Shown piece after piece: positions 1 to 64,000 of a stretch of DNA of 64,000 bases. Under the pieces are notes generated by a model that saw nothing but the letters and a program-made list of their open reading frames with translations, ran no database searches and was not told the DNA's origin. Source of the stretch: Mytilus galloprovincialis (Eukaryota > Mollusca > Bivalvia > Mytilida > Mytilidae). A program made the position numbers and the translations under genes. Within the stretch, counting starts at the first letter, position 1. Each line of letters opens with the position of its first letter. Location: assembly GCF_965363235.1 (NCBI RefSeq), contig NC_134851.1, positions 57,338,522 through 57,402,521 on the forward strand. The letters are read 5' to 3'.

Positions 1-59
1 TTGTAATACATTTAGACTTTTGCAAAATGATGTGGATGTGTTTACCATTGCCCTTTAAA

Positions 60-345
60 AAAGTATATTTTTCACAATTTTTCGTTAATCTTTTACATAA
101 ATCTTCTCTGAAACTACTTGCCTAAATTTAACCAAACTTGGCAATAATCATCATTAAGATACACGTATCTAGTTTATAAAATGTGTCAATGATCCCATCC
201 GGCAACCAAGATGGCAGCTGAGGCTAAAAATAGAAGATAGGATATAATGTAGATTTTGGCTTAAATCTCTGAAACCAAAGCATTGAGAGCTAATCTTAAA
301 TCGGTTAAACTATACATGTATCAGGCCAGGATCTATCTGCCCTGA
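60..345 (-). repeat. Dispersed bivalve repeat R1, 3' part
   Basis: Read on the minus strand, this segment runs through a phrase containing gccatcttggttg, then aaactagata, then gtagtttcagagaagat. The same order of phrases occurs on the plus strand at 31995-32190. It is a diverged, inverted copy of one dispersed family (called R1 here). No coding potential is seen. Confidence 0.65.
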
Positions 346-380
346 AATTTTCTAACAAATCAGACAACCCATTGTTGGAT

Positions 381-1540
381 TATTATTTTTACAAATTTAA
401 TGTGGCGTAGTTACTTCAAAACATTTATTTTATCGGATGGCCATACAGACAAAAATCTGTTCATATTTTTGTTTGATTTGAAGATAAATGACGAAAGTTG
501 CCAAAGATTCAAAATTAAAATTGTAGCGTAGTGCGTCCTGTGGTTTATAAACAGAATTATGTACTAGTTTTTCAATATGCATTTGTTATTTATACAACTG
601 TATATCAGTGTTGTTTGTAAATATATATATATAGCAGTCTGGTTTTCTTTTGAACAATAATGAATTCATCTAGGTCACATGTATACTTCCTGAGAGGAAT
701 TCTATTCAAATGGATGTTTGATTAAAGGAAAGATTTTCCAAAAATGGCTCATCCATTCAAACAACCAACATACTTGTTTTTTAAAAGTGGTTTACAAATG
801 TTTATATTTTTTTTAGAATTCTGTCTATGTAAAACGAACACCAACATGTATATACGATATATTGCAATGTGCAACTTTCCATAATCAGTTATTAAAGCTT
901 TTGTACTCTTGAGGGATTGTTTTACTGCAACAATTTTGTGAATTTTTAATTAGTCATTTGTAGCATATAAGTTACAAAGTAATTATTCATATGTTATTCA
1001 GACAAAATTGTACTCCTTTTGTAGGATTAAACCTGTGAAATTTTAATTGGATACATTTTAAGAGGAAATTTATGAATTTGTTATTTTTTCACAAGAGAAG
1101 ATATGAAGTTTTACAAGTTTTTTTTTTATTTGTTTCTTGTTTTGAATTAGAGGAGTTTTCTTTCATATTTGTAAAATAATTTTAATTTAGATATTTGCAT
1201 TCATATCAAAACCTATGCCTTGTAATCAAAGCCTGATAAGTGCTTTAAAATGGTATGGTAGAAAATATTAATTAATAAAAATTGTAAATACTAATTATTT
1301 TGTACATGAAGTATGCCTATTTAAATATATGTAAATTAAAGATGTGCTATATTTAGATATATTTATATTCTAGTTCTTTTAATTGGGCATTTTTTATGTT
1401 TTTTTCTTTTGTCCTTGCTTCCTTGACTTAAGGCTGTTTGGAGTAGAATTATTATTCTTAAATGTATTTATATTTTTCATAGAAACTGTCAAGAAATCGT
1501 ACATATATTTACACTTTCAGCATGTTTACTTTGCTCAAGA
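381..1540. other. AT-rich interval, nothing recognised
   Basis: No ORF, tandem repeat or recognisable module is visible, only AT-rich sequence with short homopolymer runs. Confidence 0.6.
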
Positions 1541-1542
1541 TT

Positions 1543-1836
1543 AAAGGGTTATTGCATGAATATTGGGAAATATTGTCCCGAGTAGAATTTTATATTGCAC
1601 GAGCTTGCGAGTGCAATATATGTTCTACAAGGGACAATATTCCCCAATATTCATGCAATAACCCTTTTATTGTATAGCAATATAATATTTGAAAGTAAAA
1701 ATTGGTTTAAACTAAGATTTTGTCGTTGATGACGTTATGAATTTTGAAGATTTATTGCACTAGTGCAATATTGGAATTTATTGCACGCTAACTTTTGGTT
1801 ATTTTCTGTTGGAAATATTATATTGCTATGCAATAA
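1543..1836. repeat. Double foldback (hairpin-forming) element
   Basis: Positions 1543-1577 are nearly the reverse complement of 1631-1668 (arms start aaagggttattgcatgaat). A smaller palindrome around gagcttgcgag lies in the loop. A second inverted pair follows: 1667-1690 against 1811-1836, both containing the phrase gcaatataat or its complement. The layout suits a foldback MITE or two adjacent ones. No target duplication was identified. Confidence 0.7.
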
Positions 1837-1871
1837 TTATGAAGTATTAATTAAGGCTTTGTCACTGTTAA

Positions 1872-2272
1872 GGATGAACTAAGGTGAAATTAAAAAAAAA
1901 ATCCAGAAATTAAAATTAAAGTGAAATTAAAACAATTAAGAAATTAAAATAATTTAAGTTGGAAGAAAATGAGATAAGGAATAAAATAAGCTAAAAATAT
2001 TGATAGGTTATAGAGCTCCTATTCGAGATATTTTGATTTTAAAAAATGGCGGGAAAAGGCTGACTCAGACTCATATATCTTATATTTGCATATGTATTAT
2101 TAGGGTCTCAAATTGAGAGAAAAGAAATCTAAAATTGCTTAATGAAATCTTTCATGTATATGAAAGCATGATGGATGTTATGGGGCAAAATATTTTACCC
2201 TGTATTTAAGGGAAAAAAACAAAAATCCAAAAACATCTGACACAAATTCCCAAACCTCACCTAAGTACACCT
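1872..2272 (-). mobile_element. TTAA-flanked MITE, copy 1 (401 bp)
   Basis: The segment is flanked by TTAA at 1868-1871 and 2273-2276. Its ends are imperfect inverted repeats of about 18 bp: the minus-strand start reads aggtgtacttaggtgagg and the plus-strand start reads ggatgaactaaggtga. It shares internal phrases with the copies at 18523 and 23046, such as ggcgggaaaaggctgactca, in the opposite orientation. It has no ORF, so it is non-autonomous. TTAA duplications are known for piggyBac and Kolobok transposons, but these termini match no family I can name. Confidence 0.75.
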
Positions 2273-2276
2273 TTAA

Positions 2277-2787
2277 AAAAAGAATATTTGTTTGAACAAT
2301 GTTGTCAACTTTCATACAGGCAGATTTACACTGTCCAATCATTTTTAAAATCATTTGCAGTTAATTCGTAGTTTTATAAGAGGATTATTTTCTTGAATTT
2401 TGCAAGTACAAAGATGTTCTTTTTTTTATATATATAAATGCATTAACAGCATTTTAAAATTGTGCCTAAAATCATAGTGACATAGTGATCAAGATATTTA
2501 CTTCTAAAAAGTGAATGGCTAGAAAAAACATTTGCAATTTAGCATTGATTCGTAATTGTGTGAGAGAATGCATTACTTGAATTTTTCAATTACAAAAAAA
2601 AAATTCTTCATATTTATATTTTTTTTTTATATATATATATATATATATATTACAAATGTTTATCTTTGTTTAACAGATATTTTCAGTACAACATGATACC
2701 AAACAATTTGTTGGATGTCACTAATCAGGAGATTTTCTTCATTTTTTTTTACACAATTTCATATTTTATGTAGAGGATATTTCATGC
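2277..2787. other. AT-rich interval with AT microsatellite
   Basis: AT-rich sequence with a TA dinucleotide run near 2628-2651 and poly-T tracts; no gene seen. Confidence 0.6.
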
Positions 2788-3545
2788 TTTTTATACGCCC
2801 GGGACGGGACGTATTATGGTATACCGTTGTCCGTCCGTCCGCCCGTCGTCCACACTTCGGACAATTAATCAAAAACGCTTTCACTATTTCCATGAAACTT
2901 TGGTGAATTGTTTATATCTATTGACGTAAGCTCCCTTTCGTTTTTTTTTAATTTCAGATTTTAAGTTTTGGATTTATGGGGCTTTATTCATAAAAAGGGG
3001 GATTTTCAACACTTCGGACAATAACTCAAAAAGGCTTTCACCAATGTCCATGAAACTTTAGTGAATTGTTTATGTCTATTGACGTAAGCTCCCTTTCGTT
3101 TTTTTTTAAAATTCAGATTTTAAGTTTGGGATTTATGCGGCTTTTTTCATAAAAAGGGGGGATTTTCAACACTCCGGACAATAACTCAAAAAGGCTTTCA
3201 CCAATGTCCATGAAATTTGGTAAATTGTTCACATGTATTGATGTAAGCTCCCTTTCAATTTTTATTAATTACAGATTTTAAGTTTTGGATTTATAGGGTT
3301 TAATTCATAAAAAAGGGGGATTTTTAACACTTCCGACAATAACTCAAAAATGCTTTCACCAATGTCCATGAAACTTTGGTGTTTTGTTTATATCTATTGA
3401 TGTAAGCTCCCTTTCAATTTTTATAAATTTCAGATTTTACATTTCCGTGTTATGAATTTTTATGCTTAAAAAAGGGGGGATTTTCCAATAAAAGACAAGT
3501 TAAAAGAGCAACGGGCGTATCATGCGCTAAAGCGCAGCCCTTTAT
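2788..3545 (+). repeat. Dispersed element with four 159-bp tandem units (T3)
   Basis: The element opens with ttttatacgcccgggac and closes with caacgggcgtatcatgcgct, so its ends carry the short inverted sequence ATACGCCCG / CGGGCGTAT. Inside, the phrase cacttcggacaat and its variants recur at 2853, 3010, 3170 and 3328, a period of about 157-160 bp. A GCGC-TAAA-GCGC hairpin lies at the right end. A partial copy is at 41062. I know this as a common bivalve repeat; a Helitron-like origin is possible but not shown. Confidence 0.7.
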
Positions 3546-5711
3546 TTGTTTTGCCGTCAACTTTTTTATCTATGCAAAACACAATTATCAAATTCAGGAG
3601 AATTTTATTCAAATTATTTTTAAGTTGGTACCAAACACCTTGACTAAAAAGAAATTGGCTCGTTTAATTTTCATAAAATTTGGAGAACATATTATATTAC
3701 TTTGACATTTGGAATTGAACCAACAACTATCTCTAAAAAATATCTTTGGATATATAGCTGTTTGGCAACACCCAATTTTGAACATCTAGAAGCTTAATAT
3801 TTCCTTAACAATAGAACGTGATTAAAACGTTCAGCTGATTTTTACCGAGTTATCTCCCTGTAGTGTTAGGTAGCACATTGAGACTTCTTCTTGCACATGG
3901 TTGCTAAGCTTATTTTTATCTGATAGTTTTGTTATTTAATTTATGAGCTTTTGTATATTGGATCCATCACAGAAGGATTTACTGAGTTCCTCTTAGGGCT
4001 AAATCGCCATAAGATTACCCTTTTTAGACAAAATACTAACACTACAATCTATTAGTTTGAGATATTCTAGCTTTGGGAGCAAGGATTAAGCAAAGTCAGT
4101 TTGTTTTTCTTCATTTATTATTTCCCTAATTGTAGATATTTATATTTTGTGTGTTTTTATTTTCCATTGTTAAGTTTTATGTTGTTTTTGTTTTGTTTTT
4201 GGTGCTTATTCACTAGAAACAATCAGAACTTATATCATGATGATATTAAAACAAAATAAAATAAATCACTGTTTTTTTGTTTATGTTGACATGGCAAACC
4301 TTTGAAAATATGCTGCTACATTTATCATTAACTTTACCAATCCTACTGCACTCGTGTTAAACGTTTTGAAGAAGGTTAAAAGAGCGTCTTGAACTTCTTC
4401 TGTAATTGATCTGTCATCCTGAAAATGTATGAAATACTTGCAAGCAACAACTATAAATCAATCAAATTGATATGCTAATATTTAAATCTATACAAATTCT
4501 TTACTAGTAAAAGAATGTGCTTACATTTGGATGAGATCTATTGTAAAAAAAAAATAATAATGAAAAAATGAATGAGTAAATTTCATGAGACAGCATCCCA
4601 ACAAACATTAAAACTTGCAAAGAAATCTACAAGAACTCTTCTTCCACCATCCGTTTTATAGATATCACTCATAATTAGCTATATGATAACTATATTTGTT
4701 ATATTGATTCCTAGCTTGCAATGTCTACATGTCTATCAGACAGAGTTCACCTTACCCTGACCTCATTTCATGGATCAGTGATTAACGTTGAAAGTTATTT
4801 GATTAGGTCAATTATGTTTGGTGCCATATAACACTGCTCTTAACAATGACGAACTGGAGATAACAACAATGTAACAACCGTTTGGAGAGATATTGGACTC
4901 TCTTGAAACTGAAAACTTTAACATTGTTTAAGATAATGAATAGTTCGTCCTACATCAGAAAGGATGTCAAAATTCCTTTCTGCAGTAGAACATATCTTTA
5001 ACAACCAAAATCAAGCCACAGCAAGAGATTTTCTGCAAACATTGTGTATTACGGCTTTATGCATAGAACGAATTCCAAATGCAAGACTCTATATGAGACT
5101 AATTCAGTAAAACCTCCTTTGTATATTTTCAAAATTTAGGAATAAATTGACACACAAAAATTCCTTTTTTAAAAACATCTAAAAGGTCACCTCAGATGGT
5201 GGTAAACAAAAGAAAATTTTGTTATGGGCAGATCAATAACGTCAATAACAATAACAACAGACACATCAAAATCAGGGTATTATCTCCCCTGTAATGGCAG
5301 CCACCATGTAATTTTTTTAAGTCCGGGGAAAACAACAAAATACTCAATGAATATATAATAGAAATACTTAAACGATTGCAAAAATCATAAACAGAAAATC
5401 GTCTAGAGGTTTTACTTAGTTCAAAGACATTTATTACGCAATTTTCAATCGTGGTATTGTGACATAGTTTCATCGCTTCATCGTTGATATTTTTGTTTAC
5501 ATGTTACTTCATACATGTACATGCGTATGTATACCCACCGATTTGTCTAATACCAAAAATACTACAACACATGACGATTGTCAGTTAATTCTTATACATT
5601 GGCCACGCATACATTGGTACACAAGTACATACTCGATTATCCAAAGAGTCTGACAGTCAGGGAGTATCTATTACACTAACAAAAAACAAACCTTTTTCTT
5701 TCAAATTCAGC
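3546..5711. other. Interval without recognised feature
   Basis: AT-rich DNA with only short chance ORFs on both strands. No repeat unit, exon or RNA gene was recognised. Confidence 0.55.
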
Positions 5712-5915
5712 AGTATTCAATCTGACTGCATGGTTTTTATCGACAAACATTTTAAAGAGAAAGGGTTTTCTAAAGAAACTAGAAAATTACTTAAAGCCTC
5801 ATGGCGCTCTGAGACTCGAACAGATCACTTTGTCAAATTTAAAAAGTTCAATAGCTGGTGTAGAAGACGGAACATTGCTCCCTATATTGCCTCTCTGATT
5901 GATGTAGTTGTGTTA
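5712..5915 (+). pseudogene. Tyrosine recombinase N-terminal fragment (DIRS-type)
   Basis: The ORF from the ATG at 5730 gives about 60 meaningful residues. KGFSKETRKLLKASWRSETR followed about 15 residues later by FNSWCRRRNIAP is the pattern of the N-terminal DNA-binding (SAM-like) domain of the tyrosine recombinases carried by DIRS/Ngaro retrotransposons. The match stops near IDVVVLLTK and the frame then degrades into low-complexity sequence, so the catalytic domain is missing. No RT or split repeats are seen beside it. It is a relic fragment, separate from the more complete DIRS-like element at 54.0-58.0 kb. Confidence 0.6.
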
Positions 5916-6261
5916 TTGACAAAAATTAACATATTTCCTTATTTTTATACTAAGTTTCAAACATAGACGTCAAGCTACTGTATATTCTGCAAATTGAAAT
6001 GTTACAACATCAGCAAACATGATTTATATCAAATTTCAAGCAGGGAGAGTTTTTTTTATAATTACTTTACGTCTGTTGTTTCTATTTTCTTTTCTTTGCT
6101 TGTACATGTACCCCGAAACCATTAGGAAACGTTGCATCAAGTTTTTCAGTACCACTTTAAGATATTCGTATGTCCAGTTTAACATGTATTTTGTTTTATT
6201 TTGTTACACTATTTTTTCGGTCAAGGGTGTAGATTGGTACTTAGTATAACCTTTAAACCAT

Positions 6262-6446
6262 TTGTTTGCATCTGTCTTAAGTCAGGAAACTGATGTTCAG
6301 TGGTCGTTTGTTGATGTTGTTCATAAGTGGATCTCGTTTCTCGTTTTTTTATATAGATTAAATCGTTGACTTTTCTGTTTGAATGGTTTTACACTTGTAA
6401 CTTTTTGGCCCTTTATAGCTTGCTATTGAGTCAAGGCTACCTGAAG
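6262..6446 (+). repeat. M module, left part (split by retrozyme)
   Basis: This begins with the phrase cttaagtcaggaaactg and includes ggccctttatagcttgct. It is the plus-strand version of the M module found many times in minus orientation between 14.2 and 24.9 kb. It stops at GAAG (6443-6446); the rest resumes at 7299 after the retrozyme insertion. Confidence 0.7.
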
Positions 6447-6485
6447 AATAAACTCATCATAGATATAAGGACTAAATTTAGTATA

Positions 6486-6532
6486 TACGCCAGACGAACG
6501 TTTCGTCTACAAAAGACTCATCAGTGACGCTC
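6486..6532 (-). ncRNA. Hammerhead ribozyme motif, intact core
   Basis: On the minus strand: helix I GCGTCA/TGGCGT, core CTGATGA, helix II GTC...GAC, GAAA, and a minimal helix III closed by A-U and C-G with loop GTTC, then GTC at the cleavage site. Confidence 0.8.
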
Positions 6533-6850
6533 GAATCCCAAAAAATTAAAAAAGGCCTAATAAAGTACGAAGTTGAAGAGCATTGAGGACCAAAATTCCT
6601 AAAAGTTTTGCCAAATACAGCTAAGATAATCTATGCCTGAGGTAGAAAAGCCTTAGTATTTCAAAAAATTCAAAAATTTGTAAACAGTAAATTTATGAAT
6701 ATAACCATATCAATGACAATTCATGTCAGCACAAAAAGTGCTGACTACTGGGCTTGTGATACCCTCGGGGAAATAAATCTCCAGCAGCATTGGCATCGAC
6801 CCAGTGGTTGTAAATAAACTCATATTGGTAAAAGGACTAAATTTAGTATA

Positions 6851-6897
6851 TACGCCAGACGCACGTTTCGTCTACAAAAGACTCATCAGTGACGCTC
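6851..6897 (-). ncRNA. Hammerhead ribozyme motif, intact core
   Basis: The organisation is that of the motif 365 bp to the left, with helix III loop GTGC. All conserved core positions (CTGATGA, GAAA, GTC) are present. Confidence 0.8.
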
Positions 6898-7215
6898 GAA
6901 TCCAAAAAAGTTAAAAAGGCCAAATAAAGTACGAAGTTGAAGAGCATTGATGACCAAAATTCCTAAAAGTTATGCCACATACAGCTAAGGTAATCTATGT
7001 CTTAGGTAGAAAAACCTTAGTATTTCAAAAAATTTAAAAATTTGTAAACAGTAAATTTATAAATATAACCATATCAATGACAATTCATGTCAGCACAAAA
7101 TGTGCTGACTACTGGGCTTGTGATACCCTCGGGGAAATAAACCTCCATCAGCAGTGGCATCGACCCAGTGATTGTAAATAAACTCATCATAGATACAAGG
7201 ATTAAATTTAGTATA

Positions 7216-7262
7216 TACGCCAGATGCACGTTTCGTCTACAAAAGACTCATCAGTGACGCTC
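7216..7262 (-). ncRNA. Hammerhead ribozyme motif, helix III mismatch
   Basis: The core CTGATGA and GAAA are kept, but the second pair of the minimal helix III is C-A instead of C-G (GAAACGTGCATC). Activity is therefore doubtful. Confidence 0.65.
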
Positions 7263-7298
7263 GAATCCAAAAAAAGTTAAAAAGGCCAAATAAAGTAT

Positions 7299-7410
7299 GA
7301 AGACCGCTGTTTGACCTATAATGGTTTACTTTTACATATTGTGACTTGAACGGAGAGTTCAACTTGTCTCAATGGCACTCATTCGCATCTTCTTATATCT
7401 ATTTGAGCCT
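7299..7410 (+). repeat. M module, right part
   Basis: This continues the module interrupted at 6446: GAAGACCG, then tttgacctataatggttta, ending with tcttcttatatct. Together with 6262-6446 it rebuilds one M copy. Confidence 0.7.
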
Positions 7411-8464
7411 CTAACAGTCTGATAGCTTACGACTACGTCACATAGTAACCGGTGATATGATGACGTTTTTGAGGTTCCAATTGGGGATAAAAACGTCGTA
7501 TATACCCCGGCAGTTTCCTGAATATATACTGACATCTCTGTGTTGTTATCCAATCACAAACCTCGACACATTTATAATCCGTAATATATACATTTAGAGG
7601 TAGGAAAATAAGTAAGTGAGATATCTGAGAATGAGACGTCCTCTTGTATACACATATGTCTGAGGTCAATCAAGCATTTGCATCTTACATCTTGTATTTT
7701 TTCTTTGCTCTTAATCAAACTGTCATGACCTTTTCTGGTAGGTAAAGGTTGTTAAGATGTTTGATACACTGTTCATTATACTACAACGTTTCTATCAATA
7801 AATAAACTTAATCAGAAATATATAGTGCTTATGAATAATTTAAAGAAAGTAAACATCGAAACCTTTGAAATCAACAGTTCAACTATTGGACTAAGAATCA
7901 ATCAAGTTACTTTTTACAATCCATATAAAATACTACACTTTTTGGTGAAGGGCCAGCTTTTACCAGTTTAATCCACCATTTTCTACATACGAAAATGACG
8001 GTACCAAGTCCGAAATATTACAGTTGTTATCCAGTCGTTTTATTTGTTTGAGCTTTTGATTTGTCATTTTGGGTAGGGACTTTTTTTTTTTTTTTAAATT
8101 TTCCTCGGAGTTCAGTATATGTATGAAGTTCTCTAAGTACGTTTTTGTTCTTATCTGCACAGTTACAAAATGCCATACTGCCTTACAACTACATATGGAA
8201 GTTTAATGTTCACTGAAGTATTTCTATACATCAAGGATTTCCGGGCCTTTTCCCTCATTTACCTGGATTAAATCCTTCCTCGCCATGGTCGTCCTAATTT
8301 AAAGTATTGCCTTACTAAATTAATTCGTACAAATAGGACAAAATTCTAAAATAAGTGTGGTTGCTCGCAGTCTCTATCAAACAATGCTAAATAAAATACA
8401 ACTCTGATGTCATTTGTGTTCAAAGAAATTGTTGTACATCGTCTAATGAAAAAAGAACTTAAAT
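7411..8464. other. Interval with little recognisable content
   Basis: AT-rich sequence. Around 8070-8120 there is a minus-strand fragment of the dispersed repeat found at 9964 and 11715 (phrase ttttcctcggagttcag). Nothing else is recognised. Confidence 0.5.
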
Positions 8465-8646
8465 ACGGATTTTTTGTGTTATTAAATTTGCTGTTACAAA
8501 ATGTTATAAATTATCATAAATTAAGGAATGTATCTCCCTCAAGCAAAGCTCTGATTCCTTTTACGGATTTGGCCATACTTTTTGGAACTTTTGGATTATA
8601 GCTCTTCATCTTTTATATAAATTTGGATTTTACATATTTTGGCCAC

Positions 8647-8693
8647 GAGCATCACTGAAGAGACATGTATTGTCAAAATGCGCATCTGGTGCA
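8647..8693 (+). ncRNA. Hammerhead ribozyme motif, core mutated
   Basis: The layout matches the motif at 8995, but the conserved GAAA after helix II reads AAAA (tgtcaaaatgcgc). The G is essential in hammerheads, so this copy is probably inactive. Confidence 0.65.
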
Positions 8694-8994
8694 GAAAAAT
8701 TGGTACCGTTAATGTTATTACTACCACTGGGTCGATGCCTCTGCTGGTGGACTGATAGTCCCCGAGGGTATCACCAGCCCAGTAGCCATACTCCGGTACT
8801 GGCATGAAAATACGGATATTTTGTGTTATTAGATTTGCTGTTACAAAATGTTATAAATTATCATAAATTAAGGAATGTATCTCCCTCAAGCAAAGCTCTG
8901 ATTCCTTTCACGGATTTGGCCATACTTTTTGGAACTTTTGGATTATAGCTCTTCATCTTTTATATAAGCTTTGGATTTTACATATTTTGGCCAC

Positions 8995-9041
8995 GAGCAT
9001 CACTGAAGAGACATGTATTGTCGAAATGCGCATCTGGTGCA
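8995..9041 (+). ncRNA. Hammerhead ribozyme motif, variant subfamily
   Basis: Helix I GCATCA/TGGTGC, core CTGAAGA (position 7 is variable in hammerheads), helix II GACA/TGTC, GAAA, helix III A-U and U-A with loop GCGC, then ATC. Relative to the 15.85-kb family, both strands of each helix have changed while pairing is kept. Confidence 0.8.
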
Positions 9042-9072
9042 GAAAAATTGGTACCGTTAATGTTATTAAAAT

Positions 9073-9963
9073 GATCCACTTTAAAAAACATTATGACATA
9101 TTTACCATACATATTTAGCAAAATTGTAAACAAGATATGTATCTAGATTTGAAATGTTTCCAGGAAAAAAAATAATTTGAGGTTGGACTCATTTGGTTGT
9201 TAAATGTTAACATGTTTACCATGTTTAAAACATCCAAAGTGTCAAAGACAATAAAAAATCAGAACTTTGTTTGAATTTCCTTTTCTTTTTAAGTTTTCTG
9301 TACCCACATGCATCAAGAATTGCTGTGCTGTATTTTCGAAACCAGTTTAGAAATCACCATACACTTTTTATATTTATGGTAACCACATAAGTAGCTTTGA
9401 AAAATGCCAAAAAATAAAATAAAATTGAAAATATGTACATAACTCATCTGGACCCACGATGCATAAATAACCAATATATCTATGTCAAAATTAACAGTAT
9501 TACAGCTCATTTTATGACTTTCCTAACCATTTTTGAATATTTAACTATGTTTTACACAATGATAGGGTGTGTTAAATCTTGACTACCACCGATAGGTCCA
9601 ATAGTCGGTATTTCACACAACAGGAAATCTTGAAGTCAAGCAAAAAGAAAAATATTAAAATTCAGACTTTGTAATGGACAATTGAACACTATTCAAAAAT
9701 GAAATAAAAGTTATAAGATGGATTTCTGTTTTGTTGGTTTTTGTAGGTCAAAAGTAAAAATTTTGGGTTCATATGAATACAATTTGACTTGATCAATTTA
9801 CAATTTTTGTGTGCCCGTATAATTAATATTCTGCGACTGTATCAAAGACTCTGTCTCCACAATTTAGGAATCTGATCAAACGGTTTGATCGGGCACAGTA
9901 TTTCGTAAATAGAAAATAAAGTTAAACTTAGAAAATTTGCAGTCAAAAGTAAAATCACAAAAA
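9073..9963. other. Interval without recognised feature
   Basis: AT-rich; no ORF, exon or repeat family recognised. Confidence 0.55.
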
Positions 9964-10135
9964 TGCTGAACTCCGAGGAAAATTCAAAACGGAAAGTCCC
10001 TAATCATATGGCAAAATAAAAAAACTCAAACACATCAAAGGAATTGACCACAACTGTCACATTTCTTTCTCGGTACAGGCATTTTCTTATGTACAGAATG
10101 ATGGCTTAAACTTGGTTTTATAGCTATACAAACCT
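9964..10135 (+). repeat. Dispersed repeat S, copy 1
   Basis: It contains aactccgaggaaaattcaaa, then aaactcaaacacatcaaa, then a short phrase ending in acaggcattttc. A second plus-strand copy is at 11715-11850 and a minus-strand piece is near 8070-8120. It is a common module in bivalve DNA; its mobile-element class is unknown to me. Confidence 0.65.
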
Positions 10136-10275
10136 CTCATTTGACTAAAGAAAAACACGAAACACTATTTGGCGAAATGGTCAATGTCAGCATATTTCTA
10201 CTCTTTATGAAGGACCAGGTGACGATTTTCTCTCTTTTTTTAATCATTTTGTTCAACTGTTTATAAATTTACGAC

Positions 10276-10500
10276 TTAAGGGGGCTCGCGGGCATAAATC
10301 AATCTTTTTTAAATATAGAATTTCGTTATATATTTTTGTAAATGATCTTTATCATATACCTAATAGAAAAATGAAATAAAAAAATGGGGTTACAGTTCAT
10401 TTAAGCTCAGAATCTGCCTCCGAAAAAAGCATGCATTTTTATTAATGCTATTTTTTCTGTTGAACTAATAGGAGAAATAGAGGTAGTATCGAAATAAAAA
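10276..10500 (-). repeat. TTAA-bounded repeat end, inverted partner of 34741-34963
   Basis: It begins with TTAA followed by gggggctcgcgggcataaat. The sequence through gtagtatcgaaataa is the diverged reverse complement of 34741-34963, which ends gatttatacccaggagccac and then TTAA. This looks like one terminus of a TTAA-target transposon; the other end was not found. Confidence 0.6.
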
Positions 10501-12200
10501 AGAAATAAATTACAGAAATCGCTTAAATTTTACAATTATTTATTTTAGGTACAGCTTATTTGAAAAAAACAATAATAAAAATACAAGTCACCGATGAGTT
10601 AAAAAAGATATTTCAATTTATTGCCAAAAAAATAACTTTTTTGCACCAAAGGGAGCTAATATTGAGCTTTTTAAAATGATATAAACATTTTGAAAGCATC
10701 TTGGGCCAATCCGAATCGATTTTTTGGTTTGTTTTTGTACCATATCAGAAAGTAATAATTTACAGAGTAATGAATAAAATTTGTAATGAAAATTCAAATG
10801 TTAAATTTTCGCTGATATATTTGTATCACAAAGCTTTTTTTATCGGGTTATGGACTAAAAGAGAAAATTGAGTTCGCAGTTGAAAATGTGACGTTGATAT
10901 TCTTATAAAAGGGAGGATTCCGATTATGATTTTTTCCTGAAACATAATGTATTACTATTTTACTTTAGACCTTATTACTCATTGGTAAATAGTCTTTAGA
11001 AATCACACTTCAGTTGAAGAAGGGGTTGTATATCTGTCCATGAATTTTAATTTAATTGAGCTTCAAAACTGAATAGACTTATTCTCGTTTAATACGGCTA
11101 TATCATTTGAATCGCCATGTTTTCCGTCTTCCCCGTTTTCTACTTCCGTTTATGGATGATGTTACATCGAAGATGAACATGAACGAGGAAATTGATACAT
11201 TTGTTTAAAATTCACGAAAAAGGTAAAAATTTTGTCGTTCAAATAGCATGTACTAATATAAATGAGTAAAATAACAATCTTTTACAATAAACCTGTATTG
11301 TAAATGTCCATTTCTGCATGCCGGGATGAAAAGTCACATCATTCATTGTTCAAATCATTAAAGTAGGAAAAACATGGACGCCTAAAATAGACTTAAGTAA
11401 TTTCTCTCGAACAGTCAGCATATATTTCTGTTAGAAAGGTTTTGTAAGCCTATATATATATTTTACAAGTTCAGAGAAATTTCTTAAAATATGTCAATGT
11501 TATATTAATTTTCCCATTTCCGCATTTAAAAGCTCTCTCCATACAGGAAAGAAGAAAATATTGATTTGAGGAAGTGAATGTTCATGTTCATTTGTAAATA
11601 AGTTTAAGAGGATATGAATGACTCACACTATGATACATGTATACTAGGAGATAATGTAAAAAATAAAGTAGTGTATAATACAGATGAAGCAAATGAATAT
11701 GTAACATAACCACAATTACGAACTACGAGGAAAATTCAAAACGGTTAGACCTTAATCAAATGGCAATATCAAAAGCTTAAACACATCAAATGATTGGATA
11801 ACAAATGTCATATGACTGATTTTGTACAGGTATTTTCTAACATTCCAGGTTCTACTGGACGAGCTCATCCAACAATATTTATCTTTATAGCTCCTATACA
11901 TTTCTAGGAATATGATTGGCTAATAGCGTCCTCATGGAGACCGTGTATATTCCATATTAGGTAAGTAGGGAAGCGAGGCTTATTTCAATAAACGGTAAGT
12001 AGTGTGGAGATACGACTAAGGCACTATTTGATTATTTGAATGTATTGAAAGTTCTGTTTAATATTGTTCTTGTTGAAATTATTTTTTTGTGCAGACTAAT
12101 GGAAGTAGGTTCTTAAAATTGAACAACTGAACACTTTAATATAAAAATAAGAAGATGTGGTATGATTGCAAATTAGACAACTCTTTTCTAAATTCAACAA
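10501..12200. other. Interval with one S repeat only
   Basis: Apart from the S module at 11715-11850, this is AT-rich DNA with no gene or tandem repeat recognised. Confidence 0.5.
11715..11850 (+). repeat. Dispersed repeat S, copy 2
   Basis: It shares aggaaaattcaaaacgg, aaacacatcaaa and acaggtattttct in the same order as the copy at 9964-10135. Confidence 0.6.
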
Positions 12201-12226
12201 ATAAAGATTGTCGATAAGATAAATTC

Positions 12227-12363
12227 GTTACATAGTGTGTTAGTGACCTGATACGATATATACGGGGTCAGTAAATTTCATATGGGGTTCGAGCTCGCTC
12301 TCACCCCATAAGGAATTTACCGACTCCGTGTTTATTTATTAGATCACTAACACACTATGTAAC
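12227..12363. repeat. Foldback element, copy 1 (137 bp)
   Basis: The left arm starts gttacatagtgtgttagtga and the right arm ends tcactaacacactatgtaac, so the two ends are reverse complements over about 50 bp. The short centre contains ggttcgagctcgctctc. A related copy follows at 12555. Confidence 0.8.
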
Positions 12364-12554
12364 TAATATTATCTCTATAGATGTATGGGGATATGATTGA
12401 TTAATCGACTACACGTGGTGACTATATATATTTCATATAGAGTGTCCTAAAAAATACACGTTTAGTTACCATATAAGTATTCAAGTCTTTTAAATCACTT
12501 TAATAGACAGACAGTATAAATACCCCATGTGAAGATAGTCGGTAAGATAAATTC

Positions 12555-12696
12555 GTTACACGGTGTGCTAGTGACTTAATACGATATATATGGGGTCCGT
12601 TAATTCCATATGGGTATTCGAGATTCGCTCTTACCCCATATAGAATTTACTGACCCCATATATATATCGTATTAGGTCACTAATACACAATGTAAC
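12555..12696. repeat. Foldback element, copy 2 (142 bp)
   Basis: The arms gttacacggtgtgctagtga and tcactaatacacaatgtaac are inverted complements with substitutions. The preceding 20 bp (ggtaagataaattc) resembles the flank of copy 1, so the flank may have been duplicated together with the element. Confidence 0.8.
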
Positions 12697-12806
12697 CAAT
12701 AGTATCCGACTCGATCCTAATGAATCGATCGAGTGTAGAATACTCGTACTTAAGTAGATATATCTTCTGCTATCTATTGTGTTTGACCATTACTTTTTCC
12801 ACCATA

Positions 12807-13199
12807 TAGAATGAAATTCCAAACAGTGTGGCTGTGACCATTGATTGACACATTAAATTCATCCATTGACTGGGAAAATTTAGGTTAACGTTTGTATGTA
12901 ACGACCACTGCTCACTATGTACTTTTTAAAGACACTTAAACTATGGGGTCACCAAAGGTTCTCAACACCTTAATAAAGTAATTCGAAAAATTAATCAGAA
13001 ATAACACGATGTTTTCATTTATATCAATTATATAAATCAAAACATAAAGGTTATTCCTGGTAACCCCACAGTTTAAATGTCTATCGTAGGTACGTCGTGA
13101 ACAGTTACAGACAAACGTTCACGTAAATTGTCCCAGTCAATGAATGAATTTAATGTGTCAATCAATGGCCACAGTCACACTGTTTTAAATTTCATTCTA
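12807..13199. repeat. Foldback element with arms of about 150 bp
   Basis: The left arm runs from tagaatgaaattccaaacag through taaactatggggtcacc (about 12960). The right arm (about 13055-13199) is its diverged reverse complement, ending aaatttcattcta. The spacer of about 90 bp is AT-rich. There is no ORF; it is probably a non-autonomous DNA element. Confidence 0.8.
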
Positions 13200-13502
13200 A
13201 TCGCAGCAAGATCATAAAGCGTCGATTGGTAAACCCAATTTGCGTCAGTAAAATATACGTTTTAGGAAGTCTAAGCTTAAAATACAATATAGTTGTCTCC
13301 TATATGATACATAAATTAACAAAGGACTTCTACCATATACTGACTTGACAGCTCCAGACCTCAATTAAACTTATTGAAAGATTATGTCATATGAAAATCA
13401 AACACACTTCTATTTTCAAGCCATCAAATAATTGAAAACAACTGTCCTATTCTTAATTTGTAAAGTAGTTAAAACGCAATAGTCTTCTCTGAATTCCCGT
13501 TA

Positions 13503-13832
13503 ATGACCCTGCAATTAGATTTCCTTTATTAGTTGTCTCCCTAATGAGGGACATTAATTATTATTTACAATGGAAAGCTAGCAGAAACGGCAAATTTACC
13601 CGTGCGTAATGTGAGTGATATTCTAGGTTTTAAAATCTTATAACTACATTAATTTCTTGTTAAGCTACTTACTTTTGACATCCGAAATTATTTTTAATAA
13701 AAATTTAGTTAAACCGCCGATATACATCACTATGAATTCATCATGCTTTGCAATGCCAAGCAAATTTTGTCCGGTATTGAACCAGTCTACGATTGACAAA
13801 GGGAAGTAATTTGTTTAAAAAGTGTGTAATAA
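13503..13832 (+). repeat. 330-bp repeat with inverted partner at 44067-44395
   Basis: The segment spans gggacattaattattattta, taaaccgccgatatacatca and gattgacaaagggaagtaat. The reverse complement of the whole order of phrases is found about 30 kb away at 44067-44395. In both places E-type modules lie just to the right. Confidence 0.7.
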
Positions 13833-16065
13833 CAGAATGAAATAAGTTATTAGCAAATGGACTATTGGATCGATAAAGTTTCCTGTCCACTACGTATGTG
13901 TAATTCTTTTATATAAGGATCGACATGGTATCAATTGCTTTTGTACATTGTAACGTTCTCATGGTTTGACATTTGTAAGGTTGCGTAGGGAGTCCAATGC
14001 TTGGTATAATTTGTCTGAAATCAAACAAGGGGGAAAAACTACAGTTTTTTTTACCAAATTTATTTGAGGAAAAATTAGTTTGACCTTGTTGATGTCATTG
14101 GAATCGTCCTTCTGCCATACTTTACCACTGTTTCACACTTTCATTACAAGGCATCTGTCATTTATAAGGTAAGTGTTGTAATAATATGTTATGTACTTCA
14201 ATGAATAATTAGGTATGAGAAGATGATATATGAGTGCCAATGAGACAACTCTCCATCGAAGTCACAATTTGTAAAAGCAAACCATTATAGGTCAAATTAC
14301 GGTCGTCAACACGGAGCCTTGGCTCACACTCGAACTGCAAGCTATAAAAGGTCCCGAAAATCAAATTTGTTTAAGGTAGAATTAGTTTGACCTTGTTGGT
14401 GTCATTGGAAAAGTCCTCCTACCATACTATACCATTGTTTCACACTGTCATTACAAGACGTTTGTCATTTATTAGATGAGTGTTGTAATAGTATGTTATT
14501 GTAATGATATGTTATATACTTCAATAAATAATTAAGTATACATTTTGTAGGAAGATGTGGTATGATTGATAATGAGACAACTCTCCATCAAAGTCACATT
14601 TTGTAAAAGTTACCATTATGGGTCAAAGTTCGGTCTTCAACACGGAGCCTTGGCTCACACCCGAACAGCAAGCTATAAAAGGTCCCGAAAATGACTAGTG
14701 TAAAACATTTCAAATAGGAAAACCAACGCTATACATGTATAATTCTTTTATATTAAAATGAAAACTAGCATTAATGACAACATATCGACATGGTTTCAAT
14801 TGCTTTTGTACATTGTGTCGTTCTCTTGGTTTGACTTTTGTTAGGTTACACAGGGAGGTCAATGCTTGGTATAATTTGTCTGATATCAAACAAAAGGAAG
14901 GTGGTTCAGATCCTTTTGTTCAATCAAATTTGTTTTAGGTACAATTAGTTTGACCTTGTTGGTGTCATTGGAAAAGTCCTCTTACCATACTATACCATTT
15001 GTACATTTATAAGGTAAGTGTTGTAATAGTACGTCATTTTCATAATATGTTATATACTTCAATGAATAATCAAATATAGGAAGATGTGGTATGATTGCAA
15101 CGAGACAACTCTCCATCCAAGTCACAATTTTAAACGATCAATAGCTGTAGGTCAAAGTGGGTCTTTAACACGAAGCCTTGGCTCACATCAAACAGCAAGC
15201 TAAATGGGCCCCCAAAATGATTAGTGTTAAACAATTCAAACAATAGTGAACTATAACAACATAGAATACACAACAAAATATCAATTGAATTACCTATAGC
15301 TTTACTCAATCAAAAGACACATTAACAAAGTCTATAAAGAAGTGATAGATGGTTTGACTGACTTGCATCTGACCAGTATTTGCACTTACTCCTGAATTCT
15401 TCTTGCTTTAATCAAATGTCAATTTTACAGCTCAAAACATCAAACAAATGGTCAGCCACTGTCATATTCCTAACTTGTAAAGAAGTGTCAAAGTAATAGT
15501 ATTTTCTGAATTTGATCAATATAGTTATCTGTCCACTATACATGTATAATTCTTTTATATTAAAATGAAAACTAGCATTAATGACAACATATCGACATGG
15601 TTTCAATTGCTTTTGTACACTGTGTCGTTCTCTTGATGTGACTATTGTACGGGTACTCAGGGAGGTATAATTTGTCTGATATCAAACAAAAGGAAAGTTG
15701 TTCAGATCCTTTTTTTTTTTAATCAATTAATTTTTAGGTACAATTAGTTTGACCTTGTTGGTGTCATTGGAAAAGTCCTCCTACCATACTATACCATTGT
15801 TTCACACTGTCATTACAAGACATCAGTCATTTATAAGGTAAGTGTTGTACCCAGTAGTCAGCACTTTAGTGTTGACATGAATATCAATTATGTGGTGATT
15901 TTTATAAATTTCCTGTTTACAAAGCTTTGAATTTATTGAAAAACTAAGGATTTTCTTATCCCAGGAATAGATTACCTTAGCCGTATTTGGCACAACTTTT
16001 TGGAATTTTGGACCCTCAATGCTCTTCAACTTCGTACTTATTTGGCTTTATAAATATTGTGATAT

Positions 16066-16112
16066 GAGCGTCACTGATGAGTCTTATGTAGACGAAACGC
16101 GCGTCTGTCGTA
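16066..16112 (+). ncRNA. Hammerhead ribozyme motif, helix I mismatch
   Basis: The core CTGATGA, helix II GTC...GAC, GAAA and GTC are all present. Helix I has one U-U mismatch because the 3' strand reads TGTCGT instead of TGGCGT. Confidence 0.75.
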
Positions 16113-16419
16113 CTTAATTATAATCCTGGTAACTTTGATAGCTATTTATACCACTGGGTCGATGCCACTGCTGGTGGACGTTTCGTCCCCGAGGGTATCA
16201 CCAGCCCAGTAGTCAACACTTTGTGTTGACATGAATATCCATTATGTGGGGATTTTTATAAATTTCCTGTTTACAAAACTTTGAATTTATTGAAAAACTA
16301 AGGATTTTCTTATCCCAGGAATAGATTACCTTAGCCGTATTTGGCACAACTTTTTGGAATTTTGAACCCTCAATACTCTTCAACTTCGTACTTATTTGGC
16401 TTTATAAATATTTTGATAT

Positions 16420-16466
16420 AAGCGTCACTGATGAGTCTTATGTAGACGAAACGCGCGTCTGGCGTA
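16420..16466 (+). ncRNA. Hammerhead ribozyme motif, intact
   Basis: Helix I GCGTCA/TGGCGT, CTGATGA, helix II GTCT/AGAC with loop TATGT, GAAA, and helix III A-U, C-G with loop GCGC. Cleavage is predicted after the C of GTC at 16459. Confidence 0.85.
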
Positions 16467-16773
16467 CTAAAGTATAATCCTGGTAACTTTGATAACTATT
16501 TATACCACTGGGTCGATGCCACTGCTGGTGGACGTTTGGTCCCCGAGGGTATCACCAACCCAGTAGTCAGCACTTTACTGTTGACATGAATATCAATTAT
16601 GTGGTGATTTTTATAAATTTCCTGTTTACAAACTTTGAATTTATTGAAAAACTAAGGATTTTATTATCCCAGGAAGAGATTACCTTAGCCGTATTTGGCA
16701 CAACTTTTTGGAATTTTGGACCCTCAATGCTCTTGAACTTCGTACTTATTTGGCTTTATAAATATTTTGATAT

Positions 16774-16820
16774 GAGCGTCACTGATGAGTCTTATGTATA
16801 CGAAACGCACGTCTGGCGTA
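16774..16820 (+). ncRNA. Hammerhead ribozyme motif, weakened helix II
   Basis: The core is kept, but helix II ends TAC instead of GAC, leaving a C-U mismatch in a three-pair stem. The helix III loop is GCAC. Confidence 0.7.
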
Positions 16821-17128
16821 CTAAATTATAATCCTGGTAACTTTGATAACTATTTATACCACTGGGTCGATGTCACTACTGGTGGACGTTTCGTCCCCGA
16901 GGGTATCACCAGCCCAGTAGTCAGCACTTTTGTGTTGACATGAATATCAATTATGTGGAGATTTTTATAAATTTCCTGTTTACAAAACTTTGAATTTATT
17001 GAAAAACTAAGGATTTTCTTATCCCAGGAATAGATTACCTTAGCCGTATTTGGCACAACTTTTTGGAATTTTGAACCCTCAATACTCTTCAACTTCGTAC
17101 TTATTTGGCTTTATAAATATTTTGATAT

Positions 17129-17175
17129 GAGCGTCACTGCTAAGTCTTATGTAGACAAAACGCGCGTCTGGCGTA
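17129..17175 (+). ncRNA. Hammerhead ribozyme relic, core destroyed
   Basis: The conserved CTGATGA reads CTGCTAA and GAAA reads AAAA. This unit cannot be an active hammerhead, although spacing and flanks match its neighbours. Confidence 0.75.
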
Positions 17176-17483
17176 CTAAATTATAATCTTGGTAACTTTG
17201 ATAACTATTTTTACCACTGGGTCGATGCCACTGCTGGTGGACATTTCGTCCCCGAGGGTATCACCAGCCCAGTAGTCAGCATTTTAGTGTTGACATGAAT
17301 ATCAATTATGTAGTGATTTTTATAAATTTCCTGTTTACAAAACTTTGAATTTATTGAAAAACTAAGGATTTTCTTATCCCAGGAATAGATTACCTTAGCC
17401 GTATTTGGCACAACGTTTTAGAATTTTGGACCCTCAATACTCTTCAACTTCGTACTTATTTGGCTTTATAAATATTTTGATAT

Positions 17484-17530
17484 GAGCGTCACTGATGAGT
17501 CTTATGTAGACGAAACGCGCGTCTGGCGTA
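17484..17530 (+). ncRNA. Hammerhead ribozyme motif, intact
   Basis: All core positions and the three helices are as in the copy at 16420. Predicted cleavage is after position 17523. Confidence 0.85.
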
Positions 17531-17836
17531 CTAAAGTATAATCCTGGTAACTTCTATAACTATTTATACGACTGGGTCGATGCAACTGCTGGTGGACGTT
17601 TCGTCCCCGAGGGTATCACCAACCCAGTAGTCAGCACTTTACTGTTGACATGAATATCAATTATGTGGTGATTTTTATAAATTTCCTGTTTACAAACTTG
17701 AATTTATTGAAAAACTAAGGATTTTATTATCCCAGGAATAGATTACCTTAGCCGTATTCGGCACAACTTTTTGGAATTTTGGACCCTCAATGCTCTTCAA
17801 CTTCGTACTTATTTGGCTTTATAAATATTTTGATAT

Positions 17837-17883
17837 GAGCGTCACTGATGAGTCTTATGTAGACGAAACGCGCGTCTGGCGTA
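17837..17883 (+). ncRNA. Hammerhead ribozyme motif, intact
   Basis: Core and helices complete; predicted cleavage after 17876, giving 353 nt from the previous site. Confidence 0.85.
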
Positions 17884-18191
17884 CTAAAGTATAATCCTGG
17901 TAACTTTTATAACTATTTATACGACTGGGTCGATGCAACTGCTGGTGGACGTTTCGTCTCCGAGGGTATCACCAACCCAGTAGTCAGCACTTTACTGTTG
18001 ACATGAATATCAATTATGTGGTGATTTTTATAAATTTCCTGTTTACAAAACTTTGAATTTATTGAAAAACTAAGGATTTTCTTATCCCAGGAAGAGATTA
18101 CCTTAGTCGTATTTGGCACAACTTTTTGGAATTTTGGACCCTCAATGCTCTTCAACTTCGTACTTATTTGGCTTTATAAATATTTTGATAT

Positions 18192-18238
18192 GAGCGTCAC
18201 TGATGAGTCTTATGTAGACGAAACGCACGTCTGGCGTA
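18192..18238 (+). ncRNA. Hammerhead ribozyme motif, intact core
   Basis: The core is complete and helix III has loop GCAC (ACGCACGTC). Predicted cleavage is after 18231. Confidence 0.82.
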
Positions 18239-18270
18239 CAAAATTATAATCCTGGTAACTTTGATAACTA

Positions 18271-20100
18271 TTGTAATAGTACGTTATTGTAATAGTATGT
18301 TATATACGTCAATGAATAATGAAATACTGGAAGATGTGGTATGATTGCAACGAGGCAACTCTCCATTCAAGTCGCAATTTTAAAAGATCAATAACTGTAG
18401 GTCAAAGTACGGTCTTTAACACGAAGCCTTGGCTCACACCAAACAGCAAGCTAAATGGGCCCCCAAAAATGATTAGTGTAAAACAATTCAAACAGGAAAA
18501 TCAACGGTCGAATCTATGTTAAAGATGTACTTAGGTGAGGTTTTGGAATTCATGTCAAATTTTCGGAGTCCTTGGGGTTTTTCCATTCAAAGCAAGGTGA
18601 AATATTTTGCCCCATAACACCCATTTATTTGTTCAAATAAGTTTAAATAGCCCATGAAATGTCATTTACCAAAACTTTAGAAGATTCTTAATTTTCTTTC
18701 CTTTATTTTGAAACCCAAATAATACCAATGCAAATATAAAGTAAAAGTCTGAGTCAGCCTTTTCCCGCCATATTTTAAATCTCATATATCTCGCAAAGGA
18801 GGTCCATGACCTATCAATATTTTTAGGTTATTCTTATCCCTAACGAATGCTCTACCAGCTTCAAGTAGCAATTTCATATTCTTAATTTCTTAATTTCTTA
18901 ATTTTCACCTAGCCTCACCTAAGTTCATCCTTAAAGAAGAGAAACACACATGAAACACATCAACAAAAGACATCTACTGAACATGCTGACTTGGGACAGG
19001 GGCAATCAAATGTGCAGCGGGTTGAATTATTTGAATAAATACCAACTTTCAACCTTACCTGAATCAATAGTGAACTATAACAACATAGAAATACACACAA
19101 TTAAATATCAATTGAATTACCTATAGCTTTACTCAATCAAAAGACACATTAACACAGTTTATAAAGAAGTGATAGATGGTTTGACTTACTTCCATCTGAC
19201 CAGTATTTGCACTTACTCCTGAATTCTTCTTGCTTTGATCAAATGTCAATTTTACAGCTCAAAAAGATCAAACAAATTGTCCGCAACAGTCATATTCCTA
19301 ACTTGTAACAAAAGTGTCAAAGTAATAGTATTTTCTGAATTTGATCAATATAGTTATCTGTCCATTATACATGTGTAATTCTTTTATATTAAAATGAAAA
19401 CTAGCATTAATGACAACATATCGACATGGTTTCAATTGCTTTTGTACACTGTGTCGTTCTCTTGATTTGACTTTTGTTAGGGTACTCAGGGAGGTATAAT
19501 TTGTCTGATATCAAACAAAAGGAAAGTAGTTCAGACTCTTTTTTTTCAATCAAATGTTTTTTAGGTACAATTAGTTTGACCCTGTTGATGTTATAGGAAA
19601 AGTCCTCCTACCATACTATACCATTGTTTCACACTGTCATTACAAGACGTTTGTCATTTATTAGGTGAGTGTTGTAATAGTATGTTATTGTAATGATATG
19701 TCATATACTTCAATAAATAATTAAGTATACATTTTGTAGGAAGATGTGGTATGATTGATAATGAGACAACTCTCCATCAAAGTCACATTTTGTAAAAGTT
19801 ACCATTATGGGTCAAAGTTCGGTCTTCAACACGGAGCCTTGGCTCACACCCGAACAGCAAGCTATAAAAGGTCCCGAAAATGACTAGTGTAAAACATTTC
19901 AAACAGGAAAACCAACGCTATACATGTGTAATTCTTTTATATTAAAATAAAAACTAGCATTTATGACATCATATCGACATGGTTTCAATTGCTTTTGTAC
20001 ATTGTGTCGTTCTCTTGGTTTGACTTTTGTTAGGTTACACAGGGAGGTCAATGCTTGGTATAATTTGTCTGATATCAAACAAAAGGAAGGTGGTTCAGAT
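18271..20100 (+). repeat. Segmental duplication, copy 1 (about 1.83 kb)
   Basis: This stretch is nearly identical to 22793-24623 at a constant offset of 4522-4523 bp, including the embedded MITE and two E modules. The last retrozyme unit before it also shares the variant ccttagtcgta in both places, so the duplication probably began inside the arrays. Confidence 0.8.
18523..18930 (+). mobile_element. TTAA-flanked MITE, copy 2 (408 bp)
   Basis: It is flanked by TTAA (18519-18522, 18931-18934). The ends agatgtacttaggtgagg and cctcacctaagttcatcc are inverted repeats with two mismatches over 18 bp. The empty site survives in a sister M module at 20485-20500 (ctatattaaagaagagaaac), which shows the insertion boundaries. 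Non-coding. Confidence 0.85.
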
Positions 20101-22004
20101 CCTTTTTTATCTTCAATCAAATTTGTTTTAGGTATAATTAGTTTGACCTTGTTGGTGTCATTGGAAAAGTCCTCTTACCATACTATACCATTGTTTCACA
20201 CTGTCATTACAAGACATCAGTCATTTATAAGGTAAGTGTTGTAATAGTACGTTATTTTCATAATATGTTATATACTTAACAAATAATCAAATATAGGAAG
20301 ATGTGGTATTATTGCAACGAGAAAACTCTCCATCCAAGTCACAATTTTAAAAGATCAATTACTGTAGGTCAAAGTACGGTCTTTAACACGAAGCCTTGGC
20401 TCGCACCAAACAGCAAGCTAAATTGCCCCCAAAATGATTAGTGTTAAACAATTCAAACAGGAAAACCAACGGTCGAATCTATATTAAAGAAGAGAAACAC
20501 ACATGAAACATATCAACAAAAGACAACTACTGAACATGCTGACTTGGGACAGAGGCAATCAAATGCAGTGGGTTGAATCATTTTAATAAATACCAACTTT
20601 TAACCTTACCTGAAGCAATAGTGAACTATAACAACATAGAAATACACACAATAAAATATCAATTGAATTACCTATAGCTTTACTTAATCAAAAGACACAT
20701 TAACACAGTCTATAAAGAAGTTATAGATGGCTTGACTGACTTGCATCTGACCAGTATTTGCACTTACTCCTGAATTCTTCTTGCTTTGATCAAATGTCAA
20801 TTTTACAGCCCAAAAACATCAAACAATTGGTCAGCAACTGTCATATTCCTAATTTGTTAAGAAGTGTCAAAGTAATAGTATTTTCTGAATTTGATCAATA
20901 TAGTTATCTGTCCATTATACATGTGTAATTCTTTTATATTAAAATGAAAACTAGCATTAATGACAACATATCGACATGGTTTCAATTGCTTTTGTACACT
21001 CTGTCGTTCTCTTGATTTGACTTTTGTAAGGGTACTCAGGGAGGTATAATTTGTCTGATATCAAACAAAAGGAAAGTAGTTCAGATTCTTTTTTTTTAAT
21101 CAATTAATTTTTAGGTACAATTAGTTTGACCTTGTTGATGTCATTGGAAAAGTCCTCCTACCATACTATACCATTGTTTCACACTGTCATTACAAGACGT
21201 TTGTCATTTATTAGGTGAGTGTTGTATTAGTATATTATTGTAATGATTTGTTATATACTTCAATAAACAATTAAGTATACATTTTGTAGGAAGATGTGGT
21301 ATGATTGATAATGAGACAACTCTCCATCAAAGTCACATTTTGTAAAAGTTACCATTATGGGTCAAAGTTCGGTCTTCAACACGGAGTCTTGGCTCACATC
21401 CGAACAGCAAGCTATAAAAGGTCCCGAAAATGACTAGTGTAAAACATTTCAAACAGGAAAACCAACTATACATGTGTAATTCTTTTATATTAAAATGAAA
21501 ACTAGCATTTATAACAACTTATCGACATGGTTTCAATTGCTATTGTACATTGTGTCGTTCTCTTGGTTTGACTTTTGTAAGGTTACACAGGGAGGTAAAT
21601 GCTTGGTATAATTTGTCTGATATCAAACAAAAGGAAAGTAGTTCAGATCCTTTTTTTTCAATCAAATTTGTTTTAGGTACAATTAGTTTGACCTTGTTGG
21701 TGTCATTGGAAAAGTCCTCTTACCATACTATACCATTGTTTCACACTGTCATTACAAGACATCAGTCATTTATAAGGTGAGTGTTGTACCCAGTAGTCAG
21801 CACTTTAGTTTTGACATGAATATCAATTATGTGGTGATTTTTATAAATTTCCTGTTTACAAAGCTTTGAATTTATTGAAAAACTAAGGATTTTCTTATCC
21901 CAGGAATAGATTACCTTAGCCGTATTTGGCACAACTTTTTGGAATTTTGGACCCTCAATGCTCTTCAACTTCGTACTTATTTGGCTTTATAAATATTGTG
22001 ATAT

Positions 22005-22051
22005 GAGCGTCACTGATGAGTCTTATGTAGACGAAACGCGCGTCTGGCGTA
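22005..22051 (+). ncRNA. Hammerhead ribozyme motif, intact
   Basis: Helix I, CTGATGA, helix II, GAAA and GTC are all complete; predicted cleavage after 22044. Confidence 0.85.
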
Positions 22052-22358
22052 CTAAATTATAATCCTGGTAACTTTGATAACTATTTATACCACTGGGTAG
22101 ATGCCACTGCTGGTGGACGTTTCGTCCCCGAGGGTATCACCAACCCAGTAGTCAGCACTTTAGTGTTGACATGAATATCAATTATGTGGTGATTCTTATA
22201 AATTTCCTGTTTACAAACTTTGAATTTATTGAAAAACTAAGGATTTCATTATCCCAGGAATAGATTACCTTAGCCGTATTTGGCTCAACTTTTTGGAATT
22301 TTGGACCCTCAATGCTCTTCAACTTCGTACTTATTTTGCTTTATAAATATTTTGATAT

Positions 22359-22405
22359 GAGCGTCACTGATGAGTCTTATGTAGACGAAACGCGCGTCTG
22401 GCGTA
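22359..22405 (+). ncRNA. Hammerhead ribozyme motif, intact
   Basis: Identical core and helices to the copy at 22005; predicted cleavage after 22398. Confidence 0.85.
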
Positions 22406-22713
22406 CTAAATTATAATCCTGGTAACTTTGATAACTATTTATACCACTGGGTCGATGTCACTGCTGGTGGACGTTTCGTTCCCGAGGGTATCACCAGCCC
22501 AGTAGTCAGCACTTTAGTGTTGACATGAATATCAATTATGTGGTGATTTTTATAAATTTCCTGTTTACAAAACTTTGAATTTATTGAAAAACTAAGGATT
22601 TTCTTATCCCAGGAATAGATTACCTTAGTCGTATTTGGCACAACTTTTTGGAATTTTGGACCCTCAATGCTCTTCAACTTCGTACTTATTTGGCTTTATA
22701 AATATTTTGATAT

Positions 22714-22760
22714 GAGCGTCACTGATGAGTCTTATGTAGACGAAACGCGCGTCTGGCGTA
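22714..22760 (+). ncRNA. Hammerhead ribozyme motif, intact
   Basis: Identical core and helices to the copy at 22005; predicted cleavage after 22753. Confidence 0.85.
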
Positions 22761-22792
22761 CTAAATTATAATCCTGGTAACTTTGATAACTA

Positions 22793-24623
22793 TTGTAATA
22801 GTACGTTATTGTAATAGTATGTTATATACGTCAATGAATAATGAAATACCGAAAGATGTGGTATGATTGCAACGAGGCAACTCTCCATTCAAGTCGCAAT
22901 TTTAAAAGATCAATAACTGTAGGTCAAAGTACGGTCTTTAACATGAAGCCTTGGCTCACACCATAACAGCAAGCTAAATGGGCCCCCAAAAATGATTAGT
23001 GTAAAACAATTGAAACAGGAAAATCAACGGTCGAATCTATGTTAAAGATGTACTTAGGTGAGGTTTTGGAATTCATGTCAAATTTTCGGAGTCCTTGGGG
23101 TTTTTCCATTCAAAGCAAGGTGAAATATTTTGCCCCATAACACCCATTTATTTGTTCAAATAAGTTTAAATAGCTCATGAAATGTCATTTACCAAAACTT
23201 TAGAAGATTCTTAATTTTCTTTCCTTTATTTTGAAACCCAAATAATACCAATGCAAATATAAAGTAAAAGTCTGAGTCAGCCTTTTCCCGCCATATTTTA
23301 AATCTCATATATCTCGCAAAGGAGGTCCATGACCTATCAATATTTTTAGGTTATTCTTATCCCTAACGAATGCTCTACCAGCTTCAAGTAGCAATTTCAT
23401 ATTCTTAATTTCTTAATTTCTTAATTTTCACCTAGCCTCACCTAAGTTCATCCTTAAAGAAGAGAAACACACATGAAACACATCAACAAAAGACATCTAC
23501 TGAACATGCTGACTTGGGACAGGGGCAATCAAATGTGCAGCGGGTTGAATTATTTGAATAAATACCAACTTTCAACCTTACCTGAATCAATAGTGAACTA
23601 TAACAACATAGAAATACACACAATTAAATATCAATTGAATTACCTATAGCTTTACTCAATCAAAAGACACATTAACACAGTTTATAAAGAAGTGATAGAT
23701 GGTTTGACTTACTTCCATCTGACCAGTATTTGCACTTACTCCTGAATTCTTCTTGCTTTGATCAAATGTCAATTTTACAGCTCAAAAAGATCAAACAAAT
23801 TGTCCGCAACAGTCATATTCCTAACTTGTAACAAAAGTGTCAAAGTAATAGTATTTTCTGACTTTGATCAATATAGTTATCTGTCCATTATACATGTGTA
23901 ATTCTTTTATATTAAAATGAAAACTAGCATTAATGACAACATATCGACATGGTTTCAATTGCTTTTGTACACTGTGTCGTTCTCTTGATTTGACTTTTGT
24001 TAGGGTACTCAGGGAGGTATAATTTGTCGGATATCAAACAAAAGGAAAGTAGTTCAGATTCTTTTTTTTCAATCAAATGTTTTTTAGGTACAATTAGTTT
24101 GACCCTGTTGATGTTATAGGAAAAGTCCTCCTACCATACTATACCATTGTTTCACACTGTCATTACAAGACGTTTGTCATTTATTAGGTGAGTGTTGTAA
24201 TAGTATGTTATTGTAATGATATGTCATATACTTCAATAAATAATTAAGTATACATTTTGTAGGAAGATGTGGTATGATTGATAATGAGACAACTCTCCAT
24301 CAAAGTCACATTTTGTAAAAGTTACCATTATGGGTCAAAGTTCGGTCTTCAACACGGAGCCTTGGCTCACACCCGAACAGCAAGCTATAAAAGGTCCCGA
24401 AAATGACTAGTGTAAAACATTTCAAACAGGAAAACCAACGCTATACATGTGTAATTCTTTTATATTAAAATAAAAACTAGCATTAATGACATCATATCGA
24501 CATGGTTTCAATTGCTTTTGTACATTGTGTCGTTCTCTTGGTTTGACTTTTGTTAGGTTACACAGGGAGGTCAATGCTTGGTATAATTTGTCTGATATCA
24601 AACAAAAGGAAGGTGGTTCAGAT
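22793..24623 (+). repeat. Segmental duplication, copy 2
   Basis: Partner of 18271-20100. After about 24623 the copies part: this one reads gatccttttgttcaatc where the other has a longer T tract and an extra atc. Confidence 0.8.
23046..23453 (+). mobile_element. TTAA-flanked MITE, copy 3 (408 bp)
   Basis: Same length and TTAA flanks (23042-23045, 23454-23457) as copy 2. It is part of the segmental duplication rather than an independent insertion. Confidence 0.85.
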
Positions 24624-25008
24624 CCTTTTGTTCAATCAAATTTGTTTTAGGTACAATTAGTTTGACCTTGTTGGTGTCATTGGAAAAGTCCTCTTACCAT
24701 ACTATACCATTGTTTCACACTGTCATTACAAGACATCAGTCATTTATTAGGTGAGTATTGTAATTGTATGTTATTGTAATGATATGTTATATACTTCAAT
24801 AAATAATTAAGTATACATTTTGTAGGAAGATGTGGTATGATTGATAATGAGACAACTCTCCATCCAAGTCACATTTTGTAAAAGTAACCATTATGGGTCA
24901 AAGTTCGGTCTTCAACACGGAGCCTTGGATCACACTGAACAGCAAGCTATACAAGGATCCAAAACTGACAAGTTAAATACTATAAATACAATTAAGGTAG
25001 TTCAAGGG

Positions 25009-25512
25009 TATAGAAAAACTAGAGGCTCTAAAGAGCCTGTGTCGCTCACCTTGGTCTATGTGCATATTAAACAAAGGACACAAATAGATTCATTACAAAA
25101 TTGTATTTTGGTGATGGTGATGTGTTTGAAGTTCTTACTTTATTGAACGTTTTGCTTCTTACAATTATATCTATAATGAACTTTGCCCATTAGTAACAGA
25201 GAACTATATTTGGTAAAAATTTACATAAATTTTCCAAATTAATGAAAATTGTTAAAAAATGACTATACAGGGAAATAACTCCTTAAGGGGTCAATTGACC
25301 ATTTAGGTCATGTTGACTTATTTGTAGATCTTACTTTGCTGAACATTATTGCTGTTTACAGTTTATCGCTATCTATAATAGTATTCAAGATAACCAAAAA
25401 CGGCAAAATTTCTTAAAAAATTACCAATTGGAGGGCAGCAACCCAACAACCAGTTGTCCAATTCATCTGAAAAATTCAGGGCAGATAGATATTGACTTGA
25501 TTAACAATTTAA
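25009..25512 (+). repeat. Dispersed bivalve repeat R1, 5' part
   Basis: It begins with ctagaggctctaaagagcct then gtgtcgctcaccttggtcta and continues through ggtcatgttgacttatttgt. R1 is broken at TTAA 25509-25512 by the large inverted-repeat element and resumes at 31991. Confidence 0.75.
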
Positions 25513-26441
25513 GTACAACTCTTTATAAGAACCAGGCAGAGTGCCATATACATGTGATATATGGGGGGTTCCAGATTTTATCTATAATTGGACTAATAGA
25601 AGCAATAAATGAATAAAGCTAAAAAAATAATTTTGAGCGTGAAAATATGAGTGGTTGCCATGGTAACGGACACACTATTTTTGGGTTGTTAAGCATTGTA
25701 AAATCATTAAAAAATCAGCTAAATCACCACATTTTAGAGCCTGATTATGAATAGAATCATGCATTTTTCATTAATGTTCATATGTAACATTTATACAACT
25801 GGTTTAAGCTTCATTTTAGTGAAGATTGCATGTCAACCAAGTTTGTATATTTTTTGAAAAATTTTGCGAAAAAATGCATATTTTCAACATTTCTGAAATT
25901 GGGATTTTATCGAAATTAACAAATTTTCTCAGGTGTTTTTAAAAAAAGTGCAAATGTGTACAGAATAGTTAGCACTGTAGTAATGAAGTTTGGATACTAC
26001 TTTACCAAATTAAATAGAATAATGCGTGGGATTTTTTTTAGTTTTATCACCATAGCAACCGATTTTTTCCTTGGAAACAGAGTTTTTATTTGCAGAATAT
26101 TGCAGTTTTAGAGCTTAAATGTCCTGAATTGTTTTATAACCAATAAGAAAATACATAAAAGCCAACTCAAACTTTAAATAACTATCATCAAGTGTTGTTG
26201 ACTTCAATTGTTACCACAGAAACACATATCCATAGCAACATCCACTTAAAAACTGCAAAAATAGAAATTTATGTAAAAAAATACATAAATAGAGGGTATT
26301 TATTTTCAAATTGGAATATGGCTTCATTCTTTGCTTCACTCACAGTCTTGTTTGGGTTTTTTTCCCTTCAGATTGTTCAATAAATGTAATATATAATGTA
26401 ACATTGGGATTGGAGGGGGGGAGGGGGTAGGGGGTATGTTG

Positions 26442-27199
26442 ATTTTTTTAAATGTTGCATACAAGTAGATACTTAAAAAGATAATTGCATTTGGTCGGAC
26501 TTTGTTTCGAGTTCATCATCTGATTATCAATTTTTGGAAGTTAGCAGATGATGAACTTCATGGGTTTACAATAACTGGGCCAACCTGGCTTATGGCAAGG
26601 CAAGATAGATATGGCCCTAGCAATTGTAAGAAAATTCTTAATTTCTTATGGCACACTCCCGTCTAAGATGTTATTCCAGCATAAATCACAAAATTGACCT
26701 GTAACATAATATTAACAAACCAATAATAGAATCATTTGGTCAAAGCATTTCTAAACTGAAACTAAGCTAAGTGTGATGGACGGACGGATAGACGGACAGG
26801 CAAATTTAACACATTTTAAGTTGGTGGTGACTTAAAAAAAATAATAATAGTCAATTGTTGAACGCTAATATCAGAAGTCCAGTATAATGGAATCCTCTTT
26901 AAATATACATGTAGCTATTAACATATCATTAATAACTCCTTTGTTGTACTACTATCCCGCAATTAAAATTCAGGATCTCCGAGATAGACAAATAGAATAC
27001 ATCTGCTAAGTTGGAATTGTGCTAATCCCGGTAAAATAATTATGCTATTACCGACAAGATTATCATATCAAAATTATCAAGCAAAATAATTGTATCAATT
27101 ATGAATTATTCCTTACTATGCGTCGTTCTACATACATCTCATAAGTTCAAGATTCCGATAACATTATATCTTGTTTTGTGTGTATGTGTGTGTGTCAAA
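26442..27199. other. Interior of inverted-repeat element, nothing recognised
   Basis: Apart from the 20-bp inverted phrase gttcatcatctg / cagatgatgaac near 26510-26555 and a short G-rich tract at its left edge, no gene or repeat was recognised. Confidence 0.5.
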
Positions 27200-28414
27200 A
27201 GAAAGGTTGGGATTGATTTTTGGAGTGTTGGTCAAAACAGTTTAGGAATTAGGGGCCAAAAAGGGCCCAAATAAGCATTTTCTTGGTTTTCGCACTATAA
27301 CTTTAGTTTAAGTAAATAGAAATCTATGAAATTTTTACACAAGGTTTATGACCACAAAAGGAAGGTTGGGATTGATTTTGGGAGTTGAGGTTCCAACAGT
27401 TTAGGAATAAGGGGCCAAAGAGGGGCCAAAATAAGCATTGTTCTTGGTTTTCGCACCCTAACTTCAGTATAAGTAAATAGAAATCTATGAAATTTAAACA
27501 CAAGGTTTATGACCATAAAAGGAAGGTTGGGATTGATTTTGGGAGTTTTGGTCCAAACGGTTTAGGAATAAGGGGCCCAAAGGGTCCATAATTAAACTTT
27601 GTTTGATTTCATCAAAAATTGAATAATTGGGGTTCTTTGATATGCCGAATCTGACTGTGTATGTAGATTCTTAATTTTTGGTCCCGTTTTCAAATTGATC
27701 TACATTAAGGTCCAAAGGGTCCAAAATTAAACTAAGTTCGATTTTAAAAAAAATTGAATCCTTGGGGTTCTTTGATAATTATGCTGAATCTAAACATGTA
27801 CTTAGATTTTTGATTATGGGCCCAGTTTTCAAGTTTGTCCAAATTGTGGTCCAAAATTTAACTTTGTTTGATATCAACAAAAATTGAATCCTTGAGGTTC
27901 TTTGATATGCTGAATCTAAACATGTATTTAGATTTTTGATTTTCAAGTTGGTCCAAATTGGGGTTCAAAATTAAACTTTGTTTGATTTCAACAAAATTGT
28001 ATATTTGGGGTTCTTTGAAATATGCTTAATCTAATCATGTATTTAGATTTTTGATGTTTGGGACCGGTTATCAAATTGGTCCACATTGAGGTCTAAAGGG
28101 TCCAAAATTGAACTTTATTTGATTTCATAAAAAATCGAATTCTTGGGGTTCTTTGATATGCTGAATCTAACCATGTATTTTGATTTTGGATATTGGACCA
28201 TAATAGGTAATGTCCAATTTAGAATTTAAAGCTTTTAAGTTTAAGTTCTGAGACCACATTCATTATGTGTCAGAAACCTTTGTTGTGTCAACTATTTAAT
28301 CACAATCCAAATTCAGAGCTGTATCAAGCTTGAATGTTGTGTCCATACTTGCCCCAATGTTCAGGGTTCGAACTCTGCGGTCGTATAAAGCTGCTCCCTG
28401 CGGAACATCTTGTT
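27200..28414 (+). repeat. Tandem units of 160 and about 130 bp with a conserved tail
   Basis: The phrase gaaggttgggattgatttt recurs at about 27205, 27361 and 27521. It is followed by about five units holding ggttctttgatatgctgaat with a period of 120-140 bp. The tail reads gtgtcagaaacctt, gtgtccatacttgcccc and ctgcggtcgtataaagctgc, ending acatcttgtt. The tail also occurs at 34555-34738 and 35310-35485, and the 130-bp units at 33536-33940. Confidence 0.75.
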
Positions 28415-28987
28415 TAAGGTTCAAATTTCAAAAAAAAACATTTTGCTATTCTCAACGTTTTTTTAACCTTTACATGAATTACGCCCCTATTTTCTGTATC
28501 TGTCTCTGTAACCTTTATAAAAGACTGCATTAATCCCGAGATTTGGAATGAAACCACTAAGCTGAGAATATTTGCATCAATACAAGATTAATAACAGTAA
28601 TAATTTGAAGACAAATTCCACACATGGTCTTATTTAATTAAATGCAACACTAGAAACAGCGCAGTACATACCAATGTTATTTTTCTTTGTAATTATCAAT
28701 GTTTTCTAGTCCCAACAAGTTGTGATCATTCATGAATACAAGACTTTAGTGTCCCATGTGTAAAAAAAAGAATAAATTTCCGATGTCCCACGCGTTGTGC
28801 ACACATTTGATCGATTCAAGGTACAATGGCAAAAACTAAAATAAACACTTTTATGTGTGAGACAGTGAAGTTTTGTAAAAAGTAGGGACCCTATTTTTTA
28901 TTGTATTATTATAGTTACAATTTCAATACAGTTGTTTAGGTGATTTACGGTATCATGTGTATCCTGCGAGATGCATCTGGTTTTATC

Positions 28988-29071
28988 ATTATATTGCTGA
29001 TAAGCCGACATACCACATGTAAAATAAATATTATGAAAATGTATTTATAATTTTTTATTCTTTCCCAGGTA
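28988..29071 (+). repeat. 84-bp direct repeat, left copy
   Basis: It reads attatattgctgataagccg through ttctttcccaggta. The partner at 29955-30038 has the same length and about one difference. Confidence 0.8.
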
Positions 29072-29954
29072 AGAAGCTTAATTTAATTATATTTTTCATT
29101 TTAAAGAAAATTATAATTTCTTTTAAACTTTTTGGATATTTTTTTATCTTTAGTTAATTCTAATTGATTAATTGATGAATTTAACTGGTAATATCTTTGT
29201 TTGTTTTTATTATTTTTAATAATTATTTTCACTTTTATTATCAACATATATCTTTTAAAGCATTAAGTATTTACTTTGCACCAGTTTAAACTATCGGTAG
29301 AAAGTATTAGTTTTGTTGATACGTGTATTATTGTTTATCTCATGAAATGTATAGGAATGTACGAATAACACGTGTCTTCAGAGAACAAAGGAATTTACGT
29401 GATATCTTGATATAAAGCTGTGCTCTAGTAGAAAATACATTGAATGCTTTATTACATTTATATTAGTGTTATTAGATTAGTTTTTATATATTTTTATGTA
29501 GCCCTATACCCGTTAATTAGTTATTATTTTGTATCATTTTCTTATCTCATTTTTCCTTTATTGACCCTCAAGTTCACTACGAATTGGTATCAGTGAAGAG
29601 TTTCCAAGATAAAAATAGATTACCGTAAATGTGCTAATGTACGTTCTGAGCAATAAAAACATATTTTATTTACGGAAATACATATATTGTTTTAAGAAAA
29701 GAAAGATTAGTTAATTAAATAAATGTTATGACAAGCTATTTAAATTAATTAATGAAGTTCGTTAAATGCATAAAAAGTATTTTAAAATCTATTAAAGTGA
29801 TTACATAAGTTCAATTGACTCCTGGACATAACAGAGAACAGAGTTTAAGAAATGTATTAAGTAAATTATTCATCAAGTACAATCATATGGTTATTAATTA
29901 TGTCAGATATTATGTTATTTGTAAAACATATGAACAGTATGTTAATTCTTGATT
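29072..29954. other. AT-rich spacer between 84-bp repeats
   Basis: About 880 bp of AT-rich DNA with no ORF, polypurine tract or primer-binding-site-like sequence recognised. Confidence 0.5.
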
Positions 29955-30038
29955 ATTATATTGCTGATAAGCCGACATACCACATGTAAAATAAATATTA
30001 TGAAAATGTATTTATAATTCTTTATTCTTTCCCAGGTA
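29955..30038 (+). repeat. 84-bp direct repeat, right copy
   Basis: Partner of 28988-29071, 967 bp away. It could be a long-range duplication or the ends of an unrecognised insertion. Confidence 0.8.
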
Positions 30039-30284
30039 CCAACCAGACCCGGGTAACATATGGCCGCGCCGCAATTTGGGAGGGGGGAGGGGGCGTTGTA
30101 GTAGGTTTAATCCATGTCCGTCAGTACATTAGTCGTCACAAAGTTGGTTTCTATTTTGCAATTATAGTTTGCCTCAATCAAATCTTATGAAACATGTATA
30201 CACAATGCTTATTACCACAAAACAGAGATCAAGTTTGAATGTTGTTGGTTTACTATAAAGAAATTTCTAAAAGTGACCATTTGA

Positions 30285-30800
30285 TCTTAAGATGTGGTAT
30301 AATTGTTAATAAGACAACTCTCTACCAGATACCAATGATCATAAGATAGTATTCAGAAGTAAATTTTGTAAAAATAAAATTCCATTTTTTTCCGTATTTT
30401 ATTTATAAATGGACTTATTTTTTTCTGCGGGGAAACATTACATTTACTCTGTGGTTAAAGTTTTTAGAATTTTAATAACTTTCTCAAACTATCCTGGGCA
30501 TGCTGGGTTTGTACCAAACTTGGACAGAAGCTTATTTATGATCATAAGATAGTATCAAGAAGTAAATTTTGTAAAAAGATAAATCCATTTTTTCCGTATT
30601 TTACTTTTAAATGGACTTAGATTTTCTTCCAGTTAACATGACATACAGTCTGCAGTAAAAGTTTTTAAAACATTTATTAGACTCATAAACTACTAGTATC
30701 CTGGATTTTTACCAAACTTGGACAGAAGCTTCTTACAATCAAAAGATAGTATCAAGAGGAATATTTTTACCGATTTTTTTCCTCATTTCTGTTGAGCCTG
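30285..30800 (+). repeat. M fragment and tandem of about 195 bp
   Basis: A short M fragment (aagatgtggtataattg) leads into about 2.5 units containing gatcataagatagtat, ttttccgtattttac and ccaaacttggacagaagctt, at 30349, 30540 and about 30735. Confidence 0.65.
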
Positions 30801-31990
30801 CGATTTACAGCAAAAGTAGGCAAGACGCTGGGTTCCGCAGAAGCCTTACAAATTTATTCTTAAGGCATTCAAATGAATAAAACTTGAGGTTTCCCAAAAT
30901 CTGACAAAAATCCCAAAACATGACAACTACAATGTACCTTAACTTAGCTCTGAAGCTAAAACCAAGTTATATCGATGTTATATAAGAAATTTCTGAGAGA
31001 AAAAAAATGATTCTATTTATAATCATGCTCGCCGACCAAACGTTATCTTTTCAAAATTCTTCATGTATGATATCTTTAAAAAAATGAAACCACCCCCCTT
31101 TTTTTACCTTCTAACCCCAATATTACATTATATATTACATTTATTGAAAAATCTGAAGGAAAAAAAACAGACAAGACTGTGAGTGAAGCAAAGCATGCAG
31201 TCATGTTCCAATTTGAAAATAAACACCCTCTATTTATGTATTTTTTTACATAAATTTCTATTTATGCAGTTTCAGAGTGGATGTTGCTATGGATAATATG
31301 TGTTTCTGTGGTAACAATTGAAGTCAACAACACTTGATGATAGTAATTTAAAGTTTTTATGTATTTTCTTATCGGTTATGAAAAAATCCAAGACATTTAA
31401 GCTCTTAAACTGCAATATTCTGCAAATAAAACTCCGTTTCCAAGGAAAAAATCGGTTGCTATGGTGATAAAACTGAAGAAAATCCCACGCATTTTTCTAT
31501 TCAATTTGGTAAAGTAGTATCCAAACTTCATAACTACAGTGCAAACTATTCTGTACACATTTGCACTTTTTTGAAAAACACCTGAGAAAATTTGTTAATT
31601 TCGAAAAAATCCCAATTTCAATAATGTTGAAAATATGCATTTTTTCGCAAAAATTTTCAAAAAAATTACAAATTTGGTTGACATGCAATCTTCACTAAAA
31701 TGAAGCTTAAACCAAGTTCTATCAATGTAAGGTTTGAACATTAATGAAAAATGCATGATTCTATTCATAAGCAGGCTCTGAATTGTGGTGATTTACCTGT
31801 TTTTTGAAAGATTTTACCAAGCTTAACGACCAAAAAATAGAGTGTCCGTTACCATGACAACCACTCATATTTTCCCACTTAAATTATTTTTTTGAGCAAT
31901 ATTCATTTACTGCTTCTACTAGGCCAATTATAGATAAAATCTGAAACCATCATGTATCGCACTCTGCCTGGTTCTTACAAAGAGCTGTAC

Positions 31991-32325
31991 TTAACTCCTT
32001 GTCAGATTTGCTCTAAATGCTTTGGTTTCATAGTTATAAGCCAAAAACTGCATTTTACCCCTATCTATTTTTAGCCGTGGCGGCCATCTTGGTTGAATGG
32101 CCAGGTCATCGGACACATTTTTCAAACTAGATACCCCAAAGATGATTGTGGCCTAGTAGTTTCAGTGGAGATTTTTGTAAAAGATTACTTAGATTTAAGA
32201 AAAATGGTTGAAAATTGACTCTAAAGGGCAATAACTCCTAAACGGGTCAACTGACCATTTTGGTCATGTTGACTTATTTGTAGATCTTTGCTGAACATTA
32301 TTGCTGTTTACAGTGAATGAAAAAA
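31991..32325 (+). repeat. Dispersed bivalve repeat R1, continuation
   Basis: It resumes after the inserted element with gtcagatttgctctaaatgc, then ggcggccatcttggttgaat, and contains the ggtcatgttgacttatttgt phrase already seen at 25310. It runs into the 186-bp array. Confidence 0.7.
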
Positions 32326-33535
32326 TGCAAAAAAAAATAAAAAAAAATTGGGTGTCACCGGCCATCTAAGAGATATTTTGACCTCTGAAAATGAGTGCAA
32401 ATAGGTTATAAAGATATATAGGGAAAATGGACAAAAATACACTTTTATTGAATTATCAAAGCAAAATAAATGACAGAAGTTGCTAATTTTTTCATACTGT
32501 AAAGCTTGATGTCTCTTTTTTATAAAATTGAAATAAAATTTGGGGGTCATAGGCCATCCAAGAGATTTTTTGACCTCTGAAAATGAGTGCAAATAGGCTA
32601 AATATAGAAAAAAACAGACATAAAATCTCTTTGATTGAATTTTCTTAGTAAAATAAATGACAGAAGTTGCTCATTATTTCATACTGTAAAGCTTGATGTC
32701 TCTATTTTATAAAATTGGAAAAAAATTTGGGGGTCACCGGCCATCCAAGAGATTTTTTGACCTCTGAAAATGAGTGCAAATAGGCTAAATATAGGGAAAA
32801 CAGACATAAAATCTCTTTGATTGAATTTTCAGAGCAAAATAAACGACAGAAGTTGTTCATTGTTTCATACTGTAAAGCTTGATGTCTCTATTTTATAAAA
32901 TTGGAATAAAATTTGGGGGTCACTGGCCATCCAAGAGATTTTTTGACCTCTGAAAATGAGTGCAAATAGGCTAAATATAGGGAAAACAGACATAAAATCA
33001 CCTTGGTTGAATTTTCAGAGCAAAATAAATGACAGAAGTTGCTCATTATTTTATACTGTAAAGCTTGATGTCTTTATTTCATAAAATTTGAATAAAATTT
33101 GGGGGTCACCGGCCATCCAAGAGATTTTTTTACCTCTGAAAATGAGTGCAAATAGGCTAAATATAGGGAAAACAGACATAAAATCTCTTTGATTGAATTT
33201 TCAGAGCAAAATAAATGACAGAAGTTGCTCATCATTTCATACTGTAAAGCTTGATGTCTCTATTTTATAAAATTGAAATAAAATTTGGGGGTCACTGGCC
33301 ATCCAACAGATTTTTTGACCTCTGAAAATGAGTGCAAATAGGCTAAATATAGAAAAAAACAGACATAAAATCTCTGTGATTGAATTTTCAGAGCAAAATA
33401 AATGACAGAAGTTGTTCATTATTTCATACTGTGAAATCTTAATGTCTCTATTTCATAAAATTGAAATAAAATTTGGAGGTCACCGGCCATCCAAGAGATT
33501 TTTTGACCTCTGAAAATGAGTGCAAATAGGCTAAA
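32326..33535 (+). repeat. Tandem array, unit about 186 bp, about 6.5 copies
   Basis: The phrase tgggggtcaccggccatcca and its variants start near 32349, 32541, 32728, 32914, 33100, 33286 and 33474. Units also share cctctgaaaatgagtgcaaa and actgtaaagcttgatgtctc. Divergence is low, so the array is fairly young or homogenised. Short minus-strand ORFs recur in it only because the unit does. Confidence 0.85.
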
Positions 33536-33940
33536 TATATATAATACTTAGTTTGATTTTAACAAAAATTGAATCTTTGGGGTTCTTTGATATGCTGAAT
33601 CTAAAAATGTACATAGATTTATGATTATTGGCCCAGTTTTCAAGTTGGTCCAAATCGGGGTCCAAAATTAAACTTTGTTTGATTTCATCAAAAATTGAAT
33701 AATTGGGGTTCTTTGTGATATGCCAAATCTAACTGTGTATGTAGATTCTTAATTTTTGGTCTCGTTTTCAAATTGGTCTACATTAAAGTCAAAAGGGTCC
33801 AAAATTAAACTAAGTTTGATTTTAACAAAAATTGAATTCTTTGGCTTTTTTGATATGCTGAATCTAAACATATACTTAGATTTTTGATTATGGGCCCAGT
33901 TTTCAAGTTGGTTCAAATCAGGATCCAAAATTATTATATT
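33536..33940 (+). repeat. Units of the about 130-bp tandem family
   Basis: Three units with ggttctttgatatgctgaat and variants, like those at 27590-28200. They lead directly into the 35-bp array. Confidence 0.7.
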
Positions 33941-34190
33941 ACGTATTGTGCAATAGCAAGAAATTTTCAATTGCACAGTATTTAGCAATAGTAAGAAATC
34001 TTCAATTGCACAGTATTGTGCAATAGCAAGCAATTTTCAATTGCACAGTATTGCGCAATAGCAAGAAATCTTCAATTGCACAGTATTGTGCAATAGCAAA
34101 TATTTTCAATTGCACAGTATTGCGCAAAAGCAAGAAATATCTAATTGCACAATATTGTGCAATAGCAAGAAATTTTCAATTGGAGTTATC
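33941..34190 (+). repeat. 35-bp minisatellite with internal palindrome (7 copies)
   Basis: The phrase caatagcaag and close variants lie at 33951, 33986, 34021, 34056, 34091, 34125 and 34160, a 34-35 bp period. Most units contain ttgcacagtattgtgcaa or a near version, a palindrome with 7-bp arms. Confidence 0.85.
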
Positions 34191-34384
34191 TTTCTTTGTC
34201 CAGAATAGTAGTTGAATCAACTTAAATCATTGTTTTATACAATATACAATGTATATTCACTTTTACTACCAACTGATAAATTAAAACAATCTTTACCATT
34301 CAGTGATAACAAGCACTTTATTTTACATTTTAATATTTTATGATGTATTTAAATGAGTAGTTATTGTTGCAAACTCCATTAGGA

Positions 34385-34738
34385 ATTTGAATTGAGATCA
34401 GTTTTGGAAAAAAGGAAAGGGGGATGTGAAAAAAAAATGGGAGGGGGGTTAAATTTTTCTCATTTCAGATTTCATAAATAAAAAGAAAATTTCTTCAAAC
34501 ATTTTTTTGAGAGGATTAATATTCAACAGCATAGTGAATTGCTCAAAGGCAAAAAAAATATTTTAAGTTCATTAGACCACATTCATTCTGTGTCAGAAAC
34601 CTATGCTGTGTCAACTATTTAATCACAATCCCAATTTACAGCTGAATCCAGCTTAAATGTTGTGTCCATACTTGCCCCAACTGTTCAGAGTTCAACCTCT
34701 GCGGTCGTATATAGCTGCGCCCTGCGGAGCATCTGGTT
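34385..34738 (+). repeat. Direct repeat with bivalve tail, copy 1
   Basis: It is shared with 35121-35485: atttgaattgagatca, a G-rich tract, gaggattaatattcaac, then the tail ctgcgccctgcggagcatct. Confidence 0.8.
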
Positions 34739-34740
34739 TT

Positions 34741-34963
34741 ATTTCGATATTACCTCTATTTCTCCTATTAGCTCAACAGAATAAAAAGACATTAACAAAA
34801 ATGTATTCTTCTTCCAGAGGCAGATTGTGAGCTTAAATGAACGGTGACCCCATTTTTTTATTTCATTTTTCTTTTAAGTATATGATAAAGTTTATTTATA
34901 AAAAAAATATAGGGAAATCCTATATTAGAAAAAAAATTGATTTATACCCAGGAGCCACCTTAA
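34741..34963 (+). repeat. TTAA-bounded repeat end, partner of 10276-10500
   Basis: It runs from atttcgatattacctctatt to gatttatacccaggagccac, then TTAA. It is the inverted, diverged copy of the 10.3-kb segment and lies between two direct repeats. Confidence 0.6.
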
Positions 34964-35120
34964 CAGTTCTTGAGGTATGTCCTTTTATAACGTTAAATGC
35001 TAGCGGGGGTATCATCTGTGTCCCTTTGGACACATCCCATTTATTTTTTTAGAAGTTACTATTAATTTTAACCATGACTGTATGACATTTTATATTTTAA
35101 TATGATGGATTGAATTAGAA

Positions 35121-35485
35121 ATTTGAATTGAGATCATTGATGGAATAGGGGAAAGGGGGAGGTGAAAAAAAATTGGGGGGGGGGGGTCAATTTTCTCATT
35201 TCATATTTCAGAAATTAAATCTGAATTTCTTCAAATATTTGTTTTTGAGAGAGGATTAATATTCAACGGCCAAAGTGAATTGCTCAATTTTAAGCAAAAA
35301 AAAAATATTTTAAGTTCATTAGACCACATTGATTCTCTGTCAGAAACCTATGCTGTGTCAACTATTTAATCACATTCCAAATTCAGAGCTGTATCCAGCT
35401 TGAATGATGTGTCCATACTAGCCCCAACCGTTCAGGGTTTGACCTCTGCGGTTGTATAAAGCTGCGCCCTGCGGAGCATCTGGTT
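35121..35485 (+). repeat. Direct repeat with bivalve tail, copy 2
   Basis: It has the same phrase order as 34385-34738 and starts 736 bp further right. Confidence 0.8.
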
Positions 35486-35627
35486 ATTATTGTGCTTAAA
35501 CCATGATTGTGACAACATGCTGACAAAGTGTGAGCTGACAGTCTGCTAAGTTTTTATCCATAAGTCTCATTCTGACTTTCTATCTGACAGTTTTTTATGT
35601 GTCAATATTTGTGTTTCAATATAAAAG

Positions 35628-35935
35628 GAAGATGTGATATGATAATTGATTGTTAATGAGGCAATAGACCAAATGACACAGAAGTTAACAGCTACAGGTC
35701 AAAAGCCGTTATCGCATAGTTAGCTGTAAAAGGCCCTTCGATTACTAATGAAAAACAATTCAAATGAGAAAACTGAAGGCATATTAATGTACACAAAAAA
35801 AATGTGACACAACAACAAAAGACAACCACTGTCTGAATTACAGGTTCATGACTTGGGACAGGCACATACATAATGTGGTGGGGTTAATGTTTGAAGGTGA
35901 CAACCCTTCCCCTTAACCTGGGACAGTGGTGTGAA
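35628..35935 (-). repeat. M-type module, minus orientation
   Basis: It starts aggaagatgtgatatgata and ends near tgacttgggacaggcacata and ggggttaatg. It is the inverse of the module at 37625-37955. Confidence 0.65.
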
Positions 35936-36020
35936 TTGGTACAATATATGGGTTTTATCAATTTGTATTATTCATTTGTGAACTCTGAATCTAGCGAAAA
36001 GTAGATTATCACAGATAAAT

Positions 36021-37620
36021 TTGCAGAATGAGTCGGGATCCTTGTCTTACAACCTTTATGAAGAAAAATGTGACGTGGTTTGTATGTACATAAAAGTCTG
36101 TCATAAAATTAAAGATTTAAGTATATTCGCATTTTACAATATCTTTTGTAACTGCTGTATTTCACATGCTATTTTTCTTTTCTTCTGTAGGATAGTAAGT
36201 GGTTCAAATATACATGTATGCCTCTTGAGACTAAAATTACATGCAATAAAAATCAGCCCCCCAAAAAGCAAATTTTAATAACTATAGCTGTAGTATGCGT
36301 TTTTAAATGTAAATACAATGTATGTGCTAGGGCCTAAATTGACCCTGAATTATTTCAAGTGTTTTTGGCCTAAGACTTTTTATTAAATAACGTACTATTA
36401 AATTACTACATGTAATATACTATGCAATTTGTAATTTCCTTTCTATTTAAAGTACATTTTGTACAAATGGGAGGATTCAGAGGCGGCCCCGGGAAAAATT
36501 TGGTTAATAATATAGAGAATCACTGGAGCATGACCTGAGTGGGTCCCCTCTTAGGCAGTCAGTGAGCCCCCACTTATGAAAAATTCTGGATCCGCCACTG
36601 GGATTATTTATTCAACTAAAACATAAACAAGTTTTAAATTGCTGGAAAATATCACAAAAATTCACATCTTCATACAAGCCCCCCCCCCTTTCATTCAAAA
36701 ACCTACTAAACATGCTAAAAGGCACATACTCATACATTTTTATAATTTTGACTTTTGAATAATTTTTATACATTTGACATGTCTGATACATGTACATCAA
36801 ATTAGTCTTTAAAAACATTTTGTCTATAATAAATATCTTATAATTGCCATGAAACTTGGTCCATAGGCTTTTAATTTAGTAAGCTCTGGTCACACAAAGT
36901 TGGTTAAGATCAGTTAATTCCTACTATCCTTATTATCCTTTGATTTTATCTTTATTTACAAAATATAGACTCTTGTGTGAACATTACATATCTTGCAATT
37001 TTTTTCATACACCTTTAAAAAATATGCCTTAATTAATATAAAGAGGAAGTATTTTAACAGTTGAAATTATACTGTAACTTTTGGTCATGAATGGACCAGC
37101 TGAAAAAGGTTAAAAAATGTCTGAAGCCACCAAGAGAATATAACACCCACTTAGCGCAGGTGTAATTTTTAAAAGTTTGCATTCAATTTCTTTAACATGT
37201 TAAACATATTAAAGAAATGCACTTCGAAATAGCTGGGTGGAGACCTAACAAGCTTTTAAAATTAGAAAAAAAATCATTTTATGACAAGACCGCTTTTCCT
37301 GTTTAGGTAGTAAAAGTTTTGTTTTTCTCTCATGAAGGTTCTGTAGGATCAAATATATTATAGGAGGGTCAAGAAAAATTTTAAAGAATAGAGAATAATG
37401 CATGTAATGTTCACAATACATTTGTAAATAAAGAATATAGACATACATGTAACAATGAAGAAAAACGGGATGTTAAATTATAAGAAGTACAGAAAAATGG
37501 AAAAACAAAAAAATAAATAGAGATAAATGGTATAAAGAATTAGATAAGAATGAAATGAAGGACCCTCCATCCAGACCATCGGTAGGAAAGGTAGTTTTGT
37601 GAAATGATTCATTCTTAAAA
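36021..37620. other. Interval without recognised gene
   Basis: AT-rich. The segment 36476-36603 (aggattcagaggcggccccg to ggatccgccactggg) looks like a small dispersed repeat with inverted ends. Other short ORFs are unremarkable. Confidence 0.5.
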
Positions 37621-37624
37621 ATAA

Positions 37625-37955
37625 TTTATACAGTCTAGATCCCGCCACATTATTTATGTATGTGCCTGTCCCAAGTCAGGAGACTGTAATTCAGTGGTTG
37701 TCATTTTTTTATGTGTTACATATTTGTTTTTCGTTCATTTTTTTATACAAATAAGGCCTTTAATTTTCTTGTTTTTTTGTTTTACATTGTCATATTGGGG
37801 CCTTTTATTGCTGACTATGCGGTATGGGCTTTGCTCATTGTTGAAGGCTGTACGGTGACCGATAGCTGTTAATGTCTGTGTCATTTTTGTCTCTTTGGGA
37901 TACATTGTCATTGAAGTTGTCTCATTGGCAATCATACCACACATTCTTTTTTTAT
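37625..37955 (+). repeat. M-type module, plus orientation
   Basis: It contains gcctgtcccaagtcaggaga, gctgactatgcggtatggg, ttgttaatgtctgtgtcatt-like text and ends gcaatcataccacacattc. The same text is at 47185-47342. Confidence 0.75.
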
Positions 37956-37959
37956 ATAG

Positions 37960-39440
37960 ATGGGATGTGTTCTAAATTTTAAGTGTGCATGCTTAACCAA
38001 AAATGTTACGTACAACTGGAATCTGGGCAAAATCAACTGCATTCGCATTCGAATATTCATGGTTTACAACATGAAAATTCTGTTTGCATGTACATGTAAT
38101 TATATAAACAGCCTACTTTCATGAATCATGACCTTTTCTCCCAGAAACCCAAATGGTCTAAACCCTATGCAAATGACATATTTCTCAGGTCCACAAATTG
38201 TCAAATCTATTACATGATAGAAATACCATGAGCTATGCCTATGGTTACATGTATAATTAATTTTCAGCCTGAAAAAGGGGGGGGGGGGGTGTCATTGTTT
38301 TGTTGTTTGCCTTGAAAATTATTTCCGCTAATTTGACGCTTACATATTATTTTTCAGTGGTCGTGAATCGCTCTTTGAGCATGTATATTCAATTCATTAG
38401 TACTTACTTTTCAGTTTAAATTTCCCCCTTTTCATGATTTGTTTACATCTATCTTTCGCATGTTTGTCGGACCTTTTCTAGTGTAAGACAAGGGTGAAAC
38501 TGCTTCATAAGCTACCAAAATGAAGATCGTTATCTATAATTTCGATCTGCATTACAGTATTCATGAAAAGCAGTTCACGTGTTCAATTAATATGAGCTAT
38601 TCTCTCTTCATTCTTCTCCTACGTCAAAAACATACTCCATTTTTAGAACGGAAGTACTATTTCGACAATGACAATTGTAACAATAAACGTTATTAAGTTT
38701 AAAATTGCATTTAAAAGTTATTCAACTCTTTCTCAATGTATTTGAATAAATAAGATTATTTAAATGATCGTATTTTATTGTTATGGAAAATTACGACAAT
38801 GTACATGACTTACGATATCAATGCGCAACTTTATGCGCAGACGGCGCGAAAATTTAAACCCCGAACTACCTTAATATATGAAGACCAACGATCTTATGTA
38901 TAAAGAAAAACGAGAAACATCTTTAAAACACATGACCAAAGGCAAATACTGAACATCATGTCATATTTACATTTTGTGATTATTTTTTATAAGCATGAAT
39001 TTCAAAACTATCAACTTGGTGGCAATTGTCCATTTGCCAATTACCGATTTGATTCTATTATTACACACAAGGACGTATATTAGAAGGATAGGAAACTCCC
39101 GATACCGTCTTGATAAAATCCGAGAAGTACCGCGAATTGCGAGAAAACACGAGATCTGCAGAAAGCTTCAGCGGGAACCGCCGCTTCGAGATTTCTTCAT
39201 CAATTTGTAAGTATAAAAACATTATATGAATAAACAAAAACATATTAAGTAGATGTAAATTTATGATATTAAATGATATTTCACTACAAAAACATCATAA
39301 GACGCTTATAAACATCATAATAAGTGATTATAAGTAAGGATGCCAGATGCTGCCCATGATGCTGAGACCGAGGTGGTATGACCCGTCATGTTGCATTGAA
39401 ATTATTCATTTTTATTGCATTTACTTGTACAAAATTATTT
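37960..39440. other. Interval without recognised feature
   Basis: No module recognised. A G-run of about 13 bases lies at 38277-38289. The short plus ORF at 38995-39210 has no family I recognise. Confidence 0.5.
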
Positions 39441-39459
39441 AATTTCAAGTTTTAGATAA

Positions 39460-40270
39460 TATTTACGTTTGCAGATGAAATTAGAGCGTCTTTTGTTATG
39501 TATTTCACGTGTAATATAACATATAAATCAGCCCTTTTCAGTAAACAAAATGGCGACTTCCATGGAGAATGGGCTTGTATTTTTTTCAGCTAAAGTTGCA
39601 TTTTTGGTGTTAAAAGACGATCTAGGTTGAATGAGTTCATTGCCTGTTTTATATTTACGTTTGCATAGCAAGTTTCAACTCTATTTGTTAAGTGGTTAGT
39701 CAAATATTGAAGTTATTTCACCCCCTCCATCTTTTTTGTCAATTATTTACCAATCAGAGCAGGGATGCTATTTTGCAGCTATATTGTTGAATATAGGCTA
39801 CACAATCACATATTGCATTATTTTTTCCCATTTCTTAGACCTTTTTACACTTGCATAGCAAATTTCAGCTTCTTATGTTGAGTATTTGATTAAATATTGA
39901 GCTACAAAATGAACAATTGTTTAACAGCTCTGTTTTGTTTCATAATATCTACCTATCAGAGCAGAGCTGCTAGTTTGTAGGTATAAGGTCAATGCACATT
40001 GCATAAAAATGCATAAAAGTTATTTTGTTCCTTACATTAGATATATTTAGACTTGCAGAGAAAACATGAGCTTCCTATTTTGGAAAATGAAATAGATATT
40101 GAGCCTTTCTTTGCTAATATTAATTTTCATTTTTTTCGTTCTCAAAATATCTGAACCGGGGCAATGCAGTTTATTAACAGCTCCAGAGTCAATATAGGAA
40201 TAGTAAACAAAATGTACTTTAATGGTCTTTTGTTCTTTACATGGTTTTGAGCTTACTGGGCAAAATTAAG
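39460..40270 (+). repeat. Degenerate tandem, period about 190 bp
   Basis: The motif atatttacgtttgcatagca and its decayed versions recur at about 39463, 39654, 39841, 40040 and 40244, with catcagagcag-like text between. Strongly diverged. Confidence 0.55.
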
Positions 40271-40314
40271 CCTCCTATATGGCATAAAACATAGATAGAC
40301 CGTTGGTTTTCCCA

Positions 40315-40470
40315 TTTGAATGGTTTTACACTGGTAAATTTGGGGCCCTTTATAGCTTGTTGTTTAGTGTGAGCCAAGGCTCCATGTTGAAGGCTGTACA
40401 TTGACCTATTATGGTTTACCTTTATAAATTGTTAATTGGATTTCACACCACATCTTCCTATATCTATATT
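40315..40470 (+). repeat. M module fragment, plus orientation
   Basis: It contains ggccctttatagcttgttg, gagccaaggctccatgttga and ends caccacatcttcctatatct. Confidence 0.75.
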
Positions 40471-40474
40471 TTTT

Positions 40475-41060
40475 TATTTGTCTTATACTTCTGTCTCAGT
40501 TATCAAGGGTCCCTCATCATGCTCATGCAATATCAAAAATGATAAAAAAAGAATAATCGTGTTAAGAAACAATAATTAGTGCGGTCGGGGTTGCATAATA
40601 GGTTTTAGCACGCAGCTTCTCTGGATTGTCAAGGTCACCATCCAGTGTTATAAAGTGATACAGTCCTGAACTGGAATTATCAATGTTTAAAACAACATCT
40701 ACAGACTCAACATTCATATGCAATACTCACACACTTCAGAAACAGGTGATCACAGTATCAGTACATCAATTCCCAAGTATCAATGTACATTTTTCCCCCA
40801 CAGCACTTGCTAAAATCAATTTGAAACAAGCATTTGGTTTACTTATCAAAGTTAACACACTTTGACACACTGAATTTGTTATAAAACATGACTTGGTATG
40901 AAATATATATTATTCCAGGTTGACATATACATGTTTTGGTCATTGTTGGTGTTTGTATATGCTTTAATCGAATGATTTTAGTGAAATAATCAATAAATCT
41001 TAACGCCAGGTCACAATGTACAACTTGCAAAAATTACAATTTAAATAATATAAACAGTTT
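40475..41060. other. Interval without recognised feature
   Basis: No gene or repeat recognised. Confidence 0.5.
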
Positions 41061-41061
41061 T

Positions 41062-41235
41062 TTTATACGCCCATATTAATTTCTGGTATAACGTTGTCTG
41101 TTGTCAGCATGTCGGATACTAGCTCAAAAACAGTTTAATCAATATTTAGATTATACTTTGGTGAATTGTTTATATCTATTGACTAGAGCTCCATTTTGGG
41201 TTTTTTTAACAAATTTCATATTATATGTTTCCTAG
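41062..41235 (+). repeat. Partial copy of T3 element
   Basis: It starts ttttatacgccca and shares tttggtgaattgtttatatc with the 2.8-kb element. The right part and the terminal hairpin are missing. Confidence 0.65.
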
Positions 41236-41289
41236 TTTTGGTTTTTCTTTTCTTCTGTTTATTAATTTGTGTCCTCATTACTTTATAGA

Positions 41290-41922
41290 ATGCCTAAGAG
41301 GAAGTAATGGTAGAATGTGCCATATCACAGGAAAAGACATGGAACTGGCAAACCAAAATTAGACAAAGGGCAAACTGAAATACATGCACGTACGCCAGAC
41401 ATCGCACATGATGAAGATCTTCTGTCATCTGAAACAGAAGAGCTTACATGCACCAGTGTGGATTCAGTCTCTTTGGATCATTCATATTTGTCTGATAACC
41501 AGACAGTGGCAGAACTTTGTTTAGATGAAGAAATTGATGTTAATCAACATATTAAACTTGAATGCAAAAAAGAATGTGTAATATCTTCAGATCTAGAAGA
41601 CCCTTACAAGGCATTGAAAAAGACAATTTGTACTAGTCCAACTTTTCCATATGTATATAATTCTGCTTCCAGTGAGCACTTGCAAATTATAGAACATCAT
41701 CCATCATCTAAAAGTGTGTATGTTAAATTAACTATCCTAATCAACAAAGATTTTTCAGCAAAGTTATATGTTCACGGCATCGACCTTAGTAGAGAACATG
41801 ATATCTGGTTAGGATTGCCAAGTGTGTATGACAACATAACAAGTATTAAGAGACTATTGTCTAAATTAAAGAGTTACACTGTTTGTGTATACATGTATAT
41901 ATGTAATATATGTTGTGTTTAA
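41290..41922 (+). pseudogene. Unrecognised 200-residue ORF, probable repeat-encoded protein
   Basis: An open frame of about 200 codons runs from 41314 to the stop at 41920. The nearest upstream ATG in frame, at 41290, is followed by two in-frame stops (41305 and 41311), so the natural start appears broken or the frame is entered by splicing (a tttatag acceptor-like site precedes it). The N-terminus is basic (PYHRKRHGTGKPKLDKGQ), the middle is acidic, and the C-terminal half has VKLTILINKDFSAKLYVHG and HDIWLGLPSVYDNITSI, which look like a compact folded domain. The last 20 residues, rich in Cys and Tyr, look like read-through. It is the longest non-RT ORF here. No function assigned; a transposon accessory protein is possible. 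Confidence 0.45.
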
Positions 41923-42699
41923 GATAAATAGATTTAAATCTAAATTGCTTTAGTTTGAGTTTCAACTTCTGCCTTTTATGTGACAACATTGATGACAAGT
42001 TTCTAGTACACATGTACATGCAAAACTATGGACAATATTAATCATATTATTCACAAAATAGTCTAAAGATGATACAAGTAAAAACAGATGACATGTAATT
42101 GCGATAATGTAAAAGTACATGACTGAATTTGAAGGTTACTGTATGGCTGTCAACAATGAGCAAAATCAATACATGTACTGTATATACCTTACTGTCAAAG
42201 ACCAAACTTGCGAAAGTTTACAAAATGAAAAGATGAAAATCCAGCCTAATCATGTGGCTAAAACAATAAACAAAATCCAATTTGACCAAATGTTCTCAAC
42301 AACAACAACTAAAGCATTATCTATAATAATTCTATACACAATGAACAAAAGTGCATTGTTTACCAATGATGAAACACCTTATAGCTCAATTCAACAATTG
42401 ATAGTCATGGTCTTAGCTGACTTAGTTTTATAAAAATAACACATGAATGTTTACTTCTTTTAATACAAATAATCAGGTAGATATGAGCACAAAATCAACA
42501 ATTCAGTGAAACCCAGTATTTAGCAGCAATAAGTTGTTCTTTAAAAGATTCTTAAAATTACATGAACATCAACACTAAAATATGATGATCAGGGAAGACA
42601 CATTTAAACAAAAAACAAGATAAATCCATGAAAAAGCACTACAGTCTACAGTTTATTGTTAACCACTTCTTATTAGTTTTTGGTTATGTCTTTCAATGA

Positions 42700-43620
42700 C
42701 TGTCTCAAACTTAAGGATGACATTTGGGTAGATTTGCTGGTCTTATTATACGCTGAAGTCGGGCAACAGCAACACCACGTATCCTTAGAAATAAATTGAT
42801 ATTGTCTTCTGTTACGGCTCAAACAATTGAACCCTCTTCATTTGCCATTAGAATGTTACAATAGTATTTGATCATGAAACTTCATAATATTTTCCATCAA
42901 GGGTTCAGTTAAGAGAGAATTTGCACTTAAGACTGTGCTGGTAGTTTTGCGAACAATCAGTTCCATCTCACGTACTAGCAGAAACAAAGTGTCACATGGC
43001 TTTTGGAGACCACCACGGTCTTGGATATTGTACCATTTGCTATATTTGGTAACAAAATTCTGACTATCTGATTTGATTGTAAAGTTTAAAATTACACCCA
43101 GTTTATGCACACTGTACCTAGAAAATCTTTTACAAAGAGAACTTATACACAATATATCCAGCTACATGTATGTAGAACAGAATGGATTGGTCATTGCCAC
43201 TAAGTTGTGATTGCTCTTTTTCTGAGTTGTGTTTTTGCAACTTGGTCATCTGTGACATAATTTCTCCAATAATGTCTTCTAAAATCAATTGTCAAAATAT
43301 TGAAAGTACTTTTTGACATAAATCTTTAATCTCGTGAGGAGTAACAACAAATGGGTCATTTGCTATATTGCATAGTGATGTTGACAGTGCTGTATAAAAA
43401 GTTTTACTGAAAGATCATTGTCCGAAGATAAAAAATCTGACATGTTAATAGAGTTCAAATCAAATAGTCAATAGCATATTTTGCAATTCGTTCTTTTTAT
43501 GACATATTCGTGTATATTTCTCAAGATTAATTTTCTCAAATCAGCTTTGGTCATTTTGAAAGTAGACAATGACTCTTTTAGTGTAGTTTGGGTCATAGCT
43601 TTTCTTAATTGAATAGTAGA
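42700..43620 (-). pseudogene. Transposase-like C-terminal remnant, minus strand
   Basis: On the minus strand, several frames give protein-like blocks in order. About 43560-43610 reads TLKESLSTFKMTKADLRKL. The ORF 42856-43152 includes KWYNIQDRGGLQKPCDTLFL, with the RGGL-x-xP pattern often seen near the C-terminus of P-element or hAT-like transposases. About 42735-42800 reads NLFLRIRGVAVARLQRI. Stops and frame changes separate the blocks, so it is broken. The family is a guess from pattern memory; no DDE catalytic residues could be placed. Confidence 0.4.
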
Positions 43621-44066
43621 AAGGAAACCACACAAGCTCATTAAATAAACAATTTACATCTGTAAAAATAGTAGAAAGGAAACAGCACAAGCTCATATTA
43701 AATGAATAACATACAATCAGGACTAATTATTTGTTTTATTATAATTAATTATAAATCATCACAAGAATTAGGAATGCAAAATCTCAAACTAAATAAGGTT
43801 TTAACCAAATTAATCATTGTTTCTAGAAAACATTTACCTTAATAAAAATGTAAAAAGTTTGTAATTTATACGATTTTAACGTCCATGTAAGACATATTTG
43901 ATAGAAAATATTTTTTTTTTATATTTGTTTCTTTGTTACAATCATCTAAAATACGACAAGCTTTCTAGAAAAGCTATTACTTGTATACAAAACAAGTCTC
44001 ACGATATGCGATATTTTAACGAGATACCGCGAGACACGAATCCTTGTTAGTTATACGTCCTTGTTA

Positions 44067-44395
44067 CACACTTTGTAAACAAATTACTTCCCTTTGTCAA
44101 TCGTAGACTGGTCCATACCAGACAAAATTTGCTTTTGCCAATGCAAAGCATGATGAATTGAAAGGGATGTATCGGCGGTTAAACTAATTTTTCATGAAAA
44201 ATAATTTCTGATGTCAAAAGTATTTAGCTAAACAACAAAATAATGTAATTAAAAGATAAAAAAAAACCTTATAGATTACTCACATTACGCACAAGTAAAT
44301 TTGCTCTTCCTGCATGCTCTCCATTGTAAATAAAAATTAATGTCCCTCATAAAGGGAAACAACAAAAATAAAGGTATCTAATTATAGGGTCAATT
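44067..44395 (-). repeat. Inverted partner of 13503-13832
   Basis: It begins attacttccctttgtcaatc and ends with a phrase matching the start of the 13.5-kb copy. It is reverse complementary along its length, with about one change in six by eye. Confidence 0.7.
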
Positions 44396-44419
44396 ACAGG
44401 AATTGGCAAATAGCCTATT

Positions 44420-45140
44420 GCCTTTATACTCTCTCATGTTTTGAATTTTTTATTAGGTTACAGAAGGAATTTTACCTGTCTGAAATCATACAAGCGGAAG
44501 AGTGTCCAGTTCAACTAGGTTTTTTATTCAATAAAATATTTGTGACGGGTAAAATTGAATTGGGAAAATACCTCCTACCAACCTTTACCACTGTTCTCAT
44601 TGTCATTAAAAGATTTCCGTTATTCATTAGGTAAGTGTTGAAATAATGTGCTACATACTTAAATGAATAAGCTTATTTAGAATTGATAGATGGCTGCACT
44701 CTCTGCTCGCAGCTGACCAGTATTTGCTTTGATCAAATATCAATTTTATAGCTCAAACATAACAAACGAATAAAAAACTATTGCATATTCTTAAGTTAAA
44801 GCAGTGTAAAAGTAATAGTCTTTTCATTTTAGTTTCCTGTCATACATGGTGTAATTCTTTTATATCAGGAAGTAGAAGAAGCATAGTTCAAAATGAAAAA
44901 AATATCGACTGACCTGGCGATAATTGCGTTTGTGCCGCTCTCGTCTTTTGACATTTTCAAGGTTACACGAGTAGTCAGTTGCTTACTAAGTATTATTACG
45001 TGTCTGAAATCGAAAAGGGGAGGAAGGTGCAGTTAAATGTTTTATACAATCAATTATTTGTTTCAGGAAAAAGCAATTAGATGATGTTCTTGCTACCCTT
45101 CTGTACCATTGAACCCCTCTCCTTTCATTAATTTAGGTAA
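44420..45140 (+). repeat. Two diverged E modules
   Basis: Each has a block after attag or caag starting gttaca, a phrase like tgtctgaaatc, and an end ttaggtaagtgtt (44630 and 45136). They are related to the E modules at 14-25 kb but are old and diverged. Confidence 0.6.
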
Positions 45141-45754
45141 GTGTTAAAATAATATGATATATTCTTCAATGGAAAAGTTTAATACGAATTGATAGATGGC
45201 TGCTCATGATTCTCCACAGAAATATAAAGCAAGGAAGATAACCCATCGGGACATTACCAACCGTGTCGGGAAACGACATGAAATGCCTTAAGATTTGTAG
45301 AGAAGTACCAATTACAAAGTCTTCAATGTGTCCCGTTTAAGGTTTGAATATACTGAATGTTTTCAAGAAAAAATGCACTTCTTTCACTCGCATGCAAGTC
45401 ATAGGGTTCAGAGTAACCTTTTACACATATTAAGGCCACCTGGAACTTAGTGCCAGTCTGAGCTTTTGCTATTACTTTGTGTCCTTCATTTACAAAGATC
45501 AACTTTATTACTAAAAATATAACCAAAAGTCAACAGTGTATGTCATTTCAAAAATATGTCCGATAACCCCGCCGAATATCAAACATGGCCAACATGGCTA
45601 AAATAGAACATCAGGGCAAAACAATTGTTTATTTTTGTGTATGATTTAGAAAATCACTTGAAATATAGACTCTGGCAAAACTATTCTAAATAATGAGATC
45701 CAAATAAGGGAAAAAATGTTCTAAATGATATCTACATAAAGACTATTGACATCA

Positions 45755-46110
45755 AACATGTCAGACAACTAAAACTGGGAATGAAAATGGGAAATATGTC
45801 AAATAGACAACAACCCAACAAAAGAACAGACAACAGCAGAAGGCCACCAATGGGTCTGCAACACAGCGAGAAGTGGGAAAGTTCAGTGAAAATTGACGTC
45901 ACACCAAACTCCAAAACATAATAAAGGATTTAAAATGAAAAAAAACCATACAAGACTATATATATATAGCTAACAAAAGGAAAGAGGGTCCTGACTTGGG
46001 ACAGGCGCAAAAATGCGACGGGGTTAAACATGTTTATGAGATCTCAAATCTCCCCTATACCTCTAGCCAATGTAGATAAAAAAACACGTAGCAATACGCA
46101 CAGCAAGAAT
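45755..46110 (-). mobile_element. Orphan 3' tail of Penelope-like element, minus strand
   Basis: Reading the minus strand gives tctacattggctagaggtat, then tttaaccccgtcgcattt, then cttgggac/cctgt text, in the order seen at 52120-52440 downstream of the reverse transcriptase ORF. No RT coding sequence is attached, so this is a severely 5'-truncated copy, as expected of target-primed retrotransposition. Confidence 0.75.
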
Positions 46111-46822
46111 AAGTTAAAAAGAAAACCGAGTCCAATGTCTGAATAGGGAACTCCTCATATCAGTTATTGGCCTTGAATAAAGAATTAAACATTCTATTTC
46201 CTTTTTGCGTATATTTATCCTATAAATTGTAATAAATCAATAAAAAATTTAAATGCAAAAATAATCATCAATACACGATCTACATCGTCAGTTGACACTT
46301 TATTGTAGTTATTTCCCTTTAGTGCCAACTTACATACAAATGAGACATATTTCTGTGTCTACGTTTTGTTTTATAATCATTTTAGTTTTCATATTGCAGG
46401 AAATTCCATTGGAAAGGTATATGTAAAGTCAGTGCAATTTAAAAGTGCACACGCCTGTTAGCAAGATACTGTGTTTAAGAAACATGTAAAATATATATAG
46501 ATGACTGGATGACACTTTGTTCCTTCTACCTACAAGGTGATTTATAAATAGCTAGCATGCAAGGCAAATAAAATACAGTTATTCATAGATATGTAGATAC
46601 TTCAACTTTAGTTAGTCCAGAGCATATTCGAAATTATCATATCATAACAAGAAAGCTTCTGTAAGATTTTTTTCTATTTGCTTTTTAAAACTATTTTGGT
46701 TCATTTTTTTTAAATTTTCCTGTTAATAAATAGAAATACGAGGTTTTACAATACAAGCCTGATGGGTATAAACATGAACACATCAGGCTAATATATCATA
46801 TAAAATATTAATTTAAAAGTTT

Positions 46823-47342
46823 AAAAGAAGATGTAGTTTGAGTGCCAGTGAGACAACTGTATATTTACGTCCGAATATATACAATGTACAATTCAAATCA
46901 TTATAGGTAATGCAGCCTTCAAAGCGGAGCCTTGGCTTATACCGAACAACAAGATATAAAGTACCCAAAAATGACTGGCGTAAAACAACTCAAACATGAA
47001 AACCAATGGTTTCATCTATATTAAAATGAAAAACGACAAAACACTTATGAACAAACTCAACAAACGACAACCTCTGAACAACAGGCTCCGGACAAGTGCC
47101 TGGGTTTTAGTCAATATTGCTACACGTGGACAAAATGAAGGACCAAATCTAGACTGGTTGTTAAAAAAGAACAAACAATTGTTTTACATTGTCTTATCGG
47201 GGCCTATTATAGCTGACTATGCTGTATGGGCTTTGCTCATTGTTGAAGGCCGTACGGTGACCTATAGTTGTTAATGTCTGTGTCATTTTGGTCTTTTTTG
47301 GATAGTTGTCTCATTGGCAATCATACCACATCTTCTTTTTTA
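46823..47342. repeat. Foldback pair of M-type modules
   Basis: The left end aagaagatgtagtttgagtg and the right end atcataccacatcttctttt are inverted relatives, giving a head-to-head M arrangement. The centre holds a small chance ORF (46996-47274). Confidence 0.7.
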
Positions 47343-47582
47343 TAAAAATGCTGAACTCTATCTTGAGACCTAATTAGAACAGTTGTACAGGTTATTTTTG
47401 GGTTATGCCATGTAAAACAGATTCTAATCTAGCACCGCCTTAATAAAAAAAAACCCCAAAAAACCGTCGTATTACTAAACTCCTTGTGGCCTAATTATCT
47501 TTATTGTGAAAAGAACATAAATGCATGCCCTATCTAACCAAGGTTAGTAGTTCATATAAAGTTGAATCGGGTTCAGGTTATA

Positions 47583-48175
47583 TTAGTGGGAGATATTATG
47601 GACATAATTGTGGAAATCGTGATACAAGCATGAAATTTGGTATAAAGGTTGACTAAATGATACTTATAAAAAATCCACTGCTGGCCAGAAAAAAAATCAA
47701 GTTTTCAAGATGGCCACCACACATGTTGGAAATGGCGTCATTACAAATTGGCAATAGTTCGTTTATCCTTTGAAAGGTGTGTTATATGTAAAATCCAATG
47801 TAAGTTATGATAAAAAGTAAATGACAGTTCCTTAATTACGACTAGACAATACATTAATGAAACTAAAGATGGTTTCCGGTTTCAAAATGCCGGCAAAAAA
47901 GTCAAAAAAATCATTTTTATACTTTCACGCAACTTCACAAGGGATGTAAATCCTTGAAAGATGTGTTATAGGTATAATCCAAAATCAGTATTTTCAAACT
48001 GAAGAAAACAGCCATTTTAGAAAATGGCCGTGGCCATCTTGAAAAAATATTTGTTTGAATGGCCAGGAGTTATTTCTTAAGCAGTATATAATAATGATGC
48101 TTTGTGGTAATTTTCATGCTTGTATCATCATTTGCACAATTCCCTCGATGTTGCTTGCTAATATCTTCCACTATA
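47583..48175. repeat. Foldback repeat, arms about 85 bp
   Basis: tgggagatattatggacata ... gatacaagcatgaaatt on the left mirrors aattttcatgcttgtatcat ... gctaatatcttcca on the right. The centre contains the phrases aagatggccaccac and gtggccatcttg, which are also inverted to each other. Confidence 0.75.
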
Positions 48176-48325
48176 TTAGACAGTAATTTAAGAACACACA
48201 AAAAACCACAATGCCTCTAACAGGGCAGACCAAATCTTGTAAATAAAAAGTACAAAGTATATGTCTACAAATATTTAACTAACCTTGATCTCATGACTCC
48301 TGCATGTATTTTTTTCTATTTTCAG

Positions 48326-48349
48326 GACATCATGGAAAGTTTGAATGAG
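48326..48349 (+). CDS. Putative first coding exon of ankyrin-repeat gene
   Basis: A T-rich tract ends in ttttcag at 48325, followed by GACATC, then ATGGAAAGTTTGAATGAG, then the donor gtaagaa at 48350. The short coding part, MESLNE, ends in phase 0. The exon at 52667 also begins in phase 0, and joining them gives a continuous reading frame with no stop. This is a gene model from splice signals only; the exon is so small that chance cannot be excluded. The intron to the next exon would be 4317 bp and contains the Penelope-like element. Confidence 0.4.
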
Positions 48350-49015
48350 GTAAGAATTTCCTTTTGAAAAGTACGATTTGCATGTGACTTACTGTTGTCT
48401 TTTTGCACAAAAAGAAATATGTAACTATGTGTTATTTTGGCATAAAAACTAGAGGAATATAAGAATGGTTTAGATGAATTAAATTTCAATCTGTGAAATA
48501 TTATTGTCAAAAATACTGCAAAATTAATATATATATATGTTTCTGTTGTCTGTAGATGTTTTTTTTTTTTAAAGGAAAACACTTGATTACAGAAATTTTA
48601 TTTTGGTAGTCATTGTACTTGATATACATTCTAGATAACCCCTAGTTTTTGGTGGGGTTCGTGTTGTTTATTCTTAAATTTTCTATGTTGTGTCATGTGT
48701 ACTATTGTTTGTCTGTTTGTCGTTTTAATTTTTAGCCATTGCGTTGTCAGTTTGTTTTAGATTTATGAGTTTGACTGTACCTTTGGTATCTTTAATCCCT
48801 CTTTTAAATAGCAAACTTGAAAATTCAAAAATCATTAAAAGAGGTCATAGATATATAAATAGTAGTACTTAAAACAATTTCACTATAGAACTAATTGCCT
48901 TTTTGTGCAGAATTCAGTTCTAACAATTCTAATATTTACAGAAATATGATATTTATATGTTATTTACATATTCATGATATTGACTATGAAAGTGTTATCC
49001 GATTTTTAATCAATA
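48350..49015. other. Putative intron sequence, nothing recognised
   Basis: AT-rich. It includes text such as gtttgtctgtttgtcgtttt (about 48710-48730) resembling dispersed bivalve sequence. Confidence 0.5.
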
Positions 49016-49017
49016 TA

Positions 49018-49335
49018 ATAAAGCGGGAAATAGCTTAACACCGCTTAATGTAGATGTCGCATTCAAAACTATCTAGATAAGTCTTAAAATATTTATAAAA
49101 TATTAAATAATTATTGTTTGTTTAAGGATAATATCTTATTGTTTTGTGTTTGAATTAATCATTCATCTGTTAATAAAACCGTCAAATACCTTAAACCCTG
49201 TTTAATGTAGAAGTCGCTTTCAAAACTATCTAGATAAATCTTAAACTATTCATAAAATATCAAATAATTATTGTTTGTTTTAGGATACTATCTTATTGTT
49301 TTGTGTTTAAATTAATCATTCATCTGATCGATAAA
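49018..49335 (+). repeat. Tandem duplication, unit about 158 bp
   Basis: Two units share caaaactatctagataa, aataattattgtttgttt and attaatcattcatctg at 49057/49216 and so on. Confidence 0.8.
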
Positions 49336-49639
49336 GAATACTCAGTACTGTTTAAAATTTGATTAAATAAAATTTGACAGTATAAGCAATTGTGAAAGCA
49401 CTTTCTATATATATACAGCTGACAGAACTGATACACTTTTTTTTTAGTTTGCATCACTAGGTAATCAAGTTTGATCTGAATTGCAATTTAAATCTCGACA
49501 GCGTTTAAAAGATAGATCAATGAATATTTTTGTCATTTTACCTCTCTTTCCCTGACTCAAAAAGCAAGACATATGCATTGCCAAATTCTTTCCGACGGCG
49601 TCGGTGGCGGAGGTGTCTACAATATATAAGATTGTTATT

Positions 49640-50105
49640 GGACTTAGTTTATTGTGAAATATTAGTTGTAAGTCAATGATACTTGGTATGCAGTTGTATT
49701 AATATTGGCTAATCTCATTTCCATGTGGTAGGGAAATTCCGTAGTCAAAAGTCGGTTATATGATAATAGCGATTGGATTAGTTTATGTTGAATGTTAAGT
49801 CAATGATATTTGGTATGCAAACGTATAGGCATTTGCAAGTCGCATTTCTATTAAGATTATATAGCCCGGCCCCTCCTCATGGTTTATTGACTTTAAACCT
49901 TTTATATAGTTTACAAGTTAATGTTTGTATTAAGTTTTGTTTAAATGGGACGACTTATGATAAGTCAATGATATTTGATATGCAGCAAAACTGTTGTATA
50001 AATATTGGCACATCTCATGGAGATTGGTCAGCCCTGTGCTTGCAGTCATCGTTCATGGACTTTCTATATGTGAATTATTTACATGTTAAAGTATTGGTAC
50101 TTTAA
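49640..50105 (+). repeat. Degenerate tandem, period about 150-170 bp
   Basis: The phrase aagtcaatgatatttggtat and its variants recur at about 49671, 49797 and 49963. An ORF of 106 codons across it is a by-product. Confidence 0.6.
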
Positions 50106-50170
50106 TTTCAACATTTACATTATCAAAAACATAAATACAATGAAAAAGGCGAGACATATTTCTTTGTTAA

Positions 50171-51811
50171 CAGTTTATTAGTCTTTCATTCAATGTTGCA
50201 GTAATGAAGATAGTTGATATTCGAATACAACATTTTAAAGAACATTTTACCCTCAACAAAAACTATAAAAACCCTATTTCGCGTATCAAAAATAAACTAA
50301 CAGAACTAGCCAAGGAATTTGTTTTTGTCCCGGCTGATAAAGCTGCTAATAATATCATTATTGTTTGACGTAAATTTTATATAGAGGTTCTGCAAAAGGA
50401 AATCACGAATTCACCAACATTCCAACTGACTTCATTTTCAGAAAACGACATCTGTAACAAACATAAACTTTTAGCTACTTCTTTACAAGCAGAACCAAAC
50501 ACAATGAAAGTCCCAACTATGTACTGGCTTCCGAAGCTGCACAAAAAACCTTACAAATATAGATTTATTTCATCTTCCAACCATTGTTCAACTACTAAAT
50601 TGTCTGTTTTACTTACTAGTACACTTGGTACAATTAAAAACCTGATAATAAATTGTTCAAATAAGGCCTTTGAAAATAGTGGAATTAATTACTTTTGGAG
50701 TGTCAAAAACTCGTTGGAAGTTCTTGATAAATTGCATGCATATATTGGTGATTTTAGATCTGTTCAAAGTTTTGATTTTTCTACCCTATATACCACTTTG
50801 CCTCATATTCTTATTAAGAAAAAATTCACATCCCTAACCAACTGGGCATTTAAAAAGTCGGAATGCGAGTACATATGTTCAAACTCTTTTAGATCATTTT
50901 TTAGTAGCAATAAACAAAAGAACTATGTCAATTGGACATGCTTTGATACTATTTATGCACTTGAATTTTTACTTGATAACATTTTTGTTCGCTTTGGAGA
51001 TTCCGTATATCGTCAAGTTATTGGAATTCCAATGGGGACTAACTGTGCACCACTTATTGCGGACCTGTTTTTGTATTGTTATGAGTTACAATTTATGACT
51101 AAAATTAGCAAAGACCCATCAAAACAACATTTGATACAAAAATTTAACAATACTTTTAGATATTTGGATGATATATTGGCTCTAAATAATGACGACTTCA
51201 GTATGTATACTAAAGAAATTTATCCTGTAGAACTTACTTTAAATAAAGCTAATGATAACAATGACCACTGCCCTTTCCTCGATCTTGATATCTATATCAT
51301 AAACGGGAAGCTTAATACAAAAATTTATGATAAAAGAGATGATTTTTCATTTCCTATTGTTAATTATCCATTTTTAGATGGTGACGTTCCCTTGTCACCA
51401 TCTTATGGTGTTTATATATCTCAACTTGTACGATTCGCTCGTGTATGTAACAATGTATTAGATTTTAGCGAGAGAAATTTATGTATTACTGAAAAATTAT
51501 TACACCAGGGTTTTCGATATCACAAACTGGTCAAAACATTTACTAAATTTTATCACCGGTATAAGGAAATAATTCGTAAATATAACTCAACATGCAGACA
51601 TCTTATACGTTCAGGTATTTCACATCCAAAATTTTATGGAAATATTCTTTATAAAGCACAAAAATGTCAGTATTCTCCTCAGAAACTAACAAAACCTTTA
51701 AATAGACTTATTAAAAGGGGATATAGTTACGATACTGTTGTCAGGTCATTAAAGATTGCATATTTTGGCTTTAACATTGATTCACTGATAGGGTCTTTGC
51801 ATCGGAACTAA
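50171..51811 (+). pseudogene. Penelope-like reverse transcriptase with one in-frame stop
   Basis: The frame is open from 50171, with a possible ATG at 50204. It is interrupted by a single TGA at 50366-50368, then open again to 51811; the longest piece, from ATG 50504, has 435 residues. Upstream of the stop the frame gives AKEFVFVPADKAANNIIIV, an RT entry block. In the 435-residue piece: YWLPKLHKKPYKYRFI (7-22), motif A QSFDFSTLYTTLP (88-100), motif B GIPMGTNCAPLIADLF (174-189), motif C RYLDDIL (219-225) with the two catalytic Asp, and a later FPFLDGDVPLSPSYG-like block. These fit Penelope-like RTs better than LINE RTs, but the clade is not resolved. The single stop suggests a recently inactivated copy. 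Confidence 0.8.
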
Positions 51812-52440
51812 ACACATTTATTTCTAAAAAAACAGTTGTTGGCATGACACGGGTTATGTTCTTCTCATATATTTTATGATAGTATGATACTAAACCCCTA
51901 ACGGGAGGGATTGTACCTGATATTCATATGATGAAGACATAATCTTTCAATCAGTTTAATTGAGGTCTGGAGCTGGCATGTCAGTTAACTGCTAGTAGTC
52001 TGTTGTTATTTATGTATTATTGTCATTTTATTTATTTTCTTTTGTTACATCTTTTGACATCAGACTCGGACTTCTCTTGAACTGAATTTTAATGTGCGTA
52101 TTGTTATTCTTTTACTTTTCTACATTGGCTAGAGGTATAGGGGGAGGGTTGAGATCTCATAAACATGTTTAACCCCGCCGCAATTTTGCGCCTGTCCCAA
52201 GTCAGGAGCCTCTGGCCTTTGTTAGTCTTGTATGATTTTAAATTTTAGTTTCTTGTGTATAATTCGGAGTTTAGTATGACGTCCATTATCACTGTACTAT
52301 TATGCATATTTTAGGGGCCAGCTGAAGGACACCTACGGGTGCGGGAATTCTCGCTACATTGAAGACCCATTGGTTGCCTTCGGCTGTTGTTTGCTCTATG
52401 GTCGGGTGGTTGTCGCTTTGACATATTCACCATTTCCTTT
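50171..52440 (+). mobile_element. Penelope-like retroelement, 5'-incomplete
   Basis: This consists of a reverse transcriptase reading frame (50171-51811) followed by a non-coding 3' region of about 630 bp containing gaggtctggagctggcatgt, cgcctgtcccaagtcaggag and ctacattgaagacccattgg, which I recognise as a tail repeated in bivalve genomes. No GIY-YIG endonuclease and no hammerhead motif was found next to it. The same tail, without RT, is inverted at 45755-46110. It lies in sense orientation inside the putative ankyrin-gene intron. Confidence 0.75.
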
Positions 52441-52666
52441 CTCAATTTTATTGCATACAGTAAGATGTGCCCGGAAACAGAGGCAGGATTGCATACTTTA
52501 TATAATCGTGTATGGTGCTATTATTAACTTTTACGAAACTCCATATTAAAAGTGGTACAGTGTTAGCCGGAATAGGAGTTCCTCTGGGAAATTGCATTGT
52601 CTATGTTTCAAAAAGGCAACTTACAGTTATACGTTCAAGACAGTAATGGTTTTGATTTGCTTACAG
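52441..52666. other. Putative intron 3' end
   Basis: Unique-looking sequence that ends in the acceptor tttgatttgcttacag before the ankyrin exon. Confidence 0.5.
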
Positions 52667-52753
52667 AAACTACGTAGGGCTGCTAGGAATGGAGAATTGA
52701 CAGATTTGAAAAGATGTATACAAAAGGGAGCAGATTTGGAATATAGAGATAGT
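52667..52753 (+). CDS. Exon encoding one ankyrin repeat start
   Basis: The exon is 87 bp, exactly 29 codons in phase 0, between acceptor ttgcttacag and donor gtgagtaaa. It encodes KLRRAARNGELTDLKRC followed by IQKGADLEYRDS. The order AAR-G-L-x-x-(K)-x-x-x-x-GAD-x-x-x-x-D is the ankyrin-repeat helix-turn-helix and loop signature. Ankyrin repeats act as protein-binding scaffolds in the cytoplasm or nucleus, so the partner cannot be predicted. With the preceding small exon the protein would start MESLNE-KLRRAARNGEL. The next exon, expected to begin with a GxTPLH-type motif, was not found in the remaining 11 kb, where the DIRS-like element and minisatellite lie. This is the best candidate for a host gene in the window. 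Confidence 0.6.
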
Positions 52754-54047
52754 GTGAGTAAAATAAAAGAAATTGCATCTATGAAGATATTATTATACAC
52801 TTGAAATTGGGACTCACCAAACATATTGGTTACTCCTGACAAAGATTAATTTAATTTTAACGTATTGCTACATAAATTATTTAAGAGATATTCGAGATCT
52901 TGTTAAAATTACACGTTGCATTTCTTTAAAGATGTTATTGTAAAAATGAGAAATGTATTCAGCATAAATGATGGTCACTTCCAAGTGTGACTAGTGAACA
53001 GAAATATTGTTATTTTGTTTTTCTTCCAACACGCAGTAAAAACATTAAAAAAGCTTGTGGAAGTGAAACTTCTTTGCAATGTACGCACGCATGTCTGGTC
53101 AGAATGGGGATAATAAATCTGATGTATCATGTTCTCTAGTACACTTAAAACCCTTTTAACATATTTTTGATTCAGTAGGTGGACTTTTGCAAGACAAAAT
53201 TATGTCTCTATCCAATAAACATTCAATTTGTAGTGGCAAATTTTCCTGACCTTCATCCTGGACAATCTGTACATGTATTTCAAGACCGGTCTTTTGTATT
53301 TATGGTCAATTTGTTATCGCCTGGAATATTCATGAAATACTGTCGAAGTTCTTTGTATCGAAAACTTGAATGAGTCGAAGAAATTTCCCAGTAGCGGTAA
53401 ATTTCCTGTGTAATGACCGGAAGAGATTGTTAAAACTTTGAATACAAATGTCCAGGAAAACGCAAACCAAGAAAATTGAAATCCACGAAAATTAATGAGT
53501 CCATAATATAATGAAGTCATTTATTTAAACATATGATAACTTTTCACTAAATAACCAGCAGAATTGATTTACTGATCATCGGTTGCCTAACGTCAAGTGG
53601 TAAACAAACTCGTACAACAATATGACGAGGTCAACGGGACCTGACTAGAGTATTCGACTTATACGAGGTCGATTGTGCCGTCATGAATTTGGTTAATATT
53701 AAATACAACACATATACTTTTGAACATAAAGCCATTTTTCTATATGACAATTTATAATTGTGATTTAAATCTCCATATTGTTTGGTTATTCAGATACAAA
53801 TCATGCGTTAAATGTTTTATAGTATATACAAATTTTCACAAAGGACAGTCATAACAAGTCTCTGCTTTTACATTACATTATTATAAATTTATCCTAATTG
53901 TTCTTATCCTTTCATTCATTGTAATTAATGAATTTGAATTTTTAAAGATTCATTTCGGTATTTTAAATTTATTTTTGCTATGTCAGGTGAAATACGTTCA
54001 ACACTAACGTTCACCTTGAACGATCATTAAAGGTGATTATTAAAGTT
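52754..54047. other. Interval with one half of an inverted pair
   Basis: Mostly unrecognised. Positions 53325-53400 (tattcatgaaatactgtcga to cagtagcggtaaatt) are the inverse of 58300-58375, so the DIRS-like element lies inside an inverted pair. Confidence 0.5.
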
Positions 54048-54212
54048 ATATAATTTCAGTCGGTTGATTTTATGGATTAGAATGAAATTATTTTCTTCTG
54101 AATTGTCTGTCCATAGATGGCGTTTAGCATGTTTAGGTTAAGTTGTTTGTGTGATTTGGCGGTTAAATCATTCGGCACGACAGGGTCTACTCGATAGGTC
54201 ACGTTAATTTTT
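54048..54212 (+). repeat. Split direct repeat A1
   Basis: It starts atataatttcagtcggttga and ends tcgataggtcacgttaattt. It contains an extra 9 bp (catgtttag region) relative to A2. Confidence 0.85.
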
Positions 54213-54720
54213 CTAGCTGTGTTAGTCGATTAGTACGTTCGATTTAGTCTTGGATTATGAATATTATGAAGATAATCAACCCGATATTTCATTGAGAACT
54301 GTTTTAACTGCTTTAAACTGTTAAATCAACAAAGTTGAGGTATTGAGCCGGCAATTATTGGTGATAGAGAGACGGAGAAATTTGGTGGACTTGGATAAGT
54401 TGCAGGGTGCTAACCAGTTTATAGAGTACCAGAAGAAGAGAAAAGAAAAAGGGAACATACTACTTTTGTGGGTCCTACACACACTACAGGTCCAGCAGTC
54501 CGTATGTCAACAGTAGTAAATCACCCTCAAACCTGGCCTCAGTGAAATTTTGAAAGATGAGTATTTAAATTATCTATAAATTTTACCTTTAATAGATAAT
54601 TGTATTGATTATAATTTGACCAATGATTATATTGAATATCAAGTAGGTCAATCTGATATTATTGTTAAGGATAGATTTAGCAGAAACATTCAATTTTAGA
54701 TGTATATTGATACGCCTATA
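54213..54720 (+). other. 5' region of DIRS-like element
   Basis: This is where a gag-like ORF would be expected. No intact frame or zinc-knuckle was seen; a basic stretch near 54430-54455 (agaagaagagaaaagaaaaa) is the only notable part. Confidence 0.5.
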
Positions 54721-54734
54721 TTTATTACAGATAC

Positions 54735-56200
54735 TATTAGAGATGGTTGTATATTACTTTTCTATTCAAATACAATATCGATTTATTGTTTGTTAAATAA
54801 TTTATTAGTTTTAAAATACCTCTTTTGTTAAATCAGAGGTTACTGATTTATTAGCTTTGATTTAATTGTAGAGATGTCAAATATTCACTTTGTTGTGAAT
54901 CCTTTATAACTGTTTCTGTTCAGTCAAAAACAACACGTTTAAAATAAGATTTTAAAGAGAGTATATGACAGATATTTGCGGAAGACCAGTGTAAAGTTTG
55001 AAGATATGCGTATTGCAAAACATTACATTTATACCAATTCATATACGTTTAAGTATGTTACACATTATGCATAACATCATGTTTATATGTTTCCACCTCA
55101 TACTAAACATCTATGATTTGCATGGGACTTTAACGGTGTTACTGCTTGTTATATTTTTACTATAATATCTCATTAAAATGGAGAGGAGAAGGAAAGCAGA
55201 TTATTATGTACTTAGACGATGCACTCGGTGCACATGACAATGAGGAATTATGTAATACAATAAGTAGCGGTTTTATACCAAAGGCTGAAAATTTTGTGGA
55301 CTACTATTAAAAACCTTAAATTTTCAGGCACTAAGATAAAGGAGTTTTTACTTTTCCTGACAATCGTATAGACAAGATACTGAATATCATTTCATACATT
55401 GATTTGTGTTTAGCAAAAACGGAAAAGTATTTGTAAGGAAGGTAGCTTCTTTGGTAGGACAGCTTAATATATCTATTTCTCAAGTATATTTATTGACAAA
55501 ATATTTGTCTAATTATATAAATAGTGTTCATTCATGCCGGAACAGTAGAATACATTTATCTGTACACAGTATTGGTCTTATTAATAAAAATATTTGAGGT
55601 TTAAAATGCACATGAAGCCAATGTTAAACCTTTTAAATCTGAAGTTCTTGGCAGACTATAACGTACAGTGAAAACCCATGTAATATTGTTCACGATACGT
55701 GGTTAGAATGTGAGGTTTCTACAAGTTCCAAATGGAAGGAGTTCACAGTAGTGAAAAATGTATTTTTGTCGTTGATATACTTTTTAGCTTGCAACAATAT
55801 AAGATTAACCACAATCAAAATGTTGTTAGTAAAAGGAGCACGACATCAGTATTGCAAAAGTTAATTTTAGAAATTTTAGCACATATATTGCACAATGTTT
55901 ATATTGACATGGTAGTGAGTCTACGTACTGAGAATAAGAGAGCAGATTATCTTAGTCGGATTGTTGATTAACATGATTGGCTGTAGGCTAATTCTGAATT
56001 TGTATTTCAGATAGTTGAATCCCTTGGGGTACCTCATGAGGTTGATTAGTTTGCCTCTGATGACAATTTTAAATTGATAGTTTTTTATTCCAAATTTTGG
56101 AATGTGAATTCGTCAGGTATTGACGCTTTCGCGGTTGATTGGCGAGGGATTAACGGGTTGTTCGTTTCACCTGTTTCTTTGTTCCCACAAGAATTAATGT
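54735..56200 (+). pseudogene. Broken RT/RNase H of DIRS-like element
   Basis: Conserved RT blocks are scattered over several frames, in order: IRDGCILLFYSNT (about 54735); LRKTSVKFEDMRIAKHYIY (54972-55030); HHVYMFPPHTK then FAWDFNGV (55075-55142); IMYLDDALGAHDNEEL (55203-55250), containing the YLDD catalytic motif. RNase H side: FTFPDNRIDKI-like text near 55345; SLVGQLNISISQVYLLTKYL (55450-55510); RTENKRADYLSRIVD (55925-55970), a typical RNase H end; and FASDDNFKLIVFYSKFWNVN (56050-56110). Stops and frameshifts lie between the blocks, so no protein can be made. Confidence 0.75.
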
Positions 56201-56269
56201 ATATTCGACAGTGAAAATTAAACTGTTGGTTCTTTTACTTTATACTGGCTCTCTGCTGATTACAAATAT

Positions 56270-57300
56270 ATTTTTGCAGGAACTCTCCGGAAGAATTGCA
56301 GGATTTACCTGCTTCGCTAGTTAGCAAAGTGAATTTTCTCACAGAACTGACGTAGGAATCTCAGCAGTTTCTATTACAAAAGGATATTATCAGAGTTTTT
56401 TACGTTGGAATAATTGGCCTGCATCAAACAGAATTAAAAAATGGTTATACTGTACCAGCAAAAGCTTTTTACGTTGCTATATATTTAGCTGTATCGACAC
56501 ATTCGAGAAATACTGTTAGTTCAGTTGAACAACCGTTTTACTCTTTACAGTGGATACATTCTCTTATTGGATCATCATGTTTACCGACGAATTCGTCTTT
56601 AGTAATTAACCTACTAGAAGATGTGAAGCGTAGCTTGGCTATTTCTACGAATATAAAGGAGCCTGTTTCAGTAGAATTACTGCATATAATGTGGGTGTTA
56701 TGTTTTCTTTTGGTGACTTGTATAATCAGCGTATTTAATATTTGTACGTGTTTCATTGCTTTTGCGAGTTTATGAGTTGCTTTATATTCGACGAAGTGAT
56801 TATGTTAAGTTATTTTAGATCATAATTTGTCCATTGTCATTTACGTATCAAAACAGACGTATACAGATTGAGAGATGGCGATTCAGTGTCATTCGTATAA
56901 GTGTCAGTGACAAATAAGGAATTATGTTTGCATTGGGCTGATATTTCTAGCAATTTTGATGAGTTTATTTATTTATTTATTTATTTATTTATTTTTTGGA
57001 TTTTGTCCAAATGTTAAGATGTTGATGTTTTACGTAAAAGAATACGCCAGTGTCATACTTTAGGATGTGCGAGGTATTTATTGAAGTTTTCAGCCGTTTG
57101 TTCTTGATATAAAGTGTTATGAATTTCACAGTTTTAGGTCTGAAGGTGCTAGTGCTTGTGCTAATTTAGGTTTACCAGACTCTTTTTAAGAGACACGGTA
57201 GATGGTGTTCCGAAACGGCAAACGATATTATCATGAAGGATTCTTTATATAATTTCTATCGCATTATTTTCAGACTTTTATTGCATGATTTAGATCACCT
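56270..57300 (+). pseudogene. Broken tyrosine recombinase of DIRS-like element
   Basis: N-terminal part: LPASLVSKVNFLTEL (56305-56350) and VPAKAFYVAIYLAVSTHSRN followed by SVEQPFYSLQWIHSL (56451-56565). Middle: SLVINLLEDVKRSLAIS (56598-56650) and NIKEPVSVELLHIM. C-terminal part: HSFRSEGASACANLGLPDS (57127-57183), which holds the conserved His and Arg box; after a one-base frame change comes KRHGRWCSETANDIIMKD (57188-57241). In relatives the last block reads DGYVKD with the nucleophilic Tyr. Here Gly-Tyr is replaced by Ile-Ile, so even apart from the frameshifts the catalytic Tyr appears lost. It is inferred to have integrated the circular intermediate. Confidence 0.7.
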
Positions 57301-57329
57301 TTTTAATTTTCCCGTTCTTTGTGTTTTCG

Positions 57330-57436
57330 GCCCTCGGCTCTGTCGTGTGGTATTGCACTTTACTCTTTTTTGTTATTTATTTAATAATATGATTATTATC
57401 AGTGGTTGTGATATATGGGTGTTAACGGAAGAAGAA
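57330..57436 (+). repeat. Split direct repeat B1 (107 bp)
   Basis: It runs gccctcggctctgtcgtgtg to gttaacggaagaagaa and is directly abutted by A2. It looks identical to B2. Confidence 0.85.
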
Positions 57437-57592
57437 ATATAATTTCAGTCGGTTGATTTTATGTATTAGAATGAAATTATTTTCTTCTGAATTGTCTGCC
57501 CATAGATGGCGTTTAGGTTAAGTTGTTTGTGTGATTTGGCGGTTAAATCATTCGGCACGGCAGGGTCTACTCGATAGGTCACGTTAATTTTT
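57437..57592 (+). repeat. Split direct repeat A2 (156 bp)
   Basis: Same sequence as A1 apart from a 9-bp gap and a few substitutions. It starts immediately after B1. Confidence 0.85.
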
Positions 57593-57694
57593 ACATCCAT
57601 GCTATTTGATATTTTGTATCATGCATTAAGAGATTGATTGATTTACAAATGATTGTGTGTATTGAAATAATAGTATTTATAATATATATATATA

Positions 57695-57905
57695 TATTTA
57701 GCGGGACGGCTACAGTGCAGGCGATTTGGTGTCACGATATTTCAGTTGCATGGGTTCGGATCCCGGCGAGGGAAGAACACAAATTTGCTTTCGCAAATTT
57801 ACAGATCTAACATTGTTTGGGTTGATGTTTAGATGAGTTGTATATATATATATATATGATGACTTTTCGTTCTGATTCGAAATTTGTATACAATAAAAAT
57901 ATTTA
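57695..57905 (+). mobile_element. tRNA-derived SINE-like segment between A2 and B2
   Basis: The segment gggacggctacagtgcaggc ... gggttcggatcccggcgagg has a tRNA-like promoter layout; ggttcggatcc is one base from the B-box consensus. It is followed by tttgctttcgcaaatttaca and ggttgatgtttagatgagtt, then TA runs, text I associate with bivalve SINEs. TA microsatellites lie on both sides. No clear target duplication was found. Confidence 0.55.
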
Positions 57906-57923
57906 ATGGTTGTTATTAAACCA

Positions 57924-58030
57924 GCCCTCGGCTCTGTCGTGTGGTATTGCACTTTACTCTTTTTTGTTATTTATTTAATAATATGATTATTATCAGTGGT
58001 TGTGATATATGGGTGTTAACGGAAGAAGAA
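57924..58030 (+). repeat. Split direct repeat B2 (107 bp)
   Basis: Apparent perfect copy of B1; it marks the right end of the DIRS-like element. Confidence 0.85.
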
Positions 58031-58385
58031 TACAATAAACCTGTCATTTAACCAGTTATACAGACACGTATGTACTCAGTTTTAATTTCCTTTTAAAGAG
58101 ATAAGTGACACAAGAATACATCCGATTTGAATTTTTTATCATTATGTCTGCATCTTTCGAAAATTCCTACTTTCGAACTTCGAGAAATCTGGGTCATTTG
58201 ATATCGAAGGAACTATATTTTTTCTCGATTTAACAGAATATTCAAACCAACCGAGTTCGAGTCATCAGAGGTTATTATACATCGATCAAACGGGAACTTA
58301 CCGCTACTGAGAAATTACTGCGACTCATCTAAGTTTTCGACACAAAGAAGTTCGACTGTATTTCATGAATGTTCAAGACGATGAA
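58031..58385. other. Flank of DIRS-like element
   Basis: Positions 58300-58375 are the inverse of 53325-53400. Nothing else is recognised. Confidence 0.5.
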
Positions 58386-58638
58386 TTAACTGTTTACAAA
58401 ACTTTTGATTTTTTTAAAATACTTACTTAAAGGACTTTCTACCACAGAACTATATCATCTTAGCTGTATTTGGCAAAACTTTCATGAATTGTGGTACTCA
58501 ATGCTATTCAACTTCGTACTTTATTTGGCCTTTAATTGTTTTATGATTTGAGCGTCACTGATGAGTTTTTTTGTAGACGAAACGCGCGTCTGGCTTAAAG
58601 TACCATAATATAATCCTGGTATCTATGACGAGTTTATT
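58386..58638 (+). mobile_element. Single 5'-truncated retrozyme-like monomer
   Basis: It starts within the unit at tgtttacaaaacttttgatt, includes attcaacttcgtactttatt and a hammerhead motif, and ends gacgagtttatt. This is the same 3' end as the 6.4-kb copy. The body is diverged from the 354-bp units. Confidence 0.7.
58550..58597 (+). ncRNA. Hammerhead ribozyme motif, single copy
   Basis: CTGATGA, GAAA and GCGTC are intact. Helix II (GTT...GAC) needs a U-G pair, and helix I is shorter (TGGCTT against GCGTCA has a mismatch at the fifth pair). Confidence 0.7.
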
Positions 58639-58639
58639 T

Positions 58640-60589
58640 TCATGCATTGCATACATTTACCAAAAATAAGTCATTTGTCGGACATTTGCATTTGTTGTTG
58701 ACATGTACCCGCGAAACCTAAGAAAATTGGTATCCAACGAAAATTTAAGAATTCAGCGAAGATTAATCTCGAGAAAGATGTGTATTTCGGAAGAATGTTG
58801 TTCCCAGTTTTGTTGCGCAATTCTAGTATAGTGTTAACTTGCGATAAAAATATTAATGGTATCCTAAAACTTTATTAGAAAAAAAAATGTTTTGAATAAA
58901 TACATAATAAAATTCTTAGAATAAATTAAAATAGTTCACTGCAAGTTGTTATTATTACTGTGACATTGATGAATAAAAATCTACAAGACTATTTAATTCC
59001 ATTAGGTATATTGTTTATGACAGGAACATTAAAGTTCTTTGACTCCTCAAGAATGAGTAACACACTTTAATTATTGTAGATGAAGTAAGACACACATTGA
59101 TTTTTTCCAATAAAGTGTTTATATATTGCTATTGAAGAATTTTTGTTTACTTATTTCTGGACATAAATGACATTCTTACAAAATGTTAACGAATACACAA
59201 ATGATAATAAGGGTACTTATACTTATACTAAACCTATATACACTAACACACCACTGATGGGGATATCCTATGAAATTACACACAACTTATGGGGAAGCTG
59301 TATGAATAAACACACAACTGATGGCGAAGCTCTATTAATTAACTCCTGAATTTTCTCATTGACCTAAACTCGGTGTTGTGTTAGTTTTATTCACACGTAA
59401 ACTAAACACAATTACGTTCCCATTGATAGAACTCAATGTTAACATGAAGTTAAAATCATGTTTTGTCTACATGCAGTCGATAATCAATGTAGAACTTGTG
59501 TGGTTCAGTGTTCACAAAAGAAGGTACAAATGTATTTAGAACATGCATTTTACCATGCATATTTAAAGAAGAAACATTTTTTGAATAAAATTAGTATTTA
59601 TAACAATTATTTAATATAAAATGTAGGTTTTTTTTATCGAATTATTTGTCTAAACTTGATTATTTGGTTTGTTACATAAAAAACGGACCGACCATTTAAC
59701 TACATGCGTTGAGGGGTTATGGTTTTATGTTCGACACAGACTAATTTTTTTTCGCAAATAGCAATAACAATTTTATTTGGTTTGCCAAAGCTATCAATCA
59801 AATTTTTGTTAAAAATTTAACACTCAAAGGTATGGGGAAAATCTGGATTCAGAAATATGCTTTTCCCTCATTAAAGAGAATATTTTTTCATTAATTTTAG
59901 AATCAGAATATGGGTTTATTGAGAAAAAAAACACATTTTTTTAGTTGAATTTTCATTCCTTTAACCCCTTATCCAGACTCAAGGCATCATCAATGCCAAA
60001 CGCATCACTCATTTGAAAATGTCTTCCCGAATTGACTGCACGTACACAGAAATATTTACCACTGGTCTTGACTCAATCAACGATTCATTCATAAATGCAT
60101 TACTAAAACACCTTAAACATCTCAATCCTTCTTCTTTGTTTGTAGCCTACGTGATTTATTGTGTAATAAGTGGTGGATTCAGATGGGGTCGGGTTCAGGG
60201 GGTTGGAACCCCCTTTTTTCGGACGATCAATGTCTGGAACCCCATGCATTTTGAAAATGCCTTCATCCGTCTCTGGTGATCAAGACTGCTTAAGTACCTT
60301 CAAAGTAGTTGTAAATCACCAAAATGACTGTCATCACGGCTAGAAAAGTTGTCCAAGAAATTTATTTCGATTCAATGTAATGAGCATTTAAATGACATAT
60401 AGTTTATAAGTGTGATCAAAACTTATGCATAGGGGACTAAACGAGGTGTAAAGATATAAACAAATTTAACGTGGAACCAGTGCAATGCAGTGTACATTAC
60501 ATTAAACTAATTGTAAACATGTTTACTGTACATGGCGTTTGATGTGAGCACGGCCTTACATTACATTGGCCAGTTTATAACACACGTTT
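58640..60589. other. Interval with sparse minisatellite-like text
   Basis: Mostly unrecognised. Positions 59230-59345 contain three phrases like cacaccactgatgg that foreshadow the array beginning at 60.6 kb. An ORF at 60013-60279 runs through a dispersed phrase (gtggtggattcagatggggt) and is not believed. Confidence 0.5.
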
Positions 60590-63500
60590 ATAATGTGTGT
60601 TACCATCAGTGGTGTTGATCTTTGAATTATACGTCAGTGATGATGACGCTTCAAATGCGCATACCAGTCATGATGACTTATTAAATACATACACAACTGA
60701 CGGTCATTCCATGGTCATTTGCATACCACTGATGATGATGACATGGTTAGTTTTCAAACCTTCGATAGACACATTATTAATGATGACCTGGTAAATAAAC
60801 ACACCATATATGGTGACATTATGAATTGAAAACCAATGATGGTGACACCTAAACGTCAGGCATCATTGTTGATTTAATCCAAAATTTAAATACCACTAAT
60901 AGGAACAACCTTCATTTTGCTCCAAATGTGGCACCCGTCGTGTTGCTTATATGATAACAAATCCGGTAAATAGTCTCATTCGGTAGGCCACATTCATAAA
61001 AGGGAAAGAAATTGTAGTTACGACGTAAGTAACATATCCGATATCATTTATGAAACGGTTATTCCATAACGGTCAACCACAAAATTGTACAATTTATAAT
61101 TTTACAACATTAACATTTTAACACAATGAATAAATCATTTATATTAATAAACAAAGTTGTCCAATTTAGGACACAAGTTTGTATGTCTGTGCTGCCAACA
61201 GTGGACACCTTTATATAGTTCTTTATCCCCTTAATCCACCGCATCACTGATAGCGACACCCCTAAAAAATTCACACACCACTGATTAAACTGTTCCAAAT
61301 TACAGTCCAATGATGGTTACAACCTCAATTAAAACATCACTGATGGTGACCTATAATAATCAGACACCTTAGATAATCCGGATCCAATAATTCACATACC
61401 AATCGTATCAACATGATCAAGGGTGACACCATAAAATCGCAAAGTAACTATGACGACGTCCTCAATTCATGCACTTATGATGGTGACAACCTTAAATCAT
61501 AATGATGACTCCCTAAATACAAATAAATGTGATGATGACATGGTAAATTTACAATCACTGATGGTCACATCATGATGATGACACGGTAAATGTGCAAACC
61601 ATTTATGGACACATCATTGATGATGTCATGGTAAACCACTGATTTATGCTGATAGGGTAAAATTGTAAAACATTGATAGGCACAACATGGATGATGATAG
61701 GGCAATTCGAAAACCGCTTGAGGGCAAATCATTGATTATGACGTAATAAATTCGCAAACCACTGAAGAGTACGCCATTGAAGATGACATTGTACATTCGC
61801 AAACCACTTACATTGATCGGTCACATGATTCATGATGGCATGGTAAATTTGCAAACGTCGTACTAAACTATAATCCTGGTACCATTGATAACTATTTACA
61901 TTGATCGATTACATCATTCATGATGACATGGTGCTTCTGCAAACCACTGGTGGTCACATCATTGATAGTGGTACGGTAAATTCGCACACCACTGATGGTT
62001 ACATCATTGGTGGTCACATGGTGAATTGCAAACCGCTGATTTTCAATTAAAACATCACCCATGAGACCAGCCTATATTCGCAAATCACAAAGATGACGCC
62101 CTAAATTCATGCACTAGTGATGACAACATTTTGAATATTAACACTACTATTGATGACTAATTGAATCAAACCTCAGATGATACATTAAATATACACTATA
62201 CTAATGTTGGTGTCATTGATTCATTCAACTGGAGAGTCTAACCCTAAAATAACACACCACTGATGGTAACGCACGGAATCCGATCATCATGTTTTAATGT
62301 TCAGTAAAAATGTTCCTTTTAAAATTGTTACACGATGATGACTGCTGTACCCATATTTAAAGAACCATAACATCCTCAATTTTCACCTTCTTATGGCGAC
62401 ATCCTTAGACCACGATTCATTGATAATGACGCCCTAAATTTACACGCTAGTGTGATGGTTTCATCATAAACTCACACACCACTGATGTAAATCATTTTTT
62501 ACACACCACTGAAACTCTTTAAATTTAAAAATTACTGATGGTGACAAGCTTTAAATTTACATACCACTAATGTTGAAACCCTTTAAATTCACATACCACT
62601 AATGATAAAACCCTTTAAATTCACATAACACTAATGGTGAAACCCTTCAACTTCACTAATTAGAATACCCGTTAAATTCACACACTTATGATGATGAAAC
62701 CATAAATTCACAAGCCACTGAAAATCACACCCTAAATTTATAAACCGCTGATGGTGAAACTCTTTAAATATACACATCACTGTTGGTGGAATCCTTTAAA
62801 TTCATCTACTTGCAATGGTGACACCTGAAATTCATACGCGAATGATAGTGTAACCCTTAATATTTACACACCACTGATAATGAAAGTCTTTAAATTCATA
62901 CACCACTGATGGTAAAACCCTTAAAATTTACATATTACAAATATTGACACGCTTTATATTCACACACTACTGATGCTGAAACCCTTAAAATAACCATACC
63001 ACTGTTAGTGAAACCCTTTTAATTTATATATTACTGACGGTGACACGCTTTTAATTCACATACCATTGATGATGAAGACCTTCAACTTCTCACACCATTA
63101 ATTATAATATCCGTTTAAATTCACATACTTAATGATTATGAAACCATAAATTTACATAACACTGATGATGACACCCTAAATTCACACACCAATTATGTTA
63201 CACCCAGAATTTACACACCACTAATGGACACACCATAAATTCACCTATCACTGATTGTGAAACCATAAATTTACACACCACTGATGGTAAAACCATTTAT
63301 TTACACTCACCACTGCTGGTGAAACCCTTATTTCTCGCACCACTGATAGGTAGCCCTATAAATCCACAAATCACTTAAGGTCAAACCCTTTTAATTCAAA
63401 CTCCAATGATGATAACATCTTAAACTAAGACAACAATGAAAATGAAAATCTGATAAAAACACAATACTGGATAGTGACATTTAATATTTAAACAGCTTAG

Positions 63501-64000
63501 ATAATCAAGACCTATAGATTTCCACACCACTTAAAGTAAAAAGAGCCTATTAAATAACTGCTAATAGTTTAGAACCATTACATATGATTTTCAATGATAA
63601 CACCTTAAATTCACACCTCATTGATTTTTACACCTTAAAATCGAGAATTAATTAATATGATGACCTGATTTCATACACTACCGATGTTGACAACTTTAAA
63701 TCATACATCAGCTCTAAATGCACATATCAGTCAGGATGAAAAAAAGACACCACTGATGGTCACAACATGGTAATTTGCAAACCACTGATGGTCACACAAT
63801 TGATGGTGACATGGTACATTCGCAAACTACTGATGGTCACACCAGTGGTGGTGACATTGTGAAGTGAAAACCCCTGATGCATGGTACCACCTTAAATTCA
63901 GATATCATTGGTCATCAATATGTGTCACCCTATTATCACATACAGCTGACGACAACAACCAAAATCTAGGCACCACTGATGCGAGCACCAAAATATATAA
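60590..64000 (+). repeat. Degenerate minisatellite, unit about 32-34 bp
   Basis: Loose copies of cacaccactgatggtgaca followed by cctttaaattca recur through the whole stretch, most regularly at 62450-63400. Copies vary by substitution and length. The array continues past the window end. Short ORFs inside are not conserved. Confidence 0.8.
61857..61904 (+). mobile_element. Terminal fragment of a retrozyme-like unit
   Basis: Within the minisatellite, cgtcgtactaaactataatc, ctggtaccattgataactat matches only the part of the 354-bp unit from just after the ribozyme cleavage site to the common 3' end. Confidence 0.6.

Follow-up and report, generated by a model that had tools for sequence, protein, structure and literature searches.

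A tandem hammerhead repeat and its relatives in the window

The window analysed here, a stretch of 64,000 nucleotides from Mytilus galloprovincialis, carries at 15849-18272 an array for which TRF reports 6.8 copies with a period of 355 and 95% matches, confirming the tandem repeat of about 354 bp that a first-pass annotation had placed at 15850..18271 (Table 1). The array is flanked by a 5-bp target duplication, TTGTA (15845-15849 and 18271-18275), and copies of its host repeat nearby, at 15004, 20222 and 14466, carry the empty, pre-insertion site. The array represents a single insertion whose ends are defined, in a genome where the motif has tens of thousands of matches.

Along the array recur seven ribozyme-like motifs (starts 16068 to 18194) with the spacing of 353-355 bp already described. 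That every unit carries a hammerhead was too strong a statement: the motif of unit 4 (17131) is dead, and the type I hammerhead model RF00163 matches six of the seven. The estimate of four or five complete motifs holds, as those at 16422, 17486 and 17839 are perfect, that at 18194 departs only in loop III and that at 16068 has lost a single helix I pair; the cut predicted after 17523 is also correctly placed, in the hammerhead of unit 5.

Table 1 Retrozyme features in the window
Feature	Coordinates	Strand	Description
Family A retrozyme array	15850..18270	+	6.8 units of ~354 bp, one insertion, defined ends (TRF)
Type I hammerhead, unit 1	16068..16111	+	RF00163 31.7 bits; one helix I pair lost; predicted cut after 16105
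Type I hammerhead, unit 2	16422..16465	+	RF00163 33.0 bits; intact; predicted cut after 16459
Type I hammerhead, unit 3	16776..16819	+	RF00163 25.5 bits; helix II weakened, one pair lost
Hammerhead relic, unit 4	17131..17174	+	No RF00163 match; core destroyed (CTGCTAA, GACAAAA)
Type I hammerhead, unit 5	17486..17529	+	RF00163 33.0 bits; intact; predicted cut after 17523
Type I hammerhead, unit 6	17839..17882	+	RF00163 33.0 bits; intact; predicted cut after 17876
Type I hammerhead, unit 7	18194..18237	+	RF00163 30.1 bits; sole change, loop III to GCAC
Conserved hairpin domain, one example	16150..16234	+	Directly 3' of insertion end point; in each full unit; alignment A1 columns 1-87
Tail, last cleavage site to insertion 3' end	18232..18272	+	41 nt by BLAST; final two bases may be target duplication
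Sister array	21788..22794	+	2.8 units; ends and host-repeat context as in the 15850 array; hammerheads 22007, 22361, 22716
Family B retrozyme	6447..7302	-	364-bp unit, 2.35 units; probable target duplication CTTCA
Family C retrozyme	8461..9068	+	~350-bp unit, 1.74 units; divergent hammerhead-like motif, compensated helices
Single truncated family B-like copy	58381..58642	+	Hammerhead 58552-58596, 24.6 bits, E 0.15
Tail-only fragment, 42 bp	61859..61900	+	Sits in another tandem repeat

Further copies lie elsewhere in the window, and their units, of 354, 364 and about 350 bp, sort into three families or more. All three motifs of the sister array are perfect. The family B copy has one RF00163 match (29.8 bits at 6852-6895), a weak match to type III alone at 6495-6533, and a third motif that Rfam does not match. 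In the family C copy the first of two motifs carries a core change, and neither is matched by Rfam at E values up to 1.

Metazoan non-LTR retrozymes are characterised by a type I hammerhead in each repeat, tandem repeats of 150-450 bp, a GC content below 45-50%, the lack of a protein-coding region and of LTR, PBS and PPT, and a target duplication that, when present, exceeds 4 bp. The tandem period of 353-355 bp and the GC content of 37.6% (16001-18000) lie within these ranges. No stop-to-stop ORF of at least 150 aa overlaps the arrays, and the repeat is without coding capacity; since a frame with telomerase-like reverse transcriptase and GIY-YIG endonuclease is thus lacking, the repeat is not itself a Penelope-like element. 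We are highly confident that it is a non-autonomous metazoan non-LTR retrozyme of about 354 bp, of a kind already published in mussels, and this is the family that the first-pass annotation could not name. The hammerhead and the tandem transcript that had been read from the sequence, with the predicted self-cleavage to monomers of about 354 nt and their probable circularisation, agree with the description of mussel retrozymes in PMC7229834, one dead unit of seven apart.

Evidence for the ribozyme

In the covariance-model check proposed earlier, RF00163 matches six of the seven units, at 25.5-33.0 bits, with none reaching the gathering score of 34, and a scan of Rfam at gathering scores passes no family. 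The E-values of the six matches run from 1.2e-5 to 3.7e-3 when computed over 3.4 kb and from 2.4e-4 to 0.07 over 64 kb. The pattern CTGATGA-N(6-30)-GAAACG occurs 13 times in the window, six of them in the 15850-18272 array, and never in 100 shuffles. Between families, compensatory changes affect all three helices, with 12 cells altered on both sides against a shuffled mean of 2.9 (a value reached in none of 500 shuffles). Of the five covariation measures, two are unremarkable, namely both-side pair changes (matched or exceeded by 37 of 500 shuffles) and pair types (by 173 of 500). Alone, the 44-mer folds no better than its shuffles (z 0.85), and the hammerhead is not obtained as the minimum-energy fold of either the 44-mer or a 129-nt stretch.

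Dispersed copies sharing a fixed 3' end

Genome-wide, 31,180 matches to the ribozyme motif and 26,196 to the tail were counted, each with up to two mismatches; the reversed-pattern controls gave none. Loci sampled on a single chromosome, within its first 15 Mb, show that the copies are dispersed insertions, many of them shorter than one unit. Read by hand, on the piece with the sampled motif or the last piece of an array, the 3' end lies 36-48 nt past the cleavage site (mode 41) in 37 of 40 motif-sampled loci, the exceptions being L012, L013 and L034. An automatic longest-match rule places it at positions 36-50 in 33 of the 40; L025, L035, L042 and L045, which also fail this rule, were re-read by hand.

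The 5' ends are scattered. Among the tail-sampled copies, 50 of 55 run across the cleavage site, and the template of these was therefore circular or uncleaved. Five loci were left out of this count as segmental copies (L069, L070, L082, L093, L100); L113 and L114 were retained despite a common right flank, as was L091, which has its left junction in common with L092 and L093 and without which the count is 49 of 54. An exact start at the cut occurs in three pieces (L020, L099 and the inverted piece of L075), and 5' positions 282 and 13 are also seen three times each, position 13 being partly set by the search pattern. A self-cleavage footprint was sought among 103 5' ends and rejected, as bin 1-10 holds six of them and other bins nine, seven and six.

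Target duplications at 35 loci are weak and short, with no long ones found: the longest stretch common to the two flanks averages 4.14 against 3.60 in shuffles (3 of 500 as high), and stretches of 6 or more are not above chance frequency. The flanks are slightly richer in A+T than the overall sequence (70% versus 68%). They resemble each other up to the junction only in segmental copies and in pieces of retrozyme arrays; several share dispersed repeats elsewhere. Units of one insertion show no divergence in L010, a family C copy of 2.65 units; the value is 0.016-0.020 in L009, L029, L042 and L077, rises to 0.07-0.13 in L027, L028, L039 and L044, and is highest in L020, at 0.15 across 39 columns. 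The low values found in many arrays fit copying from one circle, though a young multimer may also account for them.

A conserved hairpin domain beside the insertion end

Directly after the fixed 3' end begins a conserved hairpin domain. Between families A and C, identity is 84% in this domain, 74% in the ribozyme, 49% in the spacer and 40% in the tail, so that ribozyme and hairpin domain stand out as the two islands kept between families. Only in comparisons with family C is the domain the best-conserved part: the ribozyme exceeds it between A and B (93% versus 84%) and within A (94% versus 91%). The domain covaries in helices 3 and 4, with two of five measures unremarkable here also (both-side pair changes, matched or exceeded by 20 of 500 shuffles, and pair types, by 94 of 500).

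Search for the copying enzyme

Long Penelope-like frames are present in the same genome, with at least 147 GIY-YIG matches. Ten of these loci, a small sample of which six span only about 3.2 kb and may miss the element ends, were compared with the retrozyme unit together with the window's own reverse transcriptase element, and no significant nucleotide similarity was found (best E 0.012). An autonomous partner would be expected to share a recognition sequence with the unit; the ten Penelope-like loci show no significant sequence of this kind, so the partner is unproven. Rfam finds no hammerhead in the ten at E values up to 5; by plain pattern, L051 and L058 each contain a candidate hammerhead-like palindromic motif. 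The upstream flanks of 86 insertions contain no other element with the same tail, and a PDB search with the window's reverse transcriptase returned nothing useful.

An internal insertion end downstream of a hammerhead is what Penelope-like mobilisation is expected to leave, a resemblance of pattern only. Tail-to-tail inverted copies are associated with such mobilisation; the sample contains one clear case, L075. A Penelope-like element would be the likeliest source of the enzyme.

Comparison with known systems

Hammerhead repeats of about 350-390 bp in M. galloprovincialis have been reported to cleave co-transcriptionally in vitro at about 0.1/min, with abundant circular RNA (Cervera & de la Peña 2020, PMC7229834; dimeric construct DRtz_Mg353). 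As that article describes them, they resemble the present repeat in their type I hammerhead, tandem repeats of that size, low GC, many copies and lack of coding capacity, a likeness by description; the published clones are MN642551-MN642576. The figures given there are about 5000 copies and two similar ribozyme families, whereas we count 31,180 motif matches at up to two mismatches and at least three unit families. The axolotl and newt repeats, as described in the same article, are alike in unit length (about 330-350 bp), hammerhead type and a short, tetraloop-capped helix III, but have another host and cleave better as dimers. Plant LTR retrozymes are also non-autonomous, with a hammerhead and circular RNA (as described in PMC4918200), but differ in their type III hammerheads, their LTRs and circles of 600-800 nt (as given in PMC7229834).

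In the published account of the Anolis Penelope-like element Poseidon (Frangieh 2024, PMC11167929), reverse transcription starts internally, downstream of the hammerhead cut, and requires RNA downstream of the start; both strands are cut and extended. The hammerhead of Poseidon cleaves only with protein and is dispensable for insertion in vitro. The likeness to our repeat is one of pattern, by description rather than sequence: Poseidon encodes its own reverse transcriptase and endonuclease, whereas the retrozyme unit is non-coding, and on its ORF the cut lies at +26 and reverse transcription begins between +111 and +118, against a retrozyme end 36-48 nt past the cut.

A model for retrozyme insertion

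Read-through transcription would yield a multimeric RNA, which type I hammerheads would cut into monomers and a host ligase would close into circles, two steps predicted here and published for M. galloprovincialis or in vitro. A reverse transcriptase, presumably supplied by another element, would begin synthesis at a fixed position beside the hairpin domain, 36-48 nt (mode 41) downstream of the cleavage site, and would copy the circle or an uncleaved multimer over a variable distance; in the resulting insertion the 3' end would be fixed and the 5' end would vary, the pattern observed here. Tentatively, and as a reading we consider quite possible, this enzyme may be a Penelope-like reverse transcriptase that binds the circular RNA at its hairpin domain, initiates immediately upstream of that domain and runs for part of a turn or for several turns, so that the ribozyme makes the circle and the domain acts as an address label.

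Mobilisation by a LINE-type element, which would use the 3' end of a linear transcript in the fashion of SINEs, seems to us rather unlikely. A fixed 3' end, a variable 5' end and short duplications are generally LINE-like, and three copies do begin exactly at the cleavage site; however, the fixed end does not coincide with any end of the self-cleaved RNA, the great majority of tail-sampled copies cross the cleavage site, and no same-tail element was found upstream of the 86 insertions.

It is very improbable that the repeat is plain satellite DNA with a chance hammerhead, spread without any retrotransposition through unequal crossing-over or through DNA rolling circles. Tandem organisation would suit a satellite, and the two window arrays with the same ends differ by four units (6.8 versus 2.8), so that the number of units seems to have changed since insertion, within a segment that was duplicated locally. 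The sampled copies, however, are short and dispersed, have their 3' ends at a fixed point and their 5' ends at scattered ones, and differ in their flanks at the junction outside segmental copies and retrozyme-array pieces; the window, moreover, preserves a pre-insertion site and a 5-bp duplication. We give as little credence to a derivation of the repeat from a Penelope-like element, as its fragment or pseudo-LTR: such elements are described as carrying minimal type I hammerheads (PMC7761336, PMC11167929) and their frames exist in this genome, but the repeat has no coding capacity and the ten GIY-YIG loci sampled show no significant similarity to it.

Among these explanations the reading that we prefer remains a retrozyme copied from a circle or an uncleaved multimer, with a Penelope-like element as the likeliest source of the enzyme. 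The retrozyme kind is already known in mussels; dispersed copies whose 3' ends are fixed while their 5' ends scatter we have not found in print, and the portions of PMC7229834 consulted describe no fixed insertion end. According to the account in a 2020 review (PMC7761336), animal retrozyme repeats have no conserved motif that reveals the mobilising enzyme. The 3' end common to most sampled copies is a clue to the identity of that enzyme, and together with the covarying RNA domain that adjoins it provides a concrete candidate for the enzyme's site, so that the in-vitro assay published for a Penelope-like element could be used to test the question. The copies that span the cleavage site speak for circles or uncleaved multimers as the usual template, and against linear monomers released by the cut. 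If the model is true, the hairpin domain would be an address label of the kind not found in earlier publications on animal retrozymes.

Hammerhead array and its ribozyme

The tandem array proposed in the first-pass annotation is real (period 355, 6.8 copies) and carries seven hammerhead-like motifs at a spacing of 353-355 bp. The pattern CTGATGA-N(6-30)-GAAACG was found 13 times in the window, six of these in this array, versus none in 100 shuffles. The motif reads as helix I (GCGTCA/TGGCGT) followed by CTGATGA, helix II (GTCT/AGAC) followed by GAAA, and helix III (AC/GT, loop GCGC), with GTC as the cleavage triplet. An Rfam search at gathering thresholds reported no family. When E-values were used, eleven matches to the type I model RF00163 and one weak type III match were obtained across the window. 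The type I assignment was recovered for six of the seven array motifs, but at 25.5-33.0 bits, all below the gathering score of 34; the claim of a ribozyme in every unit held for these six units but not for that at 17131, which is a dead hammerhead. Motifs of family C (units of about 350 bp, 8461-9068) were unmatched by Rfam at E up to 1. Against the assignment, helix III has two pairs only; in addition, folding of the isolated 44-mer did not surpass that of its shuffles, and the energy minimum was a structure other than the hammerhead.

Sixteen units were aligned (12 of family A, the main array's family; 1 of family B; 3 of family C). In this alignment, 97.4% of ribozyme cells were paired, falling to 16-48% when the partner strand was slid. 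Cells changed on both sides numbered 12, against a shuffled mean of 2.9 (0/500 shuffles as high), while pairs changed on both sides (4; 37/500) and pair types (9; 173/500) were unremarkable. These double changes represent few events, because they come in threes, all in the three family C copies.

Features located in the window
Feature	Position	Strand	Basis
Tandem array	15849-18272	+	see text
Weak type III hammerhead match	minus-strand array	-	Rfam with E-values
Penelope-like RT frame	50192-51811	+	tblastn against GIY-YIG loci, lowest E 6e-13
SECIS_1 match, sub-threshold	51866-51930	+	30.9 bits, gathering 35; ~55 nt past the RT frame's stop
MIR7994 microRNA family match, sub-threshold; probably a repeat hairpin	1545-1663	-	51.4 bits, gathering 100
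Local duplication bearing the array	15850-18741 and 21788-23264		right flanks 18442-18741 and 22965-23264 99% alike
Tail-only retrozyme fragment, 42 bp	61859-61900		begins near cleavage site; within tandem repeat, adjacent unit uninterrupted
Tandem array, 32-bp period	62510-63398		28.6 copies, 65% match

Most sampled insertions end at a fixed 3' position

The array is very probably a retrozyme insertion of known kind, one already published, in mussels. It is embedded in a host repeat, empty copies of which reveal a TTGTA duplication; target duplications at other insertions are short and weak. The duplicate arrays in the window hold 6.8 and 2.8 units, thus differing by four units, with identical ends. 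The window belongs to contig C14 of a 1.385-Gb genome. In that genome, seventeen matches to Myticin-prepro, a family linked to Mytilus, point to a Mytilus-like mussel; 14 control genomes had none, but they seem to be prokaryotic and say nothing on other molluscs. Genome-wide, the ribozyme motif gave 31,180 matches and the tail (the stretch from the last cleavage site to the insertion's 3' end) 26,196, each at up to 2 mismatches; reversed-pattern controls gave none.

Two samples were drawn, both from the first 15 Mb of one contig (C1): 40 loci picked by ribozyme motif and 60 by the 28-nt tail, of which 55 were kept after five segmental copies were dropped. Among motif-sampled loci, whose copies range from 0.23 to 3.38 units in length, the 3' end lay 36-50 nt past the cleavage site in 33/40 by an automatic longest-match rule, and at 36-48 in 37/40 when it was read from whichever piece carried the sampled motif, or from the final piece of the array (mode 41). 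For family C it lay at 34 in three of seven matches, the other four being short or cut by the locus end, and at 33 in L068-L070. The 5' ends are scattered. The cleavage site was crossed by 50 of the 55 tail-sampled loci (all except L078, L079, L098, L105 and L111). The 28-nt search pattern misses any insert shorter than itself. One locus, L075, holds an inverted pair of copies, tail-to-tail.

A conserved hairpin domain lies beyond the end

The insertion end is followed immediately, on its 3' side, by a hairpin domain of ~85 nt. With gaps scored as differences, identity between families A and C is 84% for the domain, 74% for the ribozyme, 49% for the spacer and 40% for the tail; the corresponding values for B and C are 79%, 72%, 47% and 27%. 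In the comparison of A with B, the ribozyme (93%) is instead better conserved than the domain (84%). The domain has 28 consensus pairs, with 95.3% of cells paired. Cells changed on both sides numbered 14 versus 4.1 in shuffles (0/500 as high), with 5 pairs changed on both sides (20/500) and 13 pair types (94/500). We infer that the domain is a putative reverse transcriptase binding site.

Candidate copying enzyme

Penelope-like elements have been put forward as strong candidates for moving animal retrozymes (PMC7229834), and no motif is said to disclose the partner (PMC7761336). One Penelope-like protein has been shown to begin reverse transcription at a point inside its own RNA that lies downstream of the hammerhead cut; RNA past that start is required, and hammerhead mutants of the element still insert (PMC11167929). 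In the mussel genome, at least 147 GIY-YIG matches were found (150 of 1001 candidates scored). Three long frames span 712-910 aa, the L060 frame being truncated at the edge of its locus. All three exceed the GIY-YIG cut-off; for RVT_1, one exceeds the cut-off and the other two narrowly miss it. The retrozyme unit had no significant shared sequence with ten GIY-YIG loci and the window's RT element, and a Penelope-like enzyme would be assigned by pattern, not by shared sequence. At L051, a palindromic hammerhead-like motif (~2893 + and ~650 -), identical on both strands in inverted copies, adjoins a GIY-YIG element; Rfam does not find it.

The window's RT element, presumably of the clade named Naiad, has one in-frame TGA (50366-50368) and is a candidate selenocysteine-bearing element. 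Among 57,382 first-look candidates in the genome, the 89 best copies scored show 99-100% identity.

Among the open-licence papers listed on retrozymes and on Mytilus/mussel hammerheads, no title or abstract opening mentioned a fixed insertion end or the domain. Together, the fixed end and the domain offer a new lead on how the retrozyme gets copied.
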